Source: Emergencia sp. 1XD21-10 (GTDB lineage Bacteria; Bacillota; Clostridia; Peptostreptococcales; Anaerovoracaceae). Taken from it: a stretch of DNA of 64,000 bases. Made by a program: the position numbers and the translations under genes. Position 1 is the first letter of the stretch; every line of letters begins with the position of its first letter. Positions 1-64,000 of this stretch are shown here, one piece after another. The notes under the pieces were generated by a model. That model saw nothing but the letters and a program-made list of their open reading frames with translations, was not told where the DNA came from and made no database searches. The stretch lies in contig NZ_QWEQ01000005.1 in assembly GCF_009936045.1 (NCBI RefSeq), positions 124,001 to 188,000 on the forward strand, given 5' to 3'.

Positions 1-123
1 GAAGAGTTCACTTTCAAGATGGGCAACACTGCCGAAAGCAACTTAAATTACATAGGGATTGCCATATGCGGATCCAAGAAAAAAGTCAATAAGCTAGCAG
101 GCAGCATTGCACTGCTTCGATAA
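1..123 (+). CDS. 3' end of an unidentified protein (partial)
   Basis: The window opens inside an open frame that reads 40 codons and stops with TAA at 121-123. The visible tail contains NLNYIGIAICGSKKKVN and ends LAGSIALLR. I do not recognise the family. It is read toward the rubrerythrin gene, but a hairpin and a separate promoter lie between them, so it is probably not cotranscribed with it. The start lies outside the window. Confidence 0.6.
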   Translation, partial: EEFTFKMGNTAESNLNYIGIAICGSKKKVNKLAGSIALLR

Positions 124-141
124 AATAGATGCATAAAAAGG

Positions 142-169
142 CAGAAACAGCAGTAATCTGCTGTTTCTG
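142..169 (+). terminator. Hairpin after the partial gene, likely terminator
   Basis: A perfect 12-bp inverted repeat (CAGAAACAGCAG / CTGCTGTTTCTG) around a TAAT loop lies 18 bp after the stop codon at 123. The T tract after it is weak (TTCG), so termination efficiency is uncertain. Confidence 0.55.
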
Positions 170-240
170 TTCGTGACCCTTCGTCAAGGTTTTTCTGCGG
201 GTACACTCTAACCCTAATCGATATCTTTCACTGTTCATAA

Positions 241-278
241 AGTTTTTATAAAAATTCCATAGAACTTTTATAAAAAAG
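241..278. promoter_or_regulatory. AT-rich inverted repeat upstream of rubrerythrin, possible peroxide-regulator operator
   Basis: Two 17-base arms (241-257 and 262-278) around CATA match at about 14 of 17 positions and share the core TTTATAAAA / TTTTATAAA. It abuts the -35 region of the rubrerythrin promoter. Clostridial rubrerythrins are known PerR targets and PerR boxes are AT-rich palindromes, so a PerR operator is a reasonable inference; the match to a consensus was not computed. Confidence 0.4.
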
Positions 279-280
279 TG

Positions 281-308
281 TTAGATTTAAGAAAAAATGT
301 GGTACAAT
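281..308 (+). promoter_or_regulatory. Sigma-A promoter of rubrerythrin
   Basis: TACAAT at 303-308 is preceded by TGG, giving an extended -10. A weak -35 candidate, TTAGAT, is at 281-286 with 16 bp spacing. The gene start follows 41 bp downstream. Confidence 0.6.
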
Positions 309-349
309 AGACATAATTAAAAAATGAAATTCAAGGAGGATTTAACATT

Positions 350-892
350 ATGAAATGGGTATGTTCAGTTTGCGGATATGTTCACGAAGGCGACCAGCCA
401 CCTGAAAAATGTCCACAGTGCAAAGTTCCTGCAGACAAGTTCATCAAGCAGGAAGAAGGTAAAGTAGAATTTGCAGACAAGCACGTTGTAGGCGTTGCTC
501 AGGGAGTTGACCAGGAAATCATCGACGGTCTTCGCGCTAACTTTGAAGGTGAATGTTCTGAGGTAGGCATGTACTTAGCAATGGCTAGAGTTGCTCACAG
601 AGAAGGTTATCCGGAAATCGGTCTGTACTGGGAAAAGGCTGCTTGGGAAGAAGCTGAGCACGCTGCTAAATTTGCAGAACTGCTGGGCGAAGTTGTAACC
701 GACTCCACTAAGAAGAATCTGGAAATGAGAGTAGAAGCTGAAGCTGGCGCTTGCGCTGGTAAAAAAGCTCTGGCTACTATGGCTAAACAGCAGAATCTGG
801 ATGCAATTCACGACACCGTACATGAAATGGCTAAGGATGAGGCAAGACACGGCGCTGCTTTCGAAGGTCTGTTAAAGAGATACTTCGGTTAA
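350..892 (+). CDS. rbr: Rubrerythrin, reverse domain order (rubredoxin first)
   Basis: Non-haem iron peroxidase that reduces hydrogen peroxide in the cytoplasm of anaerobes using electrons from NADH via rubredoxin-type carriers. The 180-aa protein starts with a rubredoxin domain (CSVCGY and CPQCK pairs, residues about 5-25) followed by a ferritin-like four-helix domain with di-iron ligands (E68/E71 region, [15 protein letters not shown]). Rubredoxin at the N terminus is the reverse of classical rubrerythrin, an arrangement common in Clostridia and highly induced by oxygen. A strong ribosome site (AAGGAGG) sits 8 bp before ATG. It is a single-gene unit with its own promoter and terminator, and a palindrome suggestive of peroxide control upstream. 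Confidence 0.95.
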
Positions 893-928
893 GCAAAATT
901 GTTTAAAATTCAATGCTTAGAAAATAGA

Positions 929-954
929 GGAAGCTTGGAAGGGCTTCCTTTTTT
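929..954 (+). terminator. Rho-independent terminator of rubrerythrin
   Basis: GGAAGC / GCTTCC stem (929-934 and 943-948) followed by six T, 37 bp after the rubrerythrin stop. Confidence 0.75.
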
Positions 955-1186
955 CGTGGGAGATTCAGCGTGAGAGAGCGGATGAAGTTGTCACTTTCTG
1001 ATTGTGCAATCAATAATTCTTAAAGAACTTGTCACTTTTTACAATAATATTATACTACAATTTCATTGAAATTTCAACGTTTTAAAACATTTTCGCAACA
1101 TATTTTAACATCATTTTACAAATCCGAACTACATCGTAACATCTCACAACAGCTTAAGAAAGTTACCGCAAATGTGCATAAAAAAA

Positions 1187-1224
1187 AGAAAAGGTATGAC
1201 TGCAAAAGCAGCCACGCCTTTTCT
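1187..1224 (-). terminator. Terminator of the RelB/YoeB-type pair
   Basis: Read on the minus strand: AGAAAAGG arm, interrupted stem including CTGC, TTTT loop, closing CCTTTTCT arm and a run of T (plus-strand A run 1179-1187). It lies 16 bp after the toxin stop. A diverged copy of the same structure occurs near 3270-3305, in front of the XRE cassette. Confidence 0.75.
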
Positions 1225-1239
1225 GCGTTTTTGAGTTCT

Positions 1240-1502
1240 TTAGTTACCATAATGACCTTTGCACTGATAAACCTCTCTTTCACCATCTACTATGCGATAA
1301 ACCAAGCGATTCACCCCATCTATACGTCTGCTCCAGTAGCCATTCAGATTTACTTTTAATCCTTCAGGTTTTCCAAATCCTTCAAAAGGATTTCGCCCAA
1401 TATCCTTTAGCAAAGCATTGATTCTTTTTAAGGTTTTCTTATCCTGCGACTGCCAATAAAGATATCCTTCAAAAGCCCTTTGTGTAAAATGATTTTACTC
1501 AT
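1240..1502 (-). pseudogene. yoeB: YoeB/Txe-type mRNA interferase, frameshifted
   Basis: After a short start the frame that runs to the TAA at 1240-1242 reads an almost complete YoeB: FEGYLYWQSQDKKT, NPFEGFGKPEGLK, YWSRRIDGVNRLVYR, ending KGHYGN. The expected catalytic Glu, Arg and C-terminal His-Tyr are present. The only ATG (1500-1502, overlapping the antitoxin stop by 8 bases as usual for these operons) opens another frame: MSKII then LHK. Adding one T to the TTTT run at about 1484-1488 would give MSKIIFTQRAFEG, a normal YoeB start. The 263-nt span is not a multiple of three, which fits one lost base. So it is a one-base-deletion pseudogene, a slippage-controlled gene, or a sequencing error in a homopolymer. 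Confidence 0.8.
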
Positions 1503-1761
1503 CTGCCATTGCCTCTAATTCTTCCATCGTTTTCACTATCACGTTTCCCTTTTCCATCTGTTCAATGCTTTCACGTAAGCAAGTCATATTCATATCACTA
1601 TAAAACGGGTCTATGGAAACATCAAAAGGAATTCTCTTTTCCCGGCTAAGCTTTTTGGCAAAAATAGTAAATGCCGCGCTCATGCTCAAACCTAGTTCCT
1701 CACATACATTTTCAACATCCTTTTTCAGATTATCGTCCATTCTAATGGAAATAGTAGCCAT
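1495..1761 (-). CDS. RelB/DinJ-family antitoxin
   Basis: Antitoxin half of a type II pair, expected to bind and neutralise the YoeB-type ribosome-dependent RNase and to repress its own promoter. The 88-aa protein starts MATISIRMDDNLKKDVE, a ribbon-helix-helix DNA-binding segment, continues with GLSMSAAFTIFAKKL and ends EELEAMADE, the toxin-binding tail. The ATG at 1761 was chosen because AAAGGAG lies just before it; an upstream in-frame TTG would put the ribosome site inside the gene. Its stop overlaps the toxin start. With the toxin gene broken, the antitoxin may be an orphan. Confidence 0.88.
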   Translation of the reverse strand: MATISIRMDDNLKKDVENVCEELGLSMSAAFTIFAKKLSREKRIPFDVSIDPFYSDMNMTCLRESIEQMEKGNVIVKTMEELEAMADE

Positions 1762-1783
1762 GTTATCAACTCCTTTCAAGATT

Positions 1784-1811
1784 ATTGTACTTCTTTTTCA
1801 TACTATGTCAA
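1784..1811 (-). promoter_or_regulatory. Sigma-A promoter of the RelB/YoeB pair
   Basis: On the minus strand TTGACA, 16 bp, TACAAT, located 22 bp before the antitoxin ATG. A near match to consensus. Confidence 0.75.
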
Positions 1812-1997
1812 TACAACGTATTCGCTTTTCGCGAGTCAGAGGATAGATTCTGTGAAAAGAGCGAATTTCTAAAGTAAAACTATTTTACCCCAGAAACATA
1901 CGTCCCATGAAAGAATTCTGCAGATACCTATAACCGATTTTTTAAAATCCATCTCCCATTTCATTCTTCCCTTAAAACCCTAGGACTTTCGCCGTCA

Positions 1998-2507
1998 TCA
2001 TTTCCCGTTATTATCTTCTTTACTCCTTGGAGAAGTAGAATAGAAATCAGAATGGGAAAAAGAATGTGAATGAGAAAGATAATTGCGCCCTGTTTCTATA
2101 CTGCTTGTTGCGGTATCTGCGGTATCGTCCTCAAAAAAATAATCCTCTGGCGGCAGAGTATTTAAACCATACTCTTTAATTCTTCTTTGAATCGTATCTA
2201 CTGAACAGTTAAATATTTCCGCAATATTTGCTTGCGTTCTTCCCTCCATCAAGCACTTTGCAAGTTCATCTTTTTGAATATTGATTTTCTTTCGATAGTT
2301 TGGCTTGGCGCTATCAATGCTCGCTATCACATTATCAAGACCATAAAGCCATACTTTATCTTCTTCATCTGGCAGTACGCCATATAATCCATATTGCATA
2401 ACCGCATTAATATAATTGTTCGCACCCTCTACTTGCTTTGCCTTTAAAAGCCTTTCAAACTGCGCATATGCGCTTTCATATAATACAAAACTCTGTTTAT
2501 AACTCAT
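1998..2507 (-). CDS. DUF6291-like protein with C-terminal helix-turn-helix
   Basis: 169 aa. The N-terminal part (YKQSFVLYESAYAQFERL, then NNYINAVMQYGLYG) and the following segment resemble the DUF6291 domain found in proteins of phages and integrative elements in Firmicutes. Residues about 75-120 (DELAKCLMEGRTQANIAEIFNCSVDTIQRRIKEYG, described in two parts: LAKCLMEGRTQANIAEIF and CSVDTIQRRIKEYG) look like a resolvase-type helix-turn-helix. The tail is Ser/His rich (SHSHSFSHSDFY), low complexity. A good ribosome site (AGGAGG) precedes ATG. No other element genes are adjacent, so it may be a relic of a lost mobile element. Function unknown. Confidence 0.65.
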   Translation of the reverse strand: MSYKQSFVLYESAYAQFERLLKAKQVEGANNYINAVMQYGLYGVLPDEEDKVWLYGLDNVIASIDSAKPNYRKKINIQKDELAKCLMEGRTQANIAEIFNCSVDTIQRRIKEYGLNTLPPEDYFFEDDTADTATSSIETGRNYLSHSHSFSHSDFYSTSPRSKEDNNGK

Positions 2508-2870
2508 TTTGTATTCCTCCTATCTTAAAAATTTCTTTGAAAAGGATAAAAAAGAAACGCGTAGCAGGTGGAGTTCTGCCGCGCGCTTCACATATATCTA
2601 TAACGGCTAAGCCGTAGTAAAGAATTTTAATATATTATATCTATATATGCACGTATTTGGAGCGACCTCCTCTACTAATTTCAGATGGTAAAAGTGCCAT
2701 AAATTTTAAGGTCGATTCCTTTGCGGTAAAATTGCGTCTGCCGCAATTTCTCTTTTATTCTCTTTCTATAATATTATATAGATTTTAAAAAAGGTTCAAA
2801 TTTTGAAGAGGTTGGAAATTTTAGTAGACAAAAACACAGCCGCTGCTATGTGGAAAATATTGCTTTGATA
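2508..2870. other. Gene-free AT-rich stretch
   Basis: No convincing gene. Two small palindromes are visible: ACGGCTAAGCCGT near 2608 and a hairpin around 2725-2747 with arms AAATTGCG / CGCAATTT. Both are unassigned. Confidence 0.5.
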
Positions 2871-2899
2871 TTGAATTTTATTCTTCTTTGTGGTATATT
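2871..2899 (+). promoter_or_regulatory. Promoter of a small antisense-type RNA
   Basis: TTGAAT at 2871-2876, 17 bp, TATATT at 2894-2899, with TGG directly before the -10 (extended -10). The only thing downstream before a strong terminator is about 80 bp without an ORF. Confidence 0.7.
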
Positions 2900-2905
2900 G
2901 GTTTC

Positions 2906-2987
2906 AAGAGGAAAGCCATTGAAAACGGCTAACCTAACAGTTTACGAATAACTGCCAAAGTTGCAAGCTGTGGGCAGTTATTTTTTT
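2906..2987 (+). ncRNA. Candidate antitoxin RNA of a par-like type I locus
   Basis: Predicted RNA of about 80 nt starting 7 nt after the promoter at 2871-2899 and ending in a terminator (AATAACTGCC 2947-2956 / GGCAGTTATT 2973-2982, then T). It holds two short elements, GAGGAA (2908-2913) and GGCTAACC (2927-2934), that recur in the same orientation at 3079-3092. Because the opposing transcript is read on the minus strand, the two RNAs are complementary at both elements and also across the shared terminator. This is the layout of the enterococcal par locus (RNA II), where a short RNA blocks translation of the toxin mRNA. No protein is encoded. Inference from layout only. Confidence 0.6.
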
Positions 2988-3037
2988 ATGTAAATAGTGA
3001 TTCTTACTCTACCAAAGGTAATTGTAATCCTCATCAT
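2978..3037 (-). CDS. Candidate type I toxin peptide, 19 aa
   Basis: A 19-codon frame starting at 3037 with the repeated start ATGATG; the peptide reads MMRITITFGRVRITIYIKK. A strong ribosome site (AAGGAAGG) lies 6-13 bp upstream and an in-frame stop (TAA) lies just before that, so it cannot be longer. The peptide alternates hydrophobic and basic residues, plausible for a membrane-active beta-type or amphipathic peptide, but it lacks the Fst consensus. Its stop codon overlaps the terminator stem shared with the opposing RNA. Its mRNA would start near 3113 and carry a long leader with a 5' hairpin (CTTGTC / GACAAG), typical of type I toxins whose translation is held back. Confidence 0.5.
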   Translation of the reverse strand: MMRITITFGRVRITIYIKK

Positions 3038-3119
3038 ATTACCACCTTCCTTTTAGTCCAAAACCCCTTTCGAGTTTCGAGGAAGGCTAACCGCTTTCGC
3101 TTGTCCTCTTGACAAGTAT

Positions 3120-3128
3120 ATTATATCA
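3120..3128 (-). promoter_or_regulatory. Extended -10 promoter of the toxin mRNA
   Basis: Minus strand TGATATAAT: a perfect TATAAT with TG one base upstream. No good -35 is seen, which is normal for extended -10 promoters. Predicted RNA runs about 170 nt from near 3113 toward 2940. Confidence 0.6.
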
Positions 3129-3321
3129 TTTCTGATATAGGTAACCCACTATGATTTTGACTATAATAAATTATAATTATTTATTATAAGATTCCTTATA
3201 CTTATTAGTACTTTTCGACAACCTCTTCTCAGTTAAATTTATAAAAGAAATTGCTGCAAATGCCGCATAAAAAGGTATGACTACAAAAATATCCGTACCC
3301 TTTTAAACTTTGCAGTCTTTT

Positions 3322-3378
3322 AGGGCAATCCGACCTATTTTTATTTTAAGTCTTGACATTACCTCGTTGCTTATGTCA
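3322..3378 (+). promoter_or_regulatory. Promoter/operator region of XRE cassette, left copy
   Basis: Contains an imperfect palindrome (AGGGCAATCCGACCT, 3322-3336), a consensus -35 TTGACA at 3353-3358, and a TGACAT / ATGTCA inverted pair (3354-3359 and 3373-3378) that frames the spacer and -10 area. All three elements recur at the same spacing in front of the second copy at 21856, so they are probably functional and a likely autoregulatory operator. Confidence 0.55.
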
Positions 3379-3415
3379 TACCAAAATCATAATAATGAAA
3401 GGAGGTAAATAGGAT

Positions 3416-3649
3416 ATGACATTAAAAGAATTTGACCGGGTAGGAATGGGTGTTCGCATCCGTCTCAGCAGAGAACGTGCAAATTTTTCCAGAGAACAAC
3501 TTTCTGAACATCTGGATATTACGCCTAAATTTCTATCTGACATTGAATGCGGCAACAGAGGACTCTCTATGCAGACATTCATACTACTTATTCAAATCCT
3601 GGACGTTTCTGCAGATTATTTAATCTTTGGAAATACTGCCGAAGACTAA
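3416..3649 (+). CDS. Small XRE-family transcriptional regulator, left copy
   Basis: 77 aa, essentially one Cro/C1-type helix-turn-helix domain: RIRLSRERANFSREQLSEHL then ITPKFLSDIECGNRGLSM, closing with VSADYLIFGN. Preceded by AAAGGAGG 10 bp before ATG. The size is that of phage Cro and restriction controller (C) proteins. About 70 percent of residues match the copy at 21856-22089, and the flanking DNA is also conserved. It is likely a DNA-binding regulator acting on the TGACAT / ATGTCA pair of its own promoter; other targets unknown. It ends in a conserved hairpin plus terminator. Confidence 0.85.
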   Translation: MTLKEFDRVGMGVRIRLSRERANFSREQLSEHLDITPKFLSDIECGNRGLSMQTFILLIQILDVSADYLIFGNTAED

Positions 3650-3670
3650 CTAAAGTAGGACTGTAATTCC

Positions 3671-3730
3671 ATCAGCTTCCATGCTGATAGGAAGATTGAA
3701 GGCACCGCAAAAGCGGTGCCTTGGTCTTTT
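3671..3730 (+). terminator. Conserved hairpin plus terminator of XRE cassette, left copy
   Basis: First hairpin ATCAGC / GCTGAT (3671-3688), then a GC-rich stem GGCACCGC / GCGGTGCC (3701-3708 and 3713-3720) with an AAAA loop followed by TTGGTCTTTT. The same two-hairpin order follows the second XRE copy. Confidence 0.8.
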
Positions 3731-3734
3731 CGTT

Positions 3735-4090
3735 TTAATGATAACGTTCTATACGAGATGAAGCATCCCTCTCTGAAAATATGCCAATCTTTCCTGATAT
3801 ACGAATACTTACATTTTTCTTTGAAAGAACGTAAATCAACCGACTCAATTCTACACTATTGTTATTTCCAGTAGAAGAGAATACTCCAGACGGACTTGTA
3901 GAAATTGTGTAAGTGCCTTTCCTTCAACGCTTACTTTTTCTTCCCCTATAAAATCCTCCCATACGGTTTATATAACCCAAGCTCGTTTCTGCATTCCATA
4001 CACGCTCATCGGCACAAAAAACAGCGAAATCACTACTGCAGTGCAAATGAAAACCTTAATCTTTGTTCCAAACATCTTCATCGCATCCAT
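3735..4090 (-). pseudogene. Decayed gene for a small secreted protein
   Basis: From ATG at 4090 the frame reads MDAMKMFGTKIKVF then a hydrophobic run ICTAVVISLFFVPMSVYG, a typical signal peptide, but stops (TAA) after 40 codons. The same frame resumes after the stop as VWEDFIGEEKVSVEGK, and after a one-base shift continues as GTYTISTSPSGVFSSTGNNN and SVELSRLIYVLSKKNV to ERYH and TAA at 3735. So one in-frame stop and one frameshift separate three coherent pieces of what was a protein of about 118 aa. Family not recognised. The ribosome site (GAGGGAG) before the ATG is intact. Confidence 0.55.
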
Positions 4091-4165
4091 AGCTCCCTCT
4101 CTCTAAACCTTCTGTTAAATAATACTTATATTTTCTCTTATGTCCAAGTAAAGCTTGTGCTCAAA

Positions 4166-4201
4166 TGAAAAGAAAGACCGCAGCAGCAGTCTTTCTTTTC
4201 A
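4166..4201. terminator. Bidirectional-type hairpin
   Basis: TGAAAAGAAAGAC / GTCTTTCTTTTCA, a 13-bp perfect stem with a 10-base loop. It lies between whiA and the secreted-protein pseudogene. The T-rich right arm may terminate plus-strand transcription. The rest of 4202-4396 shows nothing clear. Confidence 0.5.
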
Positions 4202-4396
4202 TAGATGCAATATGATAATTTATGTTAAAGTCGTGCAGAGGGGAGTAAAGCCTTTGCCTAACCGTAACACCAATTTTTTAGGTTCTTTCATTCTACATCT
4301 AAACGATTAACTTTTCAATAGTAAATTTCAAAATTTTTCTTATTTAATATATTTCATTCTCAATTTTTAAGATTCCAAAAACATTAATCTGAAACC

Positions 4397-5338
4397 TTAC
4401 AGTTTTGCAGCCAGTTCCTCTATTCTTCTGAACCTGTTATTGATACCTGATTTTTTCATCGGCGGGTTCATCATCTCCGCTAACTGCAATAGATTCGCCT
4501 CCGGATGCGCCAGGCGCAACTCTGCAACCTCCTGTAGTTTTTCAGGTAGCCATCCAAGCCCCTTTGCGTTCTCAATTTTTCGGATTGCTGAAATTTGCCG
4601 CTGAGAAGCGTCCAAAGTTCTATCCGTATTAGCGTTGTCACAGTTTGTAATCCTCACCGCGTTGTTGACAAGCTCCTTCTTTATCTTCACATCTTCAAAG
4701 GCAAAAACCTGAGTATGAGCACCCATAATAGCCAGCGTATCACTGATATACTCCGAATTTTTCATATATACAATATAGCTTTCTTTTCGCTGCACCACCT
4801 TTGCGGATAAATCCACAAAGCTGTTTATCATTTTTCGAAGATCCATGGCAAGATTCTTGCTGGCGCACACAAATTCTAAATGGTAGCTTTTCGCAGGGTC
4901 ATTCATCGTTCCCGCACCCATAAAAATGCCGCGCAAATACGCTTTCTTACAGCACTTGCTGCGAATAAGACCATCAAATATCCCATCAGAAATATAATTG
5001 TTGCCTTCCCGCACCATCAAAATTCCTGTTTCACGCAAAATTTGCTCACTGCGCATTTCAGGACTGATGGCAAGCATATAGATTCTGCCTTTCTTGGGCG
5101 GTGGTGCGTCCTCCACTTCTAATTCCGTATCTACTTGAAAATATTCTTTAATCAGTTTTTTATAATGCCGCGCCACTGCCGGATTTTCCGTAGTAATGAC
5201 AATCTTAAACTTTCCGCCTCCTGCCAGCCTGAGACTGCCAGACACTCTAAGAAAGCCCGCAATTTCTGCAAGCATACAGCATTTCTTTTCTGGCTCAATT
5301 CTAGCCAACTCGTTTTTCGTTTCCGCCGCAAATGACAT
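4397..5338 (-). CDS. whiA: WhiA, DNA-binding cell-division/sporulation regulator
   Basis: WhiA is a conserved Gram-positive protein with a degenerate LAGLIDADG homing-endonuclease fold plus a C-terminal helix-turn-helix; it affects chromosome segregation and division. The 313-aa product starts MSFAAETKNELARIEP, has the homing-endonuclease-like region (FLRVSGSLRL, RGIFMGAGTMNDPAKSYHLEF) and the C-terminal HTH (LAHPEANLLQLAEMM, SGINNRFRRI). The ATG at 5338 was preferred over one 7 codons upstream because GGAGGA lies right before it and it matches the family start. In most Firmicutes whiA follows rapZ (and yvcK); here rapZ is 18 kb away across a defence island, and yvcK is not in the window. Confidence 0.95.
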   Translation of the reverse strand: MSFAAETKNELARIEPEKKCCMLAEIAGFLRVSGSLRLAGGGKFKIVITTENPAVARHYKKLIKEYFQVDTELEVEDAPPPKKGRIYMLAISPEMRSEQILRETGILMVREGNNYISDGIFDGLIRSKCCKKAYLRGIFMGAGTMNDPAKSYHLEFVCASKNLAMDLRKMINSFVDLSAKVVQRKESYIVYMKNSEYISDTLAIMGAHTQVFAFEDVKIKKELVNNAVRITNCDNANTDRTLDASQRQISAIRKIENAKGLGWLPEKLQEVAELRLAHPEANLLQLAEMMNPPMKKSGINNRFRRIEELAAKL

Positions 5339-5410
5339 GATCTGTCCTCCATCTATCACATCTGCATCTTTTTATATTCTACACGGGATTGCTTAAAAGT
5401 ACCAAATGAT

Positions 5411-6268
5411 TTACTCTTTAGCCAATTTTGCCTTAATTTCTTCAATGGTATATACTCCATCACTTTTGCTATGCAACACAAGATGACAGTTCGGACAAAC
5501 AGGAATAAGGTCTTCAATAGGATTAACCACATAAGCTTGTTTTATTTCATTTAAAGGTTTTCTATGGTGTACCTCTATTTTACCTGTGAACTCTGGTCCA
5601 TACACTTCACCGAAATCAAACCCGCATATTGTGCAAGCCGTACCATAGTAAGCTAAGCATCTATCTCTCGCCCAGGAATTCCTCTCATACCTGTTAGTAA
5701 GTACGTTTTTCATCGCACCTTCAACAGATATTTCTTCTATCGCTCCCTGCTCTGACATAGTCTCCTGTTCAAAATATGAAAGGGCTTTAATCTTTCTGGT
5801 ATGATCCTTTAGCCATGCATATAAATTTTTTTCAAAAAATGAAATTTCGGAATCAAAAATCCGATCTAAGCCACTCTGTATTTGTGAAAGATTATCCGCT
5901 TCATAAAAAACGCTCCACGCCGCCAGCGTTATTAAATCTCCTTCAGCAACAGCTACATCCATGGATGTTATCAACTGCTCATATTGCTTTTGAATTTGCT
6001 TTCCTACAACATAACGCTTATCCAGTGTTACTGTAATAAAAAGATTTTCATTGACGTTTAGAATTTCATAGCATAAAGTGTACCCGCTCTTTTGTTCATT
6101 CTTCGGAAAAACAGCATTGATATTATCACTTGTAAATCTTATTTTCTGCACTCCCGAGCAGAGGGATTTCTTAAAATGTATATGCGCATTTTCTTCCTGC
6201 TTCTGAAGACACCATTCGATGAGAACCTGCCCAATCAATTTGTCTTTAGTATTTAATAATCCAGACAT
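5411..6268 (-). CDS. HNH endonuclease, last gene of the MoxR-VWA module
   Basis: 285 aa. The C-terminal 80 residues form a zinc-stabilised HNH nuclease: CTIC (212-215), IEVHHRKPL with the catalytic His pair (234-235), an Asn at about 249, and CPNCH (258-262). The N-terminal 200 residues are unrecognised and may be a DNA- or partner-binding domain. The start overlaps the stop of the VWA gene (TAATG), so the two are translationally coupled. HNH domains of this type occur in McrA-like and other restriction nucleases. Its place behind an ATPase and VWA pair and hsdR suggests it is the effector of a defence system; that role is inference. Confidence 0.85.
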   Translation of the reverse strand: MSGLLNTKDKLIGQVLIEWCLQKQEENAHIHFKKSLCSGVQKIRFTSDNINAVFPKNEQKSGYTLCYEILNVNENLFITVTLDKRYVVGKQIQKQYEQLITSMDVAVAEGDLITLAAWSVFYEADNLSQIQSGLDRIFDSEISFFEKNLYAWLKDHTRKIKALSYFEQETMSEQGAIEEISVEGAMKNVLTNRYERNSWARDRCLAYYGTACTICGFDFGEVYGPEFTGKIEVHHRKPLNEIKQAYVVNPIEDLIPVCPNCHLVLHSKSDGVYTIEEIKAKLAKE

Positions 6269-7629
6269 TAATTTTCACCTTCTTCAAAGCCTATAACCGC
6301 TCCATAAGGATTCTTTAACGACAATTCCCTTCTGCTTCCAGTTATAACCCATAAGTTTCGATATGTCAACGGTTTCGGAATCTTATTTTCACCGTATCCA
6401 TCAGTAAAATATATTAACAGGGAATCTCTATAATATTTATTCCTATTCACATACTCTATCACCGGAGTAAAGGCAGTTCCACCACGTCCTGCAACGTCAT
6501 ATTTTACATCACTTGGCTGTTTTACAGTATAAATTCGCTGTATCTCACTGTCACACTCAATTACAGTAATGCAATAATTCTTTTTTGACAGAATTGAAAA
6601 CAACTCATTAAAAATTAAAGAAAGCTCTCTCCCGGTAACAGATGCGGAAGTATCAATTGCCACAACAATCTTTAATATCTTATCATTTATCTCCCCGGAC
6701 AAATCATATCGCTCTGGTTGTCTGCGATTTAATCTAGCTTTCGTTTTACGTTTTCCTGCTGCAATTGTCCCTATATACTTTTTCAGAATTTTTTTCCACG
6801 ACAACTTAGCCGGTTCATTTACTCTTCTTACCTGCTCCAAAAAGTAAGCCGGCATAAGGTTTCTGGTTTCGTCATCCATCATTTCCGCTGCCGCATTAAT
6901 AAATTCACCAACGATAGCAGTTATTTCATCAACATCGTCACCAGCTTCCCAGTTATGATCCTCATATCTATCACACTTCCCCTCTGTGATAAACTCATCA
7001 GAATCTGCACCTATGCCATTTTCTTTACCGTCAGGTAAATCTTTTTCCTCAATAAGCTGATAATAGTAATAATAGCTTTCCAGCGGCGCTACAGTTCTTA
7101 AACCGAACATTTTTTTAAGAGTCTCCGGTAAAATACACTTTTCCCAGACAGTCATAAATAACCGATGTTCAGCCTTAATCTCATATCTTAGTCGGCCATT
7201 GACCGAAGCGTCCGCTGCAAGATTAAATTTTGCATGAGTCTTCTCATCTCCCATCGGGTTACATTTTACCATCTCCGAGGGGTGATTCAGTATAATATGC
7301 TCAATTTCATGACAAATGATAAAGATAATTTCTTTCAGCGTAAGTTTGCATAAAAGTAGTGGATTAGACACCATTACCAGAGGATAAACATTTAACTTGA
7401 TACCTGCAATAGTATTGCTGTAAAAATCAACTTTGAATGACAAATTCATCATAAAATAGCCGTAATAACTATCCCTTTCAGAAATCAAGAACAACTTAAT
7501 TAATTCCATAAACTCATGAAAATCATTTTCAATTTCATTTAAAATTGCATCTTCAATAATACCATTTTCCACTGCTGTTATATTATCTTTAATTCTATAT
7601 AAGTATTCAACAATCGTATTGGTTGCCAT
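6268..7629 (-). CDS. DUF2201-type putative metallopeptidase with VWA-like domain
   Basis: 453 aa. The N-terminal half carries a zinc-protease signature HEIEH (107-111) inside IIFIICHEIEHIILNHP. The C-terminal 135 residues form a von Willebrand A-like domain with a MIDAS site: DTSAS (326-330), the GRGGT Thr (about 385) and TDG (about 409-411). This is the DUF2201 arrangement. Proteins of this kind pair with MoxR-type AAA ATPases, where the VWA protein acts as adaptor or substrate binder. Here the start overlaps the MoxR stop (TGATG) and the end overlaps the HNH start, so all three are made together. All metal-site residues look intact. Confidence 0.88.
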   Translation of the reverse strand: MATNTIVEYLYRIKDNITAVENGIIEDAILNEIENDFHEFMELIKLFLISERDSYYGYFMMNLSFKVDFYSNTIAGIKLNVYPLVMVSNPLLLCKLTLKEIIFIICHEIEHIILNHPSEMVKCNPMGDEKTHAKFNLAADASVNGRLRYEIKAEHRLFMTVWEKCILPETLKKMFGLRTVAPLESYYYYYQLIEEKDLPDGKENGIGADSDEFITEGKCDRYEDHNWEAGDDVDEITAIVGEFINAAAEMMDDETRNLMPAYFLEQVRRVNEPAKLSWKKILKKYIGTIAAGKRKTKARLNRRQPERYDLSGEINDKILKIVVAIDTSASVTGRELSLIFNELFSILSKKNYCITVIECDSEIQRIYTVKQPSDVKYDVAGRGGTAFTPVIEYVNRNKYYRDSLLIYFTDGYGENKIPKPLTYRNLWVITGSRRELSLKNPYGAVIGFEEGEN

Positions 7630-8951
7630 CAGCTTTCCTCAATAAGCTTTCTTGTTTCATCTGATAAGTCAAGCATCTCAATCAATTCTTTTTCAAAAAC
7701 ATCAAAAAGTATTTCAATCAAACTGTTGCCGTCATTAGAAATAGCATTAGAAAGCTTCTGTGCGAATAAAAGTCTTGCCGAAGAATCAAGCATACCTACA
7801 AAAGCTGACAGCTGACACTTATTAATATCAAATTGAGCTTTATTAAGCATCATAAATTCAATATTCTCTTTTAAATACGCCAGCATAAGATCACAAGTTT
7901 GAATTTTCTTAGCCGCCGACATGGTTTCAATTTTTTTAGACAGCTTTGAAAGATTCTCATCATCAGCAAAGATTTCTTCTGGCATTAGTGCTCTTGTCTG
8001 TGAAACCATGCTCGCAAAGAACATCGTTGCAACGGTTGCACCAAGCTTTGCAGAAACGAGATTTTTCATATCCTTTTCAACAACCTTAGGATCATTTTCT
8101 TTCTCTGTAAAAAAATCTCTAAGTAAAGGTTCTGATCTTAACAGTGTATCCACCATATCCCAACCTCTAGGTGATGGCGTTGGTTTTTCGTCGTCCTGCA
8201 GTTCTTTATCGTTACTTGAAAGGCACTTAGGATTATCTTTAATAAAATTTAAAATCTCTGGAGAAAGTCCGACTTTTTTCCCATATCCTAGCCATTCTTT
8301 TGTACTATCAGAGACTTTAATCTTCAAAAAACGATCCAACTGTGCTGGGTCCATTTCATTTGTAGCATACAGACTATTTTGTGTGCTTGGGTTCATTGCT
8401 CCTACAAAGAAGACCCACCATGGAAAGCTATATCCATTTACACTTCTTGTTAAAAGGATATTCATTAGTTCTTTATATACTGAATTCTCGGTTCGATTAA
8501 TCTCATCGATAAATATGATAACCGACTTTATCTTTCTGCTTTTCAGCATTTCGAGTTTTTCTTCAATTGTAATATCCTCAAGAGCATATCTGTTTTCATC
8601 GCCCTGTAGCAATGATGGCCTTGTCGTTTCTTCTGACATAAAGAAAATACGTTCCTGCTCATTTTGAATACGTTCTACTGCGTAATAAGGCAAAAAACGA
8701 AACCTTGTATTGCCTTGTTCATCTTTATATTGATATGGAAGACCAGTAATTTCTCCTTCTTTAAGAGTTCCTCCCTCAATTGTAATGCAAACACCACCTA
8801 GTTCTTCCGCAATAGATTTTATCATTTGAGATTTTCCAATACCATGCTTTCCGGAAATCAGCGGAGTGATTGCTAAATCCTTTTTCTCACTAACAACATT
8901 TGCAAGTATCGCCCTTTTTATTAGACGTCTAGCCTCATTAATTGTAATCAA
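7629..8951 (-). CDS. MoxR-type AAA+ ATPase
   Basis: 440 aa. Walker A is SGKHGIGKSQ (33-42), Walker B VIIFIDEINRTE with D149-E150, and a sensor-1-like segment FVGAMNPS near 190. The C-terminal third is helical. MoxR ATPases remodel protein partners together with a VWA protein, as in RavA-ViaA. The start is probably TTG at 8951, directly after the TAA of the upstream gene, with AAAGGAG 13 bp before. Together with the 211-aa gene, the VWA gene and the HNH gene it forms a compact quartet downstream of hsdR. Confidence 0.88.
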   Translation of the reverse strand: MITINEARRLIKRAILANVVSEKKDLAITPLISGKHGIGKSQMIKSIAEELGGVCITIEGGTLKEGEITGLPYQYKDEQGNTRFRFLPYYAVERIQNEQERIFFMSEETTRPSLLQGDENRYALEDITIEEKLEMLKSRKIKSVIIFIDEINRTENSVYKELMNILLTRSVNGYSFPWWVFFVGAMNPSTQNSLYATNEMDPAQLDRFLKIKVSDSTKEWLGYGKKVGLSPEILNFIKDNPKCLSSNDKELQDDEKPTPSPRGWDMVDTLLRSEPLLRDFFTEKENDPKVVEKDMKNLVSAKLGATVATMFFASMVSQTRALMPEEIFADDENLSKLSKKIETMSAAKKIQTCDLMLAYLKENIEFMMLNKAQFDINKCQLSAFVGMLDSSARLLFAQKLSNAISNDGNSLIEILFDVFEKELIEMLDLSDETRKLIEES

Positions 8952-9587
8952 TTAAAATTTCACTCCTTTCAAACGCAGAAAAACATCAAGCTGCTTTGAC
9001 CGCTTTTCTTTTTTCCGCCACTCATTTTTTCCCTTTTTTAACACCGTCTCAGCATCAAAATCAGCAAAATGCCGTTGGAAAAAGCTTTCACTGAATTGTT
9101 GATATCTTGCAATCTTATCTTTATCCAATGCGGTAAAGTATTTTTCAAGAAACGCTTCGCTAAGCTGCATCTCTAAAAGCACTGCACCCATTTCATTGCT
9201 GTCAAACATATTAAAATGCACATCAACAAAGCTTTCATCAAATTCTTCATGGGTTTTAATATATGTTTTAAATCTGTTTTTATAAGACTCCGACGTCCGC
9301 ATAATCGTTAAGTCAGCTTTGAACTGCTCTAAAAAGGAAATTTGCGAGATGTTCTGAGCAGGAACTATCTGCGATATATTCATTTTCCCTGCAGCCACCC
9401 CGTTATTCCGACTTTGTTTTGCCTTTTTATTTTCCTTATTCCAATTCTCCAAGGTCTTTATCAAATCAAGACACTCTTTCTTGTATTCTTCTGAATAACT
9501 TCCCACAGCAAGTTCTGTTCTAAAGAGTGCAAAATCCTCAGGTAACAAATCATCCTGGTTGCCTTTTAATATTGCTAGTATTTCCAA
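8952..9587 (-). CDS. Unknown 211-aa protein of the MoxR-VWA-HNH module
   Basis: No family recognised. It is helical and charged, with a Gln/Asn-containing linker near 70-85 (VAAGKMNISQIVPAQNISQ) and a very basic C terminus (KGKNEWRKKEKRSKQLD), which could bind nucleic acid. Translation probably starts at TTG 9587, since GGGGAG sits 8 bp upstream directly after the hsdR stop; the nearby ATG is out of frame. Its own stop abuts the MoxR start. So it is translationally linked on both sides, tying the module to hsdR. Confidence 0.7.
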   Translation of the reverse strand: MEILAILKGNQDDLLPEDFALFRTELAVGSYSEEYKKECLDLIKTLENWNKENKKAKQSRNNGVAAGKMNISQIVPAQNISQISFLEQFKADLTIMRTSESYKNRFKTYIKTHEEFDESFVDVHFNMFDSNEMGAVLLEMQLSEAFLEKYFTALDKDKIARYQQFSESFFQRHFADFDAETVLKKGKNEWRKKEKRSKQLDVFLRLKGVKF

Positions 9588-9602
9588 AGCATTTACTCCC
9601 CT

Positions 9603-12600
9603 TTACTGAACAGGTTTATGAACTCCGTTAATCAAATCCTTGATTAACGTCAATTTATCGCCAAAAAGGTCAACGACATTATAGTCACAGAATGGACTTA
9701 CTTGCTGCAAATCCATAAATGTGATATCCCCGTTAGTTTTAGCATAATCTAAAATCTGATCCAAATACCCTCTCTGCATCTCACTCAACGTCTGGTCGCT
9801 TAGAATAGCGCCAAACTTGGTCTGTATCGCTTCATCAGCAATATCGGTTTGTAAGCGGATAAACGGTAACAGGGCTTTATTCTCCGACCACATATTAAAC
9901 TCTGTGATAGTACCAAGCTGATTATAGAATATATCCTCTAACTCATTTTTCTCATCATCAGAAAGCATATCCAAATTTCTAATCTTTGCAAATACAGGAT
10001 TTTGGCTGTTCTGTATATATTCCTCAGCTCTCTCAGCGTAGGACTTTTCAGGAGATGCCGCAGGCGTTTGCTCATCTATAATTTTGTCTGGAATATTTAC
10101 AATCCAATAATTCTTTTTATCCGGAAGATATTGCATCAATCTCCTAAGCTGCTTACGGATATTCTCAGTCTTTTCAAGAGAAAAATTTTCATAAAGATAG
10201 TTACAATCCGTCATGTCTTTGATGAGCTGCTCATTTTTAACAACGTCTGGAATCGTCTTTAACTTTAGTAATTCCTTCATGCGAGTCGATATTGCATCAG
10301 AAACATTTATAAAACCATTTCTAATCTTCAGAGGATCCTTTCCCTCATCAATTTTCTGCTTATATTCGTCTTCTACCACATACATCAGCATATCAAAGCT
10401 TTTAATCTTCACGTGGTCTTTCTCCGCCGGAATCAACGATAAAATATGCTCTTCAATTTCTTGCTGCGTTATCTCCGTTATACCCACCCAGTTTTCTGCC
10501 GTTCTGTACTTACTAACAAAAGGCATATTGTACTGAACTTCAATCTCATCATTGTTTAAAGAGCGTATTTCAGCAACGAAATAGTCCTTTAAACTGTCCT
10601 GATATTTGCGTTCAAAGGCTGTGAGTTTTGAAGATTCTTGAAGCTGTTTCAATATGCTAAGCTTACGCTTATTTAAGTTGTAAGTCTGTGAATGACCGGT
10701 AAAAGACTTTGTATCTGCATTCATCGTCTTCCAGTTACCCTGCGTATTAAAATAGCCAAAGTTGTCAAAGTAGTCAAAAATAAGAAATCCTCGCTTATCC
10801 TCGCCCGGTCCAAAAACATCAGAAGACAGCCTTGTTCCTCTGCCAATCATCTGCAAGAATTTTATCTTAGACTTCACTGGTTTAAAAAACACAAGGTTTA
10901 GAATGTCAGGCACATCAATGCCCGTATCGAGCATATCTACACTAACAGCAATCTGTGGAAGACTGTCTCTTTGCTCAAACAGTTCTATCAAATTATCACT
11001 GTTTTCCACGTGACTGTCTATAAGGGCGCAAAAATTTTCCCCTGCACCCTCATAAAGATGATTAAACCGTTCTACGATTTTAGCAGCCTCAATATGACTA
11101 TTTGCAAAAATGATAGTTTTTCCTAATTTATCACCACCATCAATTTTTAGTCCATTCTTCATAAGGTCACCAAGCATGGCATCTATTGTTCCAATATTGA
11201 TAACCCGTCTTCCAACTTGCTTACCGTCAATTTCTGTTCCTGAAAAATCACTGAAAGCAGCATCTTCCGGCGTAAATTCCTCTTCAAATTGTTCCTTTTG
11301 CTCTTCTGTGAGGTCATCATATTTTATGCCTCTCTTCATCGCTTCAGTTGTTTTATCCAGTACACTAAAGCCTACAAGATATTTATCCGCTATGGCCTCT
11401 TCCAGTTCATACGCCATATCCGGTTCATTATTTTGAAGATTAAACACTTCGTAGGTACTTTTATTTTCCTCGCTTCTCGGGGTAGCTGTAAGCCCAAGCA
11501 TAAGCGCATCAAAATAATGGAATAGCGCACCATATTTCTTAAAAATTGAACGATGTGCTTCATCAATAATGATAAGGTCAAATCTGCCGATTCCAAACTC
11601 CTTTGTATCATCATTAATCAGATTTATCATGGTCTGATATGTGGAGAATATGATTCTGGCATTCTCATCTTTCTCAAAATTTCCGCCGGCATAAATCGAC
11701 GTTGATGCGTCCTGCAGCAGTTTATTAAAGTTCTTATGGGCCTGTTTCACCAGACTCGTGCGGTCTGCAAGAAAGAGAACATTTTTCACCCAATTTGCTT
11801 TCATAAGCACGTCTACTGCTGCTATTGACACTCTGGTTTTTCCGGTTCCTGTTGCCATTACAACAAGACTGTGACGACGAAAATCAGAAAAAGCATTACA
11901 GATCGCTTTTACCGCATTTTTTTGATAGTCGCGGTTTATAATTTCTTCATTGATGTCCGGATTTGTAATATCCGTACGAATACCTGCTCTGAGCTTCAAA
12001 AGCTCCAGCTCATCAACTGTATGAAAGTCAAATATGCGTCTTGCTTTGTATCCCAACTGGTCGATACAGTAGATGTGATATCCGTCAGTATAGTAGATAA
12101 TCGGCTTATATCCATGCTTCTGCTCCATCAAATCAGCAATTTTAATTGCCTTATTTCTGCCGGAAACAGGATTCTTTTTCGTCTCAGTCTCTTCGATTAT
12201 TGCAAGAGGCTTATTATCTCTTCCATTGAGAACATAGTCAATAAAGTCGCCACTATCATCTATCATGCAATTTATGCTGGCACAGCACGGCATCGCCTGA
12301 TTTTCTACGCTGACAATCTTCCATCCTGCTTCACGCAAAGATGCCTTTATAAATAACTTTTTATTCTCATTTTCATCTCGACCGTGTTCTGTCGAAAAAA
12401 CAGTTTTGCGCATTCTCTGTGCAAACTCTGCAACAATTTCAGGCTCAACGACAACCTTTTCTTTGCTTACCGCAACAGTTTTCTCCGGCTCTGGTTTCGC
12501 TCTTTTAGCCGGTGCTTCAAAGACAGGATAATCATCGACCACGCCAAACAACATCATCATTTCACCAACGAGAAAATGTAAATTTTCAACAACTTGCAAT

Positions 12601-12911
12601 GCCTCCGCCGAAGTCAATTCACCCTGATGCGTCGCTACATTTCCCATCTTCCGAATGAAGTGAATCGAATTCATGATATAGTCATCGTTTATGTAATTGA
12701 CGAATCTGTAATCGTCGACAATATCAAAAATGCTCCGGTTCTCCACTGGCTCAATTTTTGAGGCAAAAACCAGTTTAACCAAATATTCAAGAGCCTGTCT
12801 CGCCGACATGCCGCTTAGGTACGGTCTTGAATGTACAAGCTGCTCTGCATCGCTGCAAAATAGCGCAAGTTTTTTCATCTTTGGATTTTGTTTCAAATAA
12901 TCAAAGTTCAT
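9603..12911 (-). CDS. hsdR: Type I restriction enzyme R subunit with N-terminal DUF4145
   Basis: Motor and nuclease subunit of a type I restriction-modification complex; it translocates DNA with ATP and cuts unmodified DNA. 1102 aa in order: DUF4145-like helical domain (about 1-125), nuclease domain (about 160-300), superfamily 2 helicase with Walker A MATGTGKT (352-359), DEAH box in LIIIDEAHRS, TATPRSEE and the later motif QMIGRGTRL, then an EcoEI-type C-terminal domain. The nuclease core has an Asp in FIDYVL but reads AIIEETETKK where many relatives read an E-x-K. hsdM and hsdS lie 6-9 kb upstream on the same strand rather than next to it. Ribosome site GAGG precedes ATG. Confidence 0.93.
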   Translation of the reverse strand: MNFDYLKQNPKMKKLALFCSDAEQLVHSRPYLSGMSARQALEYLVKLVFASKIEPVENRSIFDIVDDYRFVNYINDDYIMNSIHFIRKMGNVATHQGELTSAEALQVVENLHFLVGEMMMLFGVVDDYPVFEAPAKRAKPEPEKTVAVSKEKVVVEPEIVAEFAQRMRKTVFSTEHGRDENENKKLFIKASLREAGWKIVSVENQAMPCCASINCMIDDSGDFIDYVLNGRDNKPLAIIEETETKKNPVSGRNKAIKIADLMEQKHGYKPIIYYTDGYHIYCIDQLGYKARRIFDFHTVDELELLKLRAGIRTDITNPDINEEIINRDYQKNAVKAICNAFSDFRRHSLVVMATGTGKTRVSIAAVDVLMKANWVKNVLFLADRTSLVKQAHKNFNKLLQDASTSIYAGGNFEKDENARIIFSTYQTMINLINDDTKEFGIGRFDLIIIDEAHRSIFKKYGALFHYFDALMLGLTATPRSEENKSTYEVFNLQNNEPDMAYELEEAIADKYLVGFSVLDKTTEAMKRGIKYDDLTEEQKEQFEEEFTPEDAAFSDFSGTEIDGKQVGRRVINIGTIDAMLGDLMKNGLKIDGGDKLGKTIIFANSHIEAAKIVERFNHLYEGAGENFCALIDSHVENSDNLIELFEQRDSLPQIAVSVDMLDTGIDVPDILNLVFFKPVKSKIKFLQMIGRGTRLSSDVFGPGEDKRGFLIFDYFDNFGYFNTQGNWKTMNADTKSFTGHSQTYNLNKRKLSILKQLQESSKLTAFERKYQDSLKDYFVAEIRSLNNDEIEVQYNMPFVSKYRTAENWVGITEITQQEIEEHILSLIPAEKDHVKIKSFDMLMYVVEDEYKQKIDEGKDPLKIRNGFINVSDAISTRMKELLKLKTIPDVVKNEQLIKDMTDCNYLYENFSLEKTENIRKQLRRLMQYLPDKKNYWIVNIPDKIIDEQTPAASPEKSYAERAEEYIQNSQNPVFAKIRNLDMLSDDEKNELEDIFYNQLGTITEFNMWSENKALLPFIRLQTDIADEAIQTKFGAILSDQTLSEMQRGYLDQILDYAKTNGDITFMDLQQVSPFCDYNVVDLFGDKLTLIKDLINGVHKPVQ

Positions 12912-12993
12912 TTTTATACCTCGTTGCTTATCCTAGATTCTAATTGTTACTTGACCTTCCATCTAATGCGTTCTCTTAGCTTTAGTTCATATT

Positions 12994-13224
12994 TTACACG
13001 AATAACTCTTTTTCGGTATCTATGAGTATTTCCGATAATACTTTATAGTCCAAGTATTGAATTCCCTCTTGCCCACGCTGGATTTTATCTGCTAATTTGC
13101 TATTATAATATATATCCATGGCTTTTTCATAAGTAAGATGGTTTATTTCCGCAAGATAAATGATAATTCTTTCTTCCAGATTCTCTTGATATACTCTTTC
13201 TAAAATTATTTCATCCATCTTCAC
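12994..13224 (-). CDS. Small DUF3791-like protein, third gene of the DUF3990 set
   Basis: 76 aa, acidic, helical: YLAEINHLTYEKAMDIYYNS then LDYKVLSEILIDTEKEL. The pattern resembles the DUF3791 protein two genes upstream, so both may be antitoxin-like partners of the DUF3990 protein between them. Its start overlaps the stop of the DUF3990 gene by 4 bp. Exact role unknown. Confidence 0.65.
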   Translation of the reverse strand: MKMDEIILERVYQENLEERIIIYLAEINHLTYEKAMDIYYNSKLADKIQRGQEGIQYLDYKVLSEILIDTEKELFV

Positions 13225-13700
13225 ACCTCATAGTATGACTCAAAACTCAGCAATCGGTCGATTGATTTTTGACTGATAAAAGCGATTTGATCATATGTAG
13301 GATAAACCTTTATTTCTTTCAGTGCACGCTCTTTGTCCCAGATTCCAGCCTGATACATGTCTACTACCCGGAACACTTTGTCATTTGCAACTTTACCAAT
13401 AATAACATCATATTGTAAGTACTCATTTCCACAATCTCTACATGCACACACGAAATCAATCCATTCGCTTAGATCCTCTGAAAACACTTTATACAGTAAG
13501 CCTAAAGAATCTTCTTCCATCTGATATACATTGACAATCCCTTTTTCCTGCCCTAAAATATCTGCCTTTCGTCTAGCCCATCGTTCAGCTTGTTCTCTTA
13601 CGGAAGTTGTATAGAAACCTTTGCCAAAGTCCAATGACCTAAAAGAATGCTCTATATCCGGTTTTTCGATAGCTATACTTGATCCATGATAAATAATCAT
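13221..13700 (-). CDS. DUF3990 protein, ADP-ribosyltransferase-like
   Basis: 159 aa. It opens MIIYHGSS and continues FGKGFYTTSVREQAERWA, matching the His-Gly and Tyr-Thr signatures of ART-fold proteins; YDVIIGKVANDKVF and QIAFISQKSIDRL complete the DUF3990 pattern. DUF3990 belongs with ADP-ribosyltransferase-like families, and such genes beside DUF3791 genes are often regarded as toxin-antitoxin-like. The gene overlaps both neighbours by 4 bp, so the three are one translational unit. Transfer of ADP-ribose and any target are inference. Confidence 0.72.
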   Translation of the reverse strand: MIIYHGSSIAIEKPDIEHSFRSLDFGKGFYTTSVREQAERWARRKADILGQEKGIVNVYQMEEDSLGLLYKVFSEDLSEWIDFVCACRDCGNEYLQYDVIIGKVANDKVFRVVDMYQAGIWDKERALKEIKVYPTYDQIAFISQKSIDRLLSFESYYEV

Positions 13701-13912
13701 ATCAATATCCCCCTTGCATTAAGGTAATCGTTAATATCTTCTACTATATACTGCGTGCTTTGCGTATGAAGAATCTCATAATTGGGCACTAAAAAATTTG
13801 TTATACAATTTGCTGTTTGCATTTTCTTGTATACTACAGACGGACTCACACCCCATTTATTTGCACACGCATGAATCATATATACAATAAATGACAATAC
13901 GTCTTTCGTCAT
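13697..13912 (-). CDS. DUF3791 protein, likely antitoxin-type partner
   Basis: 71 aa: VLSFIVYMIHACANKWGVSP, then VVYKKMQTANCITNFL and YEILHTQSTQYIVEDI, the recognisable DUF3791 pattern. First of three overlapping genes with DUF3990 and a second small protein. Gene order small-large-small resembles toxin-antitoxin operons, but no experimental precedent is cited here. Confidence 0.72.
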   Translation of the reverse strand: MTKDVLSFIVYMIHACANKWGVSPSVVYKKMQTANCITNFLVPNYEILHTQSTQYIVEDINDYLNARGILI

Positions 13913-13943
13913 ATCATTTTCCTTTCATTCTTCAATTGGTTTA

Positions 13944-14933
13944 CTAATTGTAACATGCTCTTCTTTCTAATACAACTTTTGATTTGTCGACTTGCCTCTT
14001 AAAATCCACGAATTGCTGCTGCAGAGCCATTGAAGGAAGTATGTATCGAAAATTCATAAAAGGCTTTTGTGTGATTTTCTTCAAATCTCCAGCATCCTGA
14101 AACCTCGAAAAATCAATATGCTGCATAAGATCACATAAAAACATCAGATTAAATTTATCTTTATCATACTTGCTGATATACATTGCATTATCAGTTATCC
14201 ATAATGGACCCTCAGCATAATGAACATTTCCACTTTGGAAGCCAACACGTCCAACCACCAACGTATCGTCTGCTATCAAAGGCTTATCTGTGAACCAAGA
14301 AATTCCATTCCCCCCATATGCCGGAATCCCTGCCTTATATCTTTTCTTTTCCGATACAGCCTTACCGTTTGAAAGTTTGAAAAAACTGTCTCCTAATACC
14401 GTAAGAAACTTCTTGTCATTTAGCACCGGATCACCAAAGAGTTCTACAAATCGGGCTTTTACCAATTCGTCTAGTTTCTCAGTTTTAATTTTATAGTGAT
14501 GAATAATTGCTTTTGCACTCTCAAGAATACTCACAATTTTTTTCTGTTCTGATACTGATGGAACTAAAAGCTGAGCATCAGTCAAATTCGCAAGTTTAAT
14601 ATACTTGATTATTCCACCTATCGACTGTCCCCTTAACGTGTCAATATAACCTTCAAGGAAATAATATATATAAGGAACAATTATTCTTTCTTTATCAGTG
14701 CTTTCAATGATGTAAGTTCTTTGATACGCATCAAATTTCCCATCATAATATTTGACATTTAAGTCTCCATTTCCCGCAACTAAAACGCATTCGCAATCAT
14801 AGCTATATGCGTCTATTTTTAGTGGCTCCATTGCACAAGTAAAAAAGGGGAATTCTCCATTTTCTGACGAAGCATTTGCATCAAGTTTTCCTGTTCTTAT
14901 CCTTGTTAATGTTCCCAACCTAATTCTATCCAT
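13944..14933 (-). CDS. hsdS: Second type I specificity subunit, C-terminally truncated (likely alternative or silent)
   Basis: 329 aa with two target-recognition domains: TRD1 up to about residue 125, a conserved helix with LDELVKARFVELFGDP (about 155-170), and TRD2 ending in ALQQQFVDFKRQVDKSK. The full-length hsdS at 18932 ends with 20 more residues that close the coiled coil; here the frame leaves the homology exactly at a 15-bp sequence shared by both genes and ends VVLERRACYN. No clear ribosome site precedes the ATG. It sits downstream of a tyrosine recombinase, the usual setting of phase-variable hsdS stores, although here both hsdS genes point the same way. Confidence 0.82.
   Translation of the reverse strand: MDRIRLGTLTRIRTGKLDANASSENGEFPFFTCAMEPLKIDAYSYDCECVLVAGNGDLNVKYYDGKFDAYQRTYIIESTDKERIIVPYIYYFLEGYIDTLRGQSIGGIIKYIKLANLTDAQLLVPSVSEQKKIVSILESAKAIIHHYKIKTEKLDELVKARFVELFGDPVLNDKKFLTVLGDSFFKLSNGKAVSEKKRYKAGIPAYGGNGISWFTDKPLIADDTLVVGRVGFQSGNVHYAEGPLWITDNAMYISKYDKDKFNLMFLCDLMQHIDFSRFQDAGDLKKITQKPFMNFRYILPSMALQQQFVDFKRQVDKSKVVLERRACYN
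13973..13987. repeat. 15-bp repeat at the hsdS C-terminal coding region (partner 19000-19014)
   Basis: CAACTTTTGATTTGT is identical at 13973-13987 and 19000-19014; with one mismatch the identity extends 7 bases further (GACTTG). It marks the point where the downstream hsdS loses its normal tail, as expected for a recombination site. Confidence 0.75.
14443..14475. repeat. 33-bp repeat in the hsdS central conserved region (partner 19539-19571)
   Basis: A 33-bp stretch encoding the DELVKARFVE helix is identical at 14443-14475 and 19539-19571, while the flanking DNA differs. The two copies are in direct orientation. Such long identical spacers allow exchange of recognition domains by recombination. 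Confidence 0.8.
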
Positions 14934-14956
14934 CCATTATCTTCGCAAATCCAAAT

Positions 14957-15232
14957 TTATGCGATTTCCTCTTTTACTGTCTCAAGCATATACAATGTAT
15001 CTGGATCAATATCAATACAATTAGAGCTATCCCTATTACCCGACACATCCCATGCCAAAGTGTCATTCATTATCATGCAAGATTTAATAAAAAAATCAAT
15101 TTCTCTTAAAACGGCAAACACTTCTTTTTCAAGGAGAGGCTTTACATCATAGCACACAATTTTACCATCTTCAAAATACACATAAACCGTATGTCCCTCT
15201 GTTGGAACAACCTGAACAATTTTAGGGAACAT
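14957..15232 (-). CDS. DUF2442 protein
   Basis: 91 aa: VQVVPTEGHTVYVYFEDGKI, VKPLLEKEVFAVL, MNDTLAWDVSGN and IDIDPDTLYML, the standard DUF2442 pattern. DUF2442 proteins are often encoded near DUF4160 genes and in accessory islands; a nucleic-acid-binding or antitoxin-like role has been suggested, not proven. No DUF4160 partner is present. It lies between the recombinase and the truncated hsdS. Confidence 0.8.
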   Translation of the reverse strand: MFPKIVQVVPTEGHTVYVYFEDGKIVCYDVKPLLEKEVFAVLREIDFFIKSCMIMNDTLAWDVSGNRDSSNCIDIDPDTLYMLETVKEEIA

Positions 15233-15296
15233 GTTTTTCCTCCTATTACGGTTCTTTACCTCTAATCAATCATCTTTTCAAAAGCCCTCACTTTCC

Positions 15297-16265
15297 TTAT
15301 CCCATGATTTTCTGGTGTGAGTTCTTTACATTCGCCTGATTTACCATGGCGTACTGCATGGTTGTATCAATTTGGGAATGCCCTAATATTTTCTGCACCT
15401 GCTCTATCGGCATGCCTTTATCAATTGCCCTCGTCGCCATGGTTCGTCTGAATTTATGCGGGTGAATTCTATCCAGCGCAACACTTCGCCCAAGTTCTCT
15501 TACTCGAATTTCCACACCGCTTATTTTCAGCCTGCGATGGGGTGCATTCAGTGTCACAAATAAGGCTGCTTCTTCGTCCTTTCGGCTTTCTATGTACTCC
15601 TTCAAATGAACTTTGGCTTTTGCGTCAAAATATACACGCCGCTCTTTATCACCTTTGCCGTAAACTACACATTCACGCCGTTCAAGATCTATATCTTCAA
15701 TATTCAAATTCACAAGTTCCCCAACTCGCATTCCGGTCGAATACAGCAAGTCTATCATGGCAAGATCTCGACTTTCCCTGCAGCAGTCACGAAGCCGTTC
15801 GATTCCCTCATCGGAAATAACACTTTTCACTACCGTTTTCGTCTTTATCTTGTGAATCCGCTTCATCGGACTCTTTAAAATATAGTCTTCTTCCTCAAGC
15901 CAAGAAAAAAAGCTTGAAATGTTTCTACGTATATTATCAATTGTTACATTGGAGCAGTTATTAATTTTTTGATAATCAGCCAGATATTCTCGCATTTCCT
16001 CTGTCGTGATTCTCCGCACAGAGCACTCCACTTTCGAAATCAAATGGGTAATTGTCTTGTTGTAATAGTCTATCGTCCGATCCGAACAGCCTTCGATTCG
16101 CTTTGCATCGAGGAACATCTTTAGATACTCGCTATTATCAATTTCAGTCTTTTCAGCCTCACTTTCAGCAAAAGCTTTCAGCATAACTTCCTGCAGTTTT
16201 TTCATTTGGCTGACATTCAAATATTCAGCCATCTCATTGAGAATTGTTACAATTTTTTCTTCCAT
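15297..16265 (-). CDS. Tyrosine recombinase (XerC/D family)
   Basis: 322 aa with an N-terminal core-binding domain (about 45-130) and a C-terminal catalytic domain. All catalytic residues are visible: R180 in GMRVGEL, K204 in YGKGDKE, H270 and R273 in HPHKFRRT, H296 in LGHSQ, and nucleophile Y305 in TTMQYA. Enzymes of this type next to paired hsdS genes invert or exchange specificity domains. Here it lies between a full and a truncated hsdS that share 33-bp and 15-bp repeats. It could instead have served to mobilise part of the island. Confidence 0.92.
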   Translation of the reverse strand: MEEKIVTILNEMAEYLNVSQMKKLQEVMLKAFAESEAEKTEIDNSEYLKMFLDAKRIEGCSDRTIDYYNKTITHLISKVECSVRRITTEEMREYLADYQKINNCSNVTIDNIRRNISSFFSWLEEEDYILKSPMKRIHKIKTKTVVKSVISDEGIERLRDCCRESRDLAMIDLLYSTGMRVGELVNLNIEDIDLERRECVVYGKGDKERRVYFDAKAKVHLKEYIESRKDEEAALFVTLNAPHRRLKISGVEIRVRELGRSVALDRIHPHKFRRTMATRAIDKGMPIEQVQKILGHSQIDTTMQYAMVNQANVKNSHQKIMG

Positions 16266-16317
16266 GTCAGTATACCTCTTTCCTTTTTAGTATACCAACA
16301 TCCCTGCGACCGAAAAA

Positions 16318-17286
16318 TTATTTAAGCCATAAGTCTGGCATTACATTTATAATAGCTGTTTGCTCCTTTGTATTCAGGTACGCCTTGTTCAGTGAACTTT
16401 TGCTATACTTCAAATATGCCGTATCACTGGTTTTGTTCACTAGCAAAGCAGTAAAGAACTGCTCCCAGCTGAAGTACGCTTTGCTTTCAATGTAATCAAA
16501 AGGTGCATCCAAAATTTCCTGGATTTCACGCTCCTGCAAAATTCCTGACTTTAAAATCATCCATTCAAAAGATTCCGGAAGATAGATAATCAGATTTTTA
16601 ACCTTTTGCAGCGACAGCACTCTTTCAATTTCAGGTCCAAAGGCTGCGCCATCGGCTATTACCAATGCTGTCGAATAGGGCTGATTCAAAAGTTCTTGAT
16701 AAATTCCGCTTTTCCCTTGTGCCGAAACACAAGGTATATCGTATTTTGAAAAAAAGTCTGCAAAGAACTGATAGCCCGCATTGGAATCTTCTACTACTAC
16801 AAGCTCCGGTTTCGGAATGGATTCTACATGCACATCGCATAAATTGTAAAACTCTGCATATAAACGCTTTGTTCCCTGATAGCGGTTTCCGGCTGTATTT
16901 CTAATTCCATAAATCTCATTCACACTGTATGGCAGATTGAATAAAGGTGCTCTCGTTGCAATGACATAATAATTATCCGTTCCCTGAATTGCGCTTGCAA
17001 ACTCATCAGTAAGCACAAATCTATCACCTTCATCAATAAATACAATGCTGTCATAAATCAAAGACAAATTTTCTTGCCAGCGCAGTCCTGTCAGTACAGT
17101 GCACGATTTCTCACAATTGAGGGTAATACCGCTTGCTTCACCATTCTGCTGATAAGATGCAATCATATCAATCAAAGTGGTTTTTCCTGTCGCGCTGTCA
17201 CCCTTTAAAACCGTAATGTTTCTTTCAATTGAAAACTTATATTGCAGACGGCGATTTTTTACCACTACGGTATACTTTCCTTTCAC
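16318..17286 (-). CDS. P-loop ATPase paired with DUF4869
   Basis: 322 aa. Walker A is LKGDSATGKTTL (residues about 28-39), a Walker B-like segment is SIVFIDEGD (about 81-89). The remaining two thirds are not recognised; VIADGAAFGPEIERVL in the middle could be a TOPRIM- or Rossmann-like strand. The gene follows the DUF4869 gene by 12 bp. I know of no assigned function for this pair, which occurs in accessory regions of gut Clostridia; a defence or regulatory role is speculation from location. Confidence 0.7.
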   Translation of the reverse strand: MKGKYTVVVKNRRLQYKFSIERNITVLKGDSATGKTTLIDMIASYQQNGEASGITLNCEKSCTVLTGLRWQENLSLIYDSIVFIDEGDRFVLTDEFASAIQGTDNYYVIATRAPLFNLPYSVNEIYGIRNTAGNRYQGTKRLYAEFYNLCDVHVESIPKPELVVVEDSNAGYQFFADFFSKYDIPCVSAQGKSGIYQELLNQPYSTALVIADGAAFGPEIERVLSLQKVKNLIIYLPESFEWMILKSGILQEREIQEILDAPFDYIESKAYFSWEQFFTALLVNKTSDTAYLKYSKSSLNKAYLNTKEQTAIINVMPDLWLK

Positions 17287-17298
17287 TTTCTCACCGCC

Positions 17299-17757
17299 TT
17301 ACAAATACATGCCCGCAGACAAGATATATTCCTGCATGTTGCTAACCACTTTACCGTTATTCATGATTTTAAATTCAAAAGGCTTTTCACCAAAGTCCAT
17401 TAAGTGCCGTAAATTAATTACAATATCTTCATCTGAACGCTTGGCAAGCTTTAAAATCCACTTTGCACAGTTATCTCCGCAAGTAGACGCATTAAAAATC
17501 TTAGACGCATCATGCTGGATAAGCAGCAAAGTTTTTACTCCACCGGATAACTGTTTAACAGGAATCACACCTAATGCTCTGCTGTCAACAGCATTAGGAC
17601 TAATTACCTTTGCCTGATCTATATTTTTAATCATCTTTTGAGAAAACTCATCTGTAATCCAAGCATCTAAATACGTATTGTCAAAATATACACTTGTATT
17701 ATAGACATAATTGGGAAAGTCCGCTTCCGGCATTTCTCCAAAATATATGTTTAGCAT
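17299..17757 (-). CDS. DUF4869-like protein
   Basis: 152 aa: MLNIYFGEMPEADFPNYVYN at the N terminus, WITDEFSQKMIKNID, then RALGVIPVKQLSGGVKTLLL and GDNCAKWILKLAKRSDEDI. This matches my recollection of DUF4869. No catalytic motif is evident. It is immediately followed by the P-loop ATPase, so the two probably work together. Function unknown. Confidence 0.6.
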   Translation of the reverse strand: MLNIYFGEMPEADFPNYVYNTSVYFDNTYLDAWITDEFSQKMIKNIDQAKVISPNAVDSRALGVIPVKQLSGGVKTLLLIQHDASKIFNASTCGDNCAKWILKLAKRSDEDIVINLRHLMDFGEKPFEFKIMNNGKVVSNMQEYILSAGMYL

Positions 17758-17833
17758 TATCTATCACCTCAAAATTAGTATTCACAGATTATCAGTAAAA
17801 ATGCTTCTGAAACAAAGCAGGTGCAAGTAGCAT

Positions 17834-18667
17834 TTATTCTTTAATAACAGCATCATACAATTCATCCAATTCATAAATTTTGTTTTCAGGAAAATCATCT
17901 TGAATAAGATAATATCTTGCCCTATTTTTATCAGCTTTTATATCAAAAATGACACAATTTTTAGGTATACATTTCAATAAAGATTTTTTATCTACCGGTT
18001 TAACATTTTCGCCAAAAATAACCGTAAGAATCTCTTTTGAAGAAAAGCAAAAATAATCTTCATTTTCATCGTCACTTACTTCTTTGAGTATGCGATATTC
18101 ATTTTCATAAGACCAATCCTTATTTTTCCAACAATACTCATTTTTGACGGCATCATCAATATCTACCGACCAAAATTGTTTTTTATCGATTGTATTCGAA
18201 TATCCCAATTTTTGTATTGAACTAAAACTCTCATATGTGTGAAATCCAATGCAAATCCCATTCCCCTCGGATGCATAATGTGCCCAAAGTGGTGCAGAAA
18301 AACAGTCTTTAGAAAGTGAAAGAATTCTAGTATTTCCAATCCTTTGTCTAAATCTTTCCTTATCTTTGTCATCTTCGTCAGAAAGAAAATTTACATTTCC
18401 GCCCTCAAATGGATCATTTAAGCTACTTGCTTTAGGAAAAAATAATCGTGCTTTTTCAAAAATATCAATCGCTCGGCTAAGATTCGCTTCTGTGTCTATC
18501 CCCCTATATTTGAATACCATGCAAGGCCGTTGACTCTGCCAATGTTCAAAAGTTTCTTTAGGGCTTCTACGATTACATTCGTATTTTTCATACTCCTCTG
18601 CAATTCCTTCACTCATTTCAATATCATATTCCGTAGGGGTAAATTTCTTCATAATAATCCAAAACAC
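17834..18667 (-). CDS. DUF2971 protein
   Basis: 277 aa. Hallmarks of DUF2971 are present: FKYRGIDTEANLSRAIDIF, the FPKASSLNDPFEGG strand, ILSLSKDCFSAPLWAHYASE and GICIGFHTY. DUF2971 proteins are frequent in defence islands and phage-related loci; their biochemical role is unknown. The start could be GTG at 18667 or ATG at 18652; neither has a strong ribosome site. Codon use is AT-rich like the surrounding island. Confidence 0.8.
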   Translation of the reverse strand: MFWIIMKKFTPTEYDIEMSEGIAEEYEKYECNRRSPKETFEHWQSQRPCMVFKYRGIDTEANLSRAIDIFEKARLFFPKASSLNDPFEGGNVNFLSDEDDKDKERFRQRIGNTRILSLSKDCFSAPLWAHYASEGNGICIGFHTYESFSSIQKLGYSNTIDKKQFWSVDIDDAVKNEYCWKNKDWSYENEYRILKEVSDDENEDYFCFSSKEILTVIFGENVKPVDKKSLLKCIPKNCVIFDIKADKNRARYYLIQDDFPENKIYELDELYDAVIKE

Positions 18668-18730
18668 TCTCTTGCATTATACTATCAAATAAAAACACAT
18701 CTTTCAAGGATTTCCGTACTCAACTCTTGC

Positions 18731-18922
18731 TCATCTACCTATACCTCGAATCAAATCTAGAAACATAATATTCTCCACCATCCTAGCAATCTCTTCTAAT
18801 AGCTTTTCCTGTTCCCTTGGATTTAATTTGCGAATTGATTCAATTGCCTGTATTACATCTTTCTTAGCTTTATTATAATCATTTGTTGGTTCAATTACTG
18901 GCTTTAATTGAAAATCTGTCAT
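18731..18922 (-). CDS. Small hypothetical protein after hsdS
   Basis: 63 aa, helical and charged: DYNKAKKDVIQAIESIRKL, then NPREQEKLLEEIARMVE. A strong ribosome site (AAGGAG) lies 6 bp before ATG and the gene starts 9 bp after the hsdS stop, so it is probably cotranslated with the modification genes. Family not recognised. Confidence 0.65.
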   Translation of the reverse strand: MTDFQLKPVIEPTNDYNKAKKDVIQAIESIRKLNPREQEKLLEEIARMVENIMFLDLIRGIGR

Positions 18923-18931
18923 AAAGTCTCC

Positions 18932-20113
18932 TTATCCAAAATATTCCTGCATTAAACTATCAAATAAAAGTTGTGCTTCGTCCAGTGCTTTCTGCACTGC
19001 AACTTTTGATTTGTTGACTTGTTCGACGAAGGCAGCGAATTGCTGTTGAAGTTCTATTGGAGGAATATATATTGCTATCGCTTGCAATTCTTTTGCGTTG
19101 ATATTAGCTTGATTTACTGCACCTTTAGCCATACTTCTAAGTTTTTCCTTTACTGACTTGGTATTCATAAAACAAGATAAAACCAAAGGTTTCAATATAG
19201 GTTTTAGTCTGACTCTAATAATATATCCCGCAATAACCATTTCCTCATCTTCATCAAAAACACAGGTTTTACCAACAAGTTCAACACTATTTGTCCTATT
19301 GAACAGCACATCCCCTTTCCGTACAATGCACTTTTCAATCTCGCTCTTTGGAATATCAATTCTTTTAAGGTCTGTTAAATCTAAATGACCATCATAAGTC
19401 AAATTATTCATTCTTAAATAGGGATACCTGCCTGTCTCAACAGCAGGTCTACTTGTTCCATACCTTACCTCTGTTACTATATCACCAATAGTCGCCATTT
19501 CCCATTTTTTAGGATTATCTATTGGATCCCCAAACATCTCTACAAATCGGGCTTTTACCAATTCGTCTAGTCTAGCAAGTTGAGTTTGGTTATACTCGAT
19601 AATTTTCTGAATCTTATTAAGGATTAATACAATTTCTTCTTGTTTCTGTATATTTGGATATCGGATTTTAGCATTTTTCAACCATTTGAAGTGCCTACTA
19701 TATCCCGTATTTGGTATTTTCGTATTCTTAAGCGCATAATAGAGATATTTATAATTTGCATCCTCTAATTTAGACTTCAACACTTTAGTACCATCTGCTC
19801 CCAGAAAAAAAGGAGTATCTATATATTTAATCGTTCTAGTATGATCCCCAAATATTATAACAGGAACATCTGTAAAAAGTCCCTCGCTATTATCAGTATA
19901 TCCTGCAATTTTTGCTTGTCCCTGATCTACAATAATATTTTTGCCTTGTTCGCAATATTCACTAGTTTTTATTTTTACTCCATATTTAGTGCAATCAATA
20001 AATATCTCATCAAACGTTTTCATCAATTCAACTACAAATCCAAATTTTGCGTTTCCTTTCATTTTATTTGCCCTTAGCACCGTTTCTTCACAAAACTTTC
20101 GCTCCACAGGCAA
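18932..20113 (-). CDS. hsdS: Type I restriction specificity subunit S, full length
   Basis: Determines the DNA sequence recognised by the M2S methylase and the R2M2S restriction complex. Up to 393 aa with two recognition domains and two conserved coiled-coil helices: LARLDELVKARFVEMFGDPI in the middle and LQQQFAAFVEQVNKSKVAV to LLFDSLMQEYFG at the end. TRD2 starts WEMATIGDIV and contains YPYLRMNNLT. The longest frame starts at TTG 20113; ATG at 20062 or 20023 may be used instead. It follows hsdM closely. Its middle and C-terminal segments share identical DNA with the truncated hsdS at 13944. Confidence 0.9.
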   Translation of the reverse strand: MPVERKFCEETVLRANKMKGNAKFGFVVELMKTFDEIFIDCTKYGVKIKTSEYCEQGKNIIVDQGQAKIAGYTDNSEGLFTDVPVIIFGDHTRTIKYIDTPFFLGADGTKVLKSKLEDANYKYLYYALKNTKIPNTGYSRHFKWLKNAKIRYPNIQKQEEIVLILNKIQKIIEYNQTQLARLDELVKARFVEMFGDPIDNPKKWEMATIGDIVTEVRYGTSRPAVETGRYPYLRMNNLTYDGHLDLTDLKRIDIPKSEIEKCIVRKGDVLFNRTNSVELVGKTCVFDEDEEMVIAGYIIRVRLKPILKPLVLSCFMNTKSVKEKLRSMAKGAVNQANINAKELQAIAIYIPPIELQQQFAAFVEQVNKSKVAVQKALDEAQLLFDSLMQEYFG

Positions 20114-20134
20114 TACAAACTTTTAGTTATTGTT

Positions 20135-21601
20135 CTATAATTCCAGCAGCTTCTCAAGCTCCTTTAACTCTGACTCAATCTGCTGATTTAGTTCTTTAAT
20201 CTCTGCCATGATTTCGCTTGTCGGCGGATATTCTACCGGAATATACTCTGTTTTCTTGTACTTGTTAATAGACAAATCATAATCATTGTCTTTAATTTCA
20301 TCTATCGGTACAAAAAAGCTTTGCTCCGTCCGCTCCCGCGCATCCTCTTTATCAAGACTATGGAACCGTTCAATAATATCAGGAATATCACTATTGTCTA
20401 TCGGCGAACGTTTGTCATCTAAGCTGAAACCATCCGATTTCATATCATAAAACCAAACTTTATCGGTACCACCGGTTCCTGTCTTAGTGAAAATAAGAAT
20501 TGCAGTCGAAACACCTGCATAAGGCTTAAATACACCGCTCGGCATAGAAATGACTGCTTCAAGTCGGTTATTTTCAACAATTTCTTTACGCACTGCCTTG
20601 TGTGCTTTGGATGAACCAAATAAAACCCCGTCCGGAACAATAGACGCACATCTTCCACCCACTTTAAGGGACTTTAAAAATAGTGCAAGGAATAAAAGTT
20701 CCGTTTTCTTTGTCGACGCAAGAGCCAATAAGTCCTTTGCGATAGTTTCTTTATCAAGTGAACCGGTAAAAGGTGGATTTGTCATGATGAGCGAGTATTC
20801 GTCTCTATGTGTGTTATCTTCGGAAAGGGAGTCCTGCCAGCTAATGTTCGGTGCTTCAACCCCATGAAGCATCATGTTCATCGCACCGATGCGCAACATC
20901 GTCTGGTCAGTGTCAAAACCAGAAAACATGGTCGTTGCATAGTGTTTCTTGTTCTCCGTTTTCATCAGTTCAGTTTCATAGTTTTCCGAAATATATCTTG
21001 CCGCCTCACAAATGAATCCAGCAGATCCCATTGCAGGGTCGCAAATTGTGTCTTCAAGACCTGGTTTCATCAGTTCAGCCATCATTCTTATGATATGACG
21101 CGGCGTTCTGAACTGCCCGTTCGTTCCACTGGTAGCCATCTGTGAAAGCAGATATTCATATACATCTCCCATGATATCTTTATTGTCCAAATCGAGACTG
21201 TCTAAAGCGTCTACAACGCGCACTAACACCCTAGGAGTCGGCACAAGAAAAAGTGCATCTTTCATATACTTAGCAAATGCCGTATCCTTTCCTGCATGCA
21301 GTTCTTCCTTAATAAAAGGAAAAACTTTGTCTGTCATGTTCCTAAACATGGCATCTGCTTCAAAATGTCTAAATTTATGCCAACGGCAGCACTGATGTTC
21401 TTCATCAAAAACCGGATTGACAACCGGCATATCAAATGCTGCTGCATTAGCTTCCTTCTTTAGCTCATTATCATCAAGAATTTTTATAAACATAAGGTAT
21501 GTAATCTGTTCAATTACAGTCAGCGGATTTGTCATTCCACTCGACCAAAAAATATCCCAAATTCCGTCAATTTTGTTTTTCAATTCGCCAGTAATCATCA
21601 T
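20135..21601 (-). CDS. hsdM: Type I modification methyltransferase subunit M
   Basis: N6-adenine methyltransferase that protects host DNA and forms the core of the restriction complex. 488 aa: N-terminal helical domain (about 1-150), SAM-binding motif I DPAMGSAGF (188-196), catalytic motif IV NPPF (275-278), and a C-terminal coiled coil (IMAEIKELNQQIESELKEL). The ribosome site GAGGAG sits just before ATGATG. It is the first gene of the island and has its own sigma-A promoter; the XRE regulator at 21856 is divergent from it. Confidence 0.95.
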   Translation of the reverse strand: MMITGELKNKIDGIWDIFWSSGMTNPLTVIEQITYLMFIKILDDNELKKEANAAAFDMPVVNPVFDEEHQCCRWHKFRHFEADAMFRNMTDKVFPFIKEELHAGKDTAFAKYMKDALFLVPTPRVLVRVVDALDSLDLDNKDIMGDVYEYLLSQMATSGTNGQFRTPRHIIRMMAELMKPGLEDTICDPAMGSAGFICEAARYISENYETELMKTENKKHYATTMFSGFDTDQTMLRIGAMNMMLHGVEAPNISWQDSLSEDNTHRDEYSLIMTNPPFTGSLDKETIAKDLLALASTKKTELLFLALFLKSLKVGGRCASIVPDGVLFGSSKAHKAVRKEIVENNRLEAVISMPSGVFKPYAGVSTAILIFTKTGTGGTDKVWFYDMKSDGFSLDDKRSPIDNSDIPDIIERFHSLDKEDARERTEQSFFVPIDEIKDNDYDLSINKYKKTEYIPVEYPPTSEIMAEIKELNQQIESELKELEKLLEL

Positions 21602-21627
21602 ACTATCTCCTCTACAAATCTTATTTT

Positions 21628-21656
21628 ATTATGACAGATTTTTACTCTAAACTCAA
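21628..21656 (-). promoter_or_regulatory. Sigma-A promoter of hsdM
   Basis: On the minus strand TTGAGT, 17 bp, CATAAT, about 27 bp before the hsdM start. Probably drives the modification genes and perhaps the whole island. Confidence 0.65.
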
Positions 21657-21760
21657 GCCCTTTGTTAATACCCATCCCCTTCCAACATGATAAATGCAAT
21701 TTCCGATAAAAAAATCTATATAACCGTTGGTTATGTGAGGAAAACCGTTGCATAGTTTTT

Positions 21761-21817
21761 AGGTCAATTTGACCTATTCCCCTTTTTACTATTGACATTA
21801 CTTTACAACTTATGTCA
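21761..21817 (+). promoter_or_regulatory. Promoter/operator region of XRE cassette, right copy
   Basis: A 15-bp palindrome AGGTCAATTTGACCT (21761-21775), TTGACA at 21792-21797, and a TGACAT / ATGTCA pair (21793-21798, 21812-21817). Order and spacing match the left copy at 3322-3378, but the palindrome is perfect here. It lies about 105 bp upstream of the hsdM -35, so a regulator bound here could affect both directions. Confidence 0.6.
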
Positions 21818-21855
21818 TACCAAAACTATCAAGAACGAAAGGAGGTAAATAGGAT

Positions 21856-22089
21856 ATGTCATTACAAACATTTGACCAAGTAGCCATGGGTATGCGGATC
21901 TGTCTCAGCAGAGAACATGCAGCACTTTCCAGAGAACAGTTAGCTGAATGTCTGGGTATTACGCCAAAATTTCTCGCTAACATTGAGCGCGGCAGCAGAG
22001 GACTCTCAATGCAAAAATTCATACTGCTGGTTCAAATCCTGAATGTTTCCGCTGATTATTTAATCTTCGGAAATAATGCTGAAGACTAG
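21856..22089 (+). CDS. Small XRE-family regulator, right copy, divergent from hsdM
   Basis: 77 aa, one Cro/C1-type helix-turn-helix: LSREHAALSREQLAECLGI then TPKFLANIERGSRGLSM, closing VSADYLIFGN. Paralogue of 3416-3649 (roughly 70 percent identical by eye) with conserved promoter, ribosome site (AAAGGAGG) and 3' hairpins. Size and divergent placement next to hsdM recall controller proteins that time restriction-modification expression. However, the left copy is not near restriction genes, so it may be an independent self-regulating cassette. Confidence 0.85.
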   Translation: MSLQTFDQVAMGMRICLSREHAALSREQLAECLGITPKFLANIERGSRGLSMQKFILLVQILNVSADYLIFGNNAED

Positions 22090-22140
22090 CTGAAGTAAAG
22101 CTGTAAATCTATCAGTTGCCACGCACTGATAGAAAGACTA

Positions 22141-22164
22141 AAGACATCGCAAAAGCGGTGTCTT
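22141..22164 (+). terminator. Terminator of XRE cassette, right copy
   Basis: AAGACATCGC / GCGGTGTCTT with an AAAA loop. A preceding hairpin (ATCAGT / ACTGAT near 22110-22127) matches the layout after the left copy. Confidence 0.7.
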
Positions 22165-22215
22165 TGTCTACTTCGTTCAATCTCTTCCTGCCTGCACTTC
22201 TGAAACAAAAATTCC

Positions 22216-22466
22216 CTTTGCAGAACTTTACCCTTTGCAGGCGCAAAAAAAGGAAAAAGTATTTATCGTTACAACTCAATTAACGCCTCCACGGCTATTT
22301 CGCATTAACTTCTGAACTGAGAAGTATTTCTGTCCAAGAAAATTTGATGAATTTCTTTCTAGTTTCTTTAAATGTTCGCCAAATATCTCACTTTCCATTC
22401 TGATTCACTACTTCATACGAAATTTTTCCTTTTTTTGCACGGATAAAGGGCAAAGTTCTGCAAAAG
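22216..22466. mobile_element. MITE-like element, copy 1 (251 bp)
   Basis: Terminal inverted repeats of about 43 bp: CTTTGCAGAACTTTACCCTT at the left and its near-complement at the right (22423-22466), each followed inward by GCAAAAAAAGGAAAAA. No gene inside. A second element with the same ends lies at 50354-50592. No clear target-site duplication was seen. Confidence 0.7.
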
Positions 22467-22542
22467 TAAAAAACACTTCGTTTACTGAACTGCGCCGCCC
22501 TAGAATTTAACATGTCCATCAGCTATTTATAAAAGCACAGCA

Positions 22543-22573
22543 AAAGCCGCCGGTATAATCCCCCAGCGGCTTT
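22543..22573 (-). terminator. Terminator of the cleavage-enzyme gene
   Basis: AAAGCCGC / GCGGCTTT stem, 22 bp after the stop on the minus strand, followed by TTTTGC. Confidence 0.65.
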
Positions 22574-22594
22574 AAAGATCTTTGCTTAATATAC

Positions 22595-23425
22595 TTATTT
22601 CAGTGGAGCAAGACCCAGAATTTCTCTTGCTTCAGCAGGTGTAGCAACTTCTCTGCCGAGCAACTTAGCCAGTTCTACGACCTTAGCGACCATCTGTCCA
22701 TTGGATTCAGCTAAAACGCCTTTTTCCATGTAAAGGTTATCTTCGAAACCTACACGAACGTGTCCGCCTAAGGAAATAGTAGCAGCAGCGATGTGCCAAG
22801 CGTTCTTGCCAAGACCTGTTGCAGTCCAGGTGGAACCTTCAGGAATGGATTCTACCATGTAAACCAGGTCTCTGATGGTAGCGCTCATCTGTACGCCCAG
22901 TACGAAGTCCCAGTGAATTGGCTTAGGCAGGAAACCCTTCTTGTGTGCAGTCTTCATAGCAATATCAATCATACCCTTGTCGAATACTTCACATTCAGGC
23001 TTAATGCCCCTTTCCTGCATGATCTTTGCAAAGTTGACAATTGTGTTGTCAGTGTTTACAAAGATTTCGTCTCCGCCGAAGTTGCAGGTACCACAGTCTA
23101 AAGTAGCCATTTCTGGAGTTGGAACTACCTCTGTGGACTGTAATCTTTCCAAATCGGTCATACCAACAGCACCGCCGGTGGAAGGCTGAATGATTGCGTC
23201 CGGACATTCTTTTCTGATTGCATCGATACATTCCTGGAATCTGCCCTTATCCTGAGTTGGTGTACCGTCATCCCATCTAACGTGCAGGTGGATTAAGGAT
23301 GCGCCGGCATCATAAGCAGATTTTGCTTCTCTAACGATTTCTTCTACAGTGTAAGGAACGTTCGGATTCTGTTCCTTGGTTACTTCTGCGCCGCAAATGC
23401 AAGCACTGATAATTAATTTGTCCAT
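22595..23425 (-). CDS. kce: 3-keto-5-aminohexanoate cleavage-type enzyme (BKACE family)
   Basis: Zinc enzymes of this family condense a beta-keto acid with acetyl-CoA and split it; Kce does this in lysine fermentation, giving 3-aminobutyryl-CoA and acetoacetate. 276 aa, normal length. Visible signatures: HLHVR with zinc His 46 and 48, QPSTGGAVG, PEMATLDCGTCNFGGDE, GHVRVGFEDN with the conserved Glu. The sequence agrees well with the Kce I remember from lysine fermenters, but related family members use other keto acids, so the substrate is not certain. It is a single-gene unit inserted between the island and rapZ; AAAGGAG precedes ATG and an extended -10 (TGGTATACT) lies near 23510. Confidence 0.85.
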   Translation of the reverse strand: MDKLIISACICGAEVTKEQNPNVPYTVEEIVREAKSAYDAGASLIHLHVRWDDGTPTQDKGRFQECIDAIRKECPDAIIQPSTGGAVGMTDLERLQSTEVVPTPEMATLDCGTCNFGGDEIFVNTDNTIVNFAKIMQERGIKPECEVFDKGMIDIAMKTAHKKGFLPKPIHWDFVLGVQMSATIRDLVYMVESIPEGSTWTATGLGKNAWHIAAATISLGGHVRVGFEDNLYMEKGVLAESNGQMVAKVVELAKLLGREVATPAEAREILGLAPLK

Positions 23426-23610
23426 TGGTCTTCTCCTTTATAAATATATTCTTCTTCACGCAAGATAATCTGCGCAATGCTCCTCTTCAAACTAGCATAC
23501 ATGTAGTATACCATAAATTCCACTTCCTGGGTAGGGGTGAAATTCAGAAATCCCTGCTCCTCTGCCCGATTCTGCGGCAGTGAGTCGACAATGAATCACC
23601 TGCCCATCGC

Positions 23611-24471
23611 TTACAAATCCCTATGCCGCAGCGTAACACGGTAACCTTTTTCACGAAAAACCTCCGCCATATGATTTGCCATGGTAACAGACCGGTGCTG
23701 ACCGCCTGTGCAGCCGAAAGCAACGTTCAGATGGTACTTGCCTTCTTTTATATAGCATGGAATAACAGTGTCCATCATAACAGTAAGCTGCGCTGCAAAA
23801 TCCTTTGCAATCTGCTGCTTCATCACATACTGAAAGACCTTTTTATTGTTGCCTGTCAACCGCTTCAGACTTGGCACATAGTACGGGTTTGGAATAAACC
23901 GCATATCAAATACCAGATCTGTTTCAATCGGAATACCATGCTTATATCCAAAAGACGTCACGTTGACCGAAAAAGTGGTCTGCGGATTTTCACCAACGAA
24001 AATCCTTTCCATCTCATTCTTAAACCCCGCTGTTTTCATATTGGTGGTATCGATGATGTAGTCGGCACGTCTGCGAAGCTCCGAAAGCTGCTCTCTCTCC
24101 TTTTCGATGACTTCACGCGTGGTGGAACCTGCCGAAAGCGGATGGCTGCGCCGAGTCTCGTTATATCTCTTAATTAAGGTTTCATCGGAAGCTTCGATAA
24201 ACAAAATCTTGCAGCTGACCGCAGGACTCTCCGATAAAAATTCCAGACACTGATTTAAATCACCAAAAAACTCGCCGCCTCGCACGTCAACCACGAAAGC
24301 CGCCTTTTCAATGCGCTGCCCCGAATAAGCAGCCAAATCAATAAAATTCTTCATCAGTGCAGGCGGCATATTATCCACACAGTAATAGCCCTGATCCTCA
24401 AACCAGTCTGCCGCATTGGTCTTCCCCGCACCTGAAAGACCCGTCACGATGACTACTTTCATCTTCTCCAT
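23611..24471 (-). CDS. rapZ: RapZ-type nucleotide-binding protein (RNase adapter family)
   Basis: 286 aa. Walker A GLSGAGKT near the N terminus, a DTTNMK segment, and the conserved C-terminal domain ending GCTGGQHRSVTMANHMA. In enterobacteria RapZ guides RNase E to the GlmZ RNA and senses glucosamine-6-phosphate; in Gram-positives (YvcJ) it binds GTP and is linked with YvcK and WhiA. It is last in a run murB-PHP-rapZ with short gaps. The usual next gene, yvcK or whiA, is absent here and whiA lies 18 kb downstream on the same strand. Confidence 0.95.
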   Translation of the reverse strand: MEKMKVVIVTGLSGAGKTNAADWFEDQGYYCVDNMPPALMKNFIDLAAYSGQRIEKAAFVVDVRGGEFFGDLNQCLEFLSESPAVSCKILFIEASDETLIKRYNETRRSHPLSAGSTTREVIEKEREQLSELRRRADYIIDTTNMKTAGFKNEMERIFVGENPQTTFSVNVTSFGYKHGIPIETDLVFDMRFIPNPYYVPSLKRLTGNNKKVFQYVMKQQIAKDFAAQLTVMMDTVIPCYIKEGKYHLNVAFGCTGGQHRSVTMANHMAEVFREKGYRVTLRHRDL

Positions 24472-24486
24472 GCAAAATTCTCCCTG

Positions 24487-25206
24487 TTACTTCACCAAAG
24501 CAATATTCACAATTCTTTCTATGTCAAGCCCAGCCTCAAGCGCTCGCTCCACACCGCCTGCAAAGCTTCCCACTCTGCCCGGGGTATGTGCATCACTGCT
24601 GATTACAAAGTTCGCCTCTGTCTTTGCCGCAATTCTGATTTCTTCCACAGTCAAATGGGCATGCCATGTGCTGATCTCCATCAGCGTATCGGTCTCAGCA
24701 CAGGCTGCCGCAATCGCTGCAATATCAAACCTGCCCTTATCTCCTGGGTGGGTCAGAATCCGCATATCATTCTCATAAAGAGCCTTTAGGGTCATATCTG
24801 TATTCTTTGCAAGCAGTTTTCTACCGGTACGCTGACCCACAAAACCATGGGAATCCAGCCAGTTTCCTATACAATAACCGTGAGGGATTCCATAGTGATA
24901 ACCGCCGATGATAAAATCAAAATACTGCAATTCTTCAGTATTCACATCCAGATATGGCTCCCTTGCCACCACATTTGCTTCCACACCAAGATAAATGTCT
25001 ATCTGCGGATAAATATTCCGCAGTCTGTCCACTTCCGCACGCATCACCGGAAAATCACTTCTCTTTACACCATAAGTTAAATGTCCCGGTCCATGATCTG
25101 TAATAGCAATCCCGGAAAGCCCTGCGGCAACTGCCGCTTTGACATTATCTTCGATGGACCCTTTACCGTGAGAAAAGGTAGTATGGGTGTGATAGTCAAA
25201 GATCAT
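24487..25206 (-). CDS. PHP-domain phosphoesterase
   Basis: 239 aa metal-dependent hydrolase of the PHP (polymerase and histidinol phosphatase) fold. Metal-binding motifs: DYHTHTTFSHG at the start, DHG in AITDHGPGH, VEANV, and SSDAHTPGRVG near the end. Similar proteins (YcdX/PolX-C type) are usually found in this murB-rapZ setting in Clostridia; substrate unknown. ATG at 25206 starts right at the motif; the longer frame from TTG 25233 would overlap murB. It sits 15 bp before rapZ. Confidence 0.85.
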   Translation of the reverse strand: MIFDYHTHTTFSHGKGSIEDNVKAAVAAGLSGIAITDHGPGHLTYGVKRSDFPVMRAEVDRLRNIYPQIDIYLGVEANVVAREPYLDVNTEELQYFDFIIGGYHYGIPHGYCIGNWLDSHGFVGQRTGRKLLAKNTDMTLKALYENDMRILTHPGDKGRFDIAAIAAACAETDTLMEISTWHAHLTVEEIRIAAKTEANFVISSDAHTPGRVGSFAGGVERALEAGLDIERIVNIALVK

Positions 25207-25222
25207 TTTGTACTGTCTGCCT

Positions 25223-26098
25223 TTAATCTCCAATAATTCTTACCTCCGGTTCCAGTTGAACACCAAATTGGTCGAAAACCGTATTCTGTACAAGATGCAT
25301 CAGGTCGATGATATCCGTTGCCGTGGCGCCGCCTCTATTGACAATAAATCCGCTGTGAAGCTCAGACACCTGCGCACCACCTACAGAAATCCCCTTCAGT
25401 CCTGCATCCTGAATCAGCTTACCTGCAAAAAAGCCCTCCGGTCTTTTGAAAAAGCTTCCGGCGCTTGGATACTGCACCGGCTGCTTTTCGTTGCGCCGCC
25501 TGGTCAACTCCCGCATAGTATCCGAAATCTCTGCGGAATCTCCTTTAGACAGACGAAGCACTACCGAGACCGCCACCTCACCGGTCTCTTGTAAAATGCT
25601 ATGGCGATAGGAAAAATCCATTTCCGCGCCGGACACCGTTCGCAAAATGCGACCGTCTCTGCTGACCAGATTCACACTTTCGACGATATCTTTCATCTCG
25701 CCACCGTAAGCACCTGCATTCATAAATACAGCGCCGCCAATGCTGCCCGGAATACCGCTTGCAAATTCAAAGCCAGTCAAAGACTCTGCCAGCGCAAACT
25801 TTGCCACAGAAGACATCAGTGCGCTGCAGCCGCAGACCAGCTTTTCGCCGGTTTCTCCATGGGCCTTCACTTGATTAAAATTTTCACCCAGCTTCACCAC
25901 TGTGCCTGCAAATCCGCTGTCCTTTACTAGCGTGTTGGAACCATTTCCAAGAATTAGATAAGGTTTCTTTTCTCTGTCAATCTCAGCAAGCACCTGCCTC
26001 AACTCGTCTACAGACTCTACGATGATAAGTTCTGCAGCCTTTCCCCCTGTCTTAAAAGAAGTATACTCCTTCATCTCTATATTTGTTAATCTCTCCAT
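25223..26098 (-). CDS. murB: UDP-N-acetylenolpyruvoylglucosamine reductase
   Basis: FAD enzyme of peptidoglycan precursor synthesis that reduces the enolpyruvyl group of UDP-GlcNAc-enolpyruvate to UDP-MurNAc. 291 aa, type II length. FAD-binding segments LILGNGSNTLV and GIPGSIGGAVFMNAGAYGGE, and the catalytic Ser loop SAGSFFKRPEG are clear, as is the C-terminal HSGFIVNRGGAT. Its start follows the transporter stop directly, so it belongs to one operon with transporter, PHP gene and rapZ. Confidence 0.96.
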   Translation of the reverse strand: MERLTNIEMKEYTSFKTGGKAAELIIVESVDELRQVLAEIDREKKPYLILGNGSNTLVKDSGFAGTVVKLGENFNQVKAHGETGEKLVCGCSALMSSVAKFALAESLTGFEFASGIPGSIGGAVFMNAGAYGGEMKDIVESVNLVSRDGRILRTVSGAEMDFSYRHSILQETGEVAVSVVLRLSKGDSAEISDTMRELTRRRNEKQPVQYPSAGSFFKRPEGFFAGKLIQDAGLKGISVGGAQVSELHSGFIVNRGGATATDIIDLMHLVQNTVFDQFGVQLEPEVRIIGD

Positions 26099-27334
26099 CT
26101 ATAATACGTCCTTCCTATTTATGTCATATTTGTTAAAGTCCTGATAATCCACTGTATCAGCTGGCATACTCTTGCGTATCAGCCGTTTTCTCAGATACTG
26201 GTTCAGATAGTAGAATACGATTGCACAAACCGGTACCCCCAGCACCATACCGACAAATCCAAAGAGCCCGCCGCCCATCAAAATGGCAAAAAGTACCCAG
26301 AAGCTGGCAAGACCAGTAGTTCCTCCCAGAATCTTCGGCCCCAGAATGTTTCCGTCAAACTGCTGCAGAGCCAAAATCAATAACAGGAAATACAGCGCCT
26401 GCATTGGACTGGAAAAGCAAATAATCACAGCTGACGGAACAGCACCGATAAACGGTCCAAAAAAAGGAATAATATTGGTAACGCCCACAATAGTGCTGAC
26501 CAGCACCGTATAAGGGAGTCCAAATATAGTCATCAGTATAAAACACAAAATCCCAATAATTAAAGAATCTATCAGCTTCCCGTTAATAAAGCCCCCAAAA
26601 GTCTTATTGCAGAAGTTCGCAAATTCCTGCAGCTCCTGCCCCTGCTTTCTGCTCATCGTTGCTGCAATCAGTTTCTTTGTCTGTGCCTTAAACTGCTCCT
26701 TGCTGTTAAGAAAATATACACAGATAATCACACCGATAAACATATCCATCAGAGTACGCACCGTTACGATGACACCCTGAGAAATCTGGGTCATATATTC
26801 ACCGATTCTTGGCAAAAACTCTGCCTCTGTCCAAGTCATAAAGGAATCTCTGGCTCTGCTTAAAATAGCCTCCGCCGTACCTGCAAGTTCCGGAAAGCGC
26901 TCCGCTGTAAAAGTATTCTCAATCCATAGAATCAAATCATTAAACTTATCCGGTGCCTCCTGCACCAGACCTACAATGCTGCGAATGGTCTCCGGCAGCA
27001 CCATGGCAAAAAGTCCTCCAACCACACCGAAGAACACGAAAAGAGAAACCAGCGTTCCTACAACTCTGGCAAGACGAAATGCCGTTTTTTTCTCTCTGAA
27101 TCTGCATGCCGAAACCCGGTACACTCTTCGCACCACCGCATTGTAAATCGGACAGAGCAAATATGCCACCACCAGACCAAAAATAAATGGGAATAATATG
27201 GAAGTGACCTCCGACCAGGCTTCTCTGATACTATCTAAATGTATGATACACTCAAACAGCACAATCAGTGCTGCTCCGGAAGCAAAAATAGTAAGCCCCA
27301 GTTTTGCATAGTGACTCTGAAAACGTTCCTTCAA
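26099..27334 (-). CDS. AI-2E family (PerM/YtvI-type) membrane transporter
   Basis: 411 aa with about eight membrane segments; the family signature GLPYTVLVSTIVGVTNIIPF followed by GPFIGAVPSAVI is present, as is the late motif LGPKILGGTTGL. Members export autoinducer-2 or act as Na+(Li+)/H+ antiporters; which applies here cannot be read from sequence. The start is probably TTG with GGGGTG upstream. It is first in the murB-PHP-rapZ run. Confidence 0.85.
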   Translation of the reverse strand: MKERFQSHYAKLGLTIFASGAALIVLFECIIHLDSIREAWSEVTSILFPFIFGLVVAYLLCPIYNAVVRRVYRVSACRFREKKTAFRLARVVGTLVSLFVFFGVVGGLFAMVLPETIRSIVGLVQEAPDKFNDLILWIENTFTAERFPELAGTAEAILSRARDSFMTWTEAEFLPRIGEYMTQISQGVIVTVRTLMDMFIGVIICVYFLNSKEQFKAQTKKLIAATMSRKQGQELQEFANFCNKTFGGFINGKLIDSLIIGILCFILMTIFGLPYTVLVSTIVGVTNIIPFFGPFIGAVPSAVIICFSSPMQALYFLLLILALQQFDGNILGPKILGGTTGLASFWVLFAILMGGGLFGFVGMVLGVPVCAIVFYYLNQYLRKRLIRKSMPADTVDYQDFNKYDINRKDVL

Positions 27335-27484
27335 TGACTTACACCCCTATTTCTAATTCTCATTTTCATAAAACCTTTCGCCTATACTTCTATACTATTT
27401 TATACTACCACAAAACTCCTATCTTTACCATAATATCTCCCATAGAATATTCATAAATAGTTTTAAATTTTTATAAATTTCCCC

Positions 27485-27512
27485 TTGACAATTCCGCTTC
27501 AGGTTGTATAAT
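27485..27512 (+). promoter_or_regulatory. Strong sigma-A promoter
   Basis: TTGACA at 27485-27490, 16 bp, TATAAT at 27507-27512, both perfect matches. Drives the small gene at 27552. Confidence 0.8.
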
Positions 27513-27551
27513 TATTTTATCATTCAAATAAACATACGGAGGATATACACT

Positions 27552-27791
27552 ATGCAAAAGAAACTTCATGCAGAATGTCCTACTTATCTTGAACTAGAAC
27601 TGACAAACAACGAAATATCTATGATTAATGGCAAAGAACTGAATAAGGAAGGCGTCGAGCACGTCATCAACTATCTGGGACAAGAAGTAGATGTAAAGGC
27701 AGAAGACGTATTCGAAAAAGTCCAGATGCTAAATACCGTAAATGGTGTTGTTACTCTCAAACTTTATGACGGCATGGTAACTGCCGTATAA
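27552..27791 (+). CDS. Small conserved-looking hypothetical protein
   Basis: 79 aa starting MQKKLHAECPTYLELELTNN; no family recognised. It is acidic, has no membrane segment and no cysteine cluster. A consensus promoter, a good ribosome site (GGAGG) and a strong terminator make it a well-expressed single-gene unit, so it is very likely real. Confidence 0.75.
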   Translation: MQKKLHAECPTYLELELTNNEISMINGKELNKEGVEHVINYLGQEVDVKAEDVFEKVQMLNTVNGVVTLKLYDGMVTAV

Positions 27792-27814
27792 CAACTTCAT
27801 TTTATTCTACACTA

Positions 27815-27868
27815 AAAAGAACTGTTTTCCCGCCGGAAATCCGGCACCCCCAGGGAAACAGTTCTTTT
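27815..27868. terminator. Bidirectional terminator
   Basis: AAAAGAACTGTTTTCCC / GGGAAACAGTTCTTTT with a nested CGCCGG/CCGGC hairpin. It serves the small gene at 27552 and the convergent Fic-like gene. Confidence 0.85.
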
Positions 27869-27887
27869 GTTTATGTCTGCAAAAAAT

Positions 27888-28532
27888 TTACAGCGGCGTT
27901 TCTTTACTTTCCGCCATCAGCCTGTTCAGTTTAAGGTTTTCCAAAATCCTTGATTCCCTGCCGAACCGCACATAATCCGCCAGAGCGCTGTTATACTCGC
28001 TCTCACTCAAGGTCAGAGGATACAAGTCCAGACCACAGTAAAGCAATTCATATTCCATCGCCGCACGGGCAATGAGTTCATTATACCTATCGAAAGGGTA
28101 GATTCTAATCAGCTCATTATGGACAAACACGGCAGCTTCCAGCCCGTTTACCACCGGGTGTGCATGAAGCCCGCGAAACAGCTTGGAAAGTTCTCCCTCG
28201 ATTTCCTGCGGCAGTACCGGGTTATAGCTGAGGTGGGTCAAAATCGGTGTTCGTTTGCGAAACACCCCTTCCTCTCCTCCGGAAAACACACTGTAAAAAC
28301 GCTGCAAAGTGCGCACGCAAAGTTCCTCTTCAATTCCTAAAACCCGTTCCATCTCCGTCAGCGCTTCCAGCAGATTGGTTACCAGCAGGTGCTCTTCCAA
28401 GGAGGCCTCCAGTACATATTCCCCTCCCGCAATTCGTGCCGCCTGCTCCATATCCATAGCACTTCCCGAAAGGCGCAGATTCATCAAAACCCATTGTATT
28501 CGCTTTTCATCTCTGTTCATATCTCGTTTCAT
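27888..28532 (-). CDS. Fic-fold protein with degenerate catalytic motif
   Basis: 214 aa. Overall pattern follows Fic-domain AMP-transferases: N-terminal GSAMDMEQAARIAGG, a helical core, and HNELIRIYPFDRYNELIARA where active enzymes read HxFx(D/E)GNGR. The catalytic His is Tyr, and the Gly-Asn-Gly nucleotide-binding turn is absent. So it probably does not transfer AMP and may be a structural or binding derivative. It is divergent from the phosphodiesterase gene at 28594, and the two promoters share about 60 bp. Confidence 0.65.
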   Translation of the reverse strand: MKRDMNRDEKRIQWVLMNLRLSGSAMDMEQAARIAGGEYVLEASLEEHLLVTNLLEALTEMERVLGIEEELCVRTLQRFYSVFSGGEEGVFRKRTPILTHLSYNPVLPQEIEGELSKLFRGLHAHPVVNGLEAAVFVHNELIRIYPFDRYNELIARAAMEYELLYCGLDLYPLTLSESEYNSALADYVRFGRESRILENLKLNRLMAESKETPL

Positions 28533-28593
28533 ACTATTATTTTAACACAAAAGTGCGCAGGTGTGTTATACTATATTTACGGAGGAACAATTT

Positions 28594-29193
28594 ATGAAGA
28601 TTTTTTTAACCAGCGACACCCACGGCTCTATCACAAAAGCCCAGGAAGTCCTTGCGAACCTTTCCGATATTGACCTGATTATCCACTGCGGCGACTACAA
28701 AGATGACGGCCAGTGGCTCAGCGAAGTGACTGGCATCCCCGCTGTCTGTGTCCACGGAAACAGCGACCGGTGCAATCCTTCCGATTTCACTACCGTTGAC
28801 ACCCCTTACGGCAAAATACTGGTCATCCATGGTCACATGCAGCTGGTAGAGTTTCGTCTTGACAACTTGCTCTATCAGGCAATGGAAAAGGACTGCACTG
28901 CAGCCTGCTACGGTCATACCCATATTGCCGCCTATGAAAAAGTGAATGGCATCCATCTGATTAATCCGGGCAGTCTAACAGACCCCAGAGACGGCAGCGG
29001 CGGCACCTTTGCTATCATTACCAGCACAGAAAATGACTTCTGCGTGGACATCGTCCGCTATGACACGTTCATGGACTCTCACCGAAAAGCCGAACCTCCC
29101 GTCAATTCCGAGTCCAATTCCCAAAAGAAAAATGCGCCGAAAGTCAAAGGCGGCTTCCTGCACAAATTACTCAACTATAGCGACCGGTTTTAA
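28594..29193 (+). CDS. YfcE/MJ0936-type metallophosphodiesterase
   Basis: 199 aa phosphoesterase using two metal ions. Motifs in order: SDTHGS, HCGDYKDD, VHGNSDR, VIHGHMQ and YGHTHIA, the standard set for YfcE-like phosphodiesterases. ATG at 28594 has GGAGG 8 bp upstream and starts at the first motif strand. The C-terminal 35 residues are a basic, Ser/Lys-rich extension. Substrate unknown; close relatives act on artificial phosphodiesters or cyclic nucleotides. Confidence 0.9.
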   Translation: MKIFLTSDTHGSITKAQEVLANLSDIDLIIHCGDYKDDGQWLSEVTGIPAVCVHGNSDRCNPSDFTTVDTPYGKILVIHGHMQLVEFRLDNLLYQAMEKDCTAACYGHTHIAAYEKVNGIHLINPGSLTDPRDGSGGTFAIITSTENDFCVDIVRYDTFMDSHRKAEPPVNSESNSQKKNAPKVKGGFLHKLLNYSDRF

Positions 29194-29208
29194 AGACACC
29201 AGTTCCAA

Positions 29209-30513
29209 TTATTTTCCCATCGCATAATACGCCTGCATTTCTGCTTCCGGCACCATGCTTCCGCCGGTAGCCCAGAGAATATGTGTGGCGTTTTTTAGTT
29301 TGTCCTTTAAATTGTTTTTAATCAGATAGCCTTCCGCAGAAAGCACATGCCCCGGTCCTGTAAAAGACGCGCATGCCGACGGTTCAATCCACAAATCCTC
29401 AGAATCTGCCAGCTTTGCCAGATACGGGTAGAGCTTGTCATCTTCGATGGTATAGCAACCGTCCAAAAGAGTTTCCATAATACTGCCCACAAGTCTGGAC
29501 GGTCTTCCTACAGCCAGTCCGTCTGCCGCCGTCTTTCCGTCAAGGCCTACATCTCCGACGGAAATCTCATCGTGAAGACCTGTCAGCATACCCAGTGTCA
29601 TACATGGCGCATGGGTTGGTTCAGCAAAAAAAATATGAATATGTTCTCCGAAAAGCATTTTCAGTCCAAATGCCACACCACCCGGTGCGCCGCCAACGCC
29701 GCATGGAATATACACGAAAACCGGGTTATCTTCATCACAGGTAATCATCTGCCTCTTGAACTGATCTGCCAGTCTCTTTGCTGCTACTGAATACCCTAAA
29801 AATAAATCCGAAGAGCCTTCATCATCTACAAAATGACACATAGGATCTTTTGCTGCTTCTTTACGCCCTTCCGCAACTGCTTTCTGATAGTCATCTTGAT
29901 ATTCAATAACAGTAACTCCCTTCTGGCGCAGCAGTTCCTTTTTCCATGCTCTTGCATCAGCTGACATATGCACTGTCACCTTAAAACCCAGCTTTGCACT
30001 GATAATGCCGATAGATAGTCCCAGGTTCCCCGTAGAACCTACTGCTACACTGTATTCCCCGAAAACTTTCTTAAAGCGCTCTTGCGCAAGTACTGCGTAA
30101 TCATCCCCGATAGAAAGCATACCTCGTTCTATGGCGATGGTTTCTGCAAATTTCAGCACCTCATAAATACCACCCCGTGCTTTGATGGAGCCAGAAACAG
30201 CCAGGTGACTGTCACACTTTAAAAACATTCTGCCCGGAATTTCCCGATTCATCTCCTCCTCAAAAACTTTCTTCATTCTTGTGATTTCCGTAAGAGGCGA
30301 CTCAATGATACCGTCCGTATTTTCCGTTTCAGGAAAGGCCGTCTTAATATACGATGCAAAACGTGCAAGCCGTGCACCGGCATCCTCGATATCTGCTAAA
30401 GAAAAAGGCAACTCTTTCTCTCTTCCAGCTTTCTCATTAAGCCAGAAAATCTCATCACAATTTATCATATTCTGTATTATGGGATGTTCCACAATTAATT
30501 TGTCGATGTCCAT
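29209..30513 (-). CDS. dsdA: D-serine ammonia-lyase
   Basis: PLP enzyme converting D-serine to pyruvate and ammonia. 434 aa, normal length. The lysine that binds PLP is in [14 protein letters not shown] and the glycine loop is [11 protein letters not shown]; other family blocks ([28 protein letters not shown]) are present. The ATG at 30513 has AAAGGAG upstream. The pyruvate can feed the PFOR encoded at 61 kb. It converges with the phosphodiesterase gene with only 15 bp between stops. A perfect TATAAT occurs near 30556. Confidence 0.93.
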
Positions 30514-30770
30514 TGTCCGCTCCTTTCTATACATACAAAGAGTCGCTACTATTATACACTATTTCTGGTATAAAAAAAAGTTTCAATTTCGGTACGATTT
30601 TCACTCTTTTGACCCATAATCGGCTCAATTTCAGCAAGTTTTTCCCGTACATTCTGCAAAATTCGACGTACGTCATTATTCTTCCAAATTTTCATGCCGC
30701 TACACATTGAAAAATACACATTCTTCATCCCTGCAAAAATTATGGATTTTTTCGAAAAGTCCTACTCTTT

Positions 30771-30786
30771 TTGGCACAGTTTATGC
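30771..30786 (+). promoter_or_regulatory. Sigma-54 promoter (-24/-12)
   Basis: TTGGCACAGTTTATGC: GG at 30773-30774 and GC at 30785-30786 with exactly 10 bp between, the invariant spacing of sigma-54 promoters. It lies 62 bp before the tandem-repeat protein gene. A sigma-54 activator gene is next door. Confidence 0.85.
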
Positions 30787-30847
30787 TATAATTAACAGTA
30801 ATCAATATAATTTCTCTTTCCCTATATAAAAACATGGAGGTAAAAAA

Positions 30848-31354
30848 ATGAGCAATACAGTTATGCTGAAAAGAGCCTTTAATCAGGCTGTCGCCACTGG
30901 CGCAGTTCGCTTTACCGACGCAGACACCGACCTTTTAGTCATCAAAACCTATATTCTGGACTATGCAAAGAAGAACAGTGTCGATATTTCCGCCGCAGAA
31001 GTTGAAAGTTTCATCAAGGACCAGCAGAAAAAGTTAAAAAGTCTCTCCACTAAAATCACCGGCGACGGTGTGCATGTAGATATAGAGCAGATTTCCGAAA
31101 ACTACAAACCGCTGGAAATTTCCAAAGATGAGATGTTAAAAGAAGCATTTGCCCGCGCTGCTTCAAACCCAGCCATCGCATTTTATGACAAAAAACTTGA
31201 TTTCACTATCATCAAAAATGGTATGGCAGAATTCGCAAAGGAATGCAATATCGAAGTCACTGAACAGGAAATCGTAGATTATATCAAAAAATCTTTCCAC
31301 GAAATGAATGAAGCTGCAAAAGACTTTTCCTATGAATTTAATGCAATGAAATAG
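30848..31354 (+). CDS. Unknown protein made of two tandem 60-residue repeats
   Basis: 168 aa. Residues 6-65 and 96-155 are repeats of each other: MLKRAFNQAVATGAVRF matches MLKEAFARAASNPAIAF, ILDYAKKNSVDISAAEVESF matches MAEFAKECNIEVTEQEIVDY. Each ends in a helix (FIKDQQKKL / YIKKSFHEM). Cytoplasmic, no catalytic motif. It has a ribosome site (GGAGG) and a strict sigma-54 promoter, so it is likely expressed under the same control as the NhaC-type carrier, presumably during use of a particular amino acid. Function unknown. Confidence 0.8.
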   Translation: MSNTVMLKRAFNQAVATGAVRFTDADTDLLVIKTYILDYAKKNSVDISAAEVESFIKDQQKKLKSLSTKITGDGVHVDIEQISENYKPLEISKDEMLKEAFARAASNPAIAFYDKKLDFTIIKNGMAEFAKECNIEVTEQEIVDYIKKSFHEMNEAAKDFSYEFNAMK

Positions 31355-31368
31355 TTTTTCCCACACTA

Positions 31369-31404
31369 AAAAAGCTGTGTTTTCCTTCGGTCTCGCAGCT
31401 TTTT
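31369..31404. terminator. Bidirectional terminator
   Basis: AAAAAGCTG / CAGCTTTTT around a loop containing CTTCGG, between the convergent tandem-repeat gene and sigma-54 regulator gene. Confidence 0.75.
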
Positions 31405-31415
31405 CATTTCTCCTA

Positions 31416-33497
31416 TTATAATCCGTATTTTAATTTCTTTCTTGCGAGGGTGGTCTGGGGCAAACCCAGAAGTTCTGCCGCCCGTCTGGTGGTTCCCTCT
31501 TTTTTCAGAGCATACTCAATAATCTGCTTCTCCTGCTGATTCATCAGCTGATGAAAGTCCAGACTGTCACTATATTCAAAGCTTTTCCTGATATTAATCA
31601 TCATATCTCCATAAGCATTTTCATTGAGAATCTCATCCACATCTTCGGCTGTAATCACCACGTTCCTGCTGCTGATAATTAGGCGATGCATGACATTTTC
31701 CAGTTCCCGCACGTTGCCCGGCCAGTGATACTTATAAAGCTGACCTAAAGCCTCCGGCGACAGTTCCTTGTGGATTCTGTATTTTTTCGTCCAGCTGTCA
31801 GCAAAAGTCTGGGCAAGACACAGCACATCTTCCTTTCTTTCCCTCAAAGCAGGTACATCAATTTTACAAATATTCAGCCTGTAGTACAAATCTTCTCTGA
31901 AGGTTCCCTGCTCCACTAGGTCCTTTAAAGGCACATTATTGGCAACAATAACCCGCACATTGACAGAAATCTGTCTGGTACCGCCTACTTTGAAGAACTG
32001 GTTTTCCTGGAGCACCCGAAGAAGCTTTGACTGCATGTTCATTGACAGGGTGCCGATTTCATCGAGGAATAAAATTCCTCCGTCAGCAAGCTCAAAATAC
32101 CCCGTTTTTCCAGATGATGCTGCCCCGGTGAAAGCGCCCGCCTCATATCCAAAGAACTCAGACTCCGCTAGACCTTCTGCAATAGTGGCGCAGTTAATTT
32201 TCACACAGGGCTTTAAACAGCGATCGCTGTTCTGATGAATCAGAGAAAGAATCTTTTCCTTGCCGACGCCGGTTTCTCCCTGAATAATTACGTTGCAGTC
32301 GTACTTTGCCACATTCATGACTTCCTCAATCATGCTTTTCGTCACCTTGCTTTGATAGACAAAATCATCCTCTTTGCCCGCTGCAATCCGCATGATGTTC
32401 TCCGCCTGACTTTTTGTCAGTACTTTCTTCCGATTCTTTTTCTCGTAAAGACGATTGATTTCCTCCAGCTGATTCCTGATTTTACGCACAATTCGCAAAG
32501 TAAACTGGGGATAATCCTTCAGATACTGGTCGAAAGCATACATGGTGGTCATCTTACCAAGAGACTCCGCCGCCAATTGGGCTGCGCCATAATGATTTTC
32601 TACCGACGTAAAATACACATCGCCAAAAGGCTTTATCATCAGTACCGCTAATGTTTCTGCACCAAAAATATCTTCCGCTACGATAATCTGATCTACCTGA
32701 TCCAAATTCGGTTCTTCTCTTCGCAGTGCCTCAAAGGACGCAACCGGCATTGCTAGATTCGTAAAGAAAACTTGCCCTACAAGGGGTTTCATCACATTTC
32801 TAATTTCTTTTTGCGAAAGTCCTTCCCTGCTTTCCTCATCCATCACCACCGTCACATGAGAATCTGCAATTCCCGCCTCTTTCAAAGCCGCCGCATACAG
32901 CAGTGTACCATAGACAGTTCTTCCGATAATGACCAATTTTTTGTTGGCATGCTCCAGCGCAATATTATACGCCCCAAAGAGACTGCCCGCCTCATCAATT
33001 GCCGCCAAGGTGTAGTCCGGACTTAGATTCCTATCTGCTATGTGAACGGGCGATGTCTCAAAGAGAATTGCATAACCGCTACAAACAATCTGTCCGTAGT
33101 TAAAATCTATCTCGTGAATTTCTTCAATATATACAGGAATGCTGCTCAAAGAGGCGATACAGTAAATTCGGTCGCCTTCCACTGCACCTACCTCCGAAGT
33201 CAAATCTTCTGCAATCTCTTCCACCGTTCCTATCAGCACACCGCCGGAACCAATAAAAGGATTATGCAGTTTGCCTCGCTTCTCCACTAAATCCAAAATC
33301 TTACTCCGAATTTTGTTTTCATCATATCCGCTGCTGGTACAAATCTGCTGAAAATTCCCCCATTCTAAGTGAATTCGTTCAAGAGAAACTCTCGCTTCCT
33401 TGCTAAAAAGCGTGCGGCTGTTGTCAACTTTCCATGCCGTTGCCGGCACGACACCTTTGGGTTCTAATACCCGATTTAAACCATAATTTCTGTCCAT
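31416..33497 (-). CDS. Sigma-54-dependent activator with 3,5-diaminohexanoate dehydrogenase-like sensor domain
   Basis: 693 aa. Residues 1 to about 335 follow the lysine-fermentation dehydrogenase Kdd: VLEPKGVVPATAWKVDNS, LVEKRGKLHNPFIGSGGVLI and a Rossmann segment KKLVIIGRTVYGTLL. Residues about 375-620 are the AAA+ activator domain: Walker A GETGVGKE (407-414), sigma-54 loop GAFTGA (454-459), Walker B GGILFLDEIG (474-483). The C terminus is a Fis-type HTH (TTRRAAELLGLPQTTLARK). A dead or repurposed enzyme domain probably senses a lysine-pathway intermediate. It is flanked by two genes with -24/-12 promoters. Confidence 0.9.
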   Translation of the reverse strand: MDRNYGLNRVLEPKGVVPATAWKVDNSRTLFSKEARVSLERIHLEWGNFQQICTSSGYDENKIRSKILDLVEKRGKLHNPFIGSGGVLIGTVEEIAEDLTSEVGAVEGDRIYCIASLSSIPVYIEEIHEIDFNYGQIVCSGYAILFETSPVHIADRNLSPDYTLAAIDEAGSLFGAYNIALEHANKKLVIIGRTVYGTLLYAAALKEAGIADSHVTVVMDEESREGLSQKEIRNVMKPLVGQVFFTNLAMPVASFEALRREEPNLDQVDQIIVAEDIFGAETLAVLMIKPFGDVYFTSVENHYGAAQLAAESLGKMTTMYAFDQYLKDYPQFTLRIVRKIRNQLEEINRLYEKKNRKKVLTKSQAENIMRIAAGKEDDFVYQSKVTKSMIEEVMNVAKYDCNVIIQGETGVGKEKILSLIHQNSDRCLKPCVKINCATIAEGLAESEFFGYEAGAFTGAASSGKTGYFELADGGILFLDEIGTLSMNMQSKLLRVLQENQFFKVGGTRQISVNVRVIVANNVPLKDLVEQGTFREDLYYRLNICKIDVPALRERKEDVLCLAQTFADSWTKKYRIHKELSPEALGQLYKYHWPGNVRELENVMHRLIISSRNVVITAEDVDEILNENAYGDMMINIRKSFEYSDSLDFHQLMNQQEKQIIEYALKKEGTTRRAAELLGLPQTTLARKKLKYGL

Positions 33498-33777
33498 TCC
33501 TAACTCCTATTCCTTAACAATGCAAGGCTATCCTTTCTTAATCCTATGATAGAACCAGAAAAAAGTCAACCTTTTGAGTCATTTTTGGCGTGTAATTTTT
33601 ATATTTTTCTCAAAAATGGTTCGTATGCGTGAACAAGACACAATTTTTCTATGTTCTTAAAGTCCTTTTCATACCTTGCAAATACTGTCTCATTGCGTAA
33701 TTTTCAGACAACTTTCTACTCTTGGCACAGATATTGCTCTTTACATGGGTGGGATTTATTAAGTAAAGGAGAAAAAA
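33498..33777. promoter_or_regulatory. Divergent control region of the sigma-54 regulator and NhaC-type carrier
   Basis: 280 bp. Besides the -24/-12 promoter at 33722-33738 it has candidate activator sites: an imperfect GTTC...GAAC palindrome near 33620-33635 and an inverted CATTTTT / AAAAATG pair near 33578-33617. These are 90-160 bp upstream of the promoter, a usual distance for enhancer sites. The assignment is tentative. Confidence 0.35.
33722..33738 (+). promoter_or_regulatory. Sigma-54 promoter of the NhaC-type carrier
   Basis: TTGGCACAGATATTGCT: GG at 33724-33725 and GC at 33736-33737 with 10 bp between, a textbook -24/-12 element, 40 bp before the carrier start. Confidence 0.9.
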
Positions 33778-35286
33778 ATGAACGTTTTAAAAGCAATCTT
33801 CAAGTTCGTGCCAATTTTTATTCTGGCAGGACTGATGATGTCCGGACAGGACGCTTTGCTTGCTGCTACTATCGCTGCAGTTGCTGCGGTTGTTGTAGCT
33901 AAGCTGACAGAAAGAATTTCTTTTAAAGAATGTATGGACGCTGCTATGGACAGTGTAAAAAACATTATTGTGGCATTATTTATTCTGATGTTTGCCTATG
34001 CAATGGCCAGCGCCTTCATGTCAACAGGCGTAGGGGCTTCTGTTGTAAACATCGCTTTATCACTGGGTATCACAGCGAGAACTGTTGCGATTGTAGGGCT
34101 TTGCGTAACAGGCATACTCTCTGTTGCTACTGGCACATCTTGGGGCACCTTTGCAGCATGTGCTCCGATTTTCCTGTGGCTGGTGCATATCGTTGACCCT
34201 AACTGCATCGAAACCGGCAGCCTGCTTCTGACTACCTGTGCAATCGCAGGGGGCGCATGCTTTGGTGACAACATCGGTCTGATTTCCGATACTACCATCG
34301 TATCCTCCGGTATTCAGGGCGTAGAAGTTGTAGACAGAATCAGAAGTCAGGGCGTATGGTCTGTACTGTGTCTGGTTCTTGCTGCTATCGTATTCTTCAT
34401 TGCCGCTACCGTAATGGGGCTTCCTAATCAGGCGGTAGAAGCCTCCAACGTACTGGACTCCGTTCCACAGAGCGCGCTGGATTATCTGGCTGAAGAAAAG
34501 CCTGAAGCGATTAATCTTCTGGATCAGGTACAAAACGGCGTAGCACTTTACATGATAGTTCCTCTCATTCTGGTAATTGGCCTTGCAATTTCAGGGCTGA
34601 ACACATTCGGCTGTATCGGCACCGGTATCGTATCTGCCTACGTTCTTGGACTTTTCGCAGGCACTACTTCCTTCAACGGCGGCGGACTGCAGGACTATCT
34701 GAACATGTGTATGGACGGCTTTGCTGACGCAGGCAGCTGGGTAATCATCATGATGATGTGGGTTGCTGCATTCGGCGGCATCATGGGCAAGATGAAAGCC
34801 TTCGATCCGCTGGCAAACTTGATTGTAAGAGTTTCCCACAATGTAAGACAGCTAATGTTCTGCAACGGCTTGCTTTGCCTTACTGGTAATGCAATCCTGT
34901 CCGATGAGATGGCACAGATTGTAACGGTTGGTCCAATCATCAAAGGAATTACAGAAGAAAACGTAGAAGCTGAAACAGAAGAAGACATGTATAAGCTGAA
35001 ACTGCGAAATGCTACTTTCGGTGATGCAATGGGTGTATTCGGCTCTCAGCTAATTCCATGGCACGTATACCTTGGATTCTATGTTGGTATCGCAGCAAAC
35101 GTATATCCGCTGTTCCAATTCTCTAACACAGACTTCATCAAGTATAATTTTATGGCAATGATTGCTGTAGCTTCTATTCTGATTCTGACTGTCACCGGTC
35201 TGGATAGAGTGATTCCGCTCTTCGGACTGCCAAAAGAACCAAAAGTCAAACTCAGGAAAAAAACAGACAAAGAAAACATCGCGTAA
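33778..35286 (+). CDS. NhaC-family Na+/H+ antiporter-like carrier, possible lysine or amino-acid transporter
   Basis: 502 aa integral membrane protein with about 11-12 hydrophobic segments. Family motifs: GTSWGTFAACAPIF and GACFGDNIGLISDTTI. NhaC-type carriers exchange cations or amine-containing compounds; a branch of the family (LysW) is predicted as lysine carriers in lysine fermenters. The strict sigma-54 promoter, the divergent Kdd-like regulator and the Kce-type enzyme elsewhere in the window favour an amino-acid substrate here, but this is inference. Ribosome site AAAGGAG precedes ATG. Ends in a strong terminator. Confidence 0.85.
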   Translation: MNVLKAIFKFVPIFILAGLMMSGQDALLAATIAAVAAVVVAKLTERISFKECMDAAMDSVKNIIVALFILMFAYAMASAFMSTGVGASVVNIALSLGITARTVAIVGLCVTGILSVATGTSWGTFAACAPIFLWLVHIVDPNCIETGSLLLTTCAIAGGACFGDNIGLISDTTIVSSGIQGVEVVDRIRSQGVWSVLCLVLAAIVFFIAATVMGLPNQAVEASNVLDSVPQSALDYLAEEKPEAINLLDQVQNGVALYMIVPLILVIGLAISGLNTFGCIGTGIVSAYVLGLFAGTTSFNGGGLQDYLNMCMDGFADAGSWVIIMMMWVAAFGGIMGKMKAFDPLANLIVRVSHNVRQLMFCNGLLCLTGNAILSDEMAQIVTVGPIIKGITEENVEAETEEDMYKLKLRNATFGDAMGVFGSQLIPWHVYLGFYVGIAANVYPLFQFSNTDFIKYNFMAMIAVASILILTVTGLDRVIPLFGLPKEPKVKLRKKTDKENIA

Positions 35287-35306
35287 ATTCCAGTATAATC
35301 CCACCT

Positions 35307-35345
35307 AAAAGGCGCAGGCTCTCATCAAAGAAGCCTGCGCCTTTT
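35307..35345. terminator. Strong bidirectional terminator
   Basis: AAAAGGCGCAGGCT / AGCCTGCGCCTTTT, a 14-bp perfect stem between the convergent carrier and GAPDH genes. Confidence 0.9.
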
Positions 35346-35357
35346 CTTATCCGCATA

Positions 35358-36374
35358 TTAAAGGAAATTTCTCAGATATTTCAGCGTTCTTATCATCTGA
35401 GACACGTAGCTGCATTCGTTATCATACCATGCAACCACACGAACCTCATAAATCTTGGTGCCGCATCTTTGAGCAAGGGTTTGTGTAGCGTCAAAGAGGG
35501 AACCGTAGTTCATGCCGATGATATCGCTGGATACCAACTCTTCCTCTGTATAGCCAAAAGACTCGCTGGCAGCAGCCTTCATGGCCGCATTAATGCCTTC
35601 TACCGTTACAGACTCTGTCTCGTCTTTCAGTGTAGCATCCAAAATAGTGATAGATCCGGAAGGCACTGGTACACGCTGTGCAGAGCCAATCAGCTTTCCA
35701 TCAAGTTCTGGAATCACCAGACCGATAGCCTTTGCTGCACCGGTGCTATTAGGCACGATATTGACTGCACCAGCCCTTGCACGGCGAAAATCGCCTTTTC
35801 TGTGGGGTCCGTCCAAAAGCATCTGATCTCCGGTGTAAGCGTGAATGGTCGTCATAAAACCGGTACGAATTTCCCGGTAATCGTTAAGCGCCTTTGCCAT
35901 AGGAGCCAGACAGTTGGTGGTGCAGGACGCTGCGGAAATGATATCATCTTCGGCAGTCAATGTTTCATGGTTAGTTCCGTAAACGATAGTCTTTAAATCG
36001 TTTCCAGCAGGAGCAGAGATTAGAACCTTCTTTGCACCAGCGCGAAGATGCGCCTCTGACTTTGCTTTGGAGCAGAAAAAGCCTGTGCATTCCAGCACGA
36101 TATCTATACCCAGTTCTTTCCACGGCAACTGCTGCGGTTCTTTCTCCGAAAGAATCGCAATCTTCTTTCCGTCTACCGTGATGGAGTTTTCATCGCTGGT
36201 CACCGTATGACCGCGGTATCCGCCCTGCACGCTGTCATACTTCAGCAGATGTGCCAGCATCGCCGGTTCTGTCAGGTCGTTGATGGCTGTGACCTCCATA
36301 GTTTCATCTTCAAAAATCTGTCTGAATGCCAGCCTACCGATTCGTCCAAATCCATTAATTGCAATCTTTGTCAT
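35358..36374 (-). CDS. gap: Glyceraldehyde-3-phosphate dehydrogenase
   Basis: Glycolytic enzyme oxidising glyceraldehyde-3-phosphate with NAD+ and phosphate. 338 aa, type I. N-terminal Rossmann motif [14 protein letters not shown], catalytic Cys in [12 protein letters not shown], and the C-terminal [12 protein letters not shown] block are intact. It has its own promoter and stands alone rather than in the usual gap-pgk-tpi cluster, so it could be a second, specialised copy. Confidence 0.96.
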
Positions 36375-36453
36375 GTTTCACACCCTCCTCATTGTACTGC
36401 CCGTTTTTAACACCCGCATGTAATCCCCTGTCAGCAGGCAGTCTGTTAACTAT

Positions 36454-36481
36454 AGTATAGCACAAACCCAACCAAAGTTAA
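36454..36481 (-). promoter_or_regulatory. Sigma-A promoter of gap
   Basis: On the minus strand TTAACT, 16 bp, TATACT, with TGC directly before the -10 (extended -10). About 80 bp before the gap start. Confidence 0.6.
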
Positions 36482-36526
36482 TCACAAAAACCAAGATGCG
36501 ATGAATTATTTAAAAATTTTTAAAAT

Positions 36527-36558
36527 TTTCTGCTGCAACTGCAGGATTGGAGCAGAAA
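36527..36558 (-). terminator. Terminator of pcp
   Basis: TTTCTGCT / AGCAGAAA on the minus strand with a T-rich tail, 14 bp after the pcp stop. Confidence 0.55.
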
Positions 36559-36571
36559 TCATCTATCGTTA

Positions 36572-37210
36572 TCACTGCAGTGTTCCCATAGATACATGGC
36601 TTTCTTCTCCGCAGAGCGCCGCGGAAATGGCAGCCTGCAGTCCCTTAACCATGTCAGCAAGTTCCATCGACGGCATGTCAGGTCGTTCCGTCACCTGTTC
36701 AGGAATATATGGCACATGAATAAAGCCCGCCTTCATCTGGGGATAAAACTTGTCCGCTAAATATAATGCTTCATATAACAGAGTGTTGCAAACGTAACTT
36801 CCCGCAGAATAAGACAACTCTGCCTTAACACCAACAGCTCTAATCCGCTCAACCATAGCCTTCACTGGCAAAGTAGCAAAGTAAGCATTTGCTCCGTCTT
36901 CTCTAATGGGCACATCAACAGGCTGCTTTCCATCGTTATCAGCAATCCGTGCATCAATCAGGTTAATTCCAATTCGCTCTACCTCAATCGCATCAACGCC
37001 TCCCGCCTGCCCAATACACAGCACCATATCAGGGCGATGCAGTTTTACTTCCCCTGCAAAAACTTCTCTACCCCGGTCAAAGACTACCGGAATTTCTTTT
37101 TTTATTATCTGTGCTCGCACGATTTCATCGGGCAAAAGCCGTACTGCTTCCCAAGAAGGATTCATCACTTCTCCTCCAAAAGGTTCAAAACCCGTTATCA
37201 ATAATTTCAT
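36572..37210 (-). CDS. pcp: Pyroglutamyl-peptidase I
   Basis: Cytoplasmic cysteine peptidase that removes N-terminal pyroglutamate from peptides. 212 aa starting MKLLITGFEPFGG. Catalytic residues are visible: Glu in AGGVDAIEVERIG, Cys in SAGSYVCNTLLYEA, His in GFIHVPYIPEQ. ATG at 37210 follows AAAGGAG; the 21 upstream codons in frame are discounted. It fits a peptide- and amino-acid-using lifestyle. Confidence 0.94.
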   Translation of the reverse strand: MKLLITGFEPFGGEVMNPSWEAVRLLPDEIVRAQIIKKEIPVVFDRGREVFAGEVKLHRPDMVLCIGQAGGVDAIEVERIGINLIDARIADNDGKQPVDVPIREDGANAYFATLPVKAMVERIRAVGVKAELSYSAGSYVCNTLLYEALYLADKFYPQMKAGFIHVPYIPEQVTERPDMPSMELADMVKGLQAAISAALCGEESHVSMGTLQ

Positions 37211-37358
37211 CTGTTGTGACTCCTTTATTTTGTTGTACATGTCCGTCAAACAACTTATTGAAAATTTACGCAAACATAATTCACAAGTGCTTTCTATATC
37301 AATACATCCGTCAGTAGATAAGTTTAATCATTTCTATGAGAATATAAACTATAAAACT

Positions 37359-37690
37359 CTATCTTGGAAAGAATCTTTGCAGTTCCTTAGTAATCTCCTG
37401 TACGTCCCTAGCAATCTTTTGTGCCTTTGATGAAGAAATACATGCGCTTTCCTCTACTACTAAAACATCTTCCATGCCGGATTCTTTCCATTTCCATTGA
37501 CGCAGGTAGCACGCTCACCGCCAAGACTGCTGCTGTAGGTCAAATCATATGCAGGGGATAATTTCCACACACCTTTTTTATCCAGCCAGTCATCTTCATA
37601 TTGAAAGGCAGTCAAATTTCGTTCATATTTTGCCAAAGTACCGATTTTTCTTCCGTCAGGAAAAACAGACAGCACATTAATCTCTTTCAT
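37359..37690 (-). pseudogene. hipA: HipA-type kinase remnant with internal deletion and frameshift
   Basis: Begins like HipA (MKEINVLSVFPDGRKIGTLA, FQYEDDWL) but jumps straight to the C-terminal end of the family (KKGVWKLSPAYDLTYSSSLG, ATCVNGNGKNP), losing nearly all of the kinase core. The frame then ends AWKMF and stop, while another frame continues the homologous tail: MEDVLVVEESACISSSKAQK to FFPR, stop at 37359-37361. So a deletion of roughly 250-300 residues plus a one-base shift. The product cannot be a kinase. Confidence 0.75.
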
Positions 37691-37961
37691 GAATAATCTC
37701 CTCAATGGATCTGTAGCGCCTCTGTGCGAACAGTTTCAAAAAATCCTCCTGATAATCCAGTGTCTCAGCGATTTTAATCAGAGACTCCATAGATATCTTT
37801 CCCTTATTCTCAAAGTGTTTTAAAGAGCCAAGACTGACCCCGGACTTTCTGGCAAGTTCCTCCTGAGTAAGCCCCGCCTCTTTCTTTCGCCGTCTGGCAT
37901 TCTTAGCAATTTCCAGTTCTATCTCTCTGGGAGATTTTATTAAATCCAAAATCGTATTCAT
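37677..37961 (-). CDS. HipB-like XRE regulator/antitoxin
   Basis: 94 aa. Cro/C1 helix-turn-helix: KNARRRKKEAGLTQEELARK then SGVSLGSLKHFENKGKISM. It overlaps the hipA remnant by 14 bp, the standard hipBA layout. With the kinase destroyed it is probably an orphan regulator. The TTG 12 codons upstream is actually the -35 of the promoter, so ATG 37961 is the likely start; no ribosome site is visible and the predicted RNA start falls at or next to this ATG. Confidence 0.8.
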   Translation of the reverse strand: MNTILDLIKSPREIELEIAKNARRRKKEAGLTQEELARKSGVSLGSLKHFENKGKISMESLIKIAETLDYQEDFLKLFAQRRYRSIEEIIHERD

Positions 37962-37968
37962 AGATAAT

Positions 37969-37997
37969 ATTTTAGCTAAAGACGCTGTTTTTGTCAA
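37969..37997 (-). promoter_or_regulatory. Promoter and operator of the HipB-like gene
   Basis: On the minus strand TTGACA, 17 bp, TAAAAT. The -10 overlaps a perfect 10-bp palindrome TTTAGCTAAA (37971-37980), a likely operator for the HipB-like protein. RNA would begin about 37962, giving a leaderless or nearly leaderless message. Confidence 0.6.
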
Positions 37998-38126
37998 ATT
38001 CAGATAATATGATAGCTGTTTTTAGGCACATATTGCAATTGATGCCTCTTCAAGGCCTCTCATTATTAAATAGTACACTATTTATTCTTCTTTTCATAAA
38101 TAGACTTAAATATTTTTCAATCTACA

Positions 38127-38155
38127 TTGACTTTTCATTCCATCTATAGTATTAT
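38127..38155 (+). promoter_or_regulatory. Sigma-A promoter of the DUF2089 gene
   Basis: TTGACT at 38127-38132, 17 bp, TATTAT at 38150-38155; gene start 22 bp downstream. Confidence 0.65.
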
Positions 38156-38177
38156 AGCAATGAAAGGAGAAAGTCAT

Positions 38178-38942
38178 ATGGCAAAAATGATATCCCACTG
38201 TCCTGTATGCAGTACAAAACTAAATATTTCCACCTTAACTTGTAAAGGCTGCGGAATGGAGTTAAAAAATGATTTTGAATTAAATTCCTTCGACTCTTTA
38301 GACCCAGAGCAATATACTTTTCTCATTACATTTTTAAAGCACAGAGGTAATTTGAACGCAGTCCAAAAGGAACTGAATGTTTCTTATCCAACTGCAAAAA
38401 AACAATTAGACAATTTACTGGTATCACTAAATCTTTTCGATGACACAGCAGCAGATTCAACAGAAAATCAGGAGATAATAGATATGTCAACTTGGACAAT
38501 TCCAGAAAACAGTAATAAAGCGTCCGATATTATTAAACAGAAACTGATGGAAAACGGCGGAAAAGCTACCGTATATACAGTCAACGGTGGTTCTCATGAG
38601 ATTAGAGCTGCTTCCGATGGCCTTTCTTTCATCAGCAATAAAGTTAACATAAACCCGCCTTGGCAATATAAAGTATTTGATATAATCGTCGATTTGCTGG
38701 TTTCACAAGGAGGCACTGCTGAAAAAGGCAATGGAAGAGGCTACAAACTCGGCGAAGGTAAATGCACCGAAAAAACAGTTGTTGGAGCCATCGGCTATCA
38801 TTACTCGGGTAAAAGCCTTGGCGACTCTGTGCACGATCCTGTTTTTTTCTTAGCAGCTATCCTTGAATGGGCAGACATTGCATACAATGGTCGCGGAAAA
38901 CTCACTTTAACCGATAGTTACCGAAAGAAAATTAATCTGTAA
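38178..38942 (+). CDS. DUF2089 protein with zinc ribbon and HTH
   Basis: 254 aa. Residues about 7-30 form a zinc ribbon (HCPVCSTKL and CKGCGM), followed by a helix-turn-helix (FLKHRGNLNAVQKELNVSYP TAKKQL region), together the DUF2089 pattern, thought to be a transcriptional regulator. The C-terminal 100 residues (PPWQYKVFDIIVDLLVSQGG, GAIGYHYSGKSLGDSVHDP) are a separate unrecognised domain. ATG chosen because AAAGGAG precedes it. Target unknown. Confidence 0.8.
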   Translation: MAKMISHCPVCSTKLNISTLTCKGCGMELKNDFELNSFDSLDPEQYTFLITFLKHRGNLNAVQKELNVSYPTAKKQLDNLLVSLNLFDDTAADSTENQEIIDMSTWTIPENSNKASDIIKQKLMENGGKATVYTVNGGSHEIRAASDGLSFISNKVNINPPWQYKVFDIIVDLLVSQGGTAEKGNGRGYKLGEGKCTEKTVVGAIGYHYSGKSLGDSVHDPVFFLAAILEWADIAYNGRGKLTLTDSYRKKINL

Positions 38943-38962
38943 TTGTAGAGCTGATATAAAAC

Positions 38963-39011
38963 ATGAGCACCTTTAATAAGATTTTTATCTGAATTTTTTA
39001 AAGGTGCTCAT
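38963..39011. repeat. Long inverted repeat between two genes
   Basis: ATGAGCACCTTTAA / TTAAAGGTGCTCAT, a perfect 14-bp stem with a T-rich loop that itself can pair weakly. There is no T tail after the stem on the plus strand, so it may be a weak terminator or a processing site between the DUF2089 gene and the gene at 39055. Confidence 0.6.
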
Positions 39012-39054
39012 AGCCGGTTCTAATATCTTTATTAATAACAGGAGGTAGAAGCAT

Positions 39055-39357
39055 ATGGATAGACTCGCCTTTCGATTTCATAATGAACTAATTGATAAAA
39101 TGCACATCGCCAAAAAAGAATGCCACTACAATCCAACAAGATTTAACCAAATGATATCAGAGATTGGCGGCGTAGAAACTGCAAAAAAGCTAATTGATAA
39201 AGCAATGCGCAAAGGCGACTGCTCCGATGGATTCAGAACCCTATATATTCTTAACCGTTTAGATTTGACGATGGAAGATTCCGTATGTAAGGAAGAATAC
39301 CAAACTCTCTTTTCTAAAGAACTGATTGAATACTGTAGACATCTTTTAAATGGTTAA
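39055..39357 (+). CDS. Small hypothetical protein
   Basis: 100 aa: FNQMISEIGGVETAKKLIDK, then GFRTLYILNRLDLTMEDSV and KELIEYCRHLL. I have seen this pattern in short uncharacterised proteins and in tails of GIY-YIG or DUF proteins of Firmicutes; no function is known to me. GGAGG precedes ATG. The converging gene downstream is a GIY-YIG protein, which may be relevant. Confidence 0.75.
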   Translation: MDRLAFRFHNELIDKMHIAKKECHYNPTRFNQMISEIGGVETAKKLIDKAMRKGDCSDGFRTLYILNRLDLTMEDSVCKEEYQTLFSKELIEYCRHLLNG

Positions 39358-39359
39358 TC

Positions 39360-39412
39360 AAAATCACCCTAGCCATCCACACATTTAGTATATATGACTA
39401 GGGTGATTTTTT
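39360..39412 (+). terminator. Rho-independent terminator
   Basis: AAAATCACCCTAG / CTAGGGTGATTTTTT, a strong stem just after the stop at 39357. Confidence 0.85.
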
Positions 39413-39449
39413 AGTTTAATAATCCTCAGCGTCATTAAGACACGCTTTA

Positions 39450-40295
39450 TCAATTATCATTCATTCCAAATTCTTTAGATAGCAATTTATTTTTGTAAAG
39501 CGCTTCACACTGCATTACAGATTCATTAGATGCCGACTTAGGCAAAATTTGCAAAATTGAAAATTGAAATTTGTGATAACGCTCAGGGTCCTTGCAAAGA
39601 AGTTCTTTGATTTTCTTGTTCCCCCCATCTCTTGTATCTATGTATGCTTTCCATCTGCCGAGAAGTCCATCATTTCCATAAGCGGACCCTACATATTGCT
39701 GTCCGGAAACCGTGTCCACAATTAAATAGACTGCTTTCACCGCTTCCAGTGCCGTATGCCAGGATTCATAAACCGGACGATTTTTAATAATCGTATTCAG
39801 CTGGTCAAAAGACAATATCAGATTCTCGTAGCCGCTGAATACTTCTGCCGCACGTGACTGAATTGCCACAACTGGTTTTTCCAAAGAACCACTCTGATTC
39901 CATGCCAGCGTGCCTCTGCCCCAATCGATAATCAGCCGGTCTTCATATTCCTGCAGCAAATCCACATGTTCCAGATTAAAATATCCATTTTCCCCTGTAA
40001 ACCAATCGACATGAGGAAATCCTACAGGCATAACCTCCGGGGTTGCCGGTACAAATCCATCGACTTTGTACAATGCGTAGAATCTTGCCATCGTTCCCTC
40101 ATCACCGATAAATACAGCCCAATAGTCAAAATCCTTTGCAAAATTCCGGCTTTGTGTTCTTGTATACTCCCAAATCATTCCTTTTTTATAGCAAGGTTTA
40201 AACTGCTCACTTGTTAGTGAATGACGAATCACTTTTACTCTCTTGGGGTCAATTCCCACTTTTTGTAAAATGTCAGCAAAATTCAAGATTGCCAT
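39450..40295 (-). CDS. GIY-YIG nuclease-fold protein
   Basis: 281 aa. The C-terminal third carries the GIY-YIG pattern in the form VYLIVDTVSGQQYVGSA, with an Arg in LGRWKAYIDT and a downstream Glu in MQCEALYKNKLL. The N-terminal 175 residues (FADILQKVGIDPKRVKVIRH, DYWAVFIGDEGTMARFYALY) are an uncharacterised domain that often accompanies this nuclease. Possible role in DNA processing or defence. GAGGTG precedes the start. Confidence 0.82.
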   Translation of the reverse strand: MAILNFADILQKVGIDPKRVKVIRHSLTSEQFKPCYKKGMIWEYTRTQSRNFAKDFDYWAVFIGDEGTMARFYALYKVDGFVPATPEVMPVGFPHVDWFTGENGYFNLEHVDLLQEYEDRLIIDWGRGTLAWNQSGSLEKPVVAIQSRAAEVFSGYENLILSFDQLNTIIKNRPVYESWHTALEAVKAVYLIVDTVSGQQYVGSAYGNDGLLGRWKAYIDTRDGGNKKIKELLCKDPERYHKFQFSILQILPKSASNESVMQCEALYKNKLLSKEFGMNDN

Positions 40296-40310
40296 AAGTC
40301 ACACCTCTTC

Positions 40311-40344
40311 AAAAAGGAAGATTCCCTCCATGGAAACCTCCCTT
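40311..40344 (-). terminator. Probable terminator of metG
   Basis: Imperfect GGAGGTTTCC / GGGAATCTTCC stem with TTTTT after it on the minus strand, 14 bp downstream of the metG stop. Confidence 0.45.
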
Positions 40345-40358
40345 TGTCATTCCATCAT

Positions 40359-42284
40359 TTAATCTACCACTACGCCGTCTTCAGCTATGGTAGTAACGAT
40401 TTCACATCTTTCACCGTTTTCAGCGAACATAATCATGCCCTTAGATTCAAGACCCCGCAGCTTGCGCGGTTTCAGGTTGGCAACGATGATGACTTTCTTG
40501 CCTACCATTTCCTCCGGAGTAAAGTCTTCCGCAACGCCGGAGATAATCTGGCGGCGTTCTGTTCCCATCTTAATCTGGAAGACCAGAAGCTTATCAGCCT
40601 TCGGGTGCTTCTCTGCCTTTTCGATAAGACCTACACGGAAATCAATCTTGTCAAAATCATCGTATTCGATTTCCGGCTTCAATTCCAGCGGAATATTCTC
40701 TTCTTCAGGCTCTGCACCAGCCTTCTGCATAGCATCCAGTTCCTCAAGTTCCTTTTCGATATCAAGTCTCGGGAAAATGGCTTCACCCTTCTTCACCTGT
40801 TCCTGATACATCATATCGAAAGTAAACGCGTCTTCCCAGACCACATCCGCATACCACAGACCCATCTGCTTTCTAATCTTGTCAGAGGTAGTATGCATAA
40901 ACGGATGAATCAGAATGGAAATGATACGCAGAGACTCTGCCAGATTGTGCAGGCAGGTATCCAGTTCCGGCTTCTTTGCTTCGTCCTTTGCAAGAATCCA
41001 AGGTGCTTTTTCGTCGATATATTTATTGGCACGTCTAACAAGAATCCAGATTTCTTCCAGCGCCATATTGAACGCGAACTTGTCCATCTGTGCTTCCACC
41101 TTGGAGGCCGCGCCAGTCGCGATTGCTTTCAGGTCTTTGTCGATATCATCTTCCGTGTTGCTTTCCGGCACGACGCCGCCGCAGTATTTTTCAATCATGG
41201 AAGCCGTTCTGGACACCAGATTTCCAAGGTCGTTAGCAAGGTCGTAGTTCATCCGTTTCAGCATCACTTCATTGGTGAACACGCCGTCCTGTCCAAAGGT
41301 ATACTCGCGAAGCAGGAAATATTTCAGCGCGTCGATGCCATAACGGTCGATGAGCTTCACCGGGTCAACCACATTGCCCTTGGACTTGCTCATCTTGCCG
41401 CCTTCAAGAAGGAGCCATCCGTGTCCCAGTACCTGCTTCGGAATCGGCAAATCTAAAGACATCAGCATTGCGGGCCAGATAATGGAATGGAATCTAACAA
41501 TTTCTTTTCCTACAAGGTGCACATCAGCCGGCCAGTACTTTTCAAAGAGCGCCGGATCGTCAGGATAGCCCAAGGCAGTGATATAGTTTGAAAGTGCATC
41601 CAGCCATACATAGATAACATGCTTTTCATCAATTGGTACCTGAATACCCCAGTCAAAAGTAGAGCGGGAAATGCAAAGGTCATCAAGCCCCTGTCTGATA
41701 AATCCCAGCATTTCGTTTCTTCTGGTTTCAGGTTCAAGGAAATTGGTGTTTTCCAAAAGGTCAATCAGCTTGTCCTGATATTTGGAAAGTTTAAAGAAAT
41801 AAGCTTCTTCCTTGGCTTTCTGCACAGGTCTTCCGCAGTCCGGACAGCAGCCGTCTACAAGCTGACTTTCTGTCCAGAAAGATTCGCACGGCGTGCAGTA
41901 CAGACCTTCGTACTCGCCTTTATAGATATCGCCTTTTTCGTACATTTTATTAAAAATAGCCTGCACCCGCTTTACGTGTCTGTCCTCAGTGGTTCTGATA
42001 AAGTCATCATAAGAAATTTCCATGGTCTTCCACAGCTCTTTAATGCCAGCAACTACACCATCCACGTATTCCTGCGGGCTAACGCCCTTTTCTTCTGCAA
42101 TGGTCTGGATCTTCTGTCCATGCTCATCTGTTCCTGTAAGGAAACGCACGTCATAGCCTGACAGTCTCTTGAATCTTGCCATAGCGTCTGCCATAACTGT
42201 ACAGTATGTGTGTCCTATATGAAGGTTGGAGCTTGGATAGTAAATCGGGGTCGTAATATAATAAGTTCCCTTTTTCTCAGTCAT
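40359..42284 (-). CDS. metG: Methionyl-tRNA synthetase with C-terminal tRNA-binding domain
   Basis: Charges tRNA-Met with methionine. 641 aa: class I HIGH motif in SSNLHIGHTYC (about 19-27), zinc knuckle with CTPC and CCPDC, KMSKS loop in GGKMSKSKGN (about 295-304), anticodon-binding helices, and an EMAP/Arc1-type tRNA-binding domain in the last 110 residues (IDFRVGLIEKAEKHPKADKL). Length and domains are normal for Firmicutes. Confidence 0.97.
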   Translation of the reverse strand: MTEKKGTYYITTPIYYPSSNLHIGHTYCTVMADAMARFKRLSGYDVRFLTGTDEHGQKIQTIAEEKGVSPQEYVDGVVAGIKELWKTMEISYDDFIRTTEDRHVKRVQAIFNKMYEKGDIYKGEYEGLYCTPCESFWTESQLVDGCCPDCGRPVQKAKEEAYFFKLSKYQDKLIDLLENTNFLEPETRRNEMLGFIRQGLDDLCISRSTFDWGIQVPIDEKHVIYVWLDALSNYITALGYPDDPALFEKYWPADVHLVGKEIVRFHSIIWPAMLMSLDLPIPKQVLGHGWLLLEGGKMSKSKGNVVDPVKLIDRYGIDALKYFLLREYTFGQDGVFTNEVMLKRMNYDLANDLGNLVSRTASMIEKYCGGVVPESNTEDDIDKDLKAIATGAASKVEAQMDKFAFNMALEEIWILVRRANKYIDEKAPWILAKDEAKKPELDTCLHNLAESLRIISILIHPFMHTTSDKIRKQMGLWYADVVWEDAFTFDMMYQEQVKKGEAIFPRLDIEKELEELDAMQKAGAEPEEENIPLELKPEIEYDDFDKIDFRVGLIEKAEKHPKADKLLVFQIKMGTERRQIISGVAEDFTPEEMVGKKVIIVANLKPRKLRGLESKGMIMFAENGERCEIVTTIAEDGVVVD

Positions 42285-42413
42285 TTTCTATTCATTCCTT
42301 TCATCTCCTGCGCCGAATGGGGCGAGGCAGTTTCTATCTTTTAGGATACCACACAATGGTTGGGTTAGTCAAGAAAAGAGCATGCCACCATCTGACATGC
42401 TCCTTATCGCTTT

Positions 42414-42641
42414 TTATCCTTCTAAATCTTCTTCAGCCCAGTCATCTCTCGACCATTCTTCATCTGGCCAGTCTTCGTTCACAAAGATTTTCTTCATGAT
42501 GTGGTCCATACCCACTACCAACGTAGTTCCTGCCACAAAGCCTACACCTAAAATTGCAAGGGCTACCTTTGCTGCTGCAGACGTGCCGCTTTTTCTTCCT
42601 TTATCCGCCTTATTCGGCTCCAGTTTATTTTTCTTGCTCAT
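42414..42641 (-). CDS. Small single-pass membrane protein with acidic, Trp-rich tail
   Basis: 75 aa. Basic N terminus (SKKNKLEPNKADKGRKSG), one membrane segment (VALAILGVGFVAGTTLVVG), and an acidic tail with spaced tryptophans (EDWPDEEWSRDDWAEED). By the positive-inside rule the acidic tail is outside. No family recognised. A ribosome site (GGAGG) precedes ATG, so it is likely real. Confidence 0.7.
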   Translation of the reverse strand: MSKKNKLEPNKADKGRKSGTSAAAKVALAILGVGFVAGTTLVVGMDHIMKKIFVNEDWPDEEWSRDDWAEEDLEG

Positions 42642-42696
42642 TTCATTTCCTCCGTGGTCAAAATTCTCGACTCATCCACTTGATTTTCACTTTAAT

Positions 42697-43311
42697 TTAT
42701 CTATATGTTCTCTTATTAACGTATTCCACAATTAAGCTTGCAGCCTCTTCTTCTGAAATATAACTGCTGTTGATTGCCAAATTATAGTTGGAGAACTGCC
42801 CCCATTTCTGGCAGGTATGGTAGTTATAGTAGTTTGCACGAGCTTTGTCATAAGTATGCACTGTCTCCTTTGCATCGGCGGCATCAATGCCATAAACATC
42901 GATGCAACGGCGAATTCTGTCTTCCAGTTCCGCATAAACAAAGATATTCGTCACCCCTGGCATATCCTTGAGAATGTAATCAGCACACCTTCCGACGATG
43001 ACGCCTTCACCCTCCTCGCCAATCTGATTAATCACATCAAATTGGGTGATAAAAAGCTTTTCGTTAACGGAAACTGCCTCGCTCATCATGCCCTCACCGA
43101 AGTTCATTGCTGAAGAAAGGCTATACGAGAAGCTACTCTTTGCACGAAGCTCCGCGGTCTCCACAATTTCTCTGGATAATCCACTCTTTTCTACCGCCAT
43201 ATCGATAATCTCCTTATCGTAAAATGGCACGCCCAGTTTCTCCGCAACAAGTCTTCCGATAATGCGCCCACCGCTTCCGTACTCTCTGCTGATTGTAACT
43301 AGTTTCTTCAT
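42697..43311 (-). CDS. Cytidylate kinase-like family protein
   Basis: 204 aa P-loop kinase fold: ISREYGSGGRIIGRLVAEKL (modified Walker A), PFYDKEIID, and a lid region with RRCIDVYGIDAADAKETV. Resembles the cytidylate kinase-like family of Clostridia, which lacks parts of true Cmk. It could phosphorylate a nucleoside monophosphate or another small molecule; substrate not assignable. ATG at 43311 preferred. Confidence 0.85.
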   Translation of the reverse strand: MKKLVTISREYGSGGRIIGRLVAEKLGVPFYDKEIIDMAVEKSGLSREIVETAELRAKSSFSYSLSSAMNFGEGMMSEAVSVNEKLFITQFDVINQIGEEGEGVIVGRCADYILKDMPGVTNIFVYAELEDRIRRCIDVYGIDAADAKETVHTYDKARANYYNYHTCQKWGQFSNYNLAINSSYISEEEAASLIVEYVNKRTYR

Positions 43312-43376
43312 AAAAAACACCCTTTCTGTTCTCTATCCTATCCCTTTGGATACTTCTATTATACCGCAAAAGTGTT

Positions 43377-44381
43377 CTAAAGTGAAGAATAAATTCTCTC
43401 CGCGAAGGCGGCGGCTTTTTCTTCCAGATTTTCCACTTTTAGAATGCTTCCCGGATTATTAGCGGTTTCTACCAGAGCAAAATTTCCCGGTAAAATAAAG
43501 TTCTTGTTGAAATTCATCGCACCAATCACCTGCTCCGCCACAATATCTCCGCCGCTGTAGCCGGATATCACTAGAGCAAAGACTCTTTTCTTTGAGAAGT
43601 CGTGGGTGCGGAACACAGAGGTCAGCCGGTTAATAAAGGCTGTCAGGTTAGCGCTGACCGCATCATTGTAATTAGGGCAAACCATCACCAGCGTATCGCA
43701 TTTAATGATAGCAGGATAAACCTTTTCCACCATGACGCCGCCATAAAAGCAGTCGTCCTTTTCGCCAAAATGCAGACAGGTCTCGTATTTACAGCCGCGG
43801 CAGTCAAGGAGCTGACCGTTTCGCAGAGAAATCTCCTCCACCTCTACATCGTCATCAAAATATCTGCGTACCTTTTCCCAAAGAAGCAGACTGTTGGACG
43901 TCTTCCTGCTGCTAGCGTGAACCATCAACACTTTTTGCGTCTTTTCCCCATGAATTTCGAAAGAAAGAAGCCGCCGCACTAGTTTTTTCACCTGCCCGGC
44001 ATAAGCCTCCGCCAAATCCGTATGATTCACTTTGCTGATAATCTGAAAATTGTATAAGGATCCGGTTGCTTCCACCAGAGGTTTGCCAGGGAAAGTACAG
44101 CCTGCCATGTTTGCAGAAAATACCAGGCGCCGGGCGAGACTTTTGGTAAAAAGCTCTCCGCTGCCGTCCACAATTACTCCTGCACAAGCCCCTGCAAGGC
44201 AGTCCGGCACTTTGCGGAAATACTCCAGCATACGATAGTATTCCAAATTGATACCGGCTTCAGAAAGGCAGACAGCAAAGAGCAGTCTCCTGCCTCTGAG
44301 GTCGGTTCTTTCTAAATCGTCAGCGGTCAGAAGATATTCCGCCTTGACATTTTTAAGTGCTTCCGAAAGCACCTGATCCAT
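43377..44381 (-). CDS. FMN reductase-like flavoprotein with extra N-terminal domain
   Basis: 334 aa from ATG 44381 (ribosome site AAAGGGAAAG); TTG 44438 is a possible earlier start. The C-terminal 190 residues follow the NAD(P)H-dependent FMN reductase/flavodoxin fold: VLMVHASSRKTSNSLLL, a cysteine segment CRGCKYETCLHFGEKDDC, and VMVCPNYNDAVSANLTAFI. The N-terminal 150 residues (ERTDLRGRRLLFAVCLSEAG, GACAGVIVDGSGELFTKSL) are not recognised. Likely a cytoplasmic oxidoreductase. It follows the dehydrogenase-like gene at 44464 closely. Confidence 0.8.
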   Translation of the reverse strand: MDQVLSEALKNVKAEYLLTADDLERTDLRGRRLLFAVCLSEAGINLEYYRMLEYFRKVPDCLAGACAGVIVDGSGELFTKSLARRLVFSANMAGCTFPGKPLVEATGSLYNFQIISKVNHTDLAEAYAGQVKKLVRRLLSFEIHGEKTQKVLMVHASSRKTSNSLLLWEKVRRYFDDDVEVEEISLRNGQLLDCRGCKYETCLHFGEKDDCFYGGVMVEKVYPAIIKCDTLVMVCPNYNDAVSANLTAFINRLTSVFRTHDFSKKRVFALVISGYSGGDIVAEQVIGAMNFNKNFILPGNFALVETANNPGSILKVENLEEKAAAFAERIYSSL

Positions 44382-44463
44382 CCGACTTTCCCTTTTAAAT
44401 TCTTTGCAAAACGGTTTAATCACTGTTAGCAAATTCAATCGCCTCTTTTCCTTTTCACATACG

Positions 44464-45447
44464 TCATTTTAAAGTCAACAGATGTCCATATGCCTTTTTA
44501 ATTCGTTCATACAGCGCCTCCGGCAAAGATAAATCCTCGTAGACAGGACCGTCTGCCTCCATACGGTTTTTAATGCCGAGAAAAGCGCCGGTATTCTCAT
44601 CTCCCAGATATAGAGAGCTGTAGTGCCACGCTCCCCGCAAAGTCAGCAGAATAGAGATGGCAGCAGATGAGATAGCAGGCGCGATATACGGCTTAAAGCC
44701 TAGCTCCCGAACCGCTACATTGGCATTCACCGTCAGCGCAGTCAGCTCCTTTGACAGTTCGTCGTCGTAATGCAAAATGCTGTCTGCAATCACCAAATCT
44801 TCTCCGTGAGGTCCGAAAGCGCGCCCCTCTTCTCGATAATGCGCCAGCCTTTGGTCTTTTCCAGCAAAATATAAAGCTCTTGCATTCATGACCCCCAAGC
44901 CGTAGCCCTGGATCTGGGAAGGCGCAAGACCGCTGGAAGTAAGAAATGTCTTGCAAAGTGGATCTACGGGGTCTGATACCACTGCCACCAGTCCTTTGAA
45001 ACCGGTGTCAGCCGCCATTTTTCCGTAGCGACTGATTAGTTCCTTATTTGCTTCAAGCTGTGCCATGCGCACATCGCCTTGACTTCCCAGCGGCGGCACA
45101 CCTTTGCTTGCACAGAAAACAAACACATCACAGTCAAAGAGCTGTTCTTCGGCTACAGGCGCAACCTGCGGCAGCGATCCTGCCTCCTCAAAAGGATAGG
45201 AAATCTGATTCATTTCCATCTCAAGGCGCTGCAGGTTTTCCGCTGAAAGGTCGCAAATACCGATGGACGAAATCACATCACCACCCAGCAGCTTCAGCCC
45301 CAGAAGAACTGTTCTTCCCACGTCGCCGAGAGCCAGAACGTTAACCCGGTGCTTCTTCCCAGGCCTGACCGGTGCGCAGCCGCCTCGCTGCAAGCTGACA
45401 GGGTTCTTCACCCCCGCTTCCTTCCATAAATCTTCAATTCGTTTCAT
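44464..45447 (-). CDS. Lactate/malate dehydrogenase-like protein
   Basis: 327 aa. N-terminal NAD-binding strand VNVLALGDVGRTVLLGLKLL, VSDPVDPL, and a catalytic-His-like segment AFGPHGEDLVI correspond to LDH/MDH landmarks. The substrate-loop Arg pattern is unclear, so substrate is open. It lies between the 1589-aa fusion protein gene (16 bp) and the flavoprotein gene on the same strand, possibly one operon. Confidence 0.75.
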   Translation of the reverse strand: MKRIEDLWKEAGVKNPVSLQRGGCAPVRPGKKHRVNVLALGDVGRTVLLGLKLLGGDVISSIGICDLSAENLQRLEMEMNQISYPFEEAGSLPQVAPVAEEQLFDCDVFVFCASKGVPPLGSQGDVRMAQLEANKELISRYGKMAADTGFKGLVAVVSDPVDPLCKTFLTSSGLAPSQIQGYGLGVMNARALYFAGKDQRLAHYREEGRAFGPHGEDLVIADSILHYDDELSKELTALTVNANVAVRELGFKPYIAPAISSAAISILLTLRGAWHYSSLYLGDENTGAFLGIKNRMEADGPVYEDLSLPEALYERIKKAYGHLLTLK

Positions 45448-45463
45448 ATTCTTCCGTTCCTTT

Positions 45464-48400
45464 TTATCCTTTCAGCCGCATACGAATCAGCTTTTCAATA
45501 TCGTTTTCCACATAAGCAGACGGCGCCAGATTTTCATCGTAGCTGATGCCATTTCCAATGTCCGGACGCCGCGGATAGGTGATAACCTCGCCCAGACGTT
45601 TCAGCGTCAGCTTTCTTTCAAAGGTGGCCTGATACTCCTGCTCCAATACCTTCAAAATGTCTCTGGCATTTTCCAGACAGGTCATGGAATAATCGAAGAC
45701 CGCCTCTGTTCCGGCCTTGATAAAGGTAGGCATAGTGTACGGCAAAATCAGATTAATAGATGAATCTGCGTCTTTTGCCATGCTGTCGCCGCCGATAAAC
45801 GGATAACTGTCCCTCTCATTAATCCAAACCTGTAGGCTCGGCAGGAAATATGCACTCTCTGCCTTTCTGTTTCTCACCGCCATTAAATCTCTGCCATTTC
45901 CGGTCATAACACCCACAATAATTTCCTTTACCTCTACCTGATTCTGTTTCAAAATCGGGTCTAAAATATTCATGCGGTAACCTTTGTGCAAAAGATCATC
46001 AATCAGGATAATCGGGCGATTAAAAGACTTGATTGTCTTCGCTTGATTGTCAAGTGCCGCATAATGCTTCATCTCCGCAATATTGAAATGGCTCAAATCG
46101 CTGTCAAAATATTTTTCCGTGTGCAGCGCCTTTGTTACTGTATTCGGCACCACCACGTCCGCCAGCGCCTTTCCAAAAGGCACCGACATGTACGGACCGC
46201 GCTGCCTGTTTTTCGCAGGTTCCACTGGCACGCCGTTGAGCTTAGCAACCTTTCCGATAATCTTGTTGTGCACCGCGCTGGTATTAAAGGAAAGCACCAG
46301 CTGTCCGTGATAAATCCCCGTCAGCACCCGAAGCATTTTGTTATGTGCCTCGTCAAGAGCATGCAGTACCTTAGGATTTTTGTTCAGCGGATTCTTAATC
46401 ACAGTTTCAACATCGCGGAACACCACAATCGGCGAGCGCATGTCTACCGCATAAATCGGCGTCTGGCTGCCCGCTTCTGCAATATTGATAAAGCCTTGCC
46501 TGCGCAGCGCCTCAATAACCCGTGGATTATATCCTGCTTCATCAGCCGGATGATATACCACATATGCAAAGTCTCTCGCCAAAAGCTCCGTTAGAATTTC
46601 TGTAATAAGAATCTGATTTACATTGGAAATCGCCCTTCCCTTCCCTACAAAGAGAGCGCCGATAACTGCAATACCGCCGGTGGCTTTATCTCTGATGTGA
46701 GAAGCGATAGCAGGATCACCAAACTCCGCAAGAAGCTGGCTGGTTTCCACCCTGTGGGCAGCTGCAAATGCCGCCATCTTCTTCTGTCTCACACCGTTTT
46801 CAATATAAAGCGTACGCACGCCTTGCCGCGACAAATATGTCTTGATTCGCTCCATATCGTAGCCACGGGAAATCAAATCCTCTCTGATTCTATCAAGACT
46901 ATCCACATCTCTGTGCTCGTAGCTGCTGATTGTAATCTCCTTTGCCTGCAGCACATGTTTATATGCAGGCTCTCTAAGATAGAGATTTCTGTCGTAAATA
47001 TAATTTTGCGCCACCGTATCAATCAGGTTGGAAATATCCCTGTTGAGGTCAATATTCTCTCTAATTCTGGTGGAACTGATATCTTCGTAGTATTTTTTCA
47101 GCCGCAGGTAAACCACCTCACCAGTAATCGGATAGCCCTTTTCTTCCTCTGCACCCTCCTTCTGCTCACCTGATTCTCTGGCAAAAGCGATGTGATTCAG
47201 GGTGTGAATAGAATCAGTCTCCGGCGGTGCTTTGTAGCAGGAAGCGTTCTTAATCACGTCAGTACCTACTGCAATATAAAGTTCCTTGCCGCAGAAAGTA
47301 TCCTTCAGCACCTTGATATCCTGTGGATTTGCGATATTAACCGGAATATCCTCCGGGAACACATAGATATCCGCCTCGTCAGCCACTGACATATTCATGA
47401 TTTTTCTTCTCTGCAGTCTCGGCTGAGTGTTCTTCGACCATGAAAACTCATCAAGAGCCATATACACCGTAAATCCCATATCACGAATCGTAGTGGCGAC
47501 AGCCTTGTGTCCCAAGCTGAATGGGTCGAAGGTGCCCGGAAAAAATGCCACCTTGCGACTTTGCTGAAAATCAAAATTCCCCGTTTCAATCTGATTTTGA
47601 CCGATATATCTGTAAATGTGATTCAAAACCGCCGCATTATTATAAAAGTCCAATGGGTCTTCCGTCTTTTCAGAAAGCAGCACTGCCAGTTTCTTATAAC
47701 ACTGACAGAAAAGCTCGTTCTTTTCAGCAAGACTCAGCACTTCACTGCCAAAAACTCTGGTGCCAAGAATCCAGAAAGCCTCCTCCGAACAGACATGATT
47801 ATAGCTGGCATAAGCTTTCACCAGCAGATTGAGAAGTCTGAAACGGCGTTTCTCAGAGGTATTACCTTTCTCATAAAAATTCTCTTTATAAACAGAATAG
47901 TGCTCCAACATTACTCCAAGAGTGTTTACCACAGAAGATGCCGTCATTTCATTTCCAGTTTCCAGAATCTTTTGGAGCTCATCGATGGACTCATCCAGTT
48001 CCTTTGGCGGCAAATAGAGCATGATAACACCCAGGTAATCCGGAATGTATTTAGAAAACTGATAATCGCCCAGTTCCAACCCGTTAAACAGTTCTACGGT
48101 CAACTCATTTCTCTGCTCCGGCGGCATTTTTGCAATCATATGAAGCAATCCCTCTCCGGCAGCACGGCGCACCGTCACAGTCTCGCTGACTTTTACCAAA
48201 TTGGAAAGATGCGTCGCTACATGAAGCAGTTTTCCTCTGTCACCGCTGCCTATGGCGTGTTTCAGCATAAAACCAATATTTGCCACCTTTTGAATCCACG
48301 GTGTGCCCGTCTTCAAGTCGTCAAGAAACATGGCTGCAAGCTGCTTATCAAAGTCCTCGTCTTTTGGCAGTTTCATCAGCATTCGCAGGTCAGTGTCATA

Positions 48401-50233
48401 ACGCTCTTCCGTATAGGCGTCAAAATAACAGCGTGCTGCAGAAAGAACGCCGATATCCACGCTCCTGGAAAACCTTCCAAAACTGCCTTTTAGAAAGCTG
48501 CTCATAACGGCAACAAAGCTTTCTGTACACAAACTGCGGTCAATCACTGCCGCCGCATCAAGAAGCACCATGGCGGTGCTTTCCGTATGATTTTCCGTAT
48601 CCTGGTAAAATTTTTCCAGAATGTCAAAATATTTATGCCTGCAAGACGGCTTGCAGTGGTTCACCGTAGCTCTGACGAAGCTGTCCAACGTGTTGGAAAT
48701 CCACTTCTTATGCTGATCCGTCAGCTTATATGAAGGGTTTAAAATCTTCGTCAGATACTGTTCCCAAAGGGTCAGATTGCTGACAAGGAGGTCCGGCAAG
48801 GTGATATCAGTCGGCACTTCTTTCTTGTACTCTTCGCTAAAGCCTGCGACCATGCAGCCCATAATTTCTGCTGCCCGACTTCTGATGTCGCTTTCCTTAT
48901 GAGAAAGCAGTTCATAGAGAAATTTCAGTGTTAAAAGCTTTTGCTTTTCCGTCATATAGGTGGAGTACTCCCCCAAAATACTGATATAGGTTCGCAGATT
49001 CTTCCACTGCTGCTCACTTCTAGCAGCTTCTATGAGGCTGGCAAACTCGCTGTCCTGGTGGAAGCGACTCATCAGCCTGATGTTATGTCCGATGGCAGAA
49101 AACTTCAGTTGGTTGACAATCTCTTCTCCCTCCAAAAGAACAATTTCGCGAACCTTCGGATGCGGCGCTTCTTTCGGCTCTGTCGCAAAATCCTCTGGAA
49201 GTTCTGTCTGCACTCCGTTTTCTTCCATATAATTCTCAAAGTCTTTCAGTTTGTCGTAAACCTTTTGGTAGCGAAGCTTTTTCGCATCGTCCACATTATC
49301 CAGCTTGCCCAAAATCACGTCATAGGCTTCAGCAAGACTGTAAAAATGCACCACTTCCTCGCCTTTTTCATTTCGGCTGCTCTTCACGCGGAAGTCTGCA
49401 TAAATCAAAAGCAACGACTCTACAGACAGGTTTTCAAGCTCCAAATCCCAAGTAGAGTGATTGGCTGCAATATGGCCAATGGTCGGCATATGAAAACGGT
49501 TATAGCACAAATCGGTATAGTAATAATGAAGGTAAGGGATTCTCTTTTCCTCACTTTTGCGGCAGCCGTATTTTCCGATATCGTGGCCTGCCGCCGCACC
49601 GGAAACCAGCGCCAAATCCACAGGCACCCCAGCCTTTGCAAGCTGTCTTGCTGCAAACATGGCGACGTAATGAACCCCGCTGATATGCCCAAGGGTGTTA
49701 AAAGGCGTAATATCAATACCGATACGCATAAACTCATAAACGTATTTACTTTTTACCAGCTTGTGCATGTGGATATATTCCTGGGTATAACCCTTTTCCT
49801 CCACCTCGCTGTCTGTGAGAAACTGCATATCCTTGGTCGGGTCGAAAGGAAGATGCTCCCGCTCAAAGCTATATACGCTGCGAAGAATCTGCAAAAGCCA
49901 GCTTCTTCCATCGTGGTAAAAAGCTGCGCCGTCAGGTTCTCCCATCTCCGGAAATAGCTGGGCAAGAAGATAGCTGTAGCAGTGGCGCAGCCATCCTTCC
50001 TCCGGTTCCTCCGAAAGCTGCGGAATAATCTTTTTTACGGCAGCCAAAACATCTTGCGCATTGCATCGTTTATTTGCGATTCCAATTGCTGCAAGGTCTG
50101 CCGCCATGTGCTTCCACCGCTGTTTCTGCAGATTCTGCTCCATCTCTTTTCGGGAAACTCCGATTTCTTTTAAAAATGCTTTGTCCGTCAAATTCCGGCA
50201 CAATGTTTCGTGGATTAAAACTTCCGTTTTCAT
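45464..50233 (-). CDS. 1589-aa fusion: HD domain, helical repeats, NadD-like adenylyltransferase, acyltransferase-like and phosphoribosyltransferase domains
   Basis: Domains in order: HD hydrolase-like region (about 180-260, H183/H188 and HD at 217-218 in AAAGHDIGKYG, further His in IGHIAANHS); a long alpha-helical, HEAT-like region (about 370-880); a NadD-type nucleotidyltransferase with GTFDPFSLGH (about 897-908) and VGTDVIKNASCY; a GNAT-like stretch (about 1170-1260, NPRVIEALRRQGF); and a type I phosphoribosyltransferase with PRPP loop IILIDDLLHKG (about 1404-1414). Every signature is intact, suggesting a multi-step enzyme of nucleotide or cofactor chemistry. No characterised homologue is known to me. 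The downstream dehydrogenase-like gene is probably cotranscribed. Confidence 0.8.
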   Translation of the reverse strand: MKTEVLIHETLCRNLTDKAFLKEIGVSRKEMEQNLQKQRWKHMAADLAAIGIANKRCNAQDVLAAVKKIIPQLSEEPEEGWLRHCYSYLLAQLFPEMGEPDGAAFYHDGRSWLLQILRSVYSFEREHLPFDPTKDMQFLTDSEVEEKGYTQEYIHMHKLVKSKYVYEFMRIGIDITPFNTLGHISGVHYVAMFAARQLAKAGVPVDLALVSGAAAGHDIGKYGCRKSEEKRIPYLHYYYTDLCYNRFHMPTIGHIAANHSTWDLELENLSVESLLLIYADFRVKSSRNEKGEEVVHFYSLAEAYDVILGKLDNVDDAKKLRYQKVYDKLKDFENYMEENGVQTELPEDFATEPKEAPHPKVREIVLLEGEEIVNQLKFSAIGHNIRLMSRFHQDSEFASLIEAARSEQQWKNLRTYISILGEYSTYMTEKQKLLTLKFLYELLSHKESDIRSRAAEIMGCMVAGFSEEYKKEVPTDITLPDLLVSNLTLWEQYLTKILNPSYKLTDQHKKWISNTLDSFVRATVNHCKPSCRHKYFDILEKFYQDTENHTESTAMVLLDAAAVIDRSLCTESFVAVMSSFLKGSFGRFSRSVDIGVLSAARCYFDAYTEERYDTDLRMLMKLPKDEDFDKQLAAMFLDDLKTGTPWIQKVANIGFMLKHAIGSGDRGKLLHVATHLSNLVKVSETVTVRRAAGEGLLHMIAKMPPEQRNELTVELFNGLELGDYQFSKYIPDYLGVIMLYLPPKELDESIDELQKILETGNEMTASSVVNTLGVMLEHYSVYKENFYEKGNTSEKRRFRLLNLLVKAYASYNHVCSEEAFWILGTRVFGSEVLSLAEKNELFCQCYKKLAVLLSEKTEDPLDFYNNAAVLNHIYRYIGQNQIETGNFDFQQSRKVAFFPGTFDPFSLGHKAVATTIRDMGFTVYMALDEFSWSKNTQPRLQRRKIMNMSVADEADIYVFPEDIPVNIANPQDIKVLKDTFCGKELYIAVGTDVIKNASCYKAPPETDSIHTLNHIAFARESGEQKEGAEEEKGYPITGEVVYLRLKKYYEDISSTRIRENIDLNRDISNLIDTVAQNYIYDRNLYLREPAYKHVLQAKEITISSYEHRDVDSLDRIREDLISRGYDMERIKTYLSRQGVRTLYIENGVRQKKMAAFAAAHRVETSQLLAEFGDPAIASHIRDKATGGIAVIGALFVGKGRAISNVNQILITEILTELLARDFAYVVYHPADEAGYNPRVIEALRRQGFINIAEAGSQTPIYAVDMRSPIVVFRDVETVIKNPLNKNPKVLHALDEAHNKMLRVLTGIYHGQLVLSFNTSAVHNKIIGKVAKLNGVPVEPAKNRQRGPYMSVPFGKALADVVVPNTVTKALHTEKYFDSDLSHFNIAEMKHYAALDNQAKTIKSFNRPIILIDDLLHKGYRMNILDPILKQNQVEVKEIIVGVMTGNGRDLMAVRNRKAESAYFLPSLQVWINERDSYPFIGGDSMAKDADSSINLILPYTMPTFIKAGTEAVFDYSMTCLENARDILKVLEQEYQATFERKLTLKRLGEVITYPRRPDIGNGISYDENLAPSAYVENDIEKLIRMRLKG

Positions 50234-50353
50234 AAGCCTTCCCCCTGGATTTGCACATATTATTTCTTATTATATCACGTTATTCAAACCGAGAAAATCC
50301 ATTTTCACATCTGTACGCCTATTTTTCCAAAAAAGCAGCTGAAGCATTTTTTG

Positions 50354-50592
50354 CTTTTGCAGAACTTTACCCTTTATTCATGAAAAAAAAGGAAACCCCT
50401 TCGCTAGGCTAATGTGCATCAGGACAAAATACATGTTCCTCAGAGTTTTTTAAGAAAATGACGAAATAATTATCGATTTCTCTTGAAAAAAACGCTCAAT
50501 CCTTTGTGAATTAGTGTGAAGTACTTATGTAGACGTTATTTTACTTATAACTTTCCTTTTTTTGCGCCTACAAAGGGTGAAGTTCTGCAAAG
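50354..50592. mobile_element. MITE-like element, copy 2 (239 bp)
   Basis: Ends CTTTTGCAGAACTTTACCCTT and the complement of CTTTGCAGAACTTCACCCTT, each followed inward by AAAAAAGGAAA, as in copy 1 at 22216-22466. Interiors are only weakly alike. No gene inside. Confidence 0.7.
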
Positions 50593-50799
50593 TGAAATTT
50601 TCCTTTGGACCCGATGAGAAAACGATTGAGAAAATTAAAAAGCGCTCTAAATTATCGTGTGGGCACAACAAGAAAAAGAACCCTTCATGAATTAAGTAAG
50701 CCAGTTGCTCCTACAAAATTTCTTTCAAATTTCGTTTCTTCTGTACACCGCTTCCAATTCTTTCACAAAATGCTGTCATTTCTTATGCGCATACGAAAA
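50593..50799. other. Gene-free stretch beside the MITE
   Basis: No convincing gene or signal; short plus-strand frames lack ribosome sites. Confidence 0.4.
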
Positions 50800-50830
50800 C
50801 AGAGACTCTATTCTTTCAATAAAGTCTCTG
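50800..50830 (-). terminator. Terminator of the ABC exporter operon
   Basis: CAGAGACT / AGTCTCTG followed by TTTT on the minus strand, 24 bp after the stop at 50854. Confidence 0.7.
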
Positions 50831-50853
50831 ATCTGTTTTTCTAAAATATCCCT

Positions 50854-52716
50854 TTATCCTAGTTCCTCAAACTGGGAGTTATACAAATCAGCATAGAAAC
50901 CGCCGGCTGCCAGCAGCTGGTCGTGATTTCCCTGCTCAATGATGTCGCCTTCCTTCATGACGAGAATCAAATCTGCATTGCGAATGGTAGATAATCTGTG
51001 CGCGATAATAAAGCTGGTTCTGCCTTCCATCAGATTATCCATAGCGCTCTGAATCCGCTCCTCTGTACGAGTATCCACAGAAGACGTCGCCTCGTCTAAA
51101 ATCAGCACCCTGTTATCTGCCAAAATGGCTCTGGCAATGGTAAGCAGCTGTTTTTGTCCCTGTGAAACGTTGGAGGCGTCTTCATTAAGTTCCATTTCGT
51201 AGCCGCCCGGCAGTGTTCTGATAAAGTGATCCGCATGGGCAGCCTTTGCCGCAGCAATAACCTCTTCATCCGTCGCGTCCAGTCTGCCATAGCGAATATT
51301 CTCCATAATCGTCCCTTTAAACAACCAGGTATCCTGTAACACCATACCAAAATAATCACGCAGATTATGTCTGTTGAACGCTCTGATATCGTGTCCATCC
51401 AAGGAAATGGAACCCTCCTGTACATCATAAAACCGCATAAGCAGCTTTACGATGGTAGTCTTGCCCGCACCGGTCGGTCCCACAATGGCGATTTTCTGTC
51501 CTGGCTTTACATCAGCGCTGAAATCCTTGATGATAATCTGCTGCGGGTCGTAGCCGAAACGCACGTGATCAAAGCGCACCGCGCCCTGCGAATCTTTCAG
51601 CTGCACCGGATTTTCAACAGTCTGCTCTTCCTCTTCTTCTGCGAGAAACTCAAAGACACGCTCGGATGCTGCCGTCATAGACTGCACCTGATTGATGACC
51701 TGAGCGATCTGCTGAATCGGCTGCGTGAAATTCTTTACATACTGAATAAATGCCTGAATATCCCCAATTCCGATGGTGCCCTTGATAGCCAGAAGTCCTC
51801 CGGAAATCGCAACACCGGCATAGCCCATATTGCCTACAAACATCATCAGCGGGTGCATGAGTCCTGAAAGAAACTGCGATTTCCAAGCAGATTCGTAAAG
51901 TACATCGTTAGTCTCGTCGAATACCGTAATGGTTTCGTCTTCCTTATTAAACGCCTTAATAACCAAATGACCCGCAAAAGTTTCTTCCACCTGTCCATTG
52001 ATATTGCCCAGATACTTCTGCTGGGTGCGGAAGTGTTTCTGTGAATACTTTACTACCACCGACATCAGGATCGCTGAAATCGGCAGAATCACCAGCGCAA
52101 TCAAAGTCATCAGCGGTGAAATAGATAGCATCATTACCAGCACGCCAATCAGCGTTGCAGTCGATGTAATAATTTGGGTAATGCTCTGATTCAACCCCTG
52201 TCCTAATGTGTCCACATCATTGGTAATGCGGGACAGCACCTCACCGTAGGTTCTGCTTTCAAAATATTTCATCGGCATGCGGTTAATCTTTTCAGAAATC
52301 TCCCTTCTCATGCGGTAACAGATTTTCTGGGTGATGCCGCTCATAATGAAGCCCTGCACAAAGGTAAACACCGAACTTGCGGCATAAAGCCCTAAGGTAA
52401 TCAAAAGGATCTGCAGGATTTTGTCAAAATCAATACCCCCAGTACCTCCGATTTTCCTCATCAGTCCCTCTGCAAGTTCGGTGGTAGCGCGTCCCATGAC
52501 CTTTGGTCCCAGCACGTTGAACACCGTTGAAGCCGCAGCAAAGAGCATAACCACCAGCACGGCAAACTTATATCTGCCGATATATGCGAGGAGCTTTTGA
52601 AAGGAGCCTTTGAAGTCTTTCGCTTTCTCGCCGCCCATCATAGCACCCATCGGTCCGTGTCCGCCAGGTCCTCTGCGCCTAGGCTTAAACTCCCTTGTAT
52701 CATTCTTCACTGTCAT
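50854..52716 (-). CDS. ABC exporter half-subunit B (permease-ATPase fusion)
   Basis: 620 aa: six-helix membrane domain (about 45-340) and ATPase domain with Walker A GPTGAGKT, signature NVSQGQKQ in place of LSGGQ, Walker B LILDEATSSVD and the switch His in IIAHRLS. A Gly/Pro-rich N terminus (RRRGPGGHGPMGAMMGG) is typical of this subgroup. Forms a heterodimeric multidrug-type exporter with the upstream subunit, whose 3' end it overlaps by 17 bp. It has the good catalytic Glu while its partner does not. Confidence 0.92.
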   Translation of the reverse strand: MTVKNDTREFKPRRRGPGGHGPMGAMMGGEKAKDFKGSFQKLLAYIGRYKFAVLVVMLFAAASTVFNVLGPKVMGRATTELAEGLMRKIGGTGGIDFDKILQILLITLGLYAASSVFTFVQGFIMSGITQKICYRMRREISEKINRMPMKYFESRTYGEVLSRITNDVDTLGQGLNQSITQIITSTATLIGVLVMMLSISPLMTLIALVILPISAILMSVVVKYSQKHFRTQQKYLGNINGQVEETFAGHLVIKAFNKEDETITVFDETNDVLYESAWKSQFLSGLMHPLMMFVGNMGYAGVAISGGLLAIKGTIGIGDIQAFIQYVKNFTQPIQQIAQVINQVQSMTAASERVFEFLAEEEEEQTVENPVQLKDSQGAVRFDHVRFGYDPQQIIIKDFSADVKPGQKIAIVGPTGAGKTTIVKLLMRFYDVQEGSISLDGHDIRAFNRHNLRDYFGMVLQDTWLFKGTIMENIRYGRLDATDEEVIAAAKAAHADHFIRTLPGGYEMELNEDASNVSQGQKQLLTIARAILADNRVLILDEATSSVDTRTEERIQSAMDNLMEGRTSFIIAHRLSTIRNADLILVMKEGDIIEQGNHDQLLAAGGFYADLYNSQFEELG

Positions 52717-55060
52717 TCACCTCCCCCTCTGTAGTCTTCGGCAGCTGTGCACTCTGGGATAGACCTCCCAGTTCCTTTTCCGAAAGCTGAGAACTTGCAA
52801 TCTGCCTGTAAACCTCACAGTTTCTCATCAATTCCTCGTGGGTTCCCTTGCCCACAATTTCTCCATCGTCTAATACCAATATCTGATCTGCATGAAGTAT
52901 GGTGCTGATACGCTGCGCAACCACAATCTCCGTCGCATTTTTAACTCTGTCAGCCAGCGCTTTGCGAAGCTTTGCATCAGTTTTCATATCCAGAGCAGAA
53001 AAGCTGTCGTCAAAGACGAAAACCTTTGGATTCTTTGCAATGGCTCTTGCAATAGCAAGACGCTGCTTCTGTCCACCGGACACGTTGCTGCCGCCCTGGG
53101 CGATATAGCTGTCAAATCCCTCTTCTTTCTCTGCGATAAAATCCGCTGCCTGCGCGATTTCTGCTGCCGCTTTGATTTCTTCATCAGTAGCCGAAACCTT
53201 GCCAAAGCGAAGGTTAGAAGCAATGGTTCCAGAAAACAGAACCCCCTTCTGCGGTACAAAACCAATTTCCTCACGCAGTTCGTGCAAAGCCAGTTCCCTA
53301 ATATCTACACCGTCTAAGGTAATTTCTCCTTCCGTCACATCATAAAATCTTGGAATCAGATTTACCAACGTCGATTTTCCAGCGCCGGTACTTCCAATCA
53401 TAGCTGTCACCTTGCCCGGCTCCGCTTTGAAACTAATATGATGCAGCACGTCTTCCTCTGCGCCCGGATAACGGAAGCTGACATTCTTAAATTCCAGCAC
53501 GCCTTTGTGCTCTTTCAAAGCCTTCGGTTCTTCCGGCTCCCCAATAGAGGATTTTGTCTGAAGCACTTCATCGATACGTTCTGCAGCAACGCCAGCTCTT
53601 GGCAACATAATGGACATCATAGTCAACATGAGGAAAGACATGACAATCAGCATGGAGTAAGTAATAAATGCTGTCATATTTCCCACCTGCAAATCTCCGC
53701 TGTCGATTCTCTGTGCGCTGACCCACATAATCAGAATGACCAGACAGTTCATAATTAACATCATGCCCGGCATCATAAAAGTCATCACCCGGTTGGTAAA
53801 TAGCTGCGTTTTCTTCAGATTCTCATTGGCAACATCAAAACGCTCTTCTTCGGTCTTTTCTCTGCCAAAGGCTCGAATAACTGAAAGACCTGTCAAAATC
53901 TCTCTGGAAACCAGATTTAGATTGTCGACCAGTATCTGCATGAGTTTGAACTTCGGCATTGCAATAGAAACAAGCAGAAGCACAAATCCCAAAATCACAA
54001 GGACAGCCATCGCGATAATCCATCCCATGCCGGCACCGGTTTTTGCCACCTTATAAATGCCGCCTATGCCCAAAATCGGCGCATAAAGCACCATTCGAAG
54101 CATCATAGTAGTTACCATCTGAATTTGCTGTACATCGTTAGTACTTCTGGTAATTAGCGATGCAGTAGAAAATTTATCAATTTCTCCATTGGAAAATCCG
54201 ACTACATTCTTAAATACCTTGCCACGCAGGTCTCTGCCGACTCCTGCGCCGATTCTTGCAGCCAGATAGGAAGTGCAGACCGCTGCCGCCAGCATAAGCG
54301 CTGCCATGAAAAACATGCGAAACCCTGCACGCCAAAGATAGTCAGTCTGTACTTTCTCCATGTCGATACCTGCTGCCTCATTGCAGGAGGCAGCATAAGC
54401 AATCCCCATAGACTTTAGAGTATCTTCGCCTACAGAGGTAATCATTTCCTCCATAGAGGTTCTGGCATTTCTGATGGCTGTCTCGTCCATCTGTCCTTCT
54501 GCAATCATACGCTCCATCAGAGGACGCATGTCAACATAAGTCGACACATTCCCTTCTTCATCTTCCGCCTGAAAGCTGTCAATATCGGTGCCCATGAGAG
54601 TTTCAATCTCCTCGATAGACATATCGTCTATTTTCGATTCCAATTCTGCCATCTGTGGATTCTGAGAAACCGCCTCTTTGATAGTATCTTTAAAGTCGCC
54701 TTCGCGCATGTGACCCAACTGATAAGTCAGCGCTACAGCGGTTATCAGCTTCTCGTCGACTTCTTCTAGAACCTTTTCATCCTCTGCATTCAGTCTGTAA
54801 TCGGCACCGTCCTCTACATAAATCTCATTCCACAGTACCGCTTCCTCTTCTTCCATAAAAACTTGCGCTTCACGAAATTCCTCAGCAGTGATTCTCTCTG
54901 GGGCGATATGCTCCACTCCCTTTCCTGTAATACCAGTATCTATAATATCTGCTGTGTACTGCGGCAGCGCCAGATCACAATAGGCCTGCACCGTAAGCAG
55001 CAGCACAATCAGAAGCACAGATTTCCAGTACGGAATTATGTTCCTAAAAATTCTCTTCAT
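52700..55060 (-). CDS. ABC exporter half-subunit A with large extracellular insert and degenerate ATPase site
   Basis: 786 aa. TM1 (VLLIVLLLTVQAYCDLALP) is followed by an acidic insert of about 190 residues before TM2 (about 240), predicted outside, as in BmrD-type subunits. ATPase domain: GSTGAGKS, good signature NVSGGQKQRL, Walker B VFVFDDSFSALD with Asp instead of the catalytic Glu, and VVAQRIS with Gln in place of the switch His. So this subunit carries the non-catalytic site components and the pair works as an asymmetric heterodimer. Overlaps marR by 4 bp. Confidence 0.92.
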   Translation of the reverse strand: MKRIFRNIIPYWKSVLLIVLLLTVQAYCDLALPQYTADIIDTGITGKGVEHIAPERITAEEFREAQVFMEEEEAVLWNEIYVEDGADYRLNAEDEKVLEEVDEKLITAVALTYQLGHMREGDFKDTIKEAVSQNPQMAELESKIDDMSIEEIETLMGTDIDSFQAEDEEGNVSTYVDMRPLMERMIAEGQMDETAIRNARTSMEEMITSVGEDTLKSMGIAYAASCNEAAGIDMEKVQTDYLWRAGFRMFFMAALMLAAAVCTSYLAARIGAGVGRDLRGKVFKNVVGFSNGEIDKFSTASLITRSTNDVQQIQMVTTMMLRMVLYAPILGIGGIYKVAKTGAGMGWIIAMAVLVILGFVLLLVSIAMPKFKLMQILVDNLNLVSREILTGLSVIRAFGREKTEEERFDVANENLKKTQLFTNRVMTFMMPGMMLIMNCLVILIMWVSAQRIDSGDLQVGNMTAFITYSMLIVMSFLMLTMMSIMLPRAGVAAERIDEVLQTKSSIGEPEEPKALKEHKGVLEFKNVSFRYPGAEEDVLHHISFKAEPGKVTAMIGSTGAGKSTLVNLIPRFYDVTEGEITLDGVDIRELALHELREEIGFVPQKGVLFSGTIASNLRFGKVSATDEEIKAAAEIAQAADFIAEKEEGFDSYIAQGGSNVSGGQKQRLAIARAIAKNPKVFVFDDSFSALDMKTDAKLRKALADRVKNATEIVVAQRISTILHADQILVLDDGEIVGKGTHEELMRNCEVYRQIASSQLSEKELGGLSQSAQLPKTTEGEVNDSEE

Positions 55061-55536
55061 TCACTTTCCCCCTTCTTTTCATTATACTTTCGTTTTTCTA
55101 TTTCTATTTTGGAAGTTTCCACAAACTTCTGCAGGTAGTCGTTAAGTTTTTGCATGGTGTCTGCCCCCAAATTGCCAAACACTGCATCAGAGAATTCTTC
55201 CATAATGCAGTCTGCTTCTGCAATGCGCGCGATTCCTTTCTCCGTCACCTTAACAAAAGTATTACGCCGGTCTTTCTTATCCACATCACGCAGCACCAGT
55301 TCTTTTTCCTCCAGCACACGCAATGCTCTGGAAATAGCCGGCGGCGGCAGATGCATTTCTTTCACAATCAAAGAGACTTTCACCCCCCCTTGGTTGACTC
55401 CGCTGCACCTTTGACAGTGCTGTATCATCTTCAGCACACCAAGTTCCCCGTGACTGATGCCCGGCAGCATGCTGGAAAGATTCAATTTCCGAAAAGAATG
55501 CATGATATCAAAAAAATTTTTCTGTTCCTCTCTCAT
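55057..55536 (-). CDS. MarR-family transcriptional regulator
   Basis: 159 aa winged-helix protein: LPGISHGELGVLKMIQHC, the recognition helix region LPPPAISRALRVLEEKELV, and the wing DKKDRRNTFVKVTEKG. It is first in an operon with the ABC exporter genes, so it most likely represses them and responds to a drug-like ligand. AGGAGA precedes ATG. A palindrome in the leader fits autoregulation. Confidence 0.92.
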   Translation of the reverse strand: MREEQKNFFDIMHSFRKLNLSSMLPGISHGELGVLKMIQHCQRCSGVNQGGVKVSLIVKEMHLPPPAISRALRVLEEKELVLRDVDKKDRRNTFVKVTEKGIARIAEADCIMEEFSDAVFGNLGADTMQKLNDYLQKFVETSKIEIEKRKYNEKKGESE

Positions 55537-55573
55537 GATTGGTCTCCTGTTCTAAACTTACCGCAAGAAATAG

Positions 55574-55634
55574 TTAACACCGTTAATAATTTTAATGCAT
55601 CAAATATTTTAGCACGCAACTTTATTTCTGTCAA
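55574..55634 (-). promoter_or_regulatory. Promoter and candidate MarR operator of the exporter operon
   Basis: Minus-strand TTGACA (55629-55634), 17 bp, TAAAAT (55606-55611). Just downstream of the expected RNA start is TTAACACCGTTAA (55574-55586), a 13-bp palindrome suited to a MarR dimer. Confidence 0.65.
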
Positions 55635-55684
55635 CAGGATTTTTGCACGTAAAATACCCACTGCAGATACGTTGAAACTACGAA

Positions 55685-55995
55685 GTTGTGCAAATCCATG
55701 CTTTTATTCGCCGAATGCACAACTACGCTACTGCAAAGTTGTGTAAATCCGATAAAGATTAATTTTTTTGCACAACTATCTCGTTAAAATTCTACTTGTC
55801 CGCAATTTTCTCTCACCCGAATTGTGCATTCATAATAAAATAGTTTGATTTTACTCAACTTCCTGCCGGAATTATATGATCTAAAAGAATAAGGTTGTGC
55901 AAAAACCTGTGTTCAGAAGCAAGATGCACAACCCATCATGACAACAGTTGTGCATAAGACAAAAGATAAGTCAGATTTGCACAACCGGGCACAAC
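55685..55995. repeat. Array of five 39-bp inverted-repeat units (GTTGTGCA-N23-TGCACAAC)
   Basis: Units at 55685-55723, 55738-55776, 55821-55859, 55894-55932 and 55947-55985. Each is exactly 39 bp; half-sites GTTGTGCA and TGCACAAC are perfect in units 1, 4 and 5, have one mismatch in unit 2, and are more decayed in unit 3. The 23-bp interiors differ. An extra half-site GGCACAAC is at 55988-55995. Start-to-start distances are 53, 83, 73 and 53 bp and half-site centres are 31 bp apart, all close to whole helical turns. Lies between the lysC terminator and the marR promoter. Confidence 0.85.
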
Positions 55996-56010
55996 ACGAG
56001 GTTTTGACAA

Positions 56011-56055
56011 CAAAAAACAAGGCGCCCCGTCCTTTCAGCTGACGGTTTTGCGCCC
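56011..56055 (-). terminator. Terminator of lysC
   Basis: GGCGC outer stem and ACCGTC / GACGG inner stem, then a T-rich tail (plus-strand A run 56012-56018), 25 bp after the lysC stop. Confidence 0.8.
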
Positions 56056-56079
56056 TGCAGTTTTCTAAATCGTTATTCG

Positions 56080-57393
56080 TTATACAAATGCCTGATAGAT
56101 GGCACGGATTGCCGTATCAAAGTCACGATTCTGTACTCCAACGATAATGTTCATTTCGCTGGAACCCTGATCGATCATTCTAATGTTAACCTCCGCTTCG
56201 GCAAGGGCTGTAAACAATGCCGCCGAAACGCCGCTTCTGCTGCTCATGCCGTGGCCCACTGTAGCAATGAGGGCGATATCCTCAAAAGTTTCCATGTGGT
56301 CAGGACTCAGCTGTTTTTCAAAAGCTTCCAGAAGTTCATCGAGTCGTCCGTCCAGACTTTTGTTGGAGACTACGACAGAAATGGTATCAATCCCGCTCGG
56401 CAAATGCTCAAAGTTGATATCCATATCCTCCAAGATTGCCAGGATTCTTCTGACAAAGCCTCGTTCACTGCTGAGCATATTTTTGTAAATCGCAATAACG
56501 GTAAAATCTTTACTGCCCGCAATGCCTGTTACAACATTTGTATTGCTTTCATCGTGCTCTGCCGTAATAATGGTTCCTGGATCCTCCGGCAAATTCGTAT
56601 TTCTAATGTTAATTGGAATATTTGCGATTCTTGCTGGATAAATCGCGTCTTCATGCAACACCGACGCTCCCATATATGAGAGTTCCCGCAGTTCTTTATA
56701 AGAAATCTTATGAATCGGCTTCGGATTTTTTACAATTCTCGGATCCGCCATCAGAAAACCAGATACATCCGTCCAGTTTTCATAAATATCCGCATCCACT
56801 GCTCTTGCCACCAGAGAACCTGTAATATCAGAACCTCCTCTGGAGAAAGTCCGCACCTTGCCGTCCTCTGCATTACTGCCATAAAATCCAGGAAGTACAG
56901 CCCTCTCATGTTTTGCAAGCTCTTTGCGAAGCGCTTCATCGGTCGCTTCCTGCATCAGTCTACCTTTATTATCAAATAAAATAAGCCCTTCAGCATCAAC
57001 AAAATCATACCCTAAAAAAGCTGCAATCAGTACAGCATTTAAATACTCACCACGACTTGCAATATAGTCAGAAGAGCAGCCCTTTTTCAGATTCTCTTTA
57101 ATGATATCAAAGTGCCCCTGCAGGTCAACGTTAACATTCAAATTCAGCTGAACCGCCATAAATCTGTCCGTAATAACCTGAAAAACCTGTTCATAAGGCA
57201 GGTTATGTTCCATATGAGTCTTGCACAGATACAAAAGATCTGTAATTTTATTGTCTCCATCAAAACGTTTTCCCGGTGCAGATACAACGATGTACTTGCG
57301 GTCAGGGTCTGCTTCGATGATTTGCTTCGTCTTCATCAGCTGGATTCCGTCAGCAACTGAAGAACCGCCAAATTTCGCTACTTTTATTCCCAT
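56080..57393 (-). CDS. lysC: Aspartate kinase
   Basis: First enzyme of the aspartate pathway (lysine, threonine, methionine, diaminopimelate). 437 aa: N-terminal kinase domain starting MGIKVAKFGGSSVADG, substrate block FSRGGSDITGSLVA, and two C-terminal ACT domains (about 305-437; IAIYKNMLSSERGFVRRILA, ATVGHGMSSRSGVSAALFTA) for feedback by an amino acid. No lysine riboswitch is seen in the short leader. Own promoter. Confidence 0.95.
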   Translation of the reverse strand: MGIKVAKFGGSSVADGIQLMKTKQIIEADPDRKYIVVSAPGKRFDGDNKITDLLYLCKTHMEHNLPYEQVFQVITDRFMAVQLNLNVNVDLQGHFDIIKENLKKGCSSDYIASRGEYLNAVLIAAFLGYDFVDAEGLILFDNKGRLMQEATDEALRKELAKHERAVLPGFYGSNAEDGKVRTFSRGGSDITGSLVARAVDADIYENWTDVSGFLMADPRIVKNPKPIHKISYKELRELSYMGASVLHEDAIYPARIANIPINIRNTNLPEDPGTIITAEHDESNTNVVTGIAGSKDFTVIAIYKNMLSSERGFVRRILAILEDMDINFEHLPSGIDTISVVVSNKSLDGRLDELLEAFEKQLSPDHMETFEDIALIATVGHGMSSRSGVSAALFTALAEAEVNIRMIDQGSSEMNIIVGVQNRDFDTAIRAIYQAFV

Positions 57394-57429
57394 CTTCTAC
57401 ATTTTCCTCCATAATCAACAATCTTCTCT

Positions 57430-57458
57430 ATTATATTATAACAGGAGATGTCTTGCAA
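57430..57458 (-). promoter_or_regulatory. Sigma-A promoter of lysC
   Basis: Minus strand TTGCAA, 17 bp, TATAAT, about 37 bp before the start. Confidence 0.65.
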
Positions 57459-57459
57459 C

Positions 57460-57488
57460 GATTTTTTGTATCTTGTCCACAAAAAATC
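57460..57488. repeat. Inverted repeat upstream of lysC
   Basis: GATTTTTTGT / ACAAAAAATC, perfect 10-bp arms with a 9-base spacer, directly upstream of the lysC -35 and 20 bp after the macrodomain stop. Either an AT-rich terminator of the macrodomain gene or an operator of lysC. Confidence 0.5.
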
Positions 57489-57508
57489 ATTACTTTTGTG
57501 TTGCTTTT

Positions 57509-58009
57509 TCATAACAGTTCTCTGTAAATTTCCTCCGTTCTTGCGTCAAAGCACACCATCAGCACTTCTTCAATTCCGCTGCCCGAATGTGTTTTCAGGT
57601 AATTCTGTACCGTTTTCACCGCAATTTCTGCTGCCTCCACCTTTGGATAACCATAAACACCAGTGCTGATTGCAGGAAAGGCGATGGACCTTATCCCCAG
57701 TCGCTCCGCTTCCTCAAGACTACGCAAGTAGCAGCTTTCCAGTTTTTCTGCCTCGCCGTGGGCGCCTCCGCGATAAACAGGTCCCACCGTGTGAATTACA
57801 TACTTTGCCGGCAGATTATATCCCTTCGTCACCTTTGCATCACCCGTTTCACAGCCGTGAAGAGACCGGCACTCTGCAAGAAGCTCAGGTCCTGCCGCTC
57901 TATGGATGGCGCCGTCTACTCCTCCGCCGCCAAGAAGGGCATTGTTTGCCGCATTGACAATGGCATCTACAGGTAACGTTGTAATACTGTCCGTGGTAAT
58001 TCTAATCAT
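57509..58009 (-). CDS. Macrodomain protein (ADP-ribose-related hydrolase)
   Basis: 166 aa. Core macrodomain signatures: [46 protein letters not shown] and [11 protein letters not shown]. Such MacroD-type enzymes remove ADP-ribose from proteins or cleave O-acetyl-ADP-ribose. The ATG at 58009 overlaps the stop of the preceding amidotransferase gene. An ADP-ribosyltransferase-like DUF3990 protein occurs elsewhere in the window, but no link is shown. Confidence 0.93.
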
Positions 58010-58683
58010 AATTCCTCTTCCTTCCTCAGCCAAGCTTTGAGCAGTTTTTCTCCGTCTGCTCTGCTTTCCTTATCTCCATATAGGTACATCTTTTCCGGGT
58101 GCCACTGCACGCCCAGTACCTTCCCTCTGTTTTCTTCCATTTCGACAGCCTCCACCACTGTATCTTCTCCATCATTCCAGAAAGAAGCTACCTGTAAACC
58201 ACTACCTATACGTCCTGCCCCCTGATGATGACGTGTATTGACAAAAGAATTCTCACCAAAGAGTCCATGCATACACGTACCTTGAACATGGATCACGCTG
58301 TGATAAAGCTCCGGCTCCCTCCTCTTGTGAGCCTCTGCGCATGGCAAATCCTGTATCAGCGTGCCTCCAAAGTATACGTTTAGAAACTGCATGCCTCTGC
58401 AAATCCCCAGCACCGGCATCTCTTTCTCCATAGCAAGATCCATCAGTGTAAGCTGCGCGCTGTCCAGTTCATCGTTGATGTCGTTGGAACCTTGGTCTTC
58501 TTCTCCCCAAAGCTTCGGATTCATATCCTGCCTGCTCCCTGGCAGCACCAGAGCGTCTGCTTCTGCCAATTCCTCCTCCGACAGTGATAAAAAAGGTTCT
58601 GCACCAAGTCTTTTAAATGCGTCTATATAGTCTTTGTACTCCTCTATAGCCGTCTTTGCGGCTGCAATCATAATCTTTTTCAT
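58006..58683 (-). CDS. Class I glutamine amidotransferase-like hydrolase (peptidase C26, PuuD-like)
   Basis: 225 aa. Catalytic Cys in [15 protein letters not shown] and His-Glu in VQWHPEKM complete the class I triad; RHHQGAGRI and [17 protein letters not shown]-type blocks match gamma-glutamyl-GABA hydrolases, which split glutamyl amides. Overlaps the macrodomain start by 4 bp. Exact substrate unknown. Confidence 0.88.
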
Positions 58684-58733
58684 AGAGTTTATTTTAGCAG
58701 AGTCCGCCGTAAAAATCCAGTAGCAACGCTATT

Positions 58734-58760
58734 AAAAAACGAAGCATGTTCCCATGCTCC
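58734..58760 (-). terminator. Terminator of the PFOR-nfnAB operon
   Basis: GGAGCATG GGAA CATGCTTC then TTTTTT on the minus strand, 18 bp after the nfnB stop. Confidence 0.88.
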
Positions 58761-58778
58761 GTTTTCTCTAAAGTCCAT

Positions 58779-60167
58779 TTATTTACTCAAATACGCATCA
58801 ATCCCTGCCGCTGCAGTTTTTCCTGCGCCCATAGCTTTGATTACCGTAGCTGCGCCGGTTACTGCGTCGCCGCCTGCGAAAATGCCGGGACGATTTGTTG
58901 CAGCAGCGCTGTCAGCGCCAATACCTCCACGGTCGTTTGCCGCCAGCTCCTCCGTGGTATCCAAAATCAGCGTGTTCAGCTTTGTGCCGATGGACATGAT
59001 AACCATATCTACCGGAATCACATGATTTGAACCTTCCACTGTAACCGGTCTGCGTCGTCCGGAAGCATCCGGCTCGCCTAGTTCCATGGTGACGCATTCA
59101 ATGCCTGTTACATGACCTTTTTCATCGCCTTTGATAGCAACCGGATTGGTCAGCAGCTTAAATACAATCCCCTCTTCCATAGCGTGATGTACTTCTTCCG
59201 CTCTTGCCGGAAGCTCATCCATGCTGCGGCGATAAATAATATAGACCTCGCTTGCACCCATGCGCTTTGCACATCTTGCGGCATCCATAGCCACGTTACC
59301 GCCGCCGACTACGGCAATCTTATCAACCTTCTGAATCGGTGTATCATATTCAGGCAGGTATGCCTTCATCAGATTGATACGGGTCAGATACTCGTTGGCA
59401 GAGCATACACCCAGCAGGTTTTCACCAGGAATCTTCATAAAGGATGGAAGACCTGCGCCAGTTCCGATAAACACAGATTCAAAGCCTTCTTCCTTCATCA
59501 ACTCGTCGACAGTGATAGCGCGGCCAACGATAGCATTGGTAACAAACTTCACACCTTTTGCGGAAAGCTTTGCAACCTCAGCCGCTACAATCTCCTTCGG
59601 CAGACGGAACTGCGGAATGCCGTAAACCAGCACGCCGCCGGTCTTGTGCAAACTCTCGTAAACAGTTACTTCATAGCCTTTGTTGATCAAATCTCCCGCA
59701 CATGCAAGTCCTGCAGGCCCCGCACCGATGACAGCCACCTTGTGGCCATTGCTTTCAGCAGGTTTGATTTCTTCATCGCCGTAGTTTGCAGCATGCCAGT
59801 CGGCTGCAAAGCGCTCCAAACGACCGATGGCAACCGGCTCGCCCTTGGTACCGTGAACGCACTTACCCTCGCACTGATTTTCCTGCGGACATACCCGGCC
59901 GCAAATTGCAGGCAGTGAACTGGTTTCACTGATAATCTGATAAGCTTCCTCAAATTCGCCTTCGGCGATTTTGGCAATAAAGTCAGGAATTTTAACCATG
60001 ACCGGACAGCCGCTCATGCAAGGTTTTTTACGGCACTTGAGGCAGCGCATAGCCTCGCTTATAGCCATCTCCTCCGTATAGCCGCTGGACACCTCTAGGA
60101 AGTTCTTGTTGCGAACATCAGGCGCCTGTTCCGGCATTGGACATTTTACTCTTGTTAAATTAATCAT
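58779..60167 (-). CDS. nfnB: NfnB / GltD-like large subunit of ferredoxin-dependent NADPH oxidoreductase
   Basis: 462 aa flavoprotein homologous to the glutamate synthase small subunit. N-terminal iron-sulfur Cys blocks (CLKCRKKPCMSGCPV and CGRVCPQENQCEGKCV), then FAD-binding VAVIGAGPAGLACAGDLI and NADPH-binding VAVVGGGNVAMDAARCAKRM. With NfnA it forms the bifurcating NADH-dependent reduced ferredoxin:NADP+ oxidoreductase. Overlap with nfnA and the absence of a gltB large subunit support Nfn rather than glutamate synthase. ATG 60167 follows AGGAGG. Confidence 0.9.
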   Translation of the reverse strand: MINLTRVKCPMPEQAPDVRNKNFLEVSSGYTEEMAISEAMRCLKCRKKPCMSGCPVMVKIPDFIAKIAEGEFEEAYQIISETSSLPAICGRVCPQENQCEGKCVHGTKGEPVAIGRLERFAADWHAANYGDEEIKPAESNGHKVAVIGAGPAGLACAGDLINKGYEVTVYESLHKTGGVLVYGIPQFRLPKEIVAAEVAKLSAKGVKFVTNAIVGRAITVDELMKEEGFESVFIGTGAGLPSFMKIPGENLLGVCSANEYLTRINLMKAYLPEYDTPIQKVDKIAVVGGGNVAMDAARCAKRMGASEVYIIYRRSMDELPARAEEVHHAMEEGIVFKLLTNPVAIKGDEKGHVTGIECVTMELGEPDASGRRRPVTVEGSNHVIPVDMVIMSIGTKLNTLILDTTEELAANDRGGIGADSAAATNRPGIFAGGDAVTGAATVIKAMGAGKTAAAGIDAYLSK

Positions 60168-61014
60168 GGTAACGAACACCTCCTGTCAAGCGACAAACGT
60201 GAGCACGGTCAGTTGCTTCCTGCTCCGCATAGTATGCGTTTCTCTGAATCAATTCGTCCCAGTCAACAAGACTTCCGTCAAATTCCGGTCCGTCTACGCA
60301 GACAAACTTATCCTCGCCGCCGATGTTAGCGCGGCAGCCTCCGCACATGCCGGTTCCATCAATCATATATGCAGTCAAAGACGCTACAGACGGAATGTTG
60401 TGTTCTTCCGCCAGCTTGCAAACTAACTTCATCATAATCGGCGGCCCCACTGCAACGATTTCGTCGTACTGGTTTCCCTCTTCAATGAGGGCTTTCAGCT
60501 TGTCGGTGGTAAAAGCCTTTTCGCCGTAAGAACCGTCATCTGTCACCATGAACAGGCGGTCCGTCCCTGCGCGAAATTCCTCCTCTAAAATTACCAAATC
60601 TTTATTTTTAAATCCGGCAATCATATCGACTTCAATGCCGTGGTCGTGCATGCCTGTTGCCAGCGGATATGCCAAAGCGTTTCCTGTGCCGCCGCCAACC
60701 ACGCAGACCTTTTTCAATCCGTCCATATGGGTCGGTTTTCCAAGAGGTCCTACAATATCTGCAAAACAGTCGCCTACTTCCAGCTGATCCATCAGCATAG
60801 TGGTTCTTCCCACTGCCGCATAAATGAGGTCGATAGTGCCCTCCTTTTCGTTATGTCCTGCCATGGTGAGCGGAATTCTCTCACCATATTCATCAGTTCT
60901 CAAAATGATGAACTGTCCCGGTCTTGCCTTTCTTGCCACCAGCGGAGCGTAGATGACCAGCCAGGTAATATTGTCATTGAGCTTTCTCTTGCTCATTACT
61001 TCAAACATTTTCAT
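60160..61014 (-). CDS. nfnA: NfnA / PyrK-like small subunit (FAD, 2Fe-2S)
   Basis: 284 aa ferredoxin-NADP reductase-like protein: FAD-binding segment RPGQFIILRTDEYGERIPLT, NAD-binding VCVVGGGTGNALAYPLA, and a C-terminal 2Fe-2S Cys cluster in GTGMCGGCRANIGGEDKFVC. Starts 18 bp after the PFOR stop and overlaps nfnB, so electrons from pyruvate-derived ferredoxin can be passed to NADP+ by products of one operon. Confidence 0.92.
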   Translation of the reverse strand: MKMFEVMSKRKLNDNITWLVIYAPLVARKARPGQFIILRTDEYGERIPLTMAGHNEKEGTIDLIYAAVGRTTMLMDQLEVGDCFADIVGPLGKPTHMDGLKKVCVVGGGTGNALAYPLATGMHDHGIEVDMIAGFKNKDLVILEEEFRAGTDRLFMVTDDGSYGEKAFTTDKLKALIEEGNQYDEIVAVGPPIMMKLVCKLAEEHNIPSVASLTAYMIDGTGMCGGCRANIGGEDKFVCVDGPEFDGSLVDWDELIQRNAYYAEQEATDRAHVCRLTGGVRYHD

Positions 61015-61031
61015 CGGGTGATCCTCCTCTC

Positions 61032-64000
61032 CTAATTATCAAAGCTCTTTTTCTGGTTCTGCAGATGTGCGTATCTGTCCATCGCCATTTCCTCTGCTTT
61101 AGCAAAGAGCTGCTCTGCTCTTTCCGGGAACTTTAGCTGCAGGGAGTTGTAACGAACTTCTCCCATGATAAAGTCTCTGTAGCTTTCGCTAGGTGCCGGA
61201 CTGTCGATGGACAGCGGGTTCTTTCCTTCTGCTGCTAGGTCCGGATTGAATCTGAGCAGATTCCAGTAGCCTGCGCGAACCGCGTTTTTCATTTCCAGCA
61301 TTGCCTTGTTCATGCCGGCTTTCAGCCCCTGGTTGATACAAGGTGCGTAAGCGATAATCAGGGAAGGCCCGTCATAGCTTTCGGCTTCTCTGATTGCACG
61401 CAGGGTTTGCTCCGGATTTGCGCCCATCGCAACCTGTGCTACATATACATAGCCGTAAGCCATAGCAATCTGTGCCAGATCCTTTTTCTTTACAGCTTTA
61501 CCGGAGGCTGCAAATTTTGCAACAGCGCCGATTGGCGTAGCCTTGGAGGACTGTCCGCCAGTATTGGAGTAAACCTCCGTATCGAATACCATGACGTTTA
61601 CATTTTCACCGGAAGCCAGCACATGGTCAAGGCCGCCGTAGCCGATATCGTAAGCCCAGCCGTCACCGCCGAAAATCCACATGGACGGTTTGATGAGCAT
61701 ATCTTTATTTTCTAATACGTATTTTGCGTCAGGGTTCTTATCTGCAACTTTCGCACAGGCCGCTTCCAGAATCTTTCCGGTCTCTTCCGAAGCCTTAGCA
61801 TCGTCCATAGAAGCAAGCCATGCCTTTGCCGGAATCCCTACTGTATCCACAAGCCGCTCTACAGCCGACTTCATTTCACCGCGGCGCGCCTGCATAGACA
61901 TTGCCATACCCAGACCGAACTCCGCATTATCTTCAAAGAGCGAATTTGCCCACGCAGGTCCTCTGCCCTCTTTGTTTACAGTGTACGGTGTGCTCGGTGC
62001 GCTGCAGCCCCAAATAGAGGAACAACCCGTCGCATTGGCGATATACATTCTGTCACCAAAGAGCTGCGTTACCAGCTTTGCATAAGGAGACTCGCCGCAG
62101 CCCGGACATGCGCCGGAGAACTCAAGAAGCGGCTGTTTGAACTGGGAACCCTTTACGGTATTAACGCCAAACGGTACTTCCTTTTCAGTCACCTCACTGA
62201 ACAAATAATTGTATTTTTCCTGCGCTGCAGAAACCACTTCGTCCTCTGCCGGTACGATTTCCAGCGCCTTCTTTCTGGCAGGGCAAACCTGAGCACAGGA
62301 TCCGCAGCCGGTGCAGTCCAGTGCGGAAATACCTAGGGTAAAGAACTTACCAGAAACGCCCTTCATAGCAAGATAATCTCCGTTTACCGAATCGATTTCT
62401 GTTTCGTCCAGTACAAACGGTCTGATGACGCCGTGCGGGCATACGTAGGAGCACCAGTTGCACTGCATGCAGTTTTCCTTGTTCCATACAGGAACATCCG
62501 TGGCAATGCCTCTCTTCTCAAAGGCTGCCGTTCCCGCCGGAATACAGCCGCTAGCTGTCGTCAGGAAAGTTGATACCGGAACGTTATCGCCGGTCAAAGT
62601 ATTGGTCGGTACCAGAATATCGTTGAGGTAATCGGTGTGCGCCTGATCGCGACCTACAAGCTTTGGAGCCGGTGCATCATCAGGAGCGTCAGCCCAGCTT
62701 TCTGGGACTTCTACTTTATGGACATTGGCAACACCGGCATCAACTGCCGCCATGTTCATCGCAACAATTTTTTCGCCTTTTTTGCCGTAGGTATTTTTGA
62801 TTGCAGCTTTCATATAGCCTACTGCTTCCTCAATTGGAATAATATCAGCCAACTTAAAGAATGCAGCCTGCAGTACCGTATTGGTTCTTCTTGCGCCGAG
62901 ACCGATTTCCTTTGCGATAGAAACAGCGTCGCAGGTATAGAATTTGATGTTGTTACGGGCGATATATCTCTTTACTGTCGCAGGCAAGTGGGTATCCAAT
63001 TCCTCATCGCTCCATACGCAGTTGAGAAGGAAGTAACCGCCCGGCTTTACGTCCTGCACCATCTCATAGCGGTTCAGATATGCCGCATTATGGCAGGCAA
63101 CAAAGTCAGCCTGTTTCACATAATAAGAAGATTTAATCGGTTCATCGCCAAAACGCAGGTGAGAAATGGTCACACCGCCAGACTTCTTTGAGTCATACTG
63201 GAAGTATGCCTGTACCTTCTTATCCGTGTGGTCGCCGATGATTTTTACGGAGTTCTTATTCGCGCCAACTGTTCCGTCTGCACCCAGACCCCAGAATTTG
63301 CAAGCCTTTGTTTCCTTTGGCGCAACGTCAGGATTTTCACTGACAGCAAGAGATAATCCGGTCACATCATCAGTGATGGAAATGGTGAATTCCTTCTTCG
63401 GCTCATCTGCCCAAAGATTTTCGTAAACCGCCAGAATATCACCCGGCTGCGTGTCCTTCGAGCCAAGACCGTAACGCCCGCCTGTTACCAGACATTCCTC
63501 AAAGAGGCTGCCCCGCAGTGCGGAAATTATATCAAGATATAAAGGCTCGCCTACGCCGCCCGGCTCTTTGGTTCTATCCAGTACAGCAATTTTCTTCACC
63601 GTTTCAGGCATCACGTTTAACAGATATTTTGTAGAAAACGGTCTGTAAAGATGAACTTCTATAATACCGACCTTCTTACCCTTTGCAAGGAGATAGTCCA
63701 CAACTTCTTCCGCAGCGTCGCATACAGAGCCCATAGCTACGATGATTTCTTCTGCATCAGGCGCACCGTAATAGTTAAACGGTTTATAGTTTGTGCCGAT
63801 TTTAGCATTGACTTTTTCCATATAGGTATTGACAATATCCGCAGTTTCCAGATATGCCGTGTTGCACGCTTCTCTGTGCTGGAAAAAAGTTTCCGGCTGC
63901 TCCGCTGAACCCATGCTGTGTGGGTGCGCAGGGTGAATAGAACGTGCCTTGAAAGCCTTTACTGCGTCCCAGTCCACCATTTCTTTTAAATCCTCATAGT
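61032..64000 (-). CDS. nifJ: Pyruvate:ferredoxin (flavodoxin) oxidoreductase, N-terminus beyond the window
   Basis: Oxidises pyruvate to acetyl-CoA and CO2 while reducing ferredoxin. 989 codons are visible and the frame is open to the right edge (YEDLKEMVDWDAVKAFK), so about 190 N-terminal residues of the usual 1170-1190 are missing. Visible: two 4Fe-4S clusters (CMQCNWCSYVCPHGVIRP and CTGCGSCAQVCPARKKAL), a third set of Cys around GACPGCGESPYAK and ATGCSSIWG, and the thiamine-diphosphate motif GDGWAYDIGYGGLDHVLASG with VYSNTGGQSSK. First gene of the operon with nfnA and nfnB. Confidence 0.97.
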   Translation of the reverse strand, partial: YEDLKEMVDWDAVKAFKARSIHPAHPHSMGSAEQPETFFQHREACNTAYLETADIVNTYMEKVNAKIGTNYKPFNYYGAPDAEEIIVAMGSVCDAAEEVVDYLLAKGKKVGIIEVHLYRPFSTKYLLNVMPETVKKIAVLDRTKEPGGVGEPLYLDIISALRGSLFEECLVTGGRYGLGSKDTQPGDILAVYENLWADEPKKEFTISITDDVTGLSLAVSENPDVAPKETKACKFWGLGADGTVGANKNSVKIIGDHTDKKVQAYFQYDSKKSGGVTISHLRFGDEPIKSSYYVKQADFVACHNAAYLNRYEMVQDVKPGGYFLLNCVWSDEELDTHLPATVKRYIARNNIKFYTCDAVSIAKEIGLGARRTNTVLQAAFFKLADIIPIEEAVGYMKAAIKNTYGKKGEKIVAMNMAAVDAGVANVHKVEVPESWADAPDDAPAPKLVGRDQAHTDYLNDILVPTNTLTGDNVPVSTFLTTASGCIPAGTAAFEKRGIATDVPVWNKENCMQCNWCSYVCPHGVIRPFVLDETEIDSVNGDYLAMKGVSGKFFTLGISALDCTGCGSCAQVCPARKKALEIVPAEDEVVSAAQEKYNYLFSEVTEKEVPFGVNTVKGSQFKQPLLEFSGACPGCGESPYAKLVTQLFGDRMYIANATGCSSIWGCSAPSTPYTVNKEGRGPAWANSLFEDNAEFGLGMAMSMQARRGEMKSAVERLVDTVGIPAKAWLASMDDAKASEETGKILEAACAKVADKNPDAKYVLENKDMLIKPSMWIFGGDGWAYDIGYGGLDHVLASGENVNVMVFDTEVYSNTGGQSSKATPIGAVAKFAASGKAVKKKDLAQIAMAYGYVYVAQVAMGANPEQTLRAIREAESYDGPSLIIAYAPCINQGLKAGMNKAMLEMKNAVRAGYWNLLRFNPDLAAEGKNPLSIDSPAPSESYRDFIMGEVRYNSLQLKFPERAEQLFAKAEEMAMDRYAHLQNQKKSFDN

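Follow-up and report, generated by a model that had tools for sequence, protein, structure and literature searches.

The window, the whole 64,000-nucleotide stretch of Emergencia sp. 1XD21-10 DNA that was analysed, carries an array of short inverted repeats between two genes of the minus strand, an aspartate kinase (lysC-like) gene upstream at 56080..57393 and a marR-family gene downstream at 55057..55536, the latter a neighbour that is not specific to such arrays. Specifically, the array consists of five GTTGTGCA-N23-TGCACAAC dyads at 55685-55985, to which no strand is assigned: three are exact, one has one change and one has three. Dyads 1 (55685..55723), 4 (55894..55932) and 5 (55947..55985) are the exact ones; dyad 2 (55738..55776) has one mismatch (GTTGTGTA), dyad 3 (55821..55859) is decayed, with three mismatches over both half-sites, and both have exact copies in the orthologous array of a relative (L036, described below). 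The half-sites start 31 bp apart within every dyad and successive dyads start 53, 83, 73 and 53 bp apart, which confirms the five-unit arrangement given in a preliminary description of this DNA. The same description listed an extra half-site behind the last unit, which is indeed present at 55988..55995 on the minus strand with one mismatch (GGGCACAAC); the sister species has CGGACACAGC at this place in L036, and because it does not keep the box, the half-site probably lies outside the array proper. Additionally, a terminator-like hairpin with a T-run, recognised by eye, follows lysC at 56012..56062 on the minus strand. The exact dyad pattern had no match in 100 dinucleotide shuffles of the window.

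The array had been noticed at this one locus, and its actual extent is wider. A genome-wide pattern search, proposed with the preliminary description, returned 35 exact GTTGTGCA dyads with N20-26 spacers in the Emergencia genome, against none for the reversed-pattern control, and these fall at 16 places, comprising 15 arrays and a lone palindrome (L011, N20). The arrays sit between the main called genes; at L013, L015 and L019 the array end overlaps the end of a called ORF by a few tens of bases, the ORF calls being simple ones. Their neighbours, named from Pfam matches, are unrelated to one another and include citrate lyase alpha chain (citF) with citrate lyase ligase (citC), 2-isopropylmalate synthase (leuA) with an aconitase-family protein (leuC), an aminotransferase V (IscS-like) with ThiI, SecA with 5-FTHF cyclo-ligase, and SHMT with a PlsX-like protein; elsewhere they are LysR, TetR, GntR and MerR regulators, MATE transporters, and aspartate kinase with MarR. 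When the nearest called genes are read by hand, none of the 15 arrays lies at a divergent junction. A preference for non-divergent junctions was rejected, since an automatic count over three families, which misjudged the window junction through a spurious plus-strand ORF and missed some arrays, found 3/25 divergent positions vs 10/63 background gaps (p=0.75). Four pairs of GTTGTGCA arrays have their members about 6 to 16 kb apart on one contig (C13, C34, C45 and C71), which by a rough estimate seems above an even scatter of 15. A known structured RNA was rejected after Rfam searches: the arrays of four loci stayed without a match up to E = 0.5, and the window had no match that reached a gathering score. 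A T-box leader-like match (L016:1996-2209, 60.8 bits, below the gathering score of 93) lies upstream of leuA and not on the array.

Among 13 genomes of the genus, exact dyads are found in the Emergencia genome (G000, 35), in G010 (49) and in G003 (7), and the remaining 10 have none; of 247 genomes sampled from the family, a draw that did not include G010, four have them. A three-box pattern scan of genome contigs recovered 19 stretches, of which an uncultured Eubacterium MAG contributed 12, Emergencia sp. SUG182 two and Mogibacterium kristiansenii one; three from Bacteroidales and one from Lacisediminihabitans were set aside as box clusters of other geometry. Viral contigs hold exact dyads in 18 stretches, none of which has the array layout; in one of them (L047) the boxes stand beside a repressor-like gene. 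A comparison of the marR-lysC junction across relatives, also proposed beforehand, places an orthologous array with the same layout in G010 (L036, intervals 53, 85, 74 and 53). G003, on the other hand, keeps marR (88% identical), lysC (97%) and the lysC hairpin but is missing about 360 bp, among them the array. The DNA that is present here and in G010 spans approximately 55650..56010 (edges by eye; no strand assigned), and the hairpin, kept in both relatives, stands outside it. Because G003 lacks these bases at the same junction, the array DNA is, as judged from the junction comparison, an insertion. The lysC-marR distance exceeds 1 kb in G002 and G011, and no GTTGTGCA boxes lie at lysC-marR in G008 and G009.

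The position of the array directly upstream of marR had suggested a link to the marR-ABC operon, with the boxes serving as an operator array through which the neighbouring MarR controls that operon. The link finds no support: 14 other arrays lie at unrelated genes, and the G003 junction does without the array, so that the operator is refuted as a general explanation and is now very improbable. MarR might bind at the window array, but with neighbouring genes this unrelated the arrays are not simply MarR operators.

The architecture was measured on 28 arrays, 15 from the Emergencia genome, 12 from G010 (loci from the three-box scan) and one from G003 (L024). This set leaves out L011, L021 (a single dyad), C90 and C246 of G010, the G003 remnants L020/L037 and L022, and L030 from Mogibacterium, as well as L023, L025, L026 and L031, which are the same places as L027 or L024. 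An automatic count gives five dyads in 19 arrays, six in 5, four in 3 and seven in 1, including weak overlapping matches in L013 (six) and L017 (five) and missing decayed dyads in L012 and L033. The logo of the 224 exact half-sites in these arrays reads aaaGTTGTGCAaat, and A/T bases are over-represented at half a helical turn from each box as well as in the A/T-rich middle of the dyad. Within arrays the boxes alternate in direction. Inward-facing box pairs less than 74 bp apart stand at 31 or 32 bp in 84 of 86 cases, a dyad span of nearly always three helical turns, and outward pairs up to 75 bp stand at 11, 21/22, 31/32, 40-43, 51-54, 63 or 73-75 bp. From dyad to dyad the spacing likewise amounts to whole helical turns, mostly 5 to 11. 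Among 13 periods tried, the forward-box intervals (78 intervals) fit best at 10.5 bp, with a resultant of 0.895. When the nine regular or tandem arrays are removed, the 96 intervals of the 19 irregular arrays have a real part of 0.87 at 10.5 bp (best 10.55), whereas the highest of 5000 random sets reached 0.28.

Certain layouts recur. In helical turns, the order 5,8,7,5 is found in the window, L007, L014 and L036, and the order 5,7,8,5 in L010, L040 and, with its weak match excluded, L013; related arrangements are 5,9,7,5 (L032), 5,7,9,5 (L038) and 5,7,10,5 (L042). A second layout, 6,6,6,6, is found in L005, L016, L019, L027 and L043. In the regular arrays L016, L027, L035 and L043 the interiors are repeated, which indicates growth by tandem duplication. 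This growth is all that speaks for chance or a decayed simple repeat as the source of the pattern, a reading that is refuted by the empty shuffles and reversed controls and by the phasing of the irregular arrays on their own, and whose probability we regard as negligible. The arrays share with phased protein-binding arrays the placing of their sites at whole helical turns.

The boxes are held in place while the interiors drift in two orthologous pairs of arrays. Between the window array and L036, 76/80 box positions are identical vs 159/221 interior positions (p=6e-6), with 417/467 in the flanks; between L013 and L040, the values are 67/71 vs 118/230 (p=3e-12), with 384/490 in the flanks. Here a box is one that is exact in either sequence, and the flanks are partly coding. 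Together with the 10.5 bp fit and the same layout in L036, these values support two suggestions of the preliminary description, that selection acts only on the half-sites and their phase, and that the array is bound by a protein, here a putative one, on one face of the DNA. The outcomes it had named as speaking against this, a phase that is not conserved in relatives or single copies scattered at random spacing, did not occur.

Two operon junctions, leuA-leuC and citF-citC, hold different words in different species. The leuA-leuC gap is about 20-70 bp in eight of nine relatives (G001, G002, G004, G005, G007, G008, G009 and G011) and about 500 bp in G003, where it carries GTTGACAA boxes. The citF-citC gap measures a few bases in three of seven relatives (G008, G009 and G011); G003 and G010 have GTTGTGCA arrays there, G002 has two ATTGAGCA-N23-TGCTCAAT dyads 63 bp apart, and G001 has another hairpin. 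The citF-citC arrays of G000, G003 and G010 share their flanks (82-85% on the best side, 73-75% on the other), and the arrays themselves hardly align. Conversely, the arrays L007 and L014 of the Emergencia genome are 78% alike over 308 bp between unrelated flanks, the likeness stopping at the outer boxes, and in G010 the arrays L035 and L043 are also alike. Copying and insertion of the elements are supported by these sequence comparisons. By eye, no target duplication was recognised at the empty site of G003 or in the array flanks. Mogibacterium and some members of the GTTGACAA family have terminal inverted repeats; for GTTGTGCA arrays the outer boxes are the sole such ends. A 70-bp stretch (L017 ~6387-6456 / L032 1745-1814), 96% identical between the Emergencia genome and G010 and accompanied by an inverted partial copy, belongs to another dispersed repeat.

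The GTTGTGCA word is one of several that are built into the same architecture. The Emergencia genome has two further box families, GTTGACAA and TGTGCATAT, and relatives use ATTGAGCA or TTCTAGAA. TTGACAA (GTTGACAA) dyads number 62 in G003, 26 in G010 and 25 in the Emergencia genome, with 0-2 in the others and 0-2 in controls; matches to the corresponding dispersed repeat, partly several per copy, number 72 in G003, 31 in G010, 30 in G000, 6 in G002 and 0 in G012, and an outer CACGGCAAAGGCATGAA-like motif is common to several copies of this family. The TTGNNCAA dyads of the ATTGAGCA family amount to 62 in G002 (control 1), 19 in G010 and 8 in the Emergencia genome, with at most 3 in the remaining genomes of 326 and at most 4 in controls. 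Two TTCTAGAA arrays were found in 220 kb sampled from G001, one of them with five dyads 52, 72, 52 and 52 apart when one-mismatch boxes are counted. The TGTGCATAT arrays of the Emergencia genome and G003 consist of paired dyads whose starts lie about 42, 93-114 and 42/52 apart (at most one mismatch); those at L195-L203 (C8, C34, C71, C82 and C104 of the Emergencia genome, and G003) mostly have four dyads in a 2+2 layout, and some have, by eye, a stem-loop-like stretch between the pairs. The TTGACAA intervals fit a period of 10.3 bp (real part 0.81) much better than 10.5 bp (0.44), TGTGCATAT fits 10.4 bp and TTCTAGAA fits 10.4 bp weakly (0.62), and the ATTGAGCA distances, being just 63 and 126 bp, distinguish no period.

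A de novo dyad scan of samples from G011 (93 kb), G008 (80 kb) and G059 (80 kb) returned no word clusters, and in a 200-kb sample of G012 it returned only an 89-bp tandem repeat with a conserved interior. The latter (L125:3083-3390) has four tandem units with a ATGTTTTC...GAAAACAT palindrome and is a plain tandem repeat outside the array class. Several further observations concern related patterns. In G002, eight tandem 62-bp units (L149:870-1353) bear GTTCGGCA boxes with start steps of 30, 12 and 20 bp, a satellite-like relative with another word. In Mogibacterium kristiansenii (G044), three TTCACGC dyads at distances of 95 and 104 bp stand within inverted ends ATATGCCTAGA...TCG recognised by eye (L134:12050-12420), and they may represent the array class in another genus. 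The same genome has hsdS-like genes around a tyrosine-recombinase-like gene (L064:1880-6479; named by eye). On either side stand 377-bp inverted repeats (96%) with a decayed GTTGTGCA element inside, and the locus resembles a phase-variable type I system. A TTG..CAA dyad with the common interior ATATCCCA.CTTG recurs across genera (G000:C13:8767, G059:C4:157235, G091:C39:71369 and G140:C20:116742) and is presumably conserved for a reason other than membership of the array class.

Dispersal between unrelated flanks, presence or absence at the same junctions, several word families per genome, and the longer inverted ends of Mogibacterium and of some GTTGACAA members (CACGGCAAAGGCATGAA-like) would all suit purely selfish miniature transposons, in which the boxes would bind a transposase or recombinase from a gene elsewhere and bring the host no benefit. 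However, orthologues keep their boxes while the interiors drift, which is unexpected of pure parasites, from species to species one and the same junction carries arrays with different words, and neither a parent element nor a target duplication was seen in the stretches read; on balance we think this reading unlikely, while granting it a real share of the probability.

The preliminary description had also offered a set of small hairpins. As a rival this would mean single-stranded DNA or RNA hairpins resembling REP, BIME or REPIN elements and moved by a Y1 (RAYT) transposase, and such hairpins are possible: the units are palindromic over about 39 bp, carry alternating boxes and are dispersed between genes, the TGTGCATAT dyads resemble long stems by eye, and RNA folding is better than in shuffles (z -7.6 for L036 and -3.7 for the window array). 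Such folding is itself expected of complementary boxes, and the hairpins leave the whole-turn spacing between dyads unexplained; moreover, the GTTGTGCA stems have just 8 bp around unrelated loops of 23-24 nt, and the logo has no GTRG head. Y1_Tnp matches occur in eight of the 13 genus genomes, seven of them over the cut-off, and the match of the Emergencia genome holds a stop. The Y1 proteins of G002, G003 and G005, which the classification covers (the matches of G001, G006, G009, G010 and the Emergencia genome fall outside it), are of the IS200 type, scoring 152-160 bits with that model (cut-off 55), and fail the RAYT model with 26-34 bits (cut-off 80). No clusters of boxes of the four words lie in the four Y1 loci read, where one lone TTGACAA was met in L164. 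With three Y1 proteins classified, a RAYT/REPIN partner is disfavoured on these grounds, and hairpins are a weaker rival, which we rate as improbable.

We therefore prefer, as the probable though by no means certain explanation, a class of inserted and dispersed elements that act as putative protein-binding arrays on one face of the DNA and are kept by selection on their boxes. The element would be an intergenic insertion of about 300 bp made of 8-bp boxes in dyads, usually five dyads or ten boxes, within a class of several families. Directional boxes at whole turns along hundreds of bases and the placement of A/T bases point to a protein that binds double-stranded DNA from one side. We propose that a putative self-associating, sequence-specific DNA-binding protein, one per word family, would assemble across the dyads on one helix face into a single nucleoprotein complex, which would probably bend or wrap the DNA, as the position of the enriched A/T bases would suggest. 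As mobile elements they may be non-autonomous, with the boxes serving as the recognition sites through which they spread. The conservation of the boxes at their sites suggests that the inserted elements may have a role there; the complex would act in cis at intergenic positions, and the boxes and their phase may be kept because of this action. An insulating or locally architectural complex between transcription units is, in our choice, the most likely such role. A wider form of this explanation, possible but tentative and in our view likelier to be wrong than right, is that the arrays are chromosome-wide mobile nucleoprotein scaffolds: protein families with words that change between species would place arrays at the same operon junctions, organising or insulating the chromosome, and what is inherited as a trait would be the number of dyads and their helical phase, with the sequence between them of no account.

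Dispersed repeats in bacteria are as a rule found through the sequence that their copies share. What is kept here is almost solely eight letters, which way they point and where they sit on the helix, and likeness-based repeat finders and alignments would therefore largely miss the arrays. If a protein does assemble on them, the arrays would offer a ready test system for the co-evolution of helical phasing, dyad number and recognition words, and for the effect of such arrays at the 15 places that one word alone occupies on a single chromosome.

A literature search returned no title or abstract describing such arrays; its matches were mostly unrelated, and the result is weak evidence of absence. 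BIMEs are clusters of short, alternating, palindromic REP units dispersed between genes, for which protein binding and a role in chromosome organisation and termination have been suggested (PMC2817692). The arrays resemble them in their alternating units, clustered between genes. They differ in that the GT(A/G)G head, which in REP adjoins a GC-rich palindrome, is absent from the half-site logo, in that the arrays share only 8-bp boxes with unconstrained interiors, helix-quantised spacing, mostly five units and several words per genome, and in that no RAYT is among the three classified Y1 proteins. REPINs are dispersed, non-autonomous units whose two conserved ends stand inverted to each other on either side of a less conserved spacer, the GI ends being 16-mers at a fixed 71 bp that form hairpins (PMC3116915). 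An inverted conserved pair around a variable spacer and dispersal are common to both; unlike REPINs, the arrays have 8-mers at 31/32 bp joined in phase, and mostly five dyads at variable whole-turn spacing take the place of a mobile unit of fixed distance. Bacterial MITEs are non-coding, intergenic, shorter than 500 bp and polymorphic in insertion (PMC10969869). Size, intergenic dispersal, insertion polymorphism and, in some box families, inverted ends recall them, but GTTGTGCA arrays have no common ends beyond a box and have internal phased boxes under selection, with no target duplication recognised and no parent IS met in the stretches read, the reading being unsystematic. Repeated sites are also assembled into one complex at F-plasmid sopC, Lrp-wrapped promoters and the ends of Tn7 or Mu; each of these is a single locus or the end of an element and has a protein of its own. 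Here, by contrast, one word has 15 dispersed loci, the word varies between species and the protein is putative. Given the absent REP head and the lack of a RAYT among the three Y1 proteins, we therefore file the arrays as a new form of dispersed intergenic element that would work like a phased protein-binding array.
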